Assembly (NCBI GenBank): GCA_000310025.1
Contig: FN649728.1
Location: 4,011,710 to 4,075,709 of the forward strand
Reading direction: 5' to 3'
DNA from: Ectocarpus siliculosus
Lineage: Eukaryota > Sar > Phaeophyceae > Ectocarpales > Ectocarpaceae
Length of the DNA stretch: 64,000 bases
The notes under the pieces are model-generated. The model was not told where the DNA came from. It saw nothing but the letters and a program-made list of their open reading frames with translations, and did no database searches. Position numbers and translations under genes: made by a program. Below, one piece after another: positions 1 to 64,000 of the stretch. How positions within the stretch are numbered: position 1 is the first letter of the stretch; every line of letters begins with the position of its first letter.

Positions 1-1207
1 TTTGTTGTCATCACCGGGGTGGTTTCACCCTGGTCGTCCAGCATTGGGCATGAAACAGCCGTGCAGCTGTTTGAAGGCGAACCACAACGCTAGCGGCTGT
101 GATAAAGTTCAACGTCAGCAAGGTGTCACCATCAAGGTCATTTACCCGCTCGAAACGCCTCTGCGGCCGGTCGCTCCCATCCAGGGTATCTACCAACCAA
201 CTCGCTCGATTTCCTGGGCGCTGTATGTTTTACATATATATGTACTCTGTCGGACTGGATGGTCTGTGGGACAGACACGAAAAACTCCGCGTGTTGTATA
301 GTCTATGGGATTGATTCGTTCAACGGTCAACTCATTGTACAAACCCTACCTACGGGCTGCCGTAGAAGGCCGACAGATGGCGCAACGTGCGGTCGGTTTG
401 TTTAATGTTCCCCCCTCGTTCTTGTTTTCGCACCCCGGTGCGACCTCTCCGACCGGTGCCATCTCTCCCGCCCCGGTGCGAAAATGAAGTTCATCATTTC
501 AACTACATAGCTTTTTCGAGGCACCCCGGTGCCATCTCCCCGGCTGGTGCCTTTACTCCGCCTCCTAGTAATTGCCCCTCGATACTGTGATACTGTGAGG
601 ACACCGGTAACGGCAACCGTGTAGGCTAGTACGTATAGCAGCTTTCCATGCAGCAAGTGGTCATGGGTTTGAATGCGAGTTTGGGTATTGCGTGACAAGG
701 TGTCGTTTCCATCAAGGGTACCAGTGCATACGGTACCATCAGATTGTGTGTTCCGCTTTCGTTTCGGTCTTCCTCTACGAATACCAGGTCTTACGCAGCA
801 AAACGTTATATTTCGTGTGTAATGCGGGGTACTGCAGATTTGAGTCGAATGAAAAACCTGACATCCCGCGTGAACCGCGACCGTACACACATACATGAAG
901 GTTCCGCTGACACCATCCCCACAAGCACAAGGTAGGAACGCACAGTACCTCTGTCCGGCAGCTCAAAAGAGCCCAATCTTGGATTTGAGGGTCGGCGAGA
1001 TCGCCGACCTCGGTGCGGAAACAGAATAAAACCATGCCGGTCTTGTTTTGTTTTGAGCACCCCGGTGCCATCTCCCCGACCGGTACCATCTCCCCCACCG
1101 GTCGTCATCTCTACGCCTTTTGCGGTGTACGTTGAACTATAGTAGTAGTAGCCTATGGTACATTGGACCGCTGGCCTAAGGAGAATAGTAACGTTGGTAC
1201 GCACACA
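1..1207. other. Left flank without a supported gene; distal arm of the LPMO duplication
   Basis: No open frame here looks coding. Bases about 100-270 resemble 15820-15990 (shared blocks CCGGTCGCTC and CAGGGTATCTACCAAC, and a GTCTGTGGGAC-like block), so this is the far left arm of the segmental duplication that carries the two LPMO genes. A short motif built on CACCCCGGTGCCATCTCCC recurs near 430-490, 520-550 and 1055-1105 in slightly altered form, giving a clustered degenerate repeat. Confidence 0.5.
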
Positions 1208-1290
1208 GGACGTTGCAATTGCCTGTGTAAGTTCATCTTTCCGTGATAGGTTGGAGGCTCGCCCCCTCCGCGGTCCTCGCCCACACTCTC

Positions 1291-1326
<36 letters not shown>

Positions 1327-1570
1327 AAGGCCCTTAGTCTTTTCACGGTCCTTCGAGACTCACCTTGCGAGTCGCAGGACACTCCCTCCTCTTTCCTTAC
1401 CTTTCGGCCAACCTAGCGTCAATTCATACCGTCTCATCCGGTCTACTGGTCTACAAACAAGTGAGTGCGCGTCAGAGTCACTATGGATGGGAGCCTCTGC
1501 ACACTGCTGTAACACACAAGTGTGGCTATTGCCAGGGATAGACACCCAATCCAGGGTTTCGGCCCAACAT
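1208..1570 (+). repeat. Direct repeat copy 1 (partner 4575-4850)
   Basis: The blocks CATCTTTCCGTGATAGGTTG, TTCACGGTCCTTCG, GGTCTACAAACAAG and GCCAGGGATA plus CCAGGGTTT occur in the same order here and at 4575-4850. A (CT)n microsatellite at about 1286-1322 interrupts this copy. The two copies lie about 3.3 kb apart upstream of LPMO copy A, and I saw no equivalent upstream of copy B. No coding potential or terminal inverted repeat was recognised. Confidence 0.65.
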
Positions 1571-4500
1571 TTTTTGGGCCTTTCGGGTTCTACACAACTT
1601 ATCCCAATAGATTGTCAGGTCTCGATACAGCGCAGCCAGGACAGAGGAGGTACATCTGCATCTGCGTGCGTCCGACCGGTAAATCCAGGATTTTCACAGC
1701 GCTTTCCTTGTCCTGGGTAGAAACTGCTGCAGCACCTCTTCTCCCCGGGACACGTGACGACTTCGATCGAGTTCGTCCCGCGGGGCGTCATCCACCCCTC
1801 ATCCGAGATCACCTTCTTCGCGTTCAACGCGTTCGACCACGCTCGACAAGTCCCACACGCTACCCTCCGTATCTAACCATAGGCGATGGATATCTCCGTA
1901 TCTTATTTTTCTTTTTGTTTGTGCTCTGGCTATTACTCGACCGCATTACAGCAGTAGTAGTGACTCCGGGGGAGGGAGTATGTGGGAATATCAGGAGAAA
2001 TAAAGACAAGATATACACGAAAACGAAAACTACAAGTGTAGACTACATACTACCCGTTCGAGACAGACTATGACCACAGTCGAACGGGATGTGTTGGGGT
2101 CTTCGCAGTGAGTGGAGGGAAACCGGCAGGGTACTGGGCGTATTCCGAGTAAGATACGCGAATTTTTTTTCAGTGATGCGAGCAGGTGCTACAGTCTACT
2201 GTAAGTGAACTCACAAGACATCTCCCCCGTAGGAATATTCCTCGAGTGCATTTTTTTCCGTGTGTGTCGTCATTGTATTAGGAGGTATGCGTACTGATCG
2301 GAGACCGGAACACGGTTTGATGTGGAGACGTGGAGGCGTGGAGACGTGGAGACAACAACAACAACAACCAACCATCTTCCGCAGAATATATTTTTTGAGA
2401 CGATAACTTGCTGTTGAAGGTGTATGCATAGAGCATAAATATGTACCGCAGTAGTTCGACGCAACTGACTTCAGTTCGACGGGTTCAAGCACACCGCCAG
2501 TTCTGCAGGGTCTTCAGCAATCCTCGCCAAGACCAAGACGCACCTATTTCCGAGACGTCAGCCACGACATCGGCATTCATCGTCGTCAGCGCCGCTGAGA
2601 TTAATTTCCACGAGACTGTCGACATCTGCACGGGACTGTCGATATTCGCCACGTCATCACACGTCAACTATGTACAGCTAGCTGCTGTTGTTCATCTCGG
2701 ACTTCTTCAGTCGCCATCAGCTGGTCGCCATTTACCCGCGCTTCAACACACGTGCACACTCCGTATGAGAGATCCTACATCTGCCTGTAGTATTGCTGCT
2801 ACCAACGGGCGCCGTCGAAGCTGCAGACGGCAGGTTATTCTATGGAACTGCCGGCCAGCTGCTGCCGGCAACAAGTATTCCAACGCGGCCCGGCTGCCGT
2901 TCCAGACAAGCCGCTGGAACGCATCACGAAATGCGGGAATTATCCGCAGCACAAAGCTGCCAAGCCTCCTTCATGTGCAGTTTTCGGGTTCAACAGCGGC
3001 CGCTTATCATCTACATATGTAGACTAGATAATCTGCAGTGCAGCTAACTATATTGGCCGCCGTACTGCTGTGTCATCATCACCACCACAATCGCACGGTA
3101 CATAGGACAACAACAGCAGAATACAGGGAGTACTGATACCCCTCGAATCGTTCAGACGCCCGCGGCTGAGTAACGACGGACGTCTGGGGGGGTGTTTACC
3201 GATTCACAGGCATCTGAACAGTGCAGTCTACATCTCAGCGACATCATCTTCTATGTTTCTTCTCTTCCCCATGGTTTCGGATCTTCTTTGCTGAATGTAC
3301 CAACCCTCTTCTATGGTGGTATCACCCTGCGTCTTCTTCGAGCAGCAGCAGCAGCAACTGCAACTAACTATTAGTTGCAGCTGCCACCGCTCCACACGAG
3401 GAATCGGAGCGTCAGATGAGGTAGGCACTGATAGCCTAAGAGCAAAAACCTCTTTGCAAGAAGAATTGATTATTGCATATATATGCATAGCACTGCGCGG
3501 AAAAAATAATTAACACATTAACACACATTGCCTACATACAAATCGAAATCTTTTGTAGGGGCAAGTACAGACAGCAGTACTACCGTCAGACTGTTCGCTT
3601 CCAAATTTCCAAATTTCTTAGGGGTTTTATGCTGAAAATTCGGAAGCGAAATGGCTGTGTTTAAAACGGCCCTGAGGTGGTTTGGGTCAGGCGAGGACAT
3701 GTTTTTCCAGAGATTCCCGGGTTTATGATGAGTGAGGCATTTTGGCTGAGAGGTCGCTGCTGCTGCTTCTCTCTGTGTGCGAATGAATGCCGTCTGGGCT
3801 GGGAGACCTCCGAAAGGTGGCAGACATCTCGACCTCTTCGGAAGCTTCCTACGCATACCCTGACATCCTTGTGGAGTAAGTAGCCTCTGGGTTTTTACGT
3901 GTCGAAATACTCATGGAGTGAACAGAAGTTTCATCTGTGGGTGGGTGCATTCTTGCATGCACACAATATCTCTCCTAATCGTGCCTACATGTGCCTACAT
4001 ACAATACAAACTCCGTCGCGGGTAAATTACGTCGTACTACTACTGTACGTTTGTCTGTCTGTATAGTCGAAGCAACAAAACGCTGACGTCCGAAAGACAC
4101 AAACGCTTTCCGAATGGCTCGTATGTTATTGGTGATTCATGGAAACTTTTCGAAACTCCCACGGTTGGTTGGTTTAGTATCCGAAATTTTGTGAATGAAT
4201 CTTTGGATTAGCGTTCACAGCCATCACGTGTATGTGTGATTGATTTGTTTTTTTATTTTAGTCTTTTCGGTTGAGAATATTTTCTTCGAACCTAGTGCAA
4301 AATACGTACAAGATGCATAGGCGTATGAACTTTGCGGGGGAGTGTTGGAACTCAATGTCAAGTCATGCTGTAAACACCAGTGCGTAGTAGGTACTCAAAT
4401 AGGGAGTATTACGGATTAACGACTTCTCACCTACCTTAATTGAGAATGATGGTGCATCGGAACTATTTTTTTCTACGGGATATTCATTCTTGAAATGTCA

Positions 4501-4574
4501 CTACAGGTTGGATTACCCGCCTGTTACCGTGGTCCGTGATCGGTACGTTCCAGCAGCCCGTGCGTGTGTGCATC
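1571..4574. other. Intergenic, no supported gene
   Basis: Three kilobases with only short overlapping open frames and no recognisable protein family. It holds a small triplet tract of ACA/CAA repeats near 2351-2370 and CAG-type triplets near 3341-3360. AT-rich stretches around 4020-4300 look like ordinary intergenic DNA. Confidence 0.4.
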
Positions 4575-4850
4575 TTTCCGTGATCGGTTGGAGGCTCGCC
4601 TCCGTGGTGCTCACCCCTGTAATCTCTCCCTCTCTCTCTCTCGTTCCTTTCTCCCCTACATCTGTCAAGGTCCTTGGTCTCTTCACGGTCCTTCGGGACT
4701 ATAGCGATTCTCACGACACTCCCACCTCTTTCTCTACCTTTCGGTCAACAAAGCACCAATACAAAATAAACGGTCTACAAACAAGGGCAATTTTCAGTCA
4801 CTTAGGTTCACACTGGTCATAGCCAGGGATACCCCGAATCCAGGGTTTAC
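4575..4850 (+). repeat. Direct repeat copy 2 (partner 1208-1570)
   Basis: Diverged second copy of the 1208-1570 repeat, with the same order of conserved blocks and a shorter CT-rich core at about 4625-4645. It ends about 290 bases before the start codon of LPMO copy A, so it could overlap the distal promoter of that gene; this is inference. Confidence 0.65.
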
Positions 4851-4994
4851 ATCCGATAACCCCCAACGCTCTAAATATCTATATTTTTTGACACATGATA
4901 CGTTAGCAAACTGCTGTTGTTGCTACCAACGTCAGAAACATCTATGCGGCGCTCACGAAGCTGCTGATCCGACAAGAGTTTTTCACACGACAGA

Positions 4995-5138
4995 TATCCA
5001 ATTTTTTTCCGAACACCTCCCCCCCAACCACATCCGACCACTCCCTCTTCCTCCGACTCTCGCTCGTCAGCCACACACCTGCCACAGGAGCACCATCAGC
5101 ACAGCAATACATACACCCTAAGGGCCTACAGAGCGATC
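4995..5138 (+). promoter_or_regulatory. Conserved 5' flank of LPMO copy A
   Basis: The 140 bases before the start codon are conserved with those before copy B (16740-16879): a C-rich tract, CACTCCCTCTTCCTC-like pyrimidine runs, CTCTCGCTCGTCAGCC, ACACACCTGCC, then CAATACATAC and ACAGCGATCATG. No TATA box is evident. Conservation while much other flanking DNA has diverged suggests a core promoter and 5' untranslated region, possibly of the pyrimidine-rich initiator type. Confidence 0.5.
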
Positions 5139-8100
5139 ATGCCGCGTACAGCCACCGCCGCTGCTGCTGCGCTGGTGGGTGCGGGAGGGTTCTTCGCCCA
5201 ACTGCCCACGGGCGATAGCCACGCCTACATGATGATCCCGGTCTCGCGTCAGTTGTGGGGGACCTCGGCCTTCCAAGAAGTGTGAGTTGAATAATTTCAT
5301 CGCAAGGCAACCGTTCGTGTTGTCTACTGTAGATTACATCCCCGAACGGTGACATGCGTGTGTCGGGAGAACCGTGGAATAAAACGGATATTATGTTGGA
5401 TGCATTTCGTTGTAGCAGCGCCTATAGTCGGTCCGGGTGTTTCGCATCATATGCAGTAGCTTGCAGTCGCTAGAAATGCACACCACAGGTTGTTGTTCTG
5501 CCGCGTGTCGACCAGAAAAAAGGCAATGGTGTGATGCCACATCGCCAACGGGAAAAAAGAACAACCAAGTATTGTACCTTCTGCTCCATATATACGCCTG
5601 TATCCACAATCCGTAGAACGGCCCCTGAACCCCTGTCGCCGCTCGGATCTTCACGTGCTCCTCTCCTCGCCACACTGCAGCGGGTCGCCGGACATAAACT
5701 ACTGCCCACACTGTTTCCAGAGCCGTGGGCCAGCTGCTATTCGTGCACGTGGAGGCGACAAGCCGTGGCCTCACTTCAACGGTGAACGAGCGGAAAACGG
5801 CAACTACATCGAGAGCGAAGAGGTGGCTCAGAGGCACGGAATCTGCGGCGATCCTGAGCAGGTACCGTTTGTCGCAGAGTCGTTTCGCATGAGGGTGTGG
5901 ATAGTTGCTATTGGGTACGGTTCTCCATGTGAACAGAAACCGTGCAGTACACACAAATACTATTAACTACCGTAGTACTATGCTTAAAGCTTGACTCTCT
6001 AATGCGAAAACAAGAAGGATGTACAACAGTAGAGTGAAAAACCTGTGTTTTCCCAAGGCCAACCTATACAAGAATAGAAAATATCTGCGCGTCACATCAG
6101 TACATGAGCATTGTCCAGCTTTGTGTTTGCGCTTAGATACACGTGGATATGTATACGCGACTTTCGGTCCTGACCGTACATGTACGCGCGCTATTGGCTG
6201 TGCCACTACTGTATCATATTTAGATCGATTGGAAGTACTTCCGTGCTTCGATTGCACGTAGGTTGTTAACCACCTGTCCCGTCATGTTCGTTTCAGACTG
6301 CGGCCGAAGACTCCAACAAATACGGCCTAGAGAACAGCAACTACCCCGTGCTCGAGACGTACGCCGAAGGGGGAATCCTCGAGTTCAAGATGGTCGTGTC
6401 GACCTACCACTGGGTGCGCTCACGTTTGGCTGTCCAAAGTGTCTTTCTTGTATCTCGTCGCGTGTCACGTGTCTGACGAAGGAGCTTTTTCGCTCCTTGC
6501 ACGAAATCTGTCTCGACATGCAGCCCATCGTTCTTCGAACGTATATTGAACTTATCGAGGGCTTACCTACGCCGTCATACTACCAACGTTGAACCGCTGG
6601 CTGGGGGATGGTGGGTCCGATAAGACCTGCTTAGAATACCGTGTCGTAGCCCCGGCGAGCACTCGTGAATTGTTTATTGGACCCGATTACCGTGCGGGGT
6701 AAAATGAGAGGCACCCGCCGTGAGCGGGCGCTCTTTGATAAACCTGAAATACTACCCCGAGCGTGAAAAGGCCTCGTGGCGTTGTTCCGATCATTTCAGA
6801 CCCAAATAATGAAGAAGACAACCTTCGCTCCCGAGATGATCTTTGACCCAAGCAGCATCAACGAAACGTAGTTGGGGGATTCTTGCACCGTTCGGGTAGC
6901 TGCGATTACCCTCCCCTCCGACAACCAACTGAAGAAGGGCCCGCAGAACGCACGGTATCCGCAACCCCCTTAGTATGGCCCACTATCGCGCCGCCGGGTC
7001 AACGAACCGGTTCTCAAACGAGCTCCGACAAAACGTGGTGGTGCTGGACTACAGGCTAGATAAAGGAACGATGAAAATATTCTGTGTGAACCAGGACAAC
7101 AACAAATTTCAAATCCTTCAAGCATGTTGGTAAAAGCGAAACATTGACAATAAATTGCCAGGAAAGAGACCGTTGGTTTCTGTGGTTGGACCGTCGGGGG
7201 GTGAGGGAGGTTTCGCGAACAAGGGATCGCCCCGCGGGGTTGATTGAGAGTAGTTGGGGCGATCTTCAAACAGAAGACAGTTTGACCACGGGGTTTCAAC
7301 ACGGAGGGGGATACGAGAAGAGCATGTTACGGCACTGAATACCGGACAGGTGGAGCTGACGCTATCGAACAGGCTCTCCCCCTGTCTTCAAAATCCAACA
7401 TATCTGTTGCCAATCTTCCCGTGCGCCTCTGACACACCCATTTTTTCTGACAGGGCCATGTCGAGATGTTCCTCTGCGACGCCGACGACCTCCCCGGCGG
7501 TCCCGACAGCACCGTCACACAGTCCTGCTTCAACGAGCACCCCCTGGATCGCGTAGACGACGATGACTTCAACAGCCCCATCGACCCCAGCAACACCGGG
7601 CGCTTCATCCTCGACCCCCCCTGCCGCGCCAGCGAAACCGACCAGGAAATGCTGGACGGCGCCTTCCCCGGTGATGTGGCCACCGCGAGATTCAAGCTAC
7701 CCCAAGGCCTCACCTGCGAGCGTTGCGTGGTTCAGATGGTTTACTGTGAGTCACGAACTTACGTGGGGTCCTCCTTTTCATCCTTGCGTGCAGGCAGACG
7801 CTGCCCAGATTATTTTCGAAAGTGGTATCCAACGTACAATCTCTGACAGACATGCAGCGTTGCCATCCGAGATCTTTTTCTCGAGATCCATCCGTATCCC
7901 TTATTTTTCAAGGATACCGAAACGCCCTTTCACTCCTTGCAGCGAGTTTTCTCCAAATCCTTTTCCTTTTCTTCAATATTCCGACGAGTGTGTTGTCACT
8001 CATCCCCCTCTCGTCCCCAATATTCCTCATCAAAACGCAGACACCGGCAATTCGTGCAAGCACCAAGGATACGCAGAATTCAACCCCGAGTCGTGGCCCA

Positions 8101-10174
8101 GCTCATGCGCACCTACCAAGGCCGACTGGATCAACGAGGTCGTCGGGCATTGCGGCGACGGCGACGCCTACCCAGAGGAGTTCTGGAACTGCGCTGATAT
8201 CTCGATCACGTCCGGTGAGTTCTTCCATCTCAGACATAATGCACTCTTATCCACAATGCAGTCCACGTGTCTACAACAAAACACGACTATAACAGGCTTG
8301 TAGATATTTGCCTTTGGTTCGTTTGGCTCTTCGAGTCAAGCCACGTCAGCTGTTATGAGCCCTTGAGCTTGGAAAACGTTGTAACCAACTGACTGCTGGC
8401 AGCCAACTGTGGGCTGGCTCTGACGCCTTCTATTGCTACATCGCAGAGCACCCTTGATGGTGGTGCTGTGCTGTACTTTCAAGAGCTCTGACTGGAGGGA
8501 TCACTTGTACGCCCTACATCGTATTGCAAAGCAAGCTTTGGAACGGCAAGTTCCCTCGTGCACGCTAGCCTCTCATATGGCAGGCACTCTACCCCCTTCC
8601 CCGCTCCCCCCTCCTCGCCTTCCGTGCTTTTCGGCAACCGTCAGATGGAGACCCGGCTCCCAGTCCGACAACTGTCCTCACCCCCGCCCCGACGGCCCCT
8701 GAAGAGACCGAACCGCCTGCGACCGACGTGCCCACGGCAGCGCCCTCGTCCGCCACGACTTCCGAGGGTGAAGAAGAAGAGGAGGAGACCGGCGAGCCCA
8801 CACCGGCCCCGATCGCCATCGAGGGAGAGGACACTGACGTGCCTACCTCAGCTCCAACAACCTCCCAGGGAGAGGAAGCCGACGAGCCCACGTATGCCCC
8901 CACTTCCGAGGGGGACAGGGAGGAGGAGAACACGGACGGGCCTACACCGGCGCCCACCATCCCCGAGGGAGAGGAGACTGACTTGCCTACCTCGGCTCCA
9001 ACAACCGTCCAGGGAGAGGAAGCCGACGAGCCCACGTATGCCCCCACGTTCGAGGGGGACAGGGAGGAGGAGGACACGGACGGACCTACGCCGGCGCCCA
9101 CCATCGCCGAGGGAGAGGAGACTGACCAGCCTACCTCGGCTCCAACAACCTCCCAGGGAGAGGAAGCCGACGAGCCCACGTATGCCCCCACTTCCGGGGA
9201 GGAGGAGGACACGGACGGACCTACGCCGGCGCCGACCATCGCCGAGGGAGAGGAGACTGACCAGCCTACCTCGGCTCCAACAACCGTCCAGGGAGAGGAA
9301 GCCGACGAGCCCACGTATGCCCCCACTTCCGAGGGCGACAGGGAGGAGGAGGACACCGACGGGCCTACGCCGGCGCCCACCATCCCCGAGGGAGAGGAGA
9401 CTGACTTACCTACCTCGGCTCCAACAACCGCCCACGGAGGGGAAGCCAACGAGCCCACGTATGCCCCCACTTCCGCGGGGGACAGGGAGGAGGAGGACAC
9501 GGACGGGCCTACACCGGCGCCCACCATCGCCGAGGGAGAGGAGGGGGAGGAGACCGATGAGCCCACACCAGCGCCCACCACCGAGCTCGAGCCGGCCACG
9601 ATCATGGCCTCCCCCACCGAGGCGATCGTGGCGACCTTCGCACCGTCGGTGCCCCCCCCTGTGTCGACCGACCCCGACTGCGAGGACCCTGTCGGGGGGT
9701 TCAACCAGTGCGGGGGACCGGGCTACGAGGGCTCCACCTGCTGCAGGACCGGCTACGACTGCGAGCAGATGGCGGACTGCTACTTCGAGGTAAATAAAAC
9801 GCACGTCGGTGTTGTACTTGCAGCGTGTCTGCGGTGCACTCGGTGGTGATGGTTGAGTGGCCCTCGTAGTTTTTCTCACCAGCGGCAGTGATTGTTCGTG
9901 AGTGCGACCGCGTCTGTCGCTACTTCCTTCCCCCTTCCCATTCTCGCATTAACCGGCCGACAACACTACCTACCCCGCCCTCTCTTTCTTGGCGTGTTGT
10001 TCTTCCCTGCATTGGTCCCAGTGCCGCCCGCGTGGCGACCGCTGCTCCGAGAGCTGGGGGCAGTGCGGAGGATTGGACTGGGAAGGCCCCGAGTGCTGCT
10101 GGCCCGGCGCTAGGTGCGCCGAGCGCAACGAGTGGTACTACCAGTGCATTCCCGAGGATGCCATCTACAGATAA
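5139..10174 (+). CDS. Secreted lytic polysaccharide monooxygenase, AA15-like, with two C-terminal CBM1 modules (copy A)
   Basis: Copper enzyme predicted to cleave crystalline polysaccharide oxidatively outside the cell. Exons: 5139-5281, 5681-5861, 6297-6413, 7454-7745, 8041-8214, 8645-9789, 10022-10174; all boundaries are GT/AG and the frame closes at 734 residues. Residues 1-27 are a signal peptide. Cleavage before His28 would expose the N-terminal histidine of the copper brace; the mature start HAYMMIPVSRQLW matches the LPMO pattern. The second brace histidine is probably His146 in YHWGHVEMFLC. CPHC, GICGD and FWNCADISI resemble the AA15/chitin-binding type-4 fold (PF03067). The catalytic part ends near residue 302. 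A Thr/Pro/Glu linker with 48-residue repeats follows, then CBM1 at about 653-685 and 692-726, each with the QCGG...CC...C pattern and aromatics. The family is known on chitin and cellulose; the substrate here is unknown. AA15 assignment is by motif only. Confidence 0.9.
6923..7440. repeat. Extra ~520-bp segment in intron 3 of LPMO copy A
   Basis: Intron 3 is 1040 bases in copy A (6414-7453) but 524 in copy B (18344-18867). The two introns align up to CCGACAACC (6921 in A, 18852 in B). Copy B then passes almost directly to its splice acceptor, while copy A carries about 520 further bases. The segment has no open frame I trust and no obvious terminal inverted repeat. It may be an insertion in A or a deletion in B. 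Confidence 0.55.
8842..9552 (+). repeat. Coding minisatellite, five 144-bp units in the LPMO linker
   Basis: The landmark CCTACCTC(A/G)GCTCC starts at 8842, 8986, 9130, 9265 and 9409, giving spacings of 144, 144, 135 and 144 bases. All are multiples of three. Each unit encodes about 48 residues on the scheme PTSAPTT, GEEADEPTYAPT, GDREEEDTDGPTPAPT, EGEE. The 135-base unit lacks three residues. The result is an acidic, Pro/Thr-rich, probably extended and O-glycosylated spacer between catalytic domain and CBM1. High similarity between units implies recent unequal exchange or slippage. Copy B retains only about one unit. Confidence 0.9.
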
Positions 10175-11960
10175 AGGGGTCTTGTTCCATCCACCCAAGC
10201 ACGGTTGGACGGCGGCTCGGTCGTGGACACGCCATCAAGACCACGAGGCTTGGTTGTTGGTATCTAGGTCGGCTCTCCGCCATACATGTGCACGTGAGGA
10301 ATTAGAGAGAAAGGATGAATCGTGAAGCCGCTGGTTTGGACGACAATCGTTTGTTGTTTCTGGCAGAGCTACTCTTTCGTATGTGTCGCACCGTGTTGCT
10401 CATCAAGGTGGCCGAGGTCTTTGGTGTTGGCCCGGTTTTTCCTCGGGAGACTTTCGTAGCTTCCCGCACTTTCGTGGAGTGAAACGAGTACACTCCTCCT
10501 GTTGTCCAGTTCTCGAGCTGTTGCAGTTGTTTTCTCGTCTGAGAGTAGTAGGCTGCTGGTGAGTGTCTTCGATTCGCTTTGCACCGTTGAGATCGTCGGC
10601 GCTCAGGTACCGTCATCTTGAGCATTTCCTTCGTTTTTCTCTCCGTTTATGTACGGCAACACCACATCATAACAGCTCTTTGACTTACCTCCGCAGCCTG
10701 AATAGGGCCGCGAGGCAAACAACGACACACCACCCCCGTGATCATTTGTGCTATTAGCTGTATTACACACTCCTCTCACGCAAGTTGAGCACGCTCCGTC
10801 CCGTCGGCGTAGATGGTCGGTACCCGGCGGCGGTGGCTGTGCTTCCATGTTCTGGGCTCGGAAGAAGGCGTTTCGTCGACGATGTCATGAGTTAGTGTGT
10901 TTTTTGCTTTCCAAGGTTTGGTGGTCTCGTGAGACTGGGTCGTGAAGGATGGCATAATAGTTGCTTTGTGCGTCATGGCAGACTCCCACCTCTGAGCGCT
11001 GAGTGTTCGTTACTGTTGTGGGTATTGGCTCCCAGGCGCCATGTAGCTGCTTGTCCAGGTTTGGTTTATTTAGTGGGTGGATGCTACATCTCCTTGGCCG
11101 TGTTCAGAGTTTCTCGTCTTTGGGTTTTATGATTGGAGAAATAACATGTTCGTGATCCCCGTTGGGCATCCGAAATTGTTTGCCCTGATCCGTTCGCGTT
11201 TGGTGGTAGAAAATGACAGTAAATGCACGTCGTCGCAGACCTGTTGGACGAAAGCTAGATTCACATATCTACTGCGCGGACCGATATTTAGCACGGGTTT
11301 ACTCGGTAACGGTTTTTTAGGCGAACACGGTTTCGGCGGTAATGTCATTTGGTGGCAAGGGGTTTGGCGGTAAGGCGGTAATGCATTTATTTGTCGTCAC
11401 GGCTTTGGCGGAGGCGACGAAATAAATTAACTGCTGTAATTTTTTGGACGGAAACGCCACACGGCACAGTTGGCGGTTTTTGCGTTTTTCGGCGGTAATT
11501 ACTTTAGGCGAAGGCGGTAAAACCAAAAATCGGCGGGAACACGGCGGTAAACCGTTACCGCCCACCACGGCGGTATATTCATGGTGGTAAAAAATACCGA
11601 GGGTATATAGCCCCTAGCCAGGGGCATCTGCTGGAGAATGCCCTCGCGGGTTGTCGTGCGAGTCGTCGTCGACTCACTCCTTGCGTGGACCCGCCAAGTT
11701 GGTTCTCATTGTGGTTGTTTCCAATATCGTTCCGCTGAGACGTGAGAATGGTAGTTAGTTGCGTTTTCCCCCGTCGAAGGACGGGGTGGGGGTCCCTTTA
11801 CGCGTGCTTTCCAGCATTCTCAAATGTCATGCGCAGGTGGTTTGGGTGCCTCGTTGAGCGTTACTGGCAAGCACAAGGTAGGTTTTGCGTCCATAACTGC
11901 ATTGACTTGACGTTGTTCCTGTTGAATGTTTCATGGTGTACAGAAGGTAAGTACATGTAG
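10175..11960. repeat. 3' flank of LPMO copy A, duplicated downstream of copy B
   Basis: Aligns in order with 20589-21960: for example GAATCGTGAAGCCGCTG, TGTCGCACC, CACGTCGTCGCAGAC, GTCGAAGGACGG-like and CCTTTACGCGTGCTT blocks occur in both. Divergence is much greater than in the exons. No coding frame is conserved between the copies, so this is probably untranslated and intergenic DNA carried along in the duplication. The equivalent of 11291-11605 is absent from copy B. Confidence 0.6.
11304..11560. mobile_element. MITE-like insertion with 12-bp inverted ends
   Basis: Starts CGGTAACGGTTT (11304-11315) and ends with its exact reverse complement AAACCGTTACCG (11549-11560). The 257-bp interior is studded with the octamer GGCGGTAA and variants (at least six on the plus strand). 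The homologous flank of copy B lacks this stretch, which supports an insertion after the duplication, or a deletion in B. No target-site duplication is visible, and the true ends may extend to about 11600, where GGTAAAAAATACC-like sequence continues the theme. Non-coding, so it would depend on a transposase elsewhere. Confidence 0.55.
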
Positions 11961-12780
11961 GAGGAGAGGAGGCATTGCCCCTCCACGCCCCTAGTTGGGG
12001 CGGGTGCCCAGAATGAGAAAGATGAATGTGGGGACGAATAATTCGTGGTGGACATATGACGGGGTGTTTCTAGAACCACGTGCGAATACCATATGCATAG
12101 TCTATACGACTTGTGCGTTTTGTGTTTTCTTGAAAAACAATAATTGGAACGATTTGGTTTTGTCGAACATGGATGGAACATATGAGAAAGGGCAGAGAAA
12201 ACTGTCATTGTTTTGGTGATGAAACATCGAAAATAAATATCAAGGATCAATCCCAGCCTTGTCGCCGAGAGATCACGCCAAAGGCAGGTAAAGAGTGTTC
12301 GAAGCCCGCTCGTGGATGCGTCCAAGCTCCAACGGAGCAATATGGCATGGTGCAGAATACTGTTGTGGGAAAACTCTGGGTGGGGAAAGTCTTGAAGTAC
12401 AAACAGCCGCAACATCAGACTATACATACATGTGAAAACAATCTGCATGCGCCATTGGTGCGAAGGGTCTCAAGATACACTAGGGAAAGAAATCAACGAA
12501 CGATATGATATGATGACTATGTCCCAAGAAGGGGAGGGGCATTAACGAGGTAGACACCGTGGACAATGATTCAAATTTCTATTTCGCCAGGCGGCAGAGC
12601 TTTTGCCGTACTCAGCACCGATGTGAAATAGACCTAAAGTAATAGTACCACGAGTACTAACATTCTACACGAAGCACAACCAACATCAATCTATCTTTAA
12701 CAACATTGAGGTGAGGAAAAACTCGTTCACCTTTCTTTACCTCAGAAACGATCGTACATTATTAGAGAAGCAAACCTGTG
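11961..12780. other. Intergenic, no supported gene
   Basis: No coding frame or recognisable repeat. The ~195-codon minus-strand open frame at 11861-12448 has no family features, runs into the duplicated flank at its left end, and is likely chance. Confidence 0.4.
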
Positions 12781-13160
12781 CATCTTCCATCGAAGCTCGC
12801 GAAGCGACTTCCATGGAAGTCGCTTGGTAAGCTCGCCCACCTTCGTGCAGGTTAGGAAGCTTTGTGGCACAGTTCCCACGGAAGTGTACCACCTGAATCC
12901 AGATTCCATGGAAGTCAAGATGAGTGACAACCATGAAAGCTTTCAAATACAGCTTTCATGGAAGTCGTTCGCGTTTCTCAACGTCCATGGAAGCCATCGT
13001 CAGGGGCTTCCATGGGAGCTGTCTCCCACTCGTTTCCACGGAAGCAATCACCCGAGTCCAGCTTCCATGAAAGTCATCGTGCAGGGCTGTCATGGAAGCT
13101 TGCACGGGAAGCTCCCATGACAATCCTTCTCTAGGATGTCCGCTTCCATGGAAGACCTCG
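12781..13160. repeat. Array of degenerate CTTCCATGGAAG palindromes
   Basis: At least twelve copies of a self-complementary motif close to CTTCCATGGAAG lie within 380 bases, spaced irregularly by about 20-45 bases. The best is a perfect 20-bp palindrome at 12804-12823 (GCGACTTCCATGGAAGTCGC). Near 12930-12960, CATGAAAGCT and AGCTTTCATG form a second perfect inverted pair. Others are near 12784, 12873, 12904, 12992, 13006, 13033, 13061, 13090 and 13143. This is a dyad-symmetric satellite-like block, not coding. Confidence 0.8.
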
Positions 13161-13340
13161 TGAAGGACTTTGAGGATGTCGCACCTAATCTACTCAGCGG
13201 CAGTGGGTTGTCGATGCGTTCGACCACGCATCCGTTGCCGACATATAATACTTGGGCCCTGGTCGGTAGCCGTTGCCGATGCCGCTGTCACCGGAGGACC
13301 CGATCACAGTGACTTCCGCTCAATGTCTCCCGTCACTCTA

Positions 13341-14469
13341 ATGCAATGCCACCTCATACCGCTGCACCGCCGACAAAGGAAACGCCGTCCATATCCGACC
13401 ATGTCGAGCCTATGCTAGAAAGTCCACGCCAGAACTTGAAACGCATGTAGTCCCTCTCGAGTTCTTCACGGCAGCAGGACCCGCCGGCGAAGCCATCGCC
13501 GTCGCAGCCGCCGCAGCCGCAGACGGTGCCGGGGGCAAAGAGGGAACCGCAACCACCGGTGTGATAACGGAGGCACCACCCGCCGCCGTGACAAATAGAG
13601 GCACCGCCCCCCACCCCTGCTGTAAAAACGGAGCCGTCCCGGGGCGGTGCCGACGCCCCCACAACGAATTTTCCTCTGAGGAGCCACCGGGTTTCATTGT
13701 TGATGCAGTTTCGGTAGCGCGGCTATCGCTGCCGGCAATACAGATCGCGGACGTTTCGGCTGATGGCCGGGGTGTGCCCCTGTCGTCTGCCGGAGTACGC
13801 ACAGACCGGGCCCAAATGGATACGACCGGTCCTGCCGCAACGGGGGCGTACGCTCTTAGCTTGCGCAAAGGATCTACAAGTCCAGGAGTGGACGATTTCT
13901 TTTCGGTTGTTTCGTATCCCCCGGCATAGTTGTCTGCTTCCGCTCGCTCGGCCGAAAGTGTGCAGGCTGAATTATTTCGACCACTGATTCCTCTGCCGAC
14001 TGGGCTGAAGTCGCCCACACGGGTGGCTGGATGGCGTGCCCCGCTTCACAAGCGTGTCCTCATGGGTATTTCGGATCCCTACGGCGCCAACGTGGCAACT
14101 TGCCGCGAGGTAGATTCCTCGTTTTTCACTAAGAACTGCTTTCTGGTGACAGCTGGACGCGTTTTCTCTCTCGCTTGTCCACAACTCTGCCCAGGTGGTC
14201 TGTGAGTGGACGCATGTCGATGTGTTGCCACACGCGCCTTCGACGGATGTCGACGTCGAGGGGTTTCGACGTTTGTGGCCGCAGATGGTATGCCGATCAT
14301 CTCGGCCCGGAAAATGTTCGCCCTCGCCGGCATTGCACCCTGCGCGGGCTCTGTGCCCGAAGGACCTCCTCCGGCTTCCGTTTCTGTGGAGCCGGACGTC
14401 GCTCTCTCGTCCACGTTTCGCCGCTGCCCGTTCGATTCTGCGAGATCCTCTGAATTCTTCTCGAACTGA
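13341..14469 (+). pseudogene. GC-rich open frame interrupted by two stops, unknown family
   Basis: One plus-strand frame runs from just after a TAA near 13340 to 14469, broken only by TAG at 13927-13929 and TGA at 14203-14205 (about 375 codons in all). Its early part overlaps a different frame (13262-13420), as if shifted. The product is rich in Ala, Pro, Ser and Thr with scattered Cys, and I recognise no domain. Long frames also exist on the minus strand (13410-14018, 13972-14520) and at 14195-15019 on the plus strand, so part of the openness is due to GC bias. It could be a decayed retroelement gag-like frame or chance. Confidence 0.25.
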
Positions 14470-15819
14470 ACGCAGCTTCGGGGAATGGCTCGAAGCCGTC
14501 CTACCTATTTTCTGGAACAACCGCTGGCCAATGTTTTGCCCAGAACCCCGCGGTCTCCTCGGACGCTTCCTCGCAATCGCGGTGACACGTTGTCGGCGCG
14601 TGCTGCCGGCCGCTCATTTTGAAGCTCGCCGCCCCCTGCGGCGTCTGCCGAGCCGCCGCTCCCATCACCGGCCAGCGCGTGACCAACTGCTGCACCCGCC
14701 GCCCGCGGAGCACACGTCATCGTCCCTGCCACCCGCTGCTACTAGCCCCGGGCCTTCGGCGGTCCCGCCCACAGTCGCCGAGAAAGTCCGTCTCCCCGAC
14801 TGTGTGCATTCGTTCTCGCAGGCTGATTGGGCTAGGGAACAGCTGCCGGAAAGTGAGTGCGTGATGGCCATACGTTTTCCATGTTTGGGGATCCCCGACG
14901 GTCTTGCCAGATACTTTCTGGGATTCTTCGACTCTTGCGCGGGCGGCCAGCGCTGTCCGATGTCGTCGCCCTTACATCTTCGGAGGCTCCAAGTTTTGCG
15001 CGGTGACCCGCGCTTGTAGTAAAGTACCGCCCGTTGTCGAAGCAAATTTGTTTTTTGTTTTGGTGCTGCATCCCCAACCCCGTTCACGTCCGCCGCCTTG
15101 TGTAGACAGGTGGGAGGGTGGCTTGAAATGAGCAGGTCCTTCGGCAGACGCTGGGGATGGCTACACAGTCGGTCTGATCGTTTTCTGTTCAATCAACACG
15201 ACGCCAACTTGCGCCCGCCCACATTTACTGCGAATTTCACCCTCGTCGTGGATGTCTCTCATGTGCAGCGGGGCGGGAGTTGGACGGGCGTCATGTTGGA
15301 GCGGAGATGTTTCGTGGCGCGAACGACGATATCGTCTTTGCGTATGTAGTCTCAATATTGTGCAGTAGAGTTCATATGATCGCCGGTGCTGGTTTGGCTG
15401 GAGAGCCTCTGGTGTCTTTTGCTGAACTACCAGTCCGTTGGGCGCTGGGCTTTCAAAGCTATCGAAAAGTGCTGGGTGCTCCACGCCGACGTTTCATGCG
15501 TCAGTTGTTTATCAAGCATCATAGCGAGCTTAAGTGACTGATGATATGATTGGATCCGGGAGTTTCGTGTGTAAGCTATTTCTGAGAGGAAAAGGGTTTG
15601 CCAAACACACTCTCGTCCCCGTTTATTGTGTGTGTAGATGGAGTACGAAAAATGATTTCAATATCTGGAGTGCCTTGTTTGATTACCTTGCTTGGCTCAA
15701 GCGGCGAATATATGTATGCACAGTAGTCTAGGCCGTAGTCGGGAATCATGAATGCCAAGACTTCTATGCCCTGTGCTACTGTACATCGGCGGGTTGGGTG
15801 CTAACGACCGGAACGTATT
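14470..15819. other. Intergenic, no supported gene
   Basis: The GC-rich block continues to about 14830 with overlapping open frames on several phases and no recognisable family. From 15020 the base composition returns to that of ordinary intergenic DNA. Nothing further is supported. Confidence 0.35.
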
Positions 15820-15990
15820 GAATCCAACGTGACCAGAGGCGTCACCTATGTCATCATCACCCACACGAAACGTTTCGGCTGCCGGTCGCTCTGACCCAGG
15901 GTATCTACCAACTCTCTCGATTTGCTCTGGACATTGATTGTGTGTAACATGGCTGGATGCTCTGTGGGACCGACCTACTATCTTTTTCGT
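15820..15990 (+). repeat. Left border of the copy B duplication unit
   Basis: Resembles bases 100-270 in order and orientation (CCGGTCGCTC, CAGGGTATCTACCAAC, CTCGATTT, CTGTGGGAC). The distance from this border to the LPMO start is about 1.06 kb in copy B but about 5.04 kb in copy A, so roughly 4 kb was gained in A or lost from B. Confidence 0.55.
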
Positions 15991-16739
15991 GTCTAGTTTG
16001 GATCGAGCCTCAACGTGATTGCTCGAAAACTGTTCGCGTTTGGTGATGGTGAGAACAACAAGCAGCGCCGTGGGGACGGCGAGATCATGTGTGGGAAGAA
16101 AGTAAAGTGCTTTTTCTCGCCATGGCAAAACGACGGAGGAGATGGCCAGAAACAGGACCGATAGAGACGGAGGTTTGCGACAACCAGCGTTCTGGTCGGC
16201 GTCGTAGTGAGCGAATGGCGCGATTCCTTGAAATAAATGTGCCGCATGAAACCTTTCAATTCTCAGAAGAAACAACGGTCTCTGTCAGAGAGTAGATAAC
16301 GATATGATTGCAGTAGCTCCGAACGGCACTAACATTGCCGAGCTGAAGCGCAGTTAATTTTTTATTCTTGTGGTACATATATGTATCCATTTTTTGTCTC
16401 TTGTGTGTACTCATTTACCCCGTTCCTCGTTCCAAGTCGTTGACATGCATTGCAGTCTAGACTACTGAAGCTTTCGCCACTGCCACTCTCTTGGGTTTTG
16501 CTTGCAGGTGTGGCGCACACAGATCACCTGCGAAGGTTCCGTGTCTCTGTTCACTCAACCATTAGTCAAGCACAGAGTATACCGACCCCCTGTGCGTGCA
16601 TGGATGACATACTTCTCTCGCTGCCTCTAAGACACTTGATCAATACTTTGTGCAAGCTGTTATTTGCCGCCAACGGCAGAAACACGTGCGGGAATAAAGC
16701 TGTTGAACAGTACTTTTTCACAAGATTTCCAGAATATTT

Positions 16740-16879
16740 CCGCACACCGCCCATCTACCCACCCACCCACCCCAACCACACTACATCACTCCCTCTTCCT
16801 CTTCCTCTCGCTCGTCAGCCACACACCTGCCCTAGGAACACCATCAAGTAGCAATACATACCTAGTCTACACAGCGATC
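16740..16879 (+). promoter_or_regulatory. Conserved 5' flank of LPMO copy B
   Basis: Counterpart of 4995-5138: CACTCCCTCTTCCTC, CTCTCGCTCGTCAGCC, ACACACCTGCC, CAATACATAC and ACAGCGATCATG are shared. A CCCA-repeat tract at about 16757-16780 replaces the C-rich run seen in A. No TATA box is evident. This is probably the core promoter and 5' untranslated region. Confidence 0.5.
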
Positions 16880-19800
16880 ATGCCACGGACAGCCGTCACC
16901 GCCGCCGCTGCTGCGCTTGCGAGCGTCGCAGGGTTCTTCGCCCAACTGCCCACGGGCGATAGCCACGTCTACATGATGACCCCGGTCTCGCGTCAGCTGT
17001 GGGGGACCTCGGCCTTCCAAGACGCGTGAGTTGATCAGTTTCGTCTCGCAAGGCAACCGTGTGTATTGTCTATCTACTGTACAAAAGATCGCGTCCCCGA
17101 GCGGTGACATGTGTGTGGCGGGAGAACCTTGGAGTGAACCGGATATGATGTTGGATTACACATGCGATACAGCAGTTATAATAAGTTATAATAAGTTGTT
17201 AAATATACTGCTGTAAGAAGCGCCGACTGGACGTAATGCACTGCTGTAGTCTCGATCCGGGGTGGTGCGCGCATCATAAGCTGTCGCTTGCGGGCTCTAT
17301 CAATCCGCCCTGTGCCATGTGGATATGCATGGACAGAGAGTATTCTCTACATGCAGTCGTCAGAGCTCAGGGTGTTGTGTTCTGATGTGTTGTCCGAGCG
17401 ACGACCAGAAAAAAAGGTCCGTGATGTGATGCCACATCGAGCGGGAAAACGGAAGCGGGAAACGGGAAAGATTTTTAACCGTTATTTACTACCGGTGTTA
17501 TACTGTTGTACTACTGTACGTCCATCAGAACTGCCCCTCTGTAACCCTGTCGCCGCTCGGACCTTCACGCGCCCCACTCTCCGCCACACTGCAGGGGATC
17601 GCCGGACATAAACTACTGCCCACACTGTTTCCAGAGCCGAGGGCCAGCCGCTGTTCGTGCACGTGGAGGCGACAAGCCGTGGCCTCACTTCAACGGTGAA
17701 CGAGCGGAAAACGGCAACTACATCGAGAGCGAAGAAGTGGCTCGGAGGCACGGAATCTGCGGCGATCCTGAACAGGTACAATTTTGTGTCGAAGCGTCGT
17801 TGTGGCGCATGAAGGTGGTGAATTATGATGTTGCATGGGACAGTGGTGCAATTGAAGCGTCTGGACAACAGCAGTACACACACCCATAGACGCTTGTACA
17901 GTAGATTGACTGCTGCAGTACAGTATGGAAGTTTGACTCTTTCGGGGGCGAAAACACAAGGATTTACCACGTACGTACATTGTGCGTTGTCCACAGCAAG
18001 TGTTGACCTTAGATATGTAGACCAGTCTACATGTATATTATAGTTGTTCCACCGTGAAGTTATATAAACTTGGCTACCGCACTTGACCTTACATGCACGC
18101 GCGCAATGCATACTACACTGTAAGCATCTTGTCGAGTCTTGTCGTACCGTGGACTGTTGTACCGTGCTTTGATTTTTCATAGCTGTTCAACACCTTTCAC
18201 TCATGCAACCGTCATTTTCCTTTCAGACTGCGGCCGAAAGTTCCAACAAGTACGGGCAGGAGAACAGTAACTACCCCGTGCGCGAGACGTACGCCGAAGG
18301 GGGAATCCTCGAAGTCAAGATCGTCGTGTCGACCTACCACTGGGTGCGTTCACTTTTGGCTGCCCGACGTGTCGTTCTTGTATCACGTCTCGTCGAGTGC
18401 CACGCGTGTGTCTGACCAAGGAGCTGTACGCCCCGCACGACGTCTGTCTCAGAAGTAGTCGACATGCCGCGCGTCATTCTTCGCTCGTTTGTAGACCTTC
18501 GCGAGGGCGTTAACAAGTCATTTATCCTGCCAACTGCTGTTGAACCGCTTGCTGGGGGGATGGCAGCTCTCCGCGATACCGGGGGGCAATCGTGTAGTAC
18601 TGTGTCTTTCCGGAAATGTCACCGGGATACTGGCTAGAGGGGCGCTTTTTGAAGAACTGAAAAAGCTCCGGGGGTAAATATCCTCATGGCGTTGTTCCGA
18701 TAAATATTGCAAAAATGTGACGACATTGACGAATCACCAACACACGCACATATCGCCGCCATCTCGGACCCGGACATCCATCAAAATTAGTCGTGGATTC
18801 TACCGCCGTTCAGGTAGCTGGGCTTCCTACTCTAACATGTCCTTCGACAACCTTCCTCTCCTGACAGGGTCATGTCGAGATGTTCCTCTGCAACGCCGCC
18901 AACCTCCCCGGCGGCCCCGACAGCACCGTCACACAGTCCTGCTTCAACGAGCACCCCCTGGATCGCGCGGACGACGACGAGTTCAACGGCCCGGCCGACC
19001 CCGACAACACCGGGCGCTTCATCCTCGACCCTCCCTGCCGCGCCAGCGAAACCGACCAGGCACTGCTGGACGGCGCTTACCCCAGTGATGTGGCCACCGC
19101 GAGATTCAAGCTGCCCCAAGGCCTCAGCTGCGAGCGCTGCGTGGTTCAGATGGTTTACTGTGAGTTACGTTGGTCGTCGGTATTTCCTCGAAACGGTAAC
19201 CAACGTATAACTGTGACGGAATTACCGCGTTGCCATTCAAGACTGACACTTCCTCGGGATTTTTTCAGTAGCCCTGCATTTCAAGGATACCGAAACGCAC
19301 TTCCACTCCTTGTCACTTTCTAAGGTTACTTGTTGACTTTCATGCACCCCTCCCTTCTTCCTCATCACACCGCAGACACCGGCAACTCGTGTAAGCACCA
19401 AGGATACGCCGAGTTCAACCCTCCCTCATGGCCCAGCTCGTGCGCCCCGTCCAAGGCCGATTGGATCAACGAGGTCGTCGGCCAGTGCGGCGACGGCGAC
19501 GCCTACCCGGAAGAGTTCTGGAACTGCGCTGATATCTCCATCACGTCCGGTGAGCTCTTAAACCTCAGATATCATGCACCTTCATCTACAACGTAGTCCC
19601 TGTGTTTTCAGTTGTCATGTAAATCCGCGAAAGAACCTTCGGAACTCTGAAATACCGCCCTCATGGTCCCTCATGCACGCAAGCCTCTCACGCATATGTC
19701 CGGCACTCTCCCCCCCCGCCCCCTTTTCCTTCCGTGCTTTCCGTCGATTGTCAGATGGAGGCCCCGCTCCCGGCCCGGCTCCCGGCCCCGCGCCCACCCC

Positions 19801-19897
19801 GACGGCCCCTGAAGAGACCGAACCGCCTGTGGCGGACGTGCCCACCGCAGCACCCACGTACGCCCCGATTCCCGACAGCGAGGCGGAGACAGACTAG
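16880..19897 (+). CDS. Secreted AA15-like LPMO, copy B, truncated before its CBM1 modules
   Basis: Paralogue of copy A, about 11.7 kb downstream on the same strand. Exons: 16880-17025, 17595-17775, 18227-18343, 18868-19159, 19376-19549, then 19755-19897 to an in-frame TAG. Exons 2-5 match copy A base for base in length (181, 117, 292 and 174) with the same phases; exon 1 is one codon longer. The product is 350 residues: signal peptide, mature N-terminus HVYMMTPVSRQLW (His29), second brace His at about 147, FWNCADISI near the end of the domain, then a short Pro/Ala and Thr/Pro/Glu tail. All copper-brace and cysteine positions I can identify are retained, so the catalytic domain should be functional without the CBM1 tail. 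An unseen intron that skips the stop could restore longer isoforms. Confidence 0.82.
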
Positions 19898-20588
19898 CCC
19901 ACCCCGGCGCCTACCACCGTCGAGGAAGAGGAAACCGACGAGCCCACGTACGCTCCCACTCCCGAGGGCGAAGAAGCCGAGGAGGAGACGGACGACCGAC
20001 ACCCGCGCCCACCGCCGAGCTCGAGCCGACCACGCCCATGGACTCTCCGACCGAGCCGATCGTGGGGACCTTCGCGCCGTCGGTGGCCCCCCCCGTATCG
20101 ACCCACCCGGACTGCGAGGACCCCGTCGGTGCGTTCAACCAGTGCGGAGGAGCGGGGTACGAGGGATCCGCCTGCTGCCGGACCGGCTACGACTGCGTGG
20201 AGATGGCAGACTGCTACTCCGAGGTAAATATTCCCACGTCTACGTCGTACTTGTTCTAGCTTGTCGGCGATCGTGTACGCACTCCTTTGAGTCCTCCTCC
20301 GTTATTTGAGAATCTTCCTCCTGAGTGCGCCCTGCTATTGCTGCCGCCCTTTTTTTGGCATTTCTCGCGTTCTCTGGCCGACCATACCACCTCGCCCTCT
20401 CCTCCTTGGCGCGTGTTTATTTTCTACGTTGATTCCAGTGCCGTCCCCGCGGCGACCGCTGCTCTGAGAACTGGGGGCAGTGCGGAGGACTGCACTGGGA
20501 AGGCCCCGAGTGCTGCTGGCCCGGCGCCCGTTGCGCCGAGCGCACCGAGTGGTACCACCAGTGCATTCCCGAGGATACAGCCGCCTGA
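19898..20588 (+). pseudogene. Disconnected linker and two CBM1 modules of LPMO copy B
   Basis: Downstream of the TAG, the linker continues in the same frame (ETDEPTYAPT motif) to about 19995, then the CBM1 coding sequence continues in another frame (20038-20223), indicating a small indel near 19990-20005. The donor after CYSE (GTAAAT at 20224) and the final exon 20439-20588 match copy A. Both modules keep the QCGG...CC...C spacing and aromatics (GYEGSACC, HWEGPECC). The modules are intact, so the break is either recent, an assembly error, or bypassed by splicing. Confidence 0.7.
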
Positions 20589-21960
20589 TAAAGATCCGTT
20601 CTTCCTACCCTCCAAGCGCTTTGTTCCGGTGGTGAACTCGCGGGCAAGACCATGATGGCTTGGTTGTTGTTAATCTAGGTTGAATCGTGAAGCCGCTGTT
20701 GTGGACGGCAATCGCTTATTGTTTCTCGTAGAGCTACTGCCTTCGTACGTGTCGCACCATGTCGTTCACCCAAGTGACCGCGGTCTTCAATGTAGCAGTT
20801 TGGTTTTCCCCGAAGGCTTTCGATGCTTACGGTAGTTTCGTGGTGCGAAACAAGTATTTTCCTGATGTCTGTTTCCCGTTCTGTTCTCTTGGACCAGCTA
20901 AATGTAGTTGTGTTCACTCGTGTAGGAGTGGGCTGCTGGTAAGCCTGTGCCTTCCGTTCAATTGTGCCGTTAGAGGTCGTCGGCCCTTGGGCACTATTCG
21001 CTCCAGTTTCTTCTTCGTATTTGCTCTCCGCTTGTGTAAGGCTGGCAGACAACAGAGAAACGAGCAATAGAGCTCCGAAGCCGGAATGGTGCCGCTAAAC
21101 GAAGAACCTTCACCGGTTTCGAGTATCCAATTATCGGTATCACACGCACCTTTTACGCAAGCACGCTGCCTTCCCGTTAATGATGGTCGAGTACCCCGGC
21201 AGCGGTGGCTGTGCGTCCATGTTGTGGGCACAAACGATGTTCGTATTCTATGATGTTCGATGTTTGTTGGTTGTATGAGGTCAGAGATTGGGAGGATCGT
21301 GAAGGATGGCATGCGTCGTGGTAGACCCGCGTCTCTGAGCGATGAGTATTCGCCTTAGCAACTTGTCCAGATGTTGTGCAATTTAATGGAAGCTTTTTTA
21401 CAATGTGATCCTTGACCGTGTCCGAATTTACTCGCCTTTATTCCTCCTGTTGGGTGTCAACATATTTCTTGTCCTGGTCGGTTTGCGTTTGATGTGGAAA
21501 TTTTCTCGAAAATCACGTCGTCGCAGACTTGTTGGGAAATACAATGCATGTCTCCTGCACGGACCGACAGATGCTAGACTGCTAGGTGCATCTGCTGAAG
21601 GGTGTTTTTTCGGGCTGCTGTGTGCCAGCCGCTGTCGATTCCCCCATGGGGTCGACTTGCCACCTTTTTGCTGCTCGCCTGTATGATTTGTATTCGCGTT
21701 CGTTCGCGTTCATTCGTGTACTTTTTACATTGTCGTAGTCGCTGTGAAGAAAGATGGTAGTTGCTTTTTCCGCCGTCGAAAGAAGGGGTGGTCGTTCCTT
21801 TACGCGTGCTTCTCCAGTATTATGCAACGTCGTAGGCAGTTGGCTCCGGTGTCTCTTACTGGCGAGGGTGTTGTTGCCCGCGGGTAGGCTTTATTTCATC
21901 GAATGCATGCAATATTGTTGTTGTTGACAAGGAATTCATGGAAGTCTATTGTGCGTCAGG
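20589..21960. repeat. 3' flank of LPMO copy B, duplicated from copy A
   Basis: Aligns with 10175-11960 but lacks the MITE-like element. No conserved frame. The similarity fades after about 21960, which I take as the right end of the duplication unit. Confidence 0.6.
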
Positions 21961-23276
21961 AGCGCTGATGGTACGTGCCCTTCGTGCGCAACGTTCGCCA
22001 CTACCCTGGTCATCCCGGGTTTTTGTTTCGCTGCTGATCGGCTGCTAGAGTTGAGCTTTCGGGTTTGAAATATGCAGACTTTGCTATCATCTTATGAAGT
22101 CCTATGCAACAAACGCCTTGACAAAACTGGATGAGGGGCCAAAAGCACGGGGGGTGCTTCGCGTTCTTGAATCCACGTGCCCTCTTTCTGTGGGCAAACG
22201 CTTCCGGTGAATGGCGCTGTCACGTTTATTGTATTTGAGGGAAAAACACGGCCAAATTCCGTCGGTGCTCCTCTCCTCAACATTCATTCGGGGTTGGACA
22301 AGATGAGTTTGAAAAACTATTGAGAAACAAACCGGCAACACGACTCAAAGGTGTTTAGAGTCTGATACATGGTGCGCCGGCTTTGTCTGGATGCCATTGA
22401 CGGCAGCCCTCCCTGTGGATCAAGGAACGAAAGCTCTATCTCCATGTTTCCCAGGGTTGCCGGAAGGCTGGTCCAAGGAAAATATATCACAGGCTAATTT
22501 AGCGATAAATATCCATATCAGCCACCGTGTTCAACGAGAACAGCGTTGGTCACGGGAGATTATTACGTTGCACTGGACGGCTAGGACGACTAGGGGGCCG
22601 ATTTCCGCAAATAGACTATCCCGCGGGGTATTGTCCACGATGCACGGTGCGAATCGTTCCTCATAGAAACAAGTAGCTTAAGTGTTGTTCCCTCCCTCAT
22701 CTACGGCAGGAAGTGCGAGATTGTCTCAGCTAAATGAGAAATGTTGTCCACCAGCGATGTAATAGATGGTAACATGCGCTTGCTCGGCAATCTCGGGTGT
22801 TCGGCCTGGGCATGGCGGGGCTATCATCGGCCAGTGCTCACGACGACGCTGGGTCGTCCCGTGGGTTCGTGGAGCGTGCGAATCTCACGTGGATTGTGCC
22901 CTCCCGTGCATTGCCATATGTTGGTTTTGCGAGGAGGAAAGACGGAATTGGTCAAACCATTTTTTGGTTTGGAATTGGTCACGGTGTGCACGGGATGGCC
23001 GAGATCCGTAGTTACGGAATGCTCACGGTTGTGTGGACAGGTTTAACGAGCTCAAGAAGAAGCTGCAGATGCATGCATGCGAGAGAATGGCGAAGATAAT
23101 GAACTTCTTACATATGTTACAGTATGTCCAGTAGCATCGGACTTCCGAGAGGCGGCGGGTGCAGGCAGACTCGCGATGATGTACTCGATCTATTGCACAG
23201 GTCGGACCGATGACGGGTCAATGGTATCTAAGGGTAAATTGAATAACATACTTTAGCAAATCATGCTGTTGTAGCA
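21961..23276. other. Intergenic; one weak open frame at 22797-23099
   Basis: The plus-strand frame 22797-23099 (100 codons) reads fairly naturally (for example FARRKDGIGQTIFWFGIG) but overlaps equally long frames, has no visible splice partners and belongs to no family I know. Otherwise I see nothing. Confidence 0.25.
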
Positions 23277-23648
23277 CTCCACCGGTAGGGCGTAGGGCGC
23301 CGCTGTGCTTGCCGCATCTTCCGTGAAAGGCCCGCCAACGGAGACACTGAGGTTGAGCGGAGATGTGGCTGCCTGGCGTCGTTCCACGCTCTTCCTTCTT
23401 TTTCGTAGAGGTTATTCATAGCTCTGGAGGGGCAGCTCAAGTCCACTACCCAGCTCCATAATATAAAAAGGCTAGACTCGAAACCGGCGCTGTGACGAAG
23501 TGAGAGGTGAGAAGCCGTGTAGCTGTCGTTAGTTGATCTGCGTCCGTGAATCAAGGAGCTGTTGCGCCGAGTGCCGAGGAGGTGGTTCGCTCGAGAACCT
23601 TAATTATTTCGATGGACAACCCGGGGATGGGTCCTGTTTGCCCCCCCC

Positions 23649-23748
23649 NNNNNNNNNNNNNNNNNNNNNNNNNNNNNNNNNNNNNNNNNNNNNNNNNNNN
23701 NNNNNNNNNNNNNNNNNNNNNNNNNNNNNNNNNNNNNNNNNNNNNNNN
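23649..23748. other. Assembly gap of exactly 100 N
   Basis: A run of 100 N, the conventional size for a gap of unknown length, sits between a C-run ending at 23648 and a C-run beginning at 23749. Confidence 0.99.
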
Positions 23749-24126
23749 CCCCGGTAGGGGGTGGGGGGCCCTTTTTCTTCCCCCTTTTTCCGGAAAAGGC
23801 CCCCCAAGGGGGACCCTGGGGTTGGGGGGGAATGGGGTTCCCGGGGGTTTTTCCCCGTTTTTCTTTTTTTTTTGGGGGGGTTTTTTATAGTTTGGGGGGG
23901 GGGGCTAAAGTCCCTTCCCCAGCTCCTTAATTTAAAAAGGCTAGACTTGAAACCGGCGTTTTGAAAAAATGAGAGGGGGAAAACCGGGTAGCTTTTTTTA
24001 GTTTTTTTGGGTCCGGGAAAAAAGGGGTTTTTGCCCCGAGTCCCGGGGGGGGGGTTCCCTCGAAAACCTTAATTTTTTTGGGGGCCAACCCGGGGGGGGG
24101 TCCTTTTTGCCCCCCCCCCCCCCCCC
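23749..24126. other. Smeared, low-quality duplicate of 23277-23648 (probable assembly artefact)
   Basis: This stretch tracks 23277-23648 word for word with isolated bases replaced by their neighbours: GGCTAGACT(T/C)GAAACCGGCG, CCAGCTCC(T/A)TAAT, CTCGA(A/G)AACCTTAAT and the final CCAACCCGGGG...TCCT...TTTGCCCC appear in the same order in both. Runs such as GGGGGGG and TTTTTTT replace mixed sequence. That is what slipped reads through a poly-C tract look like. Clean sequence resumes at 24127. Confidence 0.88.
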
Positions 24127-25294
24127 GACAACACCGCACTGCTGTGTACTACTGTACAGCAATAGTAGATCGCACACGGTAGCAAACACCATCAGAACAT
24201 CTACTCCTTCATGCTCGCAACAGAACTGGCTCAATGTCGTTCACCGAGATGATGCAGCAGGTGAGGGTGTGCGGGAGGGATCTGGAGGGCAGCGGCGTTA
24301 CATGCATCTTTCAGCCTTCACCGTCGTCCGTGTGCGTATCTTACAGCCAGCAGCAGTATGGTTTGCCGCAGGTCGATGTTGTGGTCCTCCATCGTGGCGG
24401 GACAAACCTTCTCTATCGACACCCTCAACACCGTGCGGCCCCCTCTTCAGTACAACGACTGCCTCAGCAGAGGTCTGCATTGCTCACACCACAGAGAGAT
24501 GTACATTGCTCAGCTGCTATGTACATACAGTAGGGTCCACAAGCCGCTGTACTGTATGTACAAGTAGATGTAGCTTGTAGGACTCTCAGATCTCATCTCG
24601 CCGGCCGCCTCGGAAGTACTAGGACAATTCCACAGTGTTGCCAATGGCATCGAAGGAATCCCGTCGTCCTGTCACGTTCCGTCCCAGTGTACTGCTGTAT
24701 TCCACCTATCTGTAGCTGCTGCATCCCTTTTCTACAGAGTGGCGCGAATCTCTGCGAATTTGGTCGATTCGGGAATCTTTGCGAAAAGCTTGGGTGGCGG
24801 ATAAGACCACCAGATAATGTATGTGCAATAGAACATCGCCGAACCGAGGATCATGTGGGTGCTCCTCAGGATGGATGGGTAGGGGAACGGTGCTTATGTA
24901 GGGGGTTTCCCATCATGCGGTAGTCGTTGAACCTGTCTCATTGGAGTGGTTCGATGCCCCAGCCCTAACTGTACCTTCCATACTCACTCCTGGACCAAGT
25001 TTCTAAGCCCGATCCCGACTAATAACAGACGATTCCAAACTCAAACGGTACGTCTTTGGAATCTCTCGGGTTGATGGTTCCAACGCCGCCATTCTCGGCA
25101 CCACTTCTGTTTTGGCTGCAGAGCAATCGAGCCTTTGAAAATCGGAAAACAGTGGGTGTGGTATCTTATGCAACATACGGTAGTGCCGACGTATGTGGGC
25201 GTGGGGTACCCCGACGAAAATAAATCCCCCCGCGGGACCCGTATGCTTTTCCTCTACGAGCTATTGTAACGGTAGCCTCCCCCCCGCCCCCCCC
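24127..25294. other. Intergenic, no firm gene
   Basis: The open frames at 24234-24533 and 24358-24567 overlap in two phases with no recognisable domain. A single exon near 24358-24470 cannot be excluded, since the stretch VAGQTFSIDTLNTV reads like protein, but no partner exons were found. Confidence 0.3.
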
Positions 25295-26014
25295 GGTGTT
25301 TTGCCATCGGGGTTGGGTTTTCGTCGCTTGGCAACGACGTTGTAAAACAAGCCCCCTCTCCCCAGTGTTTGCCATCGGGGTTGGGTTTTCGTCACTTGGC
25401 AACGGCGTTGTAAAACAAGTCGCCCCCCCCGGTGTTTGCCATCGGGGTCGGGTTTTCGTCGCTTGGCAACGACGTTGTAAAACAAGCCGCCCCCTCGGTG
25501 TTTGCCATCGGGATTGGGTTTCCGTCGCTTGGCAACGACGTTGTAATAGAAGCCAATTCACTTCGTGAACTCGGCAACCAAGGTTACCGTTTTTTTGTTT
25601 TGCCTCTGTTTTTTTTTTGGCGGTAACCATAATGGTGGTCGAGTAGATCATGTTGTGCGGGGCGGAGAAACCTCACTCCGCGCAAAGAGGATGATCGCAC
25701 CACGTTGTGTTAAAATGGTCAAGCATCCTCGAGGCAGTTACAAAGTGCTTATAACTGTCTCTGGAAGTGAAAGCACCAGAAAATAAATCAAGTCATACGC
25801 AGCTGTCATCCGTACGCAAGGAAGTAAGCCCAAGATGCCGTACACCCTTAGCAGGATGCAGCGCACCCTTCATGCGACTCGCCGAATACCTCACGCGCTC
25901 CGCGCTTGGTGATGTGAGAGCCTGGTCCGGTGAGAACCCGGCGTGCTCCGTCCCGGCTTTGTAGGGATGCGAGGTCAATGGTCTAACGACTACGGCATGC
26001 ACGACTATGAGTAC
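25295..26014 (+). repeat. Dispersed 0.7-kb repeat, copy 1 (four 66-bp units plus unique tail)
   Basis: Near-identical to 63162-63815. The left part has tandem units starting at 25295, 25364, 25431 and 25497. Each contains TTTGCCATCGGGG and the hairpin CGTCGCTTGGCAACGACG (5-bp stem CGTCG/CGACG), then GTTGTAAAAC, separated by C-rich linkers. The shared tail holds further small inverted repeats (TTCACTTCGTGAA; GGTTACCG facing CGGTAACC across a T-rich loop) and ends near GACTACGGCATGCACGACTA. No convincing open frame. It could be a non-autonomous transposable element or a satellite-derived dispersed repeat. Confidence 0.85.
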
Positions 26015-27958
26015 ACCCCCCTCCGGACGTGTGAGCTTCGTTTCAAGCGAAACCCGCATTTTCCGAAACATCGGATTCCTGGTAGTTCGGGGTGCCTCAA
26101 AAGGGGCGCAACTTGACTTAAATCGTGATGCATTTGAAACTAGCCTGAAATGTGGCTCTCCTCTGGGTTGTGCTTACAGTGAACTCTGTAGTCCGTGACC
26201 ATGGAAGACGTCCGCTTCAATTGTACAGGTACGGGTGTTAGAAAGCATCGACCAGAGAGACAACGGTGTTGGCAAAACCTCTTCATGGGAGTGATACTGG
26301 GACTTCTACATAATACAGGGATGACCGGCCAATAACCCAGCGGCCTCAAATTTTTGTCCTACAATTCGCTCCCACAAAGCGGTGAATATTGGTAATTCAG
26401 ATCTTGCGCAAGGGTATCGTTTCACCATCGTCGCAACTCACCGTCATCGAGCAAGTGTTCATTGTCCGAGCTCGTCTTGTTGCGTACGGCATTATCGAAA
26501 ACAACGTTCAACGTATAGCCGAAGGCGGGTGTGCGCATCGTCTGTAGGCAACAACGAACATGACCGGCGATCGATATGCCAGCTACAGTGTCTGCGCGAG
26601 GAACACCTACCTGTTGTTGTTGACGCGCCCTCTGGATGGCCCCGTTGTATCCAGCCCTGACAACGTCGCGTTCTTCGACAACAACAGTCACACGATCGCC
26701 TCGAACCACCCCGCCTCAGGCGATCAGCATAAGAACGAGCACGGACGCGAACCTACGAGTGGATTTCGACGCCAGGCCAAAGTTCCAGCAGGCTTCCATG
26801 TTCGCTACCAAGAAGGTGCGGTCAATCTCTTGTGGGTGTTCCGCAGCAACCGTGTACACTTGCACAACAATCAAAGCAATGTATCCCATTGAGACTAATC
26901 TGTCTACAGGTGGATGTAGCAAAAGTTTCAGCCTTACACCAAACTACAGTAGAGGATGCACGCACCCTTTCAGCCTTCGATTGATGCACAGGGTCCTACC
27001 GTAGGCATGCTTGAAGGTGATAACGTCACAACATGGCCGACCTCCAACAGTGTCGTGTGAGGGCCGACGACATGCACGGAAACTGGTAAAACAGAAGGTG
27101 ATCACCAGCACTGCCGTCACTGTCGAACGTAAAATGTCGCCGGTTTGTGTTGATGAAACCCCTTTGGACAGGTGCTAGCAGCCCGCGACCTTCCTTTGGA
27201 GGAGAGAGTAGGGGAATGCACGTCGTTGAAGCTCGAGGGGAACGAGGAGATGAGGAACGGTTGTCCCGACAAGGCGTGTCAGCTTTACGAGCAGGTAGAT
27301 AGGTAGTTACAATGTTATCGCATTTCCAGAGACTTTCCACATCAAGACACATACGAATATGTTTCGGGTGCAGCTATTGATAGGTTCGCACTTTCGTGTG
27401 GCCCCAAACGTTTTGCCATCTCAACGTAACATGTTGCCATCGGCAACAATATCTTGTCCGTTTTCAAGCCGTCACGAAGCACCCAAGCTACGAGCAACAC
27501 TAGACAACATAAGGCCAGGAGGGAACAGCGACCCAGCTCTTGAGAGCTCGACGTACCTGGAGCAAACAACCCGAAACTTATAGGGAAATAATTTTTCGAG
27601 GCTGCACCTCACCCCTCAGAGGAAAGCCAGCCTCATGCACATTATGTATGGTACTCCACAGAGTTAACTATCCTGAAACTTCCGTATAGTGTTTTTAGTG
27701 CTCAGCCCTTCGAAAGCTGCCCATCGTCAATCTTGCGCCCGCATAAAGGTCGGGTAGCTTGCTGGGCAATGTTGCCGTACCCTCTTATCCGTTGAGTAAT
27801 GATGCACGACATGAGTCTTGCCAGGCAGTTTGTCGTCGTAAGAGCTGCCAATCAGCTCTGGTGTCGACCTGCTTCGTGGTTGCTCGAAGAACGAAAGCGC
27901 AGCTGTCTCTGTCGCCACCATCTGCATGTGACCCTCAAACCTATCGAAGGCACTGGCG
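26015..27958. other. No firm gene; may contain missing 5' exons of the TPR gene
   Basis: Several frames of 70-125 codons occur on both strands between 26382 and 27004 and between 27342 and 27583. None has a family signature. The TPR gene that begins to be recognisable at 27959 lacks its start, so one or more of its first exons should lie here or further left, but I could not place them. Confidence 0.35.
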
Positions 27959-30900
27959 ATGTTCTGGTACCTGAAAAACCACAACATCAACTGGAAAACG
28001 AGCGAGATTAAGGACGAGGACATCGAGGAAGTAAACTTTTGGTTAGGGCGTGGATCGGATAAATCCACTGAGGAGATTAGGTACGGGGTATGTGCCATTC
28101 TGCATTTGTCGGGGGCTCCGTGGTTGCGGATGCGGCTGTGTCTCTGGCGGTAATTTGTTTCGTTGTTGTTGGTGACCTGTGCAACTTTAATATTGTCGAC
28201 CCCCCTCCCCCGTGTCTTCCTTGCGCGTTCGAATCCCTTTGTAACCAATACTTGCTACCACGCTAGGAGAGGCACGATTGAAACCGTAGCGTACTTGACC
28301 TTGAACCGAAGAGAACCGCTAGGTCCATACGTTCGACAATCGATGTGTTGCAGCGTTGTCCATAGGCACTGTAGAAACCATGGAGACACCAAGTACGGCC
28401 ACAAATTGAAGTTCTTGTTGTCGGTGCCACCGTCACCGCTCCAATCACCCCAGGTGAATAGCACAATGATTGTGTAACACGTGTACGACTCAGATGCTGC
28501 TCAGAAGACACGGTAGAAGGTGATGCTTCCGAACCCTTACCCTTTGTCAGGTCTGTCGACATAAGGAAGCGGGTTTGTAGCTCCAGCCCAGAATTCTCAA
28601 TACTACATGCACCAGTCGCTGCTAAATTGTCCGGTGTTCCGTGCTCACCCCTCCCCCCTCCCTCCACGGTCTCGAAATCTCTGGTGTGCGTGCAACCGAT
28701 TTGCCAGGGATCTCAACGTGGCACTGCTGCTCAACATAGCTCGGGCGTACTCCGCCCAGAACGACTACACAACCTCCGCGAGGGCTTGCAGCGCCGCGCT
28801 CACCCTAAACCCTTGCAGCGCCAAGGCCCTGTACCTGAGAGGGAAGGCTCTCGTAGCGCCTGCTTCGGCGGGGGCGTTCGAAACAGACGCGGCGATCCGG
28901 TGAGCGGCGAAACTTCAAAGCGGCGGCGGGATTTCCCTTGCGGGACAATTATTTCACACCCATTCCCATGATGACATGCAGGGCGTATTCGCTCCGCATG
29001 GGGAGGAGATAAATTATGTCGGTGAGCGTCACGACATCCGTGGGGACGGTTTGGGACGAAACGAAACGTGGAGTCCAACTCTGGTCCCACGGCCGGTACG
29101 GTACAACGTACCCTATGTAAGGAACGAATGGTCGTTTGGTTTCGCCCAACACAAGCCCATGCTGGTGCAAGGAGGAGAGACATTCTGTGCGGGGGAGCAG
29201 ACGCCATTTTCCGCGCGTGTGGTATTTTTTTCGAGCTGCTCATGGACCTAGGAAAATGATCCCGCAATTCATCCGGGGGCACCATGGGTTGTCTACTGAC
29301 AGAACCACGACATTGGCCTGACAACCCCCTTTCCCCCGACCCTCCTTTTCCCTCCTCTGGCTGGTTTTTCCCTACTCGGTAATCCCTACTCGGCAACTTC
29401 GTGTTACTCCAGCGACGTTTCTCGAGCAGCCAAACTAGCCCCGAGCGACAGTCTTATCAAGGCGTTTATGGCTAAGTTGAAGACAGAAAAGGCGAAGCAG
29501 AAGGAAACAGACCGCGCGACGTTCGCCGGCATGTTCGGCCGAGGAAACATCTGCGACCCAGGGTAAGAGCATAGCGCGGGGCACCGAGATCCTTACCTGA
29601 ATGTTGCGCACAGGCGCTTGAGAAAATGAAGGGCAAGGCGCCGGCGGAACTCTTCTTGTGATGGTGCGACTACTAGTTTTCATGATGGCGTTCAGCGCAG
29701 CCTCGTCGTTGTTGGGGGTTCATACGGCTATCGCGAGCAATCCACTCGTATCTTGGGTGGCAGTGGTACAGGTCCGTGGCGCGAACGCGTGTGGTTGGGC
29801 CAGGGGCGAGCTGGTGAGGCTATGCAAGAGAGCCGTTTGTCGTATACCACCGTAGTGCAGGGACCATTCTACGCAAACACAACCACGACCTCTCCAGACT
29901 CTTTCCGCTTGGACTTGGGTGAGTAGCCTGGCTTAGCAGCCTCTTGCTGATTCGTATTTTTGTAAGAAACCGCCCGACCCTCCACCTTGTGCAACACTAC
30001 AGAGGGGAGGCAGAGGCCAGTCGTCTGCACGCGCCAACGCACGGGAACGTGTCCGCGGGAAGCGACGCCCTACGCGGCAAACCGGACAGAGCGGCAGGCA
30101 AGCACGATCTGTCCATGGAGCACGGCCAAGCTGACGCTGGAAACGCGACTAGGAGCGCCGGAGGGGGCGACCCGCTGGAGACCCGCAGACACGTCGAGGA
30201 GAGAGTGGAGTACTTGAAGGACATGGCCCGGAAGTGCGATGAAGAGGTCCGTTAACCTGCGTCGTGCCCTTTCGTCGCGCAGCTCGACATCTCCAGTGTC
30301 GTAACAGCCCCCCGGCCGAGAGATCACACAGAGAGTGTAGGCAACGTGCCGTTCAGTCACCCTTCAATCGCTGAGGAACGACGCTAGCAAATGTGTTGAG
30401 ATCCGGGTGGGAGAAAACGACGACCTGTCACGTGGCAATGTGTGTACTGGACAATCCCTTTTCGAGCTTGGGACCATCTACTTGGAACCAAAGTGCGTGG
30501 GTGTATCGTCCTACTGGTTCTTGACGTCCGTCGATACACCTTTCGGTATATTTCACTGCCCGGGGTCTGCGAAATGATATTATTGATGACGAATCGCAGC
30601 CAGTTTTCATGGTTGACCGAATCGAACATGTGCCCGTGAAAAGGCGACGTTGACATCACTGACGGCAGCACGCAATGCGTTCCATGGTTGGCTGACTTGA
30701 ATACTGCACTGTGACATGACGGCGTTGACGACAAATATCCAACCAATGCGGTCGGCTGACACGTCGAGCAGGGTTTGGAAGAGGAGGCCGAACAGTACCG
30801 CGAGCGCTTTGCCGCCATCGAGGAGTTGCTGTCCGAGCACGACAGGCAGCAGCAGGAGCGTGCTGCGGGGCACGAAAGGGCCCACGTCGAGATGGACTGG

Positions 30901-33900
30901 AGAAATCCTTCCGAGGCAATGCTCAAGGTGCGACCGAGTTTGACCGGCGACCAACTCGTCTTGACGCAGGCAGCACAATTGTTGGCTAGGCTGTGATCGT
31001 TACTTCCTTCATCAGGCTACGCTCTCTTGGTTTGGAGGAGGGTGAGGTAGGGGGGTCGTCCAGCAACGCGAGCAACTCCATACACGCCTGTTTTGGGCTT
31101 GCCATAATGATCGTCATCACAAGGAGAACAGGGTAACTTTGCTTCTGGTGGTTGGGCCCTAGCGGTAGCAGCTTCGGCCAAACTTGCATTTTGGGGTCCA
31201 TGTACAGCTTGTTCCAAAGGATATCTTACACACATGGGATTGGCGTTTTCCTCGTCTTGATCGTGGGAACAACCTCGTTTGTTTGTGGCTCCCCTTCTTC
31301 CTGCCGTCAATAGTCTAAGCATCCTCGAACGTTGGGAGAACGTCACGTATACGGGAGAGAGGTCTAGAAACAACGTATTCAAGGAAACTTTGGGTTAGGT
31401 TTTGGGCTTGGGCCCCATAGACAAAGTCCCTGAAAACCGATACAAAGTGCTGTGAAACACTCGGTCCCTGGACGATCCGTCGTTGGGCTGACAACAAAAG
31501 AGTGTTTCAACGTTGCTTCGTTTTTGCGAAAAACGGGTGGAATTGGTTGAGTCGCTGGTTAAGCTGAAGACTACGGGTGTCGACATTTGCTCAGCTGATG
31601 AAAGAAATACTGCATTAATTACTTTGTGTACCCTCTGTCACACAGCCGCTTGCAAGCGGCAAACAGCCACGGTGTTTCGATGCTGGACCTCAGGTATCGC
31701 GCACGGATAAGACGAACCCTGTCGCAACCCTATGCCTGTGTTTTTCATTGTTCCGTCTTTTTCGCGACGTAACCTGGGGGCCTAGTGGTACGTCTGGGAC
31801 TGTGTAAGAGTTGAGGGTCTTTCGCAGAGAGCACGACACTTGGGCGTTCGCCTTGACCCGGCTCGTGTGTCGTTATTGTTCTTGATTCTCGTCCCGTGGG
31901 TGCCACCGGTGGGCGACTCTCTCTGCTGTAGATAGTATCGCCCCCCCGAACCGCGTTTACTAATCGGCACTGCAACATCGTTTGGCAGAGAGCCAGGGAG
32001 GAAGAATACGACCTCTCCAACCCCGCCGTGGTCAGCTTTCTGGTCAAGATGCAAGAGATGCACCGGAGGAAGCTTACAACCCAACAAGGCCCAGAAGATG
32101 ACGACGACCAGGTTTGTTCTATTTATAGAGGTCTTCCGGACAAGTTCTCGACGAAGTTCCAGCCGCGCTACGCGGCTGACACTGAACGGTAACGGTCACT
32201 AGAGAAGAAGCCGTGGCACTAGTCTGGGAGGCCCGGACCGTCTAGAACGGCGGACTGACTTCGTAGGGTAGGTTCATGCTCAACCCCGGGTCTTACGTCA
32301 GTGGACATCTGTTTAAGTGAGCTAAAGAATACCGCCATTTTCCGATGTCCGAGTGCGTGGACCCAGAAAGACGCCATTGGAGATGATGATTCATAGACCC
32401 TTCACTCCTACGGTTCCACAGTCTTCTTTACAGTTTGGGGTTGAAAATTCACCTCTAGTGCCGCAAGCGTCGGGTCTTGGGCGTGCCTGTTCTTTATTCA
32501 TGAAGCATGTCGCAGTTCGGTATGCTCAAATTCGTTGGGTTCCGGCGGTATAGACGGTAGTGCATTACCACAACGCAAGGTGGCCAAAATGTAGTATCTC
32601 AGCACACCGGTCGTGGATGCTGCCCGTACAGGACAACTGGAGTTCAAATGTCTGGGAAGGCGCCATCCTCTGTATGTCCCGGTGAGTGAGCGGGCGATAT
32701 CGACAAGTTGTTAGACGTGCGTAGACGTGCATCGCCATACATAGCTAAACAAACGGTTTTTGCTTGTCCGTGAGCTTCAGAACGATGGTCATAGATGTGA
32801 AAACATATCCAGCCCTGACAATGGCTCTGGGTGTGCTGCATTGATTGGTCAGTCAATGTGCTGGGCTTTGTGTTAGACGTCATGCTCAATGCCATCTTGG
32901 AGGCGTTCACTGCGAATACCATCCTTCTTTAGCAGCATGAAGCGGTATGCCCGGTGCACCTTTATTAAAGAGAAGCAACCAAAGGTGTCTCTTTTCAGGC
33001 CCAAGACCGGTGGAGAACTTAAAAGGATATTGAGCAGCGCAGGATCAGGGAGCCCACAATTGAGCGATCTTGTATTTAGAGCAATTGTGCGTGGCCGAAG
33101 CGCACGCATGCCTTCGTATGAAGCGCGCGCAAGGTCGACGTGTTTTTTTGGCGGATCCCGTCACAACTCGTTGCTGCCTGCCTGCCTGCGTACGCTTCCG
33201 CCCAATGTATCTTCTTCGGAATGTCACTTTCGGTGGGCGGTTTGCTACCGCTCAGAGCGGAAGTGACGTCCTTCTTGACGAAGGAGCTGGGCGTTGACGC
33301 GAGGCCTGCTGACACACCACTGGAGACACTGAGGCTCCTGGCCGCCAGCCGGGTGAGCTCGAAATTACGGTAGAGTGTGGGACCGATATCGCTGTCGACA
33401 ACGAATGGCTGTGCCGTGCGGTTCAATTGAAATCGCTTTTCCAGACGCGCGTCGAACGAAACCTTAACCCTAATCATATCGGTACGGTCGCTTTGTGGCC
33501 TGGTGTTCGATTGAATGCGCCTGTAGCCGAAGCTCTTGGCCTGATATTTTAGGATTTGCTCGACCGAGTGAGGAAGATTTTTCCGCGTGGGGGCTAGATA
33601 CCTAGGGTTTCATCGTGTATGACCTCGCTCACACGGTTTCGATACCTGCGTACTTCAGGTGCTGGGTCGTCCTTCTCTCGGCGAGGGGGCTTCCTCGCCC
33701 GGCAGGCAGAAACCGGCGGCGAACGAGAAAGGATCGAAACGAACGGTATGGCCGTGGCAGAGAGGGAAGGCAAAGGCGTACTCGGTAGTTGGGTACTCGC
33801 CTGAGGAAAGATAATGGTGAATGGCACAAGCCATTATTATGCATGCTTAGGACTGACGAGCTTTGAGCTGTTTCCGCACCCGGAGACTACAATATTGGTG

Positions 33901-35070
33901 ACGTGCATGCTTCCACCCATTTTTCAGCAGTCAGTTCCTTCGGCAGCTGGTCATCCACGAAACGATTGCTCTCGCGAATCTAGTACGTGCCTTCGTCTCC
34001 ACTTGTCTGTCGTTTGACACCCAACTCACGTCCAACTGATGTGTCTCAGCTCTTCGGCGATTTGCCTGTATTTCGATGATCTGTGTGCCCTCCGTTGGCC
34101 TCGCTTACTTGCCATAGTTTTGCGGCGAAACTCGTGCGACGGGAGGAAACAAGTTCGTTCACGTAATTGACCCCGCTACCCCGCCCCACGATGTTGGTGT
34201 CCCTCCACGTCAATGGCAAACGCGCTAATTCAGAGGGCTGACTGGAGAATCTCAGCGACCGTCACGCTTTTGCTCTTCTTGTTCAAGGCATACCAGATGG
34301 GTGAGGCAGAGGGCCACAGAGAGGAGGGGGCGAGATATGGAGGAAGCGAGAGAGAGGGGGGGAGAGAAGGGGGGGGGGGGGAGGGAGAGACAGAGAGAGA
34401 CGTTGGATTCTACGAGTAGTCTACACTCAGATCGAAAGGTAACCACGGAATAATATTTGGAAACGAGGAAGGATGTAGACCACATGGAGGCACAAACGTT
34501 TTTGCTTCGAAGGGTTGTGGAATAATGCCATCCGCGGGTGGCTGGATCGACACAGATGATGGTGCACATGTGCACGTCGATTGTTGACGTACAAGTTACC
34601 CTATGGGTCGGCTGCATAGAGCGTGGTCCACACGTCAGCACCATGGCCTCTGCGCCTTGCCCTCCACCAAACGTTGATTTATATTGTACATCGAACACAG
34701 ATCGCATTGGCCCCATACAGGTCTTTTCAAGTGGCTAACGGCGGGAGACGGTGATGGGGTAGCGACACTAGGCGCGCGCGAGTCTTCGCCTCCGGCAGCG
34801 AGCAGCAGAGACCTCTTCGGGGAAGGACCAGGGGGGGTAGGAAGGGGGGCTGGAGGAGACATGAAAAGCGGACCGCTTCCGTCCCTTCTTGATGGGGAAA
34901 GGGCCGAGGTAGGGAACGCGGCCGTTGCTGTCGGTACCACCGAGGACTTTGGCGACAGCCTCGCCGCCAAGACCCTTGCATCGGCCACCAGGACGAGTTC
35001 TTGGAGTTCAACAGAAGACCAACATAGCAGTGGGTGCGACGTCACCAGTGGCACATGCAGAGCAGAATGA
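27959..35070 (+). CDS. TPR and coiled-coil protein with C-terminal membrane segment, 5' end missing
   Basis: Nine exons join in phase to 540 codons plus stop: 27959-28080, 28708-28899, 29413-29562, 30003-30246, 30772-30927, 31989-32111, 33134-33352, 34234-34300, 34721-35070. The second exon is a clear tetratricopeptide repeat of the immunophilin/cochaperone type (DLNVALLLNIARAYS, then LNPCSAKALYLRGKAL). The third resembles the post-TPR helix of FKBP or AIP-like cochaperones, with a Lys-rich stretch before FAGMFGRG. Exons 4-6 are charged helical, coiled-coil-like sequence (HVEERVEYLKDMARK, EQYRERFAAIEELLSEH). ATVTLLLFLF in exon 8 is a short membrane-anchor candidate, with a weaker hydrophobic stretch in exon 7. 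About 116 residues of low-complexity sequence end the protein. A role as a membrane-linked chaperone adaptor is inference. The acceptor of exon 7 is weak, and no FKBP domain was found. Confidence 0.7.
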
Positions 35071-36203
35071 GAGGGGGCTCGTTGGACACGGTGCTGTGAC
35101 AGAGATGGTGGAACTCTGGCTTCGGTTGATCGCTCAGCAAAAGACGAGAAAGACAACGGCTGCACTTTGCTGTGCTGCAACCGTTATGATCAAGAGACAA
35201 TCGGTGGATAGCAACGCCTGCAGATGACACATTAATGATGCAGATGATCAAGGGACAAGCGGTGCGGTAAGGCCACGCATCAGTCGTTGATGAAGGTGGA
35301 CATATTATCCCTTGATGTTGGAGAGAATTCACACCTTCAGAAAAGATGCAGAAGTTGTCAAGTGCTGCGTCGGAAGAGTATCATGTGCTCTGGGACCCAT
35401 CTCGGTCCATTCTCTACCGCAGAATCGGCACGCGATCAATTGAGCTGGCGCCAACAGGAAACACTGACGCACAACCTTAAAAAGAAGTAACGCCAGGTGG
35501 TGGAATGCCATGAGGGAGGGATCTCCAGGCAAAACGTATTGGCAAAGGTGCATTTACGAAAGGTTGAGAACGATGGGAAACAGGGCTTCACACTCTGACA
35601 TGACACCAGGACACCAGGACTATCCATGTTCATGGAAGGGGAAGGGATCTCTTCGGTGGCGACCGCGCTAGAACTAATTGCTTCCAGCTTACGTTGGCGT
35701 ACGGATACAAAATACAACCGAAAAGCGCTACTGTATACATGACGTCAAACTTTAGTTCGTTGCTATGGGGTAGGCACGAAAGCGCTATTCGCTCACGACT
35801 CTCGCACGGCAAACGCATCCCAAGCATCCCAGGAGAGGTGTAAGTCATTTTACTCCCCCGATCGAAAGACAAACCGCCCACGAAACACAAAAGCTCAGTG
35901 CATCAGTAGGACACACCTCAACACTTGGCACGATGCGGTGTAGCCCGTACCACCCCTCCCCCCTACCATCCCACGTCAACAAGGCCGTACGCATGACGGC
36001 CGGTGTAACGACCTGAGGCCAAGTGAAATTGGCTCTTTCGGAGAGGCTGAAAGACGTGAGTCGCATAGCGCTGCAGGACACTGGAGGGTATCCTTTCACA
36101 CGTTATCCTCCCACAGAAGCAACGCTGTCGCTCGTCAACCACCCCTCTACGAATCGCCACAGAAGAACGCTGTCGGTCGTTAACCACACGCCTACGAGTC
36201 GAG
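35071..36203. other. Intergenic between convergent TPR and PDI genes
   Basis: Contains the 3' ends of two convergent genes. I see no coding frame with family features and no clear repeat. Confidence 0.45.
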
Positions 36204-39200
36204 TCACAACTCGGTGGATCCGGCGGACGCGGCGGGGGGTGTGGCGTTTTCCCGGATGAAGGCCACCATGGCCTCCTTGTCCCTCGGGCCGTCGTACGGG
36301 ATGGGGTTGGCCTTGTCTCCGGCCTGAGAGAGGGAGACAGTAGGGAGCACGGAGGGAGAGGAAGAGGCAGATTGACGGATGCGCCATGGACGGGACCTAT
36401 CAACGTGGTAAAATTACCGAAGATGGTTGCTATAATTCTTTCAACAAACACACGACGAATTCACCTCTCCCACAGATGAGAGTCCGGGATACAACAGCAA
36501 TGCAATCATTGTAAACAGCGTTATGTCATATGGTTTCCTTCGATTCCTCGAACAGCACATGTTTTCCCGTCCGAATCTCTATTTTGGGCTCTGGTTTCTA
36601 CCGTTCGGTGTGTGCTTGACGAATCAGCCGTGGTCACGAAACGGCTTGCGCAATCAACGTAGCAGCGCGTTTTACAGTCACGACAACGTGTTTACCAACT
36701 GTCTACGAATAGGTTTCACTGACATATTGGTCAGGGCAGCGACCAAGACCGCAAAAACCTCCCTGACAACGGCTCAGTAAGAGCATCAAGGCTGCACGTG
36801 CACACAAGCACAACCTACTGCCATCATGCAACCTCACTCCATACCCGAATTTTGCCTCCCCCTTATGATGCCGATTGGTAGAATATACGATGCAAACAAT
36901 CACAAATACGAACCAGACATTTCTTATGCCTGCGGATGAACCCTTTCACCTGATGCCCAAGATGATGTTCACCATGGGTGTGGACGGGCTTGACTTCAAA
37001 CGCGACCCCCTAAACACCGACCTGACCCCAAGCCGTGATAAAAAAGCAACAGCAGTGTGTTCCACCTACCTTCAAGAACAACAGGGTAGGGAAAGACTGG
37101 ACCTCGAACTCCGCGGGAGGCGTGTGCGCGTCGGCATCCATCTTGGCCACCACCACCGACGGCATGTCTGACACCTGACACAAGCCGTCGACGGGGGAAG
37201 GACCAACAAGTAAGATCGGTCGCAAACAACACCGTCAGTGCATCATCCAGCAGGGGATGGGGGGGAATGAGATTGTCGTGCCAACAGGACCAGCGCAAAA
37301 CTTGCAGATTTACGTGCGACACCCCTGGCGCGATCTACACCGTGGGTCGGGTTCAACGGACCCGGTGCAGCTTCATACCAGCAAGACGGTGATCCAAACC
37401 AGGTGATTTCGTGATTTCCCCCTCCACGGTTACCCGCACGCACTCTTATCGAGGAATGCAGCCAGCTCCACGCAACCATACGTCGTCGAGATTCCTGTAC
37501 CAGCTTGCTTCGACACCTTCTTCTCGGAGCCTCGCACGTCAAGGTTGTGCTTCTCTGCGAATCCGCCAAGCAAACAACGATCTAGCCCCGCCCGCGTACC
37601 CGGACAGCAGTGCCAGCCACAAAATCCAAATCACGGGACAACCAACGACTATCAATAGCAACACGAACACCGCGTACCCCGGCTCCTCACCTCGACACGC
37701 TTCAGCAACCCTCCCTTCCAATGACTCTTTACCAACCCGCTATAGTAGCGGCTAGGGTTTAAGAGAGACTACTTCGGAGAAAAATCGGATTCAAGAGGGT
37801 GCTTTTGGCTCATCCCGACCATGGGAACTACATAAATTACACAGTGCGGTTTAAGATAGGACCGGATGTAAGCGAGTGCAAACCGCTTGTCCCAACCCTC
37901 CCTTAAACCGGAACCACCATTGCAAAAGCAAACAGAAACAACAGGAATTTTCTCCCTCTCCCTCTCTCTCACCTCGTCTGCTACCTCGTTGTACACAGGC
38001 TTGAGCGACTTGCAGTGCCCGCACCACGGGGCGTAGAACTCGAGCATCACGTCTGTCCCTTCTGCCCTCACTACCTCGTCGAAGTTGTCCGGCGTCAACT
38101 TTTGTCAGGGTTCACGGGAGGAGGGGCGGCCGCAATAGGATGGGAGTTATGGGGACTTCGCAGACAGATGAACGGGTTACCTTCGTGTTGAAAGAGGGAT
38201 CACTTCTTGGGGGGGGGAGGGGGCACAAAGGCGGTGTGTTTGAGACAGGTATTTCAGGCGGATCGGAAGGAGAGCGCGAAAACAAAAGGGGGGAGTCATC
38301 GAGGATGCGGTCATGACCCCCAGAAACACAGGCGGCGAAAACAAGCGTCCTGAAATGACCCCCGCCCACGCCCAAGCAAATTAACTCTGAAACGAGTCCA
38401 GAGTCAAAGAATGCCTGCATACCATCTGTTCTCCCTGGTAATGGTTCGGCGGCGGTAGACGCCGAGCAAAAAAACACACACTCAGCAGCAGCGGCAGCAG
38501 CAGCGGCAGCAGTAGCAGCAACAACCGCCACCGCCTACAACAAAAAAGGTGGACACAACGCTGCTGCACCACAGCCGTGCTCTGATTCATGCCGGCGACT
38601 CACCACCACGACGTCGCTATCTTCGTCGTCTATTTCATCGCCAGCCCCGGCAGACTCCATGCCCTCCTCCAGCGCTTCTACGTGCGTCGGCTGCACGGTA
38701 GTAACGTCATGCATGCAGGGGGCAAACAGTCAGGGCACTCACACAGGTGGAAGCAGGGGTCAGGGTTACGGGTTAGTCTACCTGGTGCAGATGCCGGAAA
38801 ACAATCAGGCAGCGCGCGGGAGGTAGAACGGCGGGGTTCCGCGCTGTGCAGTAGCAAATTTGGGAAGCTAAGGAGTCAAGACGCTGTGTTAATCTCGCTG
38901 ACTTCGCCGGTGAACCGTTCTGTGCCGGGAGGCGGCTTCCAGCGCGATGATTTCCGGAGAACATGTAACCAGGAGAGTACAGCCCACGCCAAAAAGTCCG
39001 GCTTCAACGTGCGTGCCATGTACAACACGACAGCCAAAAAAACAAGGTTTCTCGTCGAGAACGGGAATCGGCAGGGCGCAGCAAAGCAGTGGACACGCTG
39101 CGGAAATTGGTCAAACGCAGTCATGTCTGTAAAATGCCTACAGGGACCCGTAGTTCGGATACCTTTCGTTAGGTGGAACGCACCCTTGTGTTCGACCACA

Positions 39201-42200
39201 CACGACAGCAAATCTACTGGTGGGCATAGTTCCCCACGCCAAACACGAGCGGCAGGCCAAAACGATAATACCAGCCACGCCACACCTACACAAAGACACT
39301 CAACCAGAGCCTCATCACCGGACGTTTCCAGTAACAGGGGGAGGAGAGCAGGGAGGGAGGAGACAAACCTTGAGCGAGCCCTTGAGGTACGCATCGACAA
39401 ACTCGGCCACCGTCTTCTCGTCGAACTTCCCGTCCATGCGGTAGAACTTGTTCTCCGAGCGGATGCCGACGGCAACGGCCTGAGGAGCCTCCTCGCCCTC
39501 GGGTTCAGGGAACTGCAGGCGAGACAAAATACGCGACCCCCCCCCACACACGGACAACACAACAACGAGAAAACCATCGGGGAGGGAACAGCGACAAACA
39601 TTTTCTCGAGGGGCAGAGTGCAGTACGGCATGAAGGGTAGAATGTTTCCTGTGGTACCCTCACGAGCTCGGGAAGCCGCACACGAAACAACCGCTCATGC
39701 CGGCAACAAGAGAGCAACAAGACAGCAACAACAACAACAACAACAACAACAGCCATCGAGTCGCTTTGCACGGCCAGTAGCTACGCAGCCACAGTTGCAA
39801 CAACACCGACACCACACAATGGGATCCCGCAACGAGCCAGGCTTTGGTCAAGCCAGCACGCTCATTCTACAGGCGGGGTCATTCTGGGATTCCTCGAGGT
39901 GCTGCGTATTGCCGTCGAAAAAGGTATTCCGCTCTCGACCACCATCCCGCCCCGCCCCGCCCCCCTTCACCGGCTAGAACAGCAACGTTACCCTCGCCCT
40001 CTCCCCCACCCGCCGCCTAGAAAAACACGCTTGTTTATGCTGCTATTGGTGGGAAGATTGCGGTGTGTTGCTGTTGTTCCTGCTGGTCCTTGACCCACAG
40101 CTTCAAAACACCGGGAGACAGACGACACCCGACACTGGCGATGGTAACGCATGTCCGCCAAGTCAGCCAAGTTACCACTGGCGAATGCAACTCTCTAGTC
40201 GATTGAACGTGCCTACGTAGCATCACCGTCGCCTTCATAGCGAGGTAACAAACTGACCAAACACATAACACGCTATTTCTTGAATGAAGGCGGAATACAC
40301 ACACAAACACAAGGTCCATTCGTTTTACCTGAAACCTTGAGGCCAAAGAGGCCACGTCTTCCTTATTGGCAATGACGTACGACAACTTCTTCTCCGGGAG
40401 GCTCGCCGATGCCACCTTGCGGAGTGTGGCCGCGACAGCGTCGAAGTGCTCGCCGTCCTCCTCCAAGTCAACCTGCGGCGGCGGTGGCAGCAGCAGTAGC
40501 AGTAGCAGCAGAATCAGCAGCAGCAGCAGAGCGGTGAGTCCAGGCCGTGTCGGGAGGGGGTTGATTCACCAGCCGCGGGAGGTAATGGAACTGCCAGCAA
40601 CTAGGGTTTCCTTCACGCGGGGACGACCGTGTGCTTAAGCAGGTGGAGACGAGACCGGCAAACACCGGGCGGACCGACCCCTTGCAGCAAAGCCCGGCCA
40701 TCAACGACCGACACCCACCTTCGTGTACGCCGTCAGCTCCGGCAAGCCGACCTCCTGGTACAGCCCACCATTTTCCCACGTGAAGAGGCCGACAAGGGGA
40801 GTCACGACCTTCACTACCCAGATTTGGAGCGACTCTGGGTCGAGAGCGCCGCTGCCTGCAAAAAACAAAACCGATGAGAAGCGGGGAGGCGTTAGGGACG
40901 GTTTCTGAGATGTTGCTCTGTTCGCGCACCTACAATTGAGCTTTATCCTTTGAAGACAGGAGTCCGATTCGTCACCCTCCGGTTTGAGCGCGCATGCAAT
41001 ACCCTGAAGACACTCAACTGGGTAACATCCCAGCACAGACACAGGTGACAAGCCACCCGCAACGATGCCGACATCACCACCACCGCCGCAACAGCAGCAA
41101 CAGTAACACCACCACAACACCAACACCAAACATCCCTACATACAACGCCAACACCATGGCAACAACAGCAACAGTAACACCGAAAATAGCAACTCCTCCT
41201 GGACATTCCAAGCCCCGACACGGGGAATACAGCAGCGCCGCTCTCACCCGGGTACCGCTGCTTTGGCCGGTCGCCGTCCTCCAGGAAGCGCTTCGCGGGG
41301 TAGGCCATCACGCGGCCGGACTTGTACTTGAGCCCCTCCAGGATGTCCTCCTCCGTCGCGAGACCGAACCGGACTCCAGTCTGCGACATTCTCTGCGCTG
41401 CGGTCCTGTAGTTCATGACGTCCTGGCAAAGGTAGGTACCGCCGACGAGAGAGGGCAACAAGGTGAAATGTGGTGTAGTAAGAGGCAAGCAAGGAGCTGT
41501 AAGTGGCAGCGGTTGCGATGGTGGGGGCGGCAGCGGCGGCGTCAGCATGCTGGGGCTGATCGCAAGAGAGAGAGAGAAACAAAAACGCGAAAGGATGGAG
41601 CAGAAACAAGAAATTGGAAACAGACAAGAAAGAGAGAGGGAGGGCCTCAAGGGCCTCAAACTTTATTCCTAGGGTGCTGAGCAGGGCGTTACACGAACAA
41701 ACACGAGCTACACGCAACGCAACCATCCCTCTCCGCCTTTGAAAAACGAAGAGCTATTCGACACCTTGCCATGCGTTCGCCCGACCACTCCGACGGGACA
41801 CTGCAAGAGCGGTTTTGGTCACGGGCGTCGGCGCCTACAACATCCCCTAGCGTCTGGGTTGCTCCTTGAGACTCGTATCATGCATGAGCTCTCGTCACAG
41901 CAAGGCAAGAAATAAAAGCGCCTCAAGACGGGACAAAAAGGCTCCCAATAGAAATGACGCCTCTCACAACCTGACTCCAAAGACTCGAACCCAGCATAAA
42001 AACGCACACACACACGGGTACCGTAAGGATGCGGGTCTTGGCACACCGTGCGATCGTCTTTTTAAATGTTTTCATTCTCGGTTTTTCTATCGCACAGGGG
42101 TGCCAAGACGCCGATACGTGCCATGTACCCGATACCTGTGCGGGACATGAAATTTAATGTTTGGTCCTGAAAATATAACGCACACCCCCGTGCGATGACT

Positions 42201-44798
42201 TCGATCCGTGCGATTCTGAATAAGTACAAAGCGACGAAGTGGGGTGTTTCGAACGCGCACCTCGGTGCCAAGACTCCGATGTGTGCGATCCTGAACAAAT
42301 CACAGCAGACCCCAGCACTTGGTGTGCGTGTGCAGATATTGCAGCATCAGGACCACAACATAACGAACACAGACAGACACAACACACCAGCACACCAGCA
42401 CCCCAAAACACGCAAAACATATGCGCGGCGAAATAAAATGCGGCGAAATGAAAATCCGAGGCGGCGAGGCGGCGAATCACCTTCAAATTCCCCAACACAG
42501 AGGTCTGTGCTCACACACGCACCACACACATGCAACACGTTGGCTACGATGTCAGAGGGTGCAGGCGCGGAGTCTGTATTTTTCGTAGTACGTATAATAG
42601 TTGGTTGTGGTCGTTTGGTCTCGTGTGGTGGTACGCGTTCTTGGTTGATTGAGTAGAACCCGTTTGCCCATTCCGACAATAATGACAATGTTGAACAACA
42701 TCACCTGCACATGAGCAACTTTACGAAACAAGCTATTATGCACCTTGGTACAGTAGTGGCCCGCGACAAAAGCTGGATACCGTGGTAATACCCCTGTGCG
42801 AAGTGAACGATACCTGTGCGATTATCAGTTAAATCCCTGGTGGAACCCAATTTTTTTCCGCACCCCCTGTACCAAGACCCGCATCATTACAGCACATCGG
42901 CGAACACGCAGCGGGTGCACAAGGATAACAAACAAGTACTCACAGCACCATCCGTGTCTTCGTCGTAGAACCCGATCACGCACGGCGTTAGCGGGTCGGC
43001 GGTCATGAACTTCTCCACTTCAGCCTGATGCACGCAGCAACGGAGGCGGAGGGGCCACAGCGGAGGTGGGTGGGTAGGTGGAGTCTTCAGTGGACTGCCT
43101 ACGCAGCAAACAAAGGGTAGATTTATCACGAAAAATGAGCAGGCAGGGGGCCTGCAGACGTGCAAACCCTAACCCTGACCCCAACTTATCCAGCACGTTT
43201 GCTTACCTAGAAATACCGGCGTAGACAATTGGGTTAAGGTGTCGCGGGCGTGACATATTCCGCCGCATAGCGGGCGAACCATGCAACAAACATGAGAACA
43301 TGAGATAGACGCTTCACCCGAACAGACGTGTGTGGTTGACACAAGAGACCTCGTCACAAGAGGCTGTCCCCCCCCCCCGCGCGTGTAAACGCACAAAATA
43401 CCGTAGGTTGCATAAGATAACTCGCTGCACCGACTTTCAACGCTCGATTCATTGTCCTGTAGAAAAAAAGGTGGAAAATGGCTTTGTTGGAACCGTCTCA
43501 TTGACAGCTTTCCAAACACCAATCAAATATGTTTGGCAAACGCTTTCCTCGTGAAGCAATCGAGTGCTAAAAAACTGTCCAGGGGGAGGGTGCAATCTTA
43601 TGCAACCAATAGCAGTCCGTGTCACCGTGTACACCAAAGTCTGTGAGCGAGTAGCGCTGCTCTAAAACTGCTGTGGAGGCCTCTGCCGGTTGATGCATCT
43701 GGAGCTGAGAGTTTCCGCATTGTTTCGTTCAGCGCGCCGTTTCGAGATGAACCGTATCAATGCCGTTGTTGATCGGCTCCAGACACAAGGAAGCCCTTTA
43801 ACCTCTTGTGTCCGGCTACCTCAGCCTGTCCACCTCGGTCTGATCGGTGTGTTCGGGCCTACCACTGTCGTGCCAAACTCGCCAACATGGTATGTACAGG
43901 GCAGGCACCAATGGGCAGAACTCGAGAGACGAAGAACATGGTGTGCCATGAAGGAGAAAGACTGGTACCGAAAACGGAAGGCATCCAACCGCAATCCCTC
44001 TGCCTTTCGGTGTCTATCTCTCCCTCTCCTTCTCCCTCTGTCTGTCTGCCCCTCTCCCTCTCCCTCAGTCTCCCTTTCCGTCTGTCTGCCTCTTTCGGTG
44101 TCTATCTCTCCCCCTCCTTCTCCCCCTGTCTGTCTGCCTTTTCTTATCTCTCTCCCGCAGTCTCATTTGTCTGTCTGCCTCTCTCTCTCTTTCTCCTCCC
44201 CTCTCTCTCACCATGTCAGCGAGATCCGTGTGCGAGGGCTCCGGGTCCCCGTACCCGTATCCCCCGTAACCCATCCCGCCCCCCATGCCCCCAAACATCC
44301 CTCCCATCCCCGGCATCATGTCGCCCATGCCCATCATGTCCCCGAAGTAATCATCATAGCCGTCCATCATGCCTGCAGGGGGTCGGGACGGTGGAAAGGG
44401 TTTTTTTATCACTCGGTCAAACTGCCGTTGTGTTGGCCAGTGCTGGAGGTTAACGAAAAAACAATTAGTGAGGGAATCGCTGCCAACCGCAACTTTGGCC
44501 TTGCTGACACCGCTGCGGAACGGCGGCGGGATTGCCGGTAGACGAGACTTAACAGGTCCAGGGGGGGCGGCATCTCACGCAAGCCACGGGTTCGACCCGA
44601 CAGGCTAGCAACCGTCGTTCGCGCCAACACATTGCCCCGCCTAAACCGAAGCAACAAGTGACGTCAGCAAGCGCCTACTCATTGGCCCAGCTCACCTTCG
44701 AAGTCCATGTCGCCATATTGGCCTTCGACGCGGACGGAAGCGACCGCCAGTCCCAGCAGGAGGGCCGTCGCCGTGCGAGCGACATTATTCCGCGACAT
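36204..44798 (-). CDS. Protein disulfide isomerase with b-b'-a' layout and one CGHC site
   Basis: ER thiol-disulfide oxidoreductase/isomerase. Eleven exons, all with minus-strand GT/AG borders and consistent phases (460 residues): 44696-44798, 44212-44372, 42944-43024, 41248-41422, 40719-40855, 40329-40472, 39369-39512, 38604-38690, 37973-38098, 37070-37174, 36204-36323. Residues 1-26 are a signal peptide. Residues 35-80 are a Gly/Met/Tyr-rich segment. Residues about 89-200 look like a PDI b domain ([12 protein letters not shown], then [17 protein letters not shown]) and about 200-315 like b'. Residues 316-344 are an acidic linker, and 345-450 an a' thioredoxin domain with [14 protein letters not shown] (CGHC at 370-373) and the cis-proline loop FPTLLFLK. 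The C-terminus is STEL rather than a canonical KDEL/HDEL. No N-terminal a domain with a second CxxC was found in the introns, so the protein is shorter than the usual ~500-residue PDI. Confidence 0.92.
38478..38526. repeat. CAG/CGG triplet tract in a PDI intron
   Basis: Imperfect (CAG)n with CGG and TAG interruptions inside the intron between exons 8 and 9. Similar imperfect triplet tracts occur in other introns of the same gene: (CAA)n at about 39720-39753 and (CAG/GTAG)n at about 40487-40530. Confidence 0.8.
42020..42880. repeat. Degenerate short repeats in PDI intron 3
   Basis: The words GTGCCAAGACNCCGAT, GTGCGATC and ACCTGTGCG recur in loose order around 42030-42060, 42098-42140, 42187-42215, 42255-42295 and 42795-42830. 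They look like remnants of a short interspersed or tandem element within the 1.5-kb intron 41423-42943. No coding signal. Confidence 0.5.
44010..44207. repeat. Pyrimidine microsatellite (CTCTCC, CTGTCTGTCTGC) in PDI intron 2
   Basis: Almost pure pyrimidine on the plus strand, mixing CT, CTCCCT and CTGTCTGTCTGC units. It begins immediately beyond the donor of PDI exon 2. On the transcribed sense this is a GA-rich purine tract at the very start of the intron. Confidence 0.85.
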
Positions 44799-47700
44799 TT
44801 ACCTCTCGATGAAAAAAATACGGCTCTCTACCACAGGATGGTTGCGAAGTGGTATCGAGGAGCCGAGGGTGAACGTGACGAGGCGGTGGCGGCGGCGGCA
44901 GCGGGTGTAGGTGAAGCTGTAAACGGAACAAGCAGTCATTTTGGCTCTTGACGCTTCGGCCGGAACGCACTGGAAAGAAAGAAACTGCAGATCAAAGCTA
45001 CCGTGGCGGATGGAATATATGTGTGTAGCTCCCTGTCCCCCGTTAGTACCGTGTGCGGCGTATTTGTTGTTGAAGGATAACTCTGTCTTTGCGCGAAAGA
45101 AAAAATAAAAAGACTTGTCAATAATCAGGGCATGCTGGAACACGATAAGAGTCCGAATACACAAGCAACGGGCGAGTCTAGTGTTAAGTGACCAACTTGT
45201 GTTTCTACAGTTCCCCGAGCGGCATAAAGAGACATCTCCCCTGAGGATAACAACAGGCTACGCAGCACTACTAATCTAATGAAAAGCGGTACGTGCATGG
45301 TATCAAATTGCGGCCTAACTACCCTTGGCTGTGTGCCTACAATACTGATGTGAGAGTAAGTGTACACGTGTACCAATCGAATGTGTAGGATTGCATCAGG
45401 AATGCATCGCTCCTTTGGTGAGGAGCTATTTCTGTGTGACCGTTTTACCTCGTATTGAATGGTTCCACGCACAGGACCATCATTGCCCCGCTGCTGACTG
45501 CTGTGTCTCCAACCTCAAGCAACAGCCACACATTGATTCCTTGCGACAGAGTTTTGCATGGAGACAACAACAGCAGTCTCTCCGACGGAGCCCGCCGCAG
45601 GCCGCAACAATCTACACTACTCCGTCACACGCAACCTGCTTGTTGCTGGTGCATGCACCGCTGTAACGAGTATTGGATGATCTGCTGGACCCGACCCAGG
45701 GTTGTGTGGCCGGCTACGAGTGAAAGGAGACTGACTGACGAATGAACGTCTTCCTTCTACCGTTCGATCGGTGAGGGTCAGGGTTATTTCGTTATTTTCG
45801 AGATGAAAATGAGTTAAAATAGATCGTCCGCACGACATAGCTGGCTTGGGGGCCCGGGTTCCTCCCCGAGTGGTGGCAGCCACCGATATCTAGGCTGCTG
45901 CTTGGCATAATTCCAGCAGAGGCTGCGGAGGATCTTCCGGCTGTGTCCGTTGTCGAACATTGCCTGTATCGCTGTATGATAGCGGCCTACCAAAGCCAGA
46001 GCTCAGTAGTTTGTTCCACGTAAATGGCGAGGCTGGTTTTACAACAAAGTCCGGAGGCAAACAAAGCGATCGATACCCATGCGCACCACACGTGCTGCGT
46101 ACGACCAATCGTTCAAAGCACAAAGCACGAACCAACCCTTCCCAGTCCCTAAATCACCACAATTTGGAAACTAGCTGACTACCCTCTCACCTTCTCTGAA
46201 CTACACTAGGAGAGCTTGCGTGGGCTGGTTGTGCGCGAACGCGAGCGAAACAGGTCCTAGGCTGTCAATCGTGGCTCAAGGCTGAGGTGGGGGCCCTGCA
46301 GATGTGCTTGTTGTACTGCAGGTACCACAGACCACAGACCACAGACGCGGGTTCCCGCGGGGTCGCCTCATCGCCTCTCCCTCACACGCACAGCTGACAG
46401 CTGACAGACAGACTGCAGAGCAAGCACACCGCCACAACATCTGCCGCCCTTCAAGAGGACGGAGATAGCAAGGAGAGCGAGGAGACGATGGCGTTACCGA
46501 GGTGTACCCGGGTGCTGGCTGTGTTGTGTGCTACCGCGAGACAAGCGAGGTGAAGTGCAATCACCACAGGTGTTGTGTCATGTTTTTTTCTTGCCGCCTC
46601 AAGGTCGCCACGATGTTGCACTTCGCAGACCAGGCGGCAACCACAGAAGTTGATGATATCCACACGATGCGTGCCATGTAGACCACCCTCTTGTTCAAGG
46701 CTTCACAGAGGCCAGTGTTGTTGAATGCGAGCGCTTCGAACTAGGGTTCATTGCGGCGGAGATGTGTGTTGGTTCCTTGATCCACACGCCACGCGGCGTG
46801 CTGTCCTCTTGTGTCGTCGTGCCGGGAGCGGCAGATGGTAAAGGAGCCTACACTGCTGTGACCATTCGCACCCCCCTTAGACCGACTATCGTAGCTCAAT
46901 TCCAGCGCCAACGAGGGGGCCACAGTGAATAAGATGCCGAACTGCTGTGGAACGATTTCGGAAAGATTCTTGTAGAAAGGTTTTCCTGCTGCAGCCGTAT
47001 CGTCCGGTTGTCGCACTGTCTTTGGCGCACTCTGTACATAGTCCAGCTACAATACAACAGCAGTCGGTCGAGGGCGCGATCTCTCGCACAATTACGGTAT
47101 TGCTCGAGTTTGCCCCTCCATCCTGTCGTGGTGCGCCCGAAAATCCCCCTCAGATATCGGCTCGGCATGGTGATTGTGCCACCTTACCTTACGGTAGACG
47201 CATACCGTCGCCCGATGCAGCAGCGCTGCTGATGTGCGCTTCTTGCGACCGAAATGCTGGCCTCGCCATCAAGCACACACAGCTCTACCCCCAACCAAGC
47301 GAACGATATACCGTAAGGGGTTCGGTGCATGATCGGCGTAGAATGGAAGTGGGGGGCACGCAACCCCACACCCCAAGGACTCAGAAATGGAAGAGATACA
47401 TTGCCAGCTTTTTGCACTGCAACAACGGCAGCATCAGTGGACATGTTTCACAACGGTGTGACGTGAGATACCACCCCCTGCCTCATTTTTTTTTTTCCAA
47501 TCACTTTTTTGACATCGTATGATTTCCGATACATTGTACTCCCTCTCTGTGTTTAGATAAGGACAATTAAGGACGAGCGCTTTGACTAACCCTTTCTCAT
47601 TTCGGTCACGTCGACCCGTTTCCGGAAACAAACCGCCGGTGCAGTGGGTTCGGACTCGGTATTGGCCGCGTTGCCCCGAGAAACGTTGTTGTCGCTGGCG

Positions 47701-47879
47701 ATGCCGGGTCTGCCGCTGAAGTAACGGCTCGACGAAGCGGTTACCGTTGCGGCCGGACCGGAGGGGCGAGCGGGGGGTTCACGGCGGCGGCGGTGGCTGC
47801 GGGAGAAGGCATTTGGGGAACTGCAGCAGGGCAGGGGGGGGGGCGAACGCGAAGGGGAGGACGAAATGGGAGCGCTCTC
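44799..47879. other. Intergenic between divergent PDI and RsfS genes
   Basis: Three kilobases between divergently transcribed genes, expected to hold both promoters. The longest frame (46947-47522, plus, 191 codons) has no family features and overlaps others on the opposite strand, so I do not call it. The GC-rich stretch 47640-47880 just before the presumed first RsfS exon is compatible with a promoter or first-exon region. Confidence 0.4.
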
Positions 47880-50545
47880 ATGATGAACAGGTTCGCGGGC
47901 GTTGTTTATGGCACGAGGCTTTTTTCACCCGCAGGCGCGTTCGTGCGCGAACCTATCCGTGTCAAGGCCGGGAAAGATGCGTACTCTGTTTTCAATGTTG
48001 ACAGAGACGAAGGTTGTGATGCCGATAACGCATGGCTGAGGTCGACACGGAGTAAGTATCACACGAACCCTGTAGTCGCCCATGAGAGTTGTCCTCAAGT
48101 TGTGTGTTTTTTTCACATTTTTGCGAGGAACTCGTTGGCACGTGAGGCGAGTTTTTTGCAACGCGAAGGCGCAAGGCGATGGTCTGTTGCTTTTGCAGCT
48201 CTCAGGGTTTTCTTGCACTCCTCGGTGACAGCAGTAGCGTTCTCATGGGGGCCTCTCGTGTGTCTCGTCACCCCGTTGATTGATGGTCCTAGGGAAAGCC
48301 GTCACTCCGGAATCTCGGGGACAAAACACCCGAGACCGATTGATGCGGTTGGTATTCATCAAAACTGTTTTATCGTCGCACAAGTATTCTGCGGTAACAT
48401 CAACAGAGATAGTGGTGGCAGCTGCGGTAGTAGCAGCGGCAGTGGTAGCAGTCTCAAGAGGTAGAGGCCGCCAGTCTACCTGCAAGCCGTCGACTGGACC
48501 CTGGATTTTCGAGCACAGGCTAGAATTCTGGCCGGCGTTCTTGCTTTGTATTCAATGGGGTGTGTCGGGAGCGGAGGAGGCTGGCTGCGGCGGCACACGA
48601 GGGTCTCGGCTTTTCACTCAACACACAGCTCGGGATTGTTTCTCTGACACTCACCACTATCGCGGGATTCTGATTATTGGACTACCTCAAACTCGAGCCC
48701 CTTGCAGCTCTGTCCCTGCGGCGTGACAATCTGGGGTCTTATTGCCTGTTCCTCTTGGTTGTTCGCTTCGTGTGGTGGTCAGCGGCAAGAAGGCGAGGAA
48801 GAAAGAGCAACAGTTTGCCGAGGGCATGTCTCCCTCGGATGGGGTGAGTGAACCTTTGGACGGGCCCCAAACTGCCCTCGTTGTTGTTGTATTTTGTTTC
48901 GGCTCTTGATTGACTCCTTGCGTTCGAGGCTGTGTGTGTGCTGCAGTATCCCATCGACAGCACCGCGACCCGACGAGGTTCTACTTCACGCCTTCGTCGT
49001 GTGCCCGGAGGCTTGTGCATCAGGCTGGAGCTCTGAATATGTTGCGTAGTGCTTCGGCGTTGTAGTTTTGCGCGGGCCTGCTCCTGTCTTTGGCTTTGCA
49101 AGCGCATATTGATTCAGGTCGTGCTGCTCTGTGGGTGACACGGAAACGGCCTCTTGCCTCGCCAATATTGTTCAAGTTTCGGGGCACACTTGCCCCTGAA
49201 AACACGACTAGCTGTCAATGTCTCATCAGAGCACTTAAACGCGTCTGCATCGAACCCATGCCGCAGGGCGACTATCCCGTGTGCGCCATGGAAGACGACC
49301 CGACCCTTCCGGAGGTTTTGACCGCGGTCAAGGCAGCGGATGAGCGCAAGGCGGGGAACATCGTCGCCATTCGGGTGAGAGTGGGTGGCGGCCGCAAGTG
49401 ACGGAAGTCTGTGGCGTTGTGTATTGAGTTTCTCAAGAAGATACATGCGTCGTTCACCACCCTGTAAATCATGATGTGCTGGTACGGACGACTTCTGTAA
49501 AAAACACTGCTGTGTGTGCTGCCGAAGCAGCATTCTCTTAGGCGAGGCACATGGACAGCAGTGTGCCACAGCACTCCCAAACAACATCGGCAAGTTTTTT
49601 CTTTCGCCGTGTTCTTTTCGTTCTCAGGTGGCAACGTTGACGGTGATGACAGAGTTCATGGTGGTGCTGGAGGGGAACAGCAGACCACAAAACCAGGCCA
49701 TCGCGCAAAACATCGAGGAGAAGATGGAAGAGATGCACCAGAGAAAAACGAAGTCGCAGGTGCGATAGCGACACGTGGCGCGATTGGGTTCTCTCTGTAT
49801 CTGGTTCGCCCAGAACTATTCCGAGTTGAGAAGACAACCAGGCGTCCTGAGGGCTTGAGACGAAAAATAGCTACTTTAGTTGGCGCTATCGTTTTCAACG
49901 CATCCGATCTATTGGTGTGCGGATACTTGCCGGTACCGAGCTCCTATCGTTCCCTATCGCTTTTTGCCGTCCCGTCGGGTACTGCACGTGGAAGGCAACC
50001 TTCCCGCCCCGCCCGCCCCCGCCGCCGCCCCTCTGCGCGTGCCCTGTTTCGCCCGTGTGCACGCTGCAGGGAGCTCCGGAAAGTGGTTGGATCCTTCTCG
50101 ACTATGGGGACATCATCGTGCACATCATGACCCCCAAAAGCCGGAGCTACTACGACCTCGAATCGTTCTGGTCAAACGGGGAGCGGGTCCCTCTGGACGG
50201 GGTGTTGAAGCCCAACGTCCCGGAGCCGGAAATCGCCGTCGTGGAAGAAGTGGTGAGTGCCTTTCAAGGCCGTCGTCGTGCTTGTTTTCGTTTTTATGCA
50301 CCATGCATGCGGCAGATGTTGCTGAGCGTGCGTGTGGCTGGTGCTGTGCAGCCGGGAAGAGGGTATTGTCGAGAACTTGCTGGGCACTTGGATCCCAACG
50401 TGTCTTTTCACCCGCCGAGGAGATTACCGTACATTCGCATCATGATGAGGCATCCGTCCGCTACCCTTTTATCCCCAAAAATGTTGGTGTCCTTCGCTGT
50501 CGGTTCTGCATTCGTTACTTTCCGCAGGATCCCTTCTGGTCGTAG
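47880..50545 (+). CDS. rsfS: Ribosomal silencing factor RsfS/Iojap family, probably organellar
   Basis: RsfS binds ribosomal protein L14 of the large subunit and blocks subunit joining; eukaryotic members act in plastids or mitochondria. Secure exons: one ending at 49378 (frame from about 49270, KAADERKAGNIVAIR), 49628-49759 (MTEFMVVLEGNSRPQNQAIA), 50070-50252 (GWILLDYGDIIVHIM, SYYDLESFW) and a last exon 50528-50545 coding only DPFWS and the stop. The order D/E-x-x-A-x-N-I-V, T-x-F-x-V-L-x-G-x-S, then W-x-L-L-D-Y-G-D and Y-Y-D-L-E is diagnostic. The 5' part is less certain: 48783-48843 (Lys-rich, QQFAEGM) joins in phase, and 47880-48051 begins with ATG and has a basic, Ser/Ala-containing start that could be a transit peptide, but their junction does not keep phase, so an exon is missing or misplaced. 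Confidence 0.85.
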
Positions 50546-53500
50546 AGGAGGGACATGGCCACAAGGTGGACGGACCCATCAAGAGCGAAGAGTGTTCGGT
50601 TACAGCGACAAACCACAGCTGAGCGGGCATGCTTGCTAGACGCGTTCCTCGTTAGAAAAATGCACGATGAGGTATCTTGGAGACCGATGCGTTCCAACAC
50701 TACGCAGAGATAGGCGAAGCATGGTTGCGCGCTGCCATGTACATGCAGCGTCTGATAACGGACGAAAACGGGCTTTGCGGTGACAGGGCAACGATGAACG
50801 TTGACACCATGCAATTGCCGTGTTGTCGACACCGTCTGCCATTGGCATCGATCGTTGCTAGTCCATGGAACAGGCACGAGGGTGGGGGGCGTAGTTGAAG
50901 CTATTTGCGAGTACCGGGGAATGCCACGGAGCTTGAGTGTACCAGTGTTGTTAGATGCACAAGATGCGGTCGCCCCGGTGGTTCAGTTGGGCCGGGTAGC
51001 CTTCTATCTCCTCTCTGGATTGCCGCTTCGAATTCTCTCTGGGATCAACAAATCGGAATCTAGAGGTAGAAGGCGCGTGTTCACGAGAAAGAAAACTTAC
51101 GCCTGACCCATCAATTTACGTGGGCAAAAAATACACCGACCACCGACCTATCAAACGTTGGTCCTACGGCTCACGATGGGGCAAACTTAAGTCATCAGGT
51201 CACCCATGTCCTACGCACCACTATTGTAGGGACTTGCCCTGCAACAGAACAAGCTCGGGCTGTTGCTCCGGTGGCGTTGCTACACCCAGCCATCGATGAC
51301 GACATTTCGGGTCACAATCCAACCGGAACATATGACGAACCAAGCGTTAACTCTCCGGGGTGAGCTCCCGGGTAAGAGCTCTGAAGCTTTATCTTCAGCT
51401 TCTCAGACCATTATCCATGTTTCATTCAACTCCCCCACCCCCTGCCCGACCCGGCCCGAAATGCTGATCTCAAGCTACATTGCAAAACTCGCGGAGTCTC
51501 GAGTATGGCTCGGTGGAGAATCGCAGATCATGACCCCTCCCGAGTTTGAGGAACTTTCCACCTCCTGTGGCCGACAAGGGTCGGCCTTGTCTGTGTCGCC
51601 ACCCGAACGGGGCGGTTGAACAGAAAAAAACGGTCCGTGAGGTGCATCACAACCTTTTATTTTTTCTTGCTGCGTGAGCGGGGCTTCCCATCTTGATGGT
51701 TTGTATCCCTCAGGCGGCTGTTGCGATGCACCACAGCGGGCATCTCGGAGGTATACTGTCTCTCTACCTGTTAGTGTTGGACACACACCCGTACGCGGTA
51801 CTCATTTGCAAACGAAAACATTGCACGGACAGCAACAACCGTGGTTGCTCTCGTTCGTGAGCACGACGCATGTTCGGAGTATCGGACCTCTTTTTGCGTC
51901 TGTTCCATGCGTTTTTTCTCGTTTTTTTCTGTGTACATTTGCTGCTTTGAGCAGTGTTGGGGGACCGCATCTCCAGCAGAGTTTCCGGACCGCATGTCAA
52001 CTGCCGCGATCGCTGCCTCTGGTCTTGGTGCCGTACATTGTTCGGTGGTGTGTATCTATGCGGCTGCACACGTCTACATCGAACATTGACGGTGACATTA
52101 CGGTTGAGTTTGCTGCAACTGCCCGCGTCCCTTCGTCCGTATCTCACCCATGCTCTCCATCAAGAATAAGGTTTCCCTCCACTCACTGTAAAGATTCCAG
52201 CACACCCCTATCGACTGGGTTTATATCTCGAACGGGTAGTCTTTGTGTGAGATTATGATTACTTTCTTTAAATGATATTTTTGTCGGTGTGTGCCGTAAA
52301 TGCGAGTGAGCCACAAGCCACCAACTGAAGTTAGTTACGCTTCCACCACGGAGGAAACGCGTACTACTTTCGCCTTCGTCCATATTTCTCCTTTCTCCCC
52401 TCTCTCCGTCTCTCCCCTTTCCGTCTCTTCTTGGGTACAGCAGTGGACAGTTACTATTTTAAACGTAATGAATAATTTTGTAGGGTCCGCGAACCGTTTG
52501 ACCGACTCTCTGTCTCCGGTTTATTGACTCTATCGAGAGTACATGAGATGGCCTCGAGGATCATTGCTCGCCAATATAAGAAGGCGTTAGGACGGGCAAA
52601 GAGCTTCCTCTACAATGTATGTGTGGGTACATATGCTGCTGCATAGAATTCGCGAACTTTATCCCATTACTCGCTCCCCTATCCCCAAAGTGTTGCATTG
52701 TTTCGTCTACTGATGTATTGCTACTTTGTCCCTCTCGGTTCTCTCCTCTTGTTTTTTTTGTAACAGTTTGTTGAGGTCCTACGGTCCCCCCCCCCTCACC
52801 TAAAATCCAAAATCCATTTTTCACTTGTATTGGACGGGCATATATGTCCTCCTTTGCACAGGTGGCAGCCCCTTAAAAGGCAAGTCGCTGCCCTCCTTTC
52901 ACACATACTCTCCTACCACACCCCTCCTACAGCAGCAGCTCAAACACAACAGTATGCCTTCCGAGACATCCAAAGCGTGGGGGGCCATCGTCGATGAGCA
53001 TGATGGAGAACCAGCCCCGGCAACTGCCCAAGTTCGCCGCAGACGACGCTTTGTTTGTTTGTTTTGTTTGTTTTTTGGGGGCCTGTTTCCTTGCCACATC
53101 CTGTCACCACCTTGTCGGGCCCACAGGCAGGTCTTTTACCCCCCTCCATCAACCGTTCACAAACGCACACACCGATCACGTACGACTCTTCCCGCGCCCA
53201 ACATTTGGGCCAGCATCATCATCATCCATGGCTGAGATCTCCCATCTTTCCTTTCACCCGAAATTATTTCGTTCGTGGTTTCCACATATTCCTTCTACTA
53301 CAAGAGTACGTGCGCTACGGCATCGATGTGCTTCATGCCCAAAACATTATATGCACCTACAGGGGCGCAAATAAGCCATGCACCCACACCTTTTTTACCG
53401 ACGGAAATCGTGTGCGATGAACGAGCGTCACGAACATGTAGCGTTTCTTGTTTCTTTCACCTGTCGCTGTACTTACAGGCAGGCGACGCAGTTGTCTGTC

Positions 53501-53582
53501 CCTCCAACCAGCAACTGACACGAAACCGGCTAAATCCCTAACGCTAACCCTGACCAAAACCCCAAACCCACCCAATAGGTTC
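50546..53582. other. Intergenic, no supported gene
   Basis: Only short overlapping frames with no recognisable family. Near 53538-53580 there is a degenerate telomere-like run (CCCTAACGCTAACCCTGACC) directly before the minisatellite. Confidence 0.4.
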
Positions 53583-53900
53583 TACGTTGACGTTGAGTGG
53601 CTCAGTTCTAGGTTGTTGTGCCTGCATTAGGGCTAGGTTAGCGCTGGGTGGCTCAGCTGTAGGTTCTTGTGCCCGCATTGGGGCTAGGTTGGCGCTGGGT
53701 GGCTCAGTTCTACATGTACGTTGCTGTGCCGGCATTGGCGCTAGGTTGGTATTGATGGGATAATCTCTACATTGGTATTTCTTGGATAGGTGCTAGGTTG
53801 GTGGTTATGCGATCGACCTAGGTTGGTATGGCTTGGATACGTGCTAGGTTGGTGTTGACCTGGGTAGGTGCTAGGTTGTGTGGGCCTAGGTCGCTCTTGG
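53583..53900. repeat. Minisatellite of about 58-66-bp units decaying into CTAGGTTGG repeats
   Basis: Units built from GGTGGCTCAGTTCTAGGTT, GTTGTGCC(T/G)GCATT and GGGCTAGGTTGGCGCTGG repeat about three times from 53590 to 53745. Then shorter iterations of TGCTAGGTTGG at varying spacing reach about 53900. Non-coding, although a minus-strand frame through it gives a periodic peptide. Confidence 0.85.
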
Positions 53901-54740
53901 TTGGGTGGGTCCGCCGGTAAAAAAAGGTGTTGGTGCAGGGCTTATTTGCGTCCCTGTGGGTGTATCGAATATTTTTTGCTTCATGCCCCTGGGTTGTTGT
54001 TTTGACATAAAAATAACGTTCAAACATTTCCGATCTCTCTACCCAGTACCTTGGGTACATTACAAACAAGATATCACCTTCTACTGGTGGTGGTTCTGAG
54101 CTGATCGTCTACTAGAGAGGCGTTACTACTTTATTTCTATACGCTAGTTTCCTCCTATTTTTGATGGCCATAGCACCGTTCGTTATGATAGAATGTAAGA
54201 CGCCGTCTTCAGGTGTTGTTGTGTTCGACGCCATGCGTTTTTTTTTCCGGCTTTATGCCTACTCGAGTCTGCTTTTAGCGTCCCATCTGGTACCAAGCAC
54301 AATAGTACCAACAATATACAACAAAACAAAGAATTGGAGAAGCAGCCGTGGGCACACGGAAATCTATCTATTATATATACATCCGTTCACCACAAGAACA
54401 CTTCTATTCCTTCGATGTTCAGACGGGGGAAAACGCAGAATAATATGCCCTCCCGTCAATCTCCCGTCCGGCTCATTTTTTCATTTGTGGGGAGCGCAAA
54501 GCTAGACTGGTGTCCGCTCACATGCAAAAAATGAGCAGTGCGCGTTCTGGGTGATGTCATCTAGGAGTATTTGGCTGTGTTTGTGCGTAACCAGATCTGT
54601 GTACATAGATCAGCAATCTCGGCAGCAGGAGGATTTCCTCGCCAGAAGTAGTAGTGAAAAAACGCAGGGACGTGGGGTGATACTGTTATTTTTTCGTCCA
54701 CTCGGTGCCGGTCGTGGACTGTTCTTTTCGCGCGGGACTT
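53901..54740. other. Intergenic, no supported gene
   Basis: AT-richer spacer with no coding frame of note and no repeat that I recognise. Confidence 0.4.
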
Positions 54741-54989
54741 GAGTCACTCCTTTGCGCAGAAACGCTCTCGACAGGAGCCCGCGAGCGTGACAATGAAGTA
54801 CACGCGCCGACAACCAACCACGATCGGTTCGACGAGACCCCGACCGCGGAACCGCAGGCGTCACCTTGTACCGCTGCTGACGGATTACCGTCTGCCGGGT
54901 TGGCTCATGGCGTGCGGTAGCCCGGTCCACCCTCCGTTGCCGCCGTCACGGTAACCGCTCCTGTCGTAGCCGCTCCCATTAACGGTGCC

Positions 54990-55340
54990 GCTTCTCCGTT
55001 CGCGAGTGCGTGCGTCCCGGCCGGCCACCGCCGCGGGGAACACATGACTGCCGGTAGTCTCCCCTCTTGCCGCCGGTGCTGCTGCGGTGCTGCCGCTTCC
55101 GCCGAGCGTGTCTTCGCCCCGGTCGTTGCCCCTGCCACCGCAGGGACAACTTATGCCGCCGGGAGGCACCACTCTCGCCGCTGGTGCTGCTACCGATGCT
55201 ACCGCTCCCTCCGCGAGTGCCTGCGCCCCGGCCGTCTCCCTCGCCGCCGCCACCGCCGCCGCCGCCGCCGCGGGACAACTTCTACCGCCGGGAGCCCCCC
55301 CTCTCGCCACCAGTGCTGCTGCCGCTGCAGCCCATCCGGT
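54990..55340. repeat. GC-rich minisatellite, about three 105-125-bp units
   Basis: Three units start near 54990, 55094 and 55202. Each carries a GCGAGTGC(C/G)TGCG(C/T)CCCGGCC-like head, a (CCG)n-type middle, GGGACAACTT(A/C)T, GCCGCCGGGAG, and a TCTCGCC...GGTGCTGCT tail. The third unit has an expanded CCGCCG core (about 55241-55270). Open frames cross it in several phases, one giving an Ala/Pro/Val-rich peptide, so coding status is undecided. Confidence 0.75.
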
Positions 55341-55693
55341 GGAAGCCTGTCGCCAAACGACCAACATACTCAGTCCCTGTCAGCCCATCTGTGAGGACTA
55401 CTTGAGGCGTTTCGTGCGATTGTTTGGCATTTAATTCTTTGTTTGTAGTATCCTGTCATCGTATGTTCCTTTTCGAATAGTTCTTTGGCCTTGTCATCGT
55501 CGGCACCAAATTTAAAATGAGCCTCTTCACTGTGGTCTGGACGTCTTCATTCTCCCGTCACTTTGTTCTTGCCGTGTCTCGTGCTCGAGACTTTTTCCGT
55601 AGTAAGCAGTTGCGGCTTCCGGTGAGAAAAACAAGGAGACCTTCAAACAGGCAACGCCGACGAAACTCGTCTAGGAGGTGCACATCATTTCAG

Positions 55694-56150
55694 GAAGCCC
55701 CAATCGAGAACTTCTGCGGCGCGCTGGGAAGACCTGCCTCCCATCGAAGTGGTTCCGAACGAAGACCAATCTCAACTAAAGTTCCCGATTGCGCGGTCGC
55801 CATCTTCAACATTACATTCGGCAAGGAGTGAGGCGATACTCTCTTCCATTCAGCAGTGTACAAAGTGCCGCAGGCGTGCCCCAATATTCCCATCTGACGT
55901 GTCGCCGGTAGACTGCACGAAACCTCTCCAGGGTGCGTGCCCCCCTTGTCGCTCCGTCGCACAAATCAGAAGGGAAAAACCTAACGGCATTATTTTGGAG
56001 TCTCCGGAGCGAGACGCATTTCATCAATTACAGCAGCTTTCCATCATCCCCGAGCGCCGAGCTTGCCCGGTCCATCTCTGCAACTCAACGGTACTGATTT
56101 TGTTGTTTCTTGACGCCTTTTCTACTTCCATGAGCTTCCAGCTTCGTTGA
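55694..56150 (+). CDS. Putative terminal exon of an unknown Cys-rich protein
   Basis: After a pyrimidine-poor but acceptable acceptor (ATTTCAG, ending 55693), a frame of 151 codons runs to TGA at 56148-56150. The peptide is well balanced and polar (WEDLPPIEVVPNEDQSQLKF). It contains two CxxC-type pairs, CTKC and CPPC, about 35 residues apart, with other Cys between and after, and a hydrophobic stretch near the end (VLILLFLDAF). That could be a small zinc-binding region, but I recognise no family. The preceding exon was not located; the GC-rich minisatellite region upstream is a candidate. Confidence 0.35.
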
Positions 56151-57470
56151 CCAACATGGACATTTAGTTCCCGTTTCCATCGAAAGGGGCGCGCGTTGAC
56201 AAAGGCAAGAGTTGACTCCTCTCCACAGAACACCAGCTACGGAAAAGGTGAAAGGTCAACGAGCTAGGGAGAAATACGAGTAAGCGTTTAGTCGAAGTTG
56301 AACACAGCGGCAGAGGATGTGCCCACCGGTGGCACTGGCAAAGCTGGAGCATCCCATCCGTCAATATTTCAAGTGCGCGGGATTCGCTCACTCACGTGAG
56401 TAGGACGACCTGAAGGAAATGTAACACGGTATACCATGCACCTCCAGCGTCAGAAATACGCTCAGAAGCACCGAGTTCGCCATTGTCAAATAACGCCAAT
56501 CCGGCGAAGACAAAAGAAGTGGTAACTTCGCGCGAAGGTGTCGTAAGTGCTTCTCAACCTGCGCCAAAATGCGCCGAGCAGACCATCGTGACCGCACACA
56601 TCACGCCCATTGCAGCCCAAGGCGTTGCTGCCTTCGGCATCCAAACATGTGGAGACAGGCACGCTGTTGGCCGTCCTGCTTGCTGTTGTCACGTTGTAGA
56701 CTCTGAACAAGTTTGTGGCTCTAGATCGGACGGCCGGGGTTCTCGGATGGCAATCGTCCGACAGGTGGCTCAGAAATCCTCTGCAGGTGCGACTTCGGGC
56801 ACCTTGCGTTGTCAAGGGAATTGGGTCTCACCGCCTGACAGAAGACAACAACACGATCTTTGCCTTGTATTTTCGTTTCTTGTCCTCTTTTCATCCGAAA
56901 AACGTACCATCAAGGGAAGACTATTTGTCCGCTCGAGATGGTTGCGCGCTCGAAGCGCGATGTTTTGGTACTAACGGGTTTGAGGAAACCTGCAGATCAC
57001 TAGGCTTACAGTAGCATGCACGTCCACCTTTCTTTTTTCTCTCGGAGAAAGAACGGACGTCGGAAATGGATGCACGTGAGATATATGAGTCGAAACACCT
57101 CCTTCGTGACTCTGCTTTCTTGTTCTACCGCAAGAATGCGGGGAGAAAGCCCTGTGTCATGCCGTGTGCTAAAACCTCAATACTCCTTCAAAGGAAAACG
57201 CGGTGGTTTCCCACAACTTGATGGAAGCACTCGCTGTTACTATGTTGTGGTCCGAGTGTTATATGCTACAGGCTTGGGGCTCGCGGCAAGGGCACAGCAG
57301 ATCATGTCTAAAACTCATGCAGATCGAAAAAAACGCGTGAGATTCGCGATTTATCCTTACATTTTCTCAGCTATCTTGTGTGTTGTATCGGAGCGTTTTT
57401 CAAGGCCATAAGTTCTGACGCGTATTTTTTGCACGCACCCTGTACAACTATGATACTGATAGTGGTATAT
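56151..57470. other. No supported gene
   Basis: A plus-strand frame at 56483-56974 (163 codons) and a minus-strand frame at 56486-56815 overlap each other. Neither shows a family signature, so I leave both uncalled. Confidence 0.3.
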
Positions 57471-57478
57471 ATTTGTTT

Positions 57479-57780
57479 GGCCAACTACTGGCTCATAGTC
57501 TTGGGTGACTACATGTGTGTGGTTGATTCCATGCAACTAATTACCTAATATTGGCTCAGAATCTTGGGTGACTATAGTAATAGTTGATTAACTGACTGAC
57601 TCAGAATCTTGGGTGACTACTCTAGTTGATTCCGATCAGCAACGATCAACTACTGACTCAGAATCTTGGGTGTTGTACGGTAGTTGAGTCCAATCAACTA
57701 CTGGCTCAGAATCTGGATGAGTGATTACTTGATTCCAATCACTTTCCGGATAGTTGAACCCAACCATTAGTTGGGGTTGT
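57479..57780. repeat. Tandem repeat of about 60-bp units containing GGCTCAGAATCTTGGGTGAC
   Basis: Five diverged units: GGCTCATAGTC..., GGCTCAGAATC..., GACTCAGAATC..., GACTCAGAATC..., GGCTCAGAATC..., each followed by TTGGGTGA(C) and then TAGTTGATT(C)CAATCAACTA-like sequence. The TAGTTGATT...AATCAACTA part is an imperfect dyad, so each unit can fold. Non-coding and AT-rich. Confidence 0.85.
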
Positions 57781-59446
57781 CGCCGGCGGATGACTACCGG
57801 ATGCGAATAATGCTACCGCTGTGAAAGGTAAAAAACGCAATAATGGTTAATGGTCTGCAGGCCTTAAAGGTCAGGCGCAACATCAAGTAATTATTAATAG
57901 ATGAAAAGCAACGAACGAGTGTTATCAGCGTAAAAATGACTGTAGATTAAATTATAAATACAACCTTCAAGGGCGCACAATTTTTTTTTCGTTTTCTTTG
58001 TACTGTGCGTGGACAAACGTTCTGTATGTAACACGTCATGATGAGTTTCGAGCGAAACTTTCAGGTGTTCGGTTGTAAAGTGTATCCGCTCACCAGCTTC
58101 TTCATCCCACGTCGCAACACCAATAAATATCACAACACACAGCAGTATCGACTTCAGACATGAAATATAAAGGAACGAACTGGAGAAGAAATGCGACGAC
58201 AGACAGCGATCTTACAACTGCCAAAGATTCACGAATCTCCCACAGCAGAGCAGTAGAATTCTGCTCCTTTTACTGCTCTGCTGTTGCGAACCAACACGAG
58301 GCGCGCCGGTCTGAAAAAATAGATATACTCTAATCTAGTCTACTGAAGTCCCGCCTTCATTTCCCCATGCGCCACAATAATAACAACTCCGCTGGCGTGA
58401 GTTGGAGAAGACGATGCGGTGAGCACTATACACTCACTTGAAGATAAAAAAATGGTTTTAATTAGTGCTGCATACAATATACGTTGGTCGTTTATGCGTA
58501 TGCTACTGTACTTGCACACGTAGTAGTAGTAGTAACCCATGATTACACAAACCATGATACAAAATGGTGTGGGGAGAACTACAGTACAGTTACATTGGTA
58601 CAAGTTTTCCTCGTCACTTGTGCGGGTTCTAGCTTGGATGTGTGCATGGACTGGCGTTCAAGTGTTGTTGTTGTGTGTTTTGCCTCAGGGCCTCAGGAGT
58701 TCGTCTCTTATTTTGACTCTCGGTGATTCTGCACACAACTCTGGACGGATCGAACTGAAGGTAGAAGGCAAAGAGTGATCATGCGTGCGAGGCTCCAAGC
58801 TTCCGGACGGTCCTACATACATACGCATGTATACATTACCTCAAAGAAATGTCGTTACAGAGACGACTGTACTACGTCCACCCTGAATTTTGCCTATTAA
58901 CTCTTCTCTCCGATTTTGGCTCAACTCGTGCCCATTGTGTTGTATCTTGCCGATTGGTTCAACTCGTGCCTATGATGCTGTACCTTGCATTTTGGCAATA
59001 CTCCTTATTATTATACTTGAGAACTGCCCTTGGTCGTCACATCACTCTACCGTACCCGTACCCTTGGTCCTTGTCTATTGGCCTGCACTAGTCGGTCCAG
59101 TCGTCTATGCACGCAGAAAACACGCTGACGGTTATATTCTAAGGTCCAAGATAACGCCTCGAGAACTACTGTACGTACAACTGGAAACCTATTCTGACCG
59201 CAATGTCACGTAGCTATAGTGTGTGTGTAGGGTTTCATAAAAAATTGGTTCGGTGCTGCTGTCGTCGAAGTCGAAGTATCGGTTCGGCAGCTCGACCTTC
59301 GTTTCGCCGCATTTCCAACTACTTGTGTTGCAGCGCCTGAACCGACACAACGCCGTACCCTCTCTACCACGGCGGAGGGTATCAACAGCGAGATATTCTC
59401 TATCTCACTTTTCTTTCGAACGAGAGGGAGGGAGAGCGAATTTCCG
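57781..59446. other. Intergenic upstream of the EGF-like gene
   Basis: AT-richer than the surroundings, with no coding frame of note. It contains the perfect inverted repeat at 58242-58284, annotated separately, and GTAGTAGTAGTAGTAA triplets near 58519-58534. Confidence 0.4.
58242..58284. repeat. Perfect 14-bp inverted repeat with a 15-nt loop
   Basis: ACAGCAGAGCAGTA (58242-58255) and its exact reverse complement TACTGCTCTGCTGT (58271-58284) flank a 15-base loop. There is no T-run directly after it. It could be a stem-loop in a transcript or a relic of a small inverted-repeat element. Confidence 0.85.
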
Positions 59447-62400
59447 ATGAGCTGTGTCTTTGACTGCCAGCACCCACTATGGGGAGGAGGAGGTGTGTGT
59501 GTGAGCAACGATGGATTACCTCCGTTTTGCTTGTGTGACGTCGGGTATGCACCACAAAACATCTTCGGCGACCCCAGCTGTGTCTTGCGGAGAGGGCAAC
59601 TACTGATATTTTCAACAGCTGCGATCGTCCACTGGGCTGGAACCTTGTTTTTTGTGTGGCACGTGGTGCATCATTGTAAGCTGCTGGCGGCGCGGACTCG
59701 AGGCTGTACTAGTAGAAGGTCCAACCTTCACTTAAGGCTCTGTGTATCAGCAAGGTGCGCACGCCATGACCCTCAAATTCAAGCCGTGTCTCTGTGTCAC
59801 ATTCTTATTGTAGCGTCGACCGCGCTAACCGGCTGACCAATGAAAAGACATCAGTCTTACTAGTGCGGTTGAAGACACAAAATCTAAATGCCATGAAGAG
59901 GGGGGGGGTCATGGGGGACGCTAAGCGGCTCTCCGAACTGAAGACAGAAACGGTAGCAACAGAACAAACTGCACGTGTCTACCAAGGCTGCTACCATGCA
60001 CTCGAGTTCGTGTTGGCGTGTGCTTTTTGGTGAGTATTTCTTAATCAAATAGCAATAGCATCGACCACGCCAACCGGCTGACCAACGAAAACACGCAAGT
60101 CTCAGTGCGGCGGAAGACACAAAATGCTTCTGCAATACAGAGGCCACGATCTGGGACCCTGTGACCGAGCGTCGTGGGGGAGTCGACGCTACTCAAAGGA
60201 TGAAAGACAGATACCGTAGCATTAACAGAAGAAGATTGCACGTGTTTGCTCTAGGCTGCTACTAATTTGGATGCGCGTGCGTTCTGGATTGCTTTCATCG
60301 TCGGCGTGTTTTCGTTCCATCTATTCTGGCGCTGGCTTTCAGGCCTTTCGGCGTATTTATTCCTGACGTGTCAGTCGGGGGTCACACAAAAGGAAGGTCA
60401 CACAGGAGCTTTTTTCAATATGATTTTATTTTACATAGTGTGGTGCCCCACCGTTCTCCCTGTGTCGCATGCCTCAGTTTCTATCGTGAGAACAGACGCC
60501 CCTTTCCCTCGTCGACGGTGAAGCCTAAGTTTGTTTACTCACGACCTGGATCGCTTTCAAGTACGGTTTACTGGGAATAAATCCGGGGGGGAAATCCTTC
60601 TGAGGGCGAATCTAGTCCACAACCGCAAGGAGTCGTGCAGATTGCGAAAAAGAGAAACAATGAAATGAATCCAACACCAACACAAGAATCGACAACTTGA
60701 CGTTTCAGAAGGAATGGGCGAACTGTTCTGCAGATACATGACAGGCGGCAACACGCCCACTAGGGCAACAATTGATGACCATCGTTGCAAGCAATTGAAA
60801 CCAAGGGCACCACCGTTGCTGCTACATGAAGAAGGAGACTCGGGCACTGTTGAGTGACATCAGAAAAGGGAGGCGACGAGACTGGGCCGTCAAGCTAGTG
60901 GAGGGAAGGCTGGGAGAGGAGGCGACCGGTGTCTATCTCTACTATTGAATTGGCCTCACCGGTCCTAGCAAATGTGCCTCGGGAGCCTTATCCATATACA
61001 CAGCCACAATCCACAAGTCCGCTTATGACAGTGCCTGCGTTGTCACTAGAAGAACTCCATCCCTCGCTCCCTCTTCTGTGGTGGTATCGCATGCTGCGCG
61101 GTTGGTTGTGGCCTCGGTGACTTTTGCGAAAGCATCGCAAGCGCCTTTCTGGCCATCGTCTGTACCATCTTCGTTGAGCGAAGCTGGAGCAACAATCTCA
61201 ACGGCCGGGTTGTTCCCATGCTGTTGGTCATGGCCATTCCGTTGGGCTTTCCACCATGTGTGTGCGTCACCGAAATTTGGGTGGATAGCCTACCATCCCA
61301 GGTGAGCCATACTCACAGTCTCGTATGAGCGCATCTGCTTCTGGGAATTCACAGACAAGATCGCAAGTGCGGGAGAGGGCGTGGTGGTGGGAATGCCGTG
61401 TATCTCCTGCAAGTGTTTTCTGAGGGAGACGGCGACTTTTTTTTCCTACAGCAACTGCCTGTTGGGCGAACGAGAGCTTACTACAAGCTACTAGGCGGAA
61501 AGCAAACCTGTCAAACGAAGATCATTCCGTTGACGATTCAGCTCACAATTAAAATACAACCTACGTCGTGCAATGCTGTCGTATTGACGGGTATGAGGCA
61601 CCACGTAGGAACGAACGCTCAACGTGCTGAAAAAAGTATGCGTCATTCTATCCCAAAACATTGTAACCGCTGAGGCTTTGCCACACCCCTTCAACTGGAT
61701 TTTAATGTAGTTGTGAATGACATAATACCCCTGCTGGGCGCCGTTGACGAACTTTTAGGTGCTGACTTTGGATAGCCTAGAGGTCAGATTGAAAAAGTTG
61801 GCGGAGGAACGTCACTTGTTCCTTTGGGTAGCGTTCACTGCTACACTAGCCGTGGCAGCTGTGGGTGGAACAGGACTCGCCTTCTTCGGAGCTCCAGCTG
61901 TCTTGAGGCTGATGGACGCGGTCGGTGCTATCACCGCGGCTAACACGGTGAGCCTATTGCCTCAAATTAGCCTCGAGTGCAGGTTGTTATTATCAGAACC
62001 GAGACGAGACAAGTATTCCAGACGAGACAACAAGTGATCAAGCAACAGGAACAACACCCGCAACAGTTTCGATAGTCTCATTGACCGACAGGGGTGGCTC
62101 ATCGATACCCCATAAGGAGCCCATGGGGTGACTAACAGCGCATCCCCTGTAAGCGGCTCAAGGAGACATATGGACCACCCATCGGAAGCCCAAAGCGACC
62201 TATGAGCAGCTCATGGACGGTCAACCGGCTGCTGCATGTACATTGGAATGGGGAAACTTGGACATTGCGGAGCGGGAGGAAGGTGCTCGGTCAACAGACG
62301 TAAACTCTCGGTCATTGGCGAACCTTCTTACCCCTAAGACGAAGAAACAAAGGAAACACTCCCTTTGATCAACCGACCTGAAGGACGGCTGTTTGATTAT

Positions 62401-62686
62401 CTCTGCATCTTCGCAACATGGCCCTACCAGAGAGCGTCAATACCAGCACCGACTGTCGCCTACCTCTACGCTCTCTACCCCGCACACGCTTCACAGCCTT
62501 GCCCCGACTTGTTTGGCCGGGTCTAGCACCGGAACAAAGACAGCGGTATAGCTACGACATCTACAACTGTATGCTTATTATAATGTTCCACACTTCTGTC
62601 GTGTTGTGCGCACGCATCTGCAGGTATGCTTTGTTTGCTTTCTCGGTGTCCGAATCAGGGGCGTTATCGACCGCGCCGAAGCGAAG
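59447..62686 (+). CDS. EGF-like domain multi-pass membrane protein, incomplete model
   Basis: The first recognisable exon (59447-59754) encodes an EGF-like module: a CxxxC pair, then GGVCV, then PFCLCDVGYA and a final Cys. A membrane helix follows (LLIFSTAAIVHWAGTLFFVW). Further likely exons supply more hydrophobic segments: about 60255-60385 (FWIAFIVGVFSFHLFW), 61050-61301 (SIASAFLAIVCTIFVE, PMLLVMAIPLG), 61759-61947 (LFLWVAFTATLAVAAVGG) and 62624-62686 (VCFVCFLGVRI). The last three are mutually in phase with GT/AG borders; the joins before them are not settled, and the gene may continue beyond 62.7 kb. The layout, extracellular EGF-like module before several transmembrane helices, suggests a cell-surface receptor or adhesion-type protein. 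I cannot name the family. Whether 59447 is the true start is unknown; no signal peptide is visible. Confidence 0.55.
59814..60263 (+). repeat. Tandem duplication inside the EGF-like gene
   Basis: Two diverged copies, about 59814-59997 and 60058-60263, share GCGTCGACCGCGCTAACCGG-like starts, CTGACCAA(T/C)GAAAA, GAAGACACAAAAT, and ends TGCACGTGTNT...GCTGCTAC. Each copy ends just before a sequence that could be an exon. The duplication may therefore have copied an intron-exon junction. Confidence 0.7.
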
Positions 62687-63161
62687 GTAATGCGATGGGA
62701 GTACAAGATATCGAACAGATCTCAATCAGGAACTGGAAGACGTACAGTCGTCGACAATAGAAAAGAGCACAGCAGTACATATCTTTTTTCCAAGCTCGGC
62801 CACCATCGTTACGCATCAAGAGTGTTTAGCTGTCGAATACGTGTCCACGTCGTCAATAGGATTCGTACCAACGGGCGCAATGCTAGACAACGTTTCGTCT
62901 CTACCTTTTGCTGTCGAAGACTCGATACAGGGCACCGCGAAACACTTCATTGTGTGCGTCGTCCGCTCTAGCAGTGCTCTGCGCCATGAAACGAACTTGT
63001 CTCAACAGTCCTAACCGGCAGAAGAGTACCGACGTTCCAATCCGCTGCATGTGCAATGCATGTTTTTTGAACGCACGTTTGACTTGTGGTGGTCCGTTCT
63101 CCCTTTCGTTGGCGCACCCCCCTTCCCCATTTTTAGCATCCCCCGGCTGACCCCCCCCTCC
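62687..63161. other. No supported gene
   Basis: Contains frames of up to about 120 codons that begin upstream in the EGF-like gene. It may contain its 3' exon, which I could not identify. Confidence 0.3.
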
Positions 63162-63815
63162 GATGTTTGCCATCGGGGTTGGGTTTTCGTCGCTTGGCAA
63201 CGACGTTGTAAAACATGCCGCCCCCCCCGGTGTTTGTCATCGGGGTTGGGTTTTCGTCGCTTGGCAACGACGTTGTAAAACAAGCCCCCCACTCGGTGTT
63301 TGCCATCGGGATTGGGTTTTCGTCGCTTGGCAACGACGTTGTAAAACAAGCCAATTCACTTCGTGAACTCGGCAACCAGGTTACCGTTTTTTTGTTTTGC
63401 CTCTGTTTTTTTTTTTGGCGGTAACCATAATGGTGGTCGAGTAGATCATGTTGTGCGGGGTCGAGAAACCTCACTCCGCGCAACGGGGGATGATCGTACC
63501 ACGTTATGTTAAAATGGTCAAGCTTCCTCGAGGCAGTTACACAGTGCTTACAACTGTCTCTGGAAGTGAAAGCACCAGAAAATAAATTAAGTCATACGTA
63601 GCTGTCATCCGTACGCAAGGAAGTAAGCACAAGATGCCGAACACCCTTAGCAGGATGCAGCTCACCCTTCATGCGACTCGCCAAATACCTCACGGCGCTT
63701 CGCGCTTGGTGATGTGAGAGCCTGGTCCGGTGAGAACCCGGCGTGCTCCGTCCCGGCTTTGTAGGGATGCGAGGTCAATGGTCAAACGACTACGGCATGC
63801 ACGACTATGAGTAGA
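63162..63815 (+). repeat. Dispersed 0.7-kb repeat, copy 2 (three 66-bp units plus unique tail)
   Basis: Same orientation as 25295-26014. Tandem units start at 63162, 63229 and 63294, one fewer than copy 1. The tail is almost identical, with only scattered substitutions and single-base indels. Such high identity over 38 kb points to recent spread or ongoing homogenisation. It ends in a poly-C run at 63816-63836. Confidence 0.85.
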
Positions 63816-64000
63816 CCCCCCCCCCCCCCCCCCCCCAACCCCCCCCTCGGGGTTTGCCCCCCGGATTGGGTTTTTCTCCCTTGGGAACCCCCTTTTAAAA
63901 AAAGCCAAATCCCTTTGGGAACCCGGCAACCCGGGTACCCTTTTTTTTTTTTTTCCCCCTTTTTTTTTTTGGGGGGAACCCAAAAGGGGGGCAAAAAAAA
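63816..64000. other. Poly-C run followed by smeared low-quality sequence
   Basis: After 21 C residues, the sequence to the window end reads as a homopolymer-smeared version of 63284-63440: CTCGG(G/T)GTTTGCC, GGATTGGGTTTT, AAGCCAA, GGAACCCGGCAACC-like and T-rich blocks follow the same order, with neighbouring bases overwritten. Base calls here should not be trusted. Confidence 0.85.

Follow-up and report, generated by a model that had tools for sequence, protein, structure and literature searches.

A tandem pair of AA15-type LPMO genes encoding CBM1 modules in a brown-algal genome, and a related gene in a provirus

We analysed a 64,000-nt stretch of Ectocarpus siliculosus DNA, here called the window, which lies 4.01 Mb inside a 7.3-Mb contig (C3). 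It carries two tandem genes, gene 1 and gene 2, whose features are collected in Table 1 together with those of a related provirus gene on another contig. The sequence-only reading had proposed two genes with identical exon phases, and the GT-AG exon models bear this out: exons 2-5 and 7 are of equal size in the two genes (181, 117, 292, 174 and 153 nt), and exon 6 has 469 nt (1 mod 3) in gene 2 versus 1145 nt (2 mod 3) in gene 1. Both genes lie where that reading had put them, except that gene 2 ends at 20591 and not at 20588. Elsewhere in the window we observe an ORF with an RsfS (ribosomal silencing factor) domain (49851-50636, forward strand), an ordinary organelle-type gene, and a run of N at about 23650-23755 that is a possible gap.

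Table 1. Coordinates of the features discussed (window positions unless a contig is named)
Feature	Position	Strand	Evidence
Gene 1, 7 exons, 734 aa: signal peptide, AA15-type LPMO, linker, two CBM1	5139..10174	+	GT-AG exon model with open frame; Pfam
Gene 1 exons	5139-5281, 5681-5861, 6297-6413, 7454-7745, 8041-8214, 8645-9789, 10022-10174	+	GT-AG model
Gene 1 mature His1 codon (histidine-brace N-terminus), after signal peptide ...TGDS	5220..5222	+
Gene 1 second brace His codon (mature H119), aligns with His91 of 5MSZ	6408..6410	+	Profile alignment
Gene 1 axial Phe265 codon, aligns with Tyr184 of 5MSZ	8181..8183	+	Profile alignment
Gene 1 minisatellite, Pro/Thr/Glu-rich linker; period 144 bp (48 aa), 5.1 copies, 90% matches	8820..9543	+
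Gene 1 CBM1-a, Phe/Cys/Tyr at aromatic positions	9700..9783	+	CBM_1, 32.5 bits
Gene 1 CBM1-b, Trp/Trp/Tyr triad	10055..10138	+	CBM_1, 43.3 bits
Gene 2, seven-exon structure as gene 1; predicted product about 350 aa, ending in linker	16880..20591	+
Gene 2 mature His1 codon	16964..16966	+
Gene 2 in-frame TAG in linker (exon 6)	19895..19897	+
Gene 2 second lesion, 1-nt deletion versus expected linker frame (approximate, near 20000)	19990..20010	+
Gene 2 CBM1-a coding sequence, out of frame with LPMO	20134..20217	+	CBM_1, 34.9 bits
Gene 2 CBM1-b coding sequence, out of frame with LPMO	20472..20555	+	CBM_1, 36.6 bits
Provirus family-B polymerase (polB)	C16:4416653		Long intronless frame
Provirus VLTF3	C16:4423235		Long intronless frame
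Provirus major capsid protein	C16:4437704		Long intronless frame
Intronless AA15-CBM1 gene, provirus side, one CBM1 at end	C16:4493631-4494737

The gene 1 product matches Pfam LPMO_10 (PF03067) at 62.4 bits (1.2e-16; cut-off 23 bits) and CBM_1 (PF00734) twice (5.9e-16 over the two stretches; cut-off 20.6 bits), and the gene 2 catalytic domain matches LPMO_10 at 68.2 bits (1.9e-18). A search of the PDB returns a single structure, the AA15 enzyme 5MSZ (2e-8 by sequence, 1.5e-11 by family profile), and no AA10 or AA9 structure by either route. The assignment of both catalytic domains as AA15-type LPMOs, as the sequence-only reading had it, is supported by these matches. The residues on which that reading relied are all present in the gene 1 product: the N-terminal His after the signal peptide, the second His in YHWGHVEMF, and CADI. 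Both predicted products start with a hydrophobic stretch with small residues at -1/-3, and then His. The N-terminal His, the second His on a conserved strand and the TQ-CF, C--CV-Q and CADI motifs are common to the algal genes and the AA15 LPMOs TdAA15A (PDB 5MSZ) and AaAA15A of Aphanomyces astaci, whereas the algal domain is about 70 residues longer, and 5MSZ has no CBM. In our alignment, every algal copy and the provirus copy have H119, and all copies with a located N-terminus have His1; an extra His122 (HWGH) is also invariant across copies, where 5MSZ has Phe. The axial residue is Phe in every algal copy and in the provirus copy, as in AaAA15A, whereas 5MSZ itself has Tyr. An axial Phe has been tied to the chitin-active AA15s AaAA15A and TdAA15B (PMC5823890, PMC8393829), and for that reason the substrate is not readable from the CBM1 tail alone.

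The CBM1 modules of both genes have the conserved cysteines, and the codon for the last one of CBM1-a (Cys35) is supplied across an intron by exon 7. In gene 1, the binding face of three aromatics is complete in CBM1-b (W/W/Y), and CBM1-a retains two of them, F and Y, with Cys in place of the third. The linker before them is probably disordered. Its length is set by the copy number of the 144-bp coding minisatellite, which is probably unstable, and is likely to vary between individuals.

Of the pair, only one gene had been described as fused to two CBM1 modules. That holds for the predicted products, but gene 2 also encodes both modules, and its tail is broken rather than absent. Because the TAG and the 1-nt deletion put both modules out of frame, the predicted gene 2 product has no CBM1. 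The lesions appear recent, since the CBM1 regions of the two genes differ mostly at silent sites (dN 0.08, dS 0.36). Judged from its reading frame, gene 2 is probably a CBM1-less soluble form that arose through truncation of the tail; the predicted truncation could be an assembly artefact. Short introns that skip the lesions were considered and judged unlikely, as the introns of the gene pair are at least 205 nt long.

The genome has 87 matches to the light-harvesting domain and several beta-helix loci, of which the one scanned matches the mannuronan C5-epimerase AlgG weakly but significantly (5e-9, over part of the model). The plastid gene rbcL is not in the assembly. Together, the light-harvesting genes, the AlgG-like epimerases and a phaeovirus-like provirus support a brown alga as the host, the source that had been guessed from the sequence. 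Fungal or oomycete contamination, the danger foreseen for that guess, is ruled out by the 4.0 Mb depth of the window in its contig, by paralogs dispersed over many contigs and by the algal markers. On contigs C92, C232 and C488, light-harvesting genes form arrays with identical domain scores, which suggests that they were amplified recently or duplicated in the assembly.

A six-frame protein search of the 189-Mb genome identifies about 18-19 AA15 loci, provirus copy included. Five are on C3 (the window pair and loci at 4.766, 5.996 and 6.060 Mb), further ones are on C11, C15, C25, C70, C75 and C226, four are in tandem on C456, and one is in the provirus. The spliced family models come from a purpose-written protein-to-genome aligner, with some distant copies incomplete, and the family sequence set leaves out three of the C456 copies. 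Purifying selection acts on the catalytic domains encoded by the C3 genes, with dN/dS of 0.21 between genes 1 and 2 (dS 0.24) and 0.13-0.27 elsewhere. The C3 loci at 5.996 and 6.060 Mb, about 60 kb apart with two CBM1s each, form an inverted pair with dS 0.04 and are a recent duplication. The C456 copies (908-952 kb) are divergent, and the CBM_1 search detects no CBM1 there. A bacterial origin was also considered and rejected; GTDB genome contigs contain no relative.

A whole-genome search with the CBM_1 profile gives 18 matches, all on the same strand as an AA15 gene and within or downstream of it; for 17 the distance is at most about 4 kb and for one it is 12 kb. An additional CBM1 on C25 was detected by pattern. 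Seven loci encode two CBM1s, and at least ten host loci have CBM1 tails. At ten loci CBM1-a is interrupted by an intron whose donor is at one identical position, immediately ahead of the codon for the final Cys. Since the intron-bearing CBM1-a modules share this position, the simplest reading is one ancestral AA15-CBM1 fusion before the family expanded, as opposed to repeated acquisition, which partly answers whether CBM1 was inherited or acquired, a question raised by the sequence-only reading.

AA15 in Phaeophyceae has already been published (PMC5823890), and AA15-CBM1 fusions are common in the sister oomycetes, among Saprolegniales (PMC8393829), so the gene pair is less of a surprise than had been implied; it enlarges enzyme and domain families that are already known and does not define a new one. 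Secreted CBM1 proteins are also widespread in oomycetes (PMC3532174). A 2012 survey found no CBM1 in Ectocarpus (PMC3532174); the present genome contradicts its statement that CBM1 is absent from brown algae. In the main texts of the part of the literature we covered, no paper names AA15-CBM1 proteins from brown algae; such a fusion may already be drawn in the supplementary architecture figure of PMC5823890. As in the Saprolegniales fusions (PMC8393829), a secreted AA15 with C-terminal CBM1 has undergone lineage-specific expansion in a stramenopile; unlike them, the algal family has seven loci with two CBM1s, a photosynthetic host with an alginate/cellulose wall, and in gene 1 a minisatellite linker. 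The oomycete CBEL-type CBM1-PAN proteins (PMC3532174) are likewise secreted stramenopile proteins with two CBM1s, whereas their partner domain is a non-catalytic PAN/Apple and the algal one is an LPMO.

LPMOs have mostly been studied as tools to break down the biomass of other organisms. With about 18 LPMO genes and CBM1 tails at no fewer than ten host loci, this multicellular lineage, which is unrelated to plants, offers a test case for oxidative remodelling of an organism's own wall. We lean, with modest confidence, towards the gene pair having arisen in tandem within a family of secreted AA15s that expanded in brown algae and that act most likely on the cellulose of the alga's own wall. Once the signal peptide is removed, His1 and His119 would, by alignment, hold one copper ion, and this site with O2 or H2O2 would cut crystalline beta-1,4-linked polysaccharide oxidatively. 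The long linker of gene 1 would tether the two CBM1s and hold the enzyme at a surface, most probably that of cellulose microfibrils in the alga's own wall, with gene 2 as a soluble counterpart; the setting may be growth, wall loosening, or spore or gamete release. Substrate and physiological role are predictions from sequence, and own-wall remodelling is plausible. We favour this explanation because of the LPMO_10 and CBM_1 matches, the invariant brace residues, the purifying selection, the W/W/Y triad of CBM1-b, the occurrence of CBM1 only with AA15, the conserved CBM1-a intron, the algal markers, and the endogenous remodelling of wall cellulose proposed for CBM-fused LPMOs (AA17) in the sister oomycetes (PMC8393829). 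It is weakened by the axial Phe, which is of the chitin-active type, and by the loss of one of three aromatics in CBM1-a.

The axial Phe in all copies, as in AaAA15A and TdAA15B, would instead fit a defence directed at chitin, in which the AA15s attack epibionts and pathogens (chytrids, oomycetes) through their chitin or cellulose and CBM1 is a broad anchor to crystalline glycans. Lineage expansion and tandem arrays are compatible with such an arms race, but CBM1 is classed as cellulose-specific and dN/dS indicates purifying rather than diversifying selection, and we regard defence as rather unlikely. The stop and frameshift in gene 2 and the probably unstable minisatellite could mark the pair as a relic, partly decayed or non-enzymatic, with a structural rather than catalytic role; as neither catalytic domain is damaged and both are conserved and evolve under purifying selection, we consider this very improbable.

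The remaining alternative comes from the provirus, at about 4.27-4.50 Mb on C16, which also contains F5/8C, SNase and thaumatin ORFs and a beta-helix gene (4274651) whose resemblance to epimerases was judged by eye. Its AA15-CBM1 gene, 53% identical to gene 1, is separated by 56-77 kb from those for capsid protein, VLTF3 and polB. ORFs cover 85% of the 7-kb stretch that holds it, a figure that compares with 13-46% for the window and 39-68% for the surroundings of host AA15 genes. A CBM1 protein was noted in 2005 in the Ectocarpus siliculosus virus EsV-1, which infects brown algae (PMC1192801), and AA15 in viruses was published in 2018 (PMC5823890); the provirus here joins both domains in one intronless gene, and it is by description, not by sequence, that we liken this gene to the EsV-1 protein. 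In the unrooted tree, the provirus copy sides with the C3/C25 host clade (support 100/99) on a long branch. All this would suit an AA15-CBM1 cassette exchanged between phaeovirus and host, whose viral copy would aid virion exit or entry through the wall. As an account of the window genes it is quite improbable: the host copies have introns in common and are scattered widely, which marks the window genes as non-viral, and the viral branch is long and the extent of the element is approximate. That long branch, the approximate ends and an uncertain root (rooting with 5MSZ was unsuccessful, its branch being too long) keep the direction of transfer from being read off the tree; nor does IMG/VR settle it, since it has no relatives of the provirus LPMO, the family alignment or the capsid protein. 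Brown-algal CBM1 is tied to a viral copy in the same genome, and host-virus sharing is the most interesting lead. Own-wall remodelling and the viral gene might be combined in a shared wall-opening module, where CBM1-tethered AA15s loosen algal cellulose oxidatively and the intronless phaeovirus AA15-CBM1 breaches the same wall, an unlikely proposal as it stands. A second VLTF3 match, at C9:5559519-5560014, is interrupted by stops and is a decayed relic of another giant-virus insertion.
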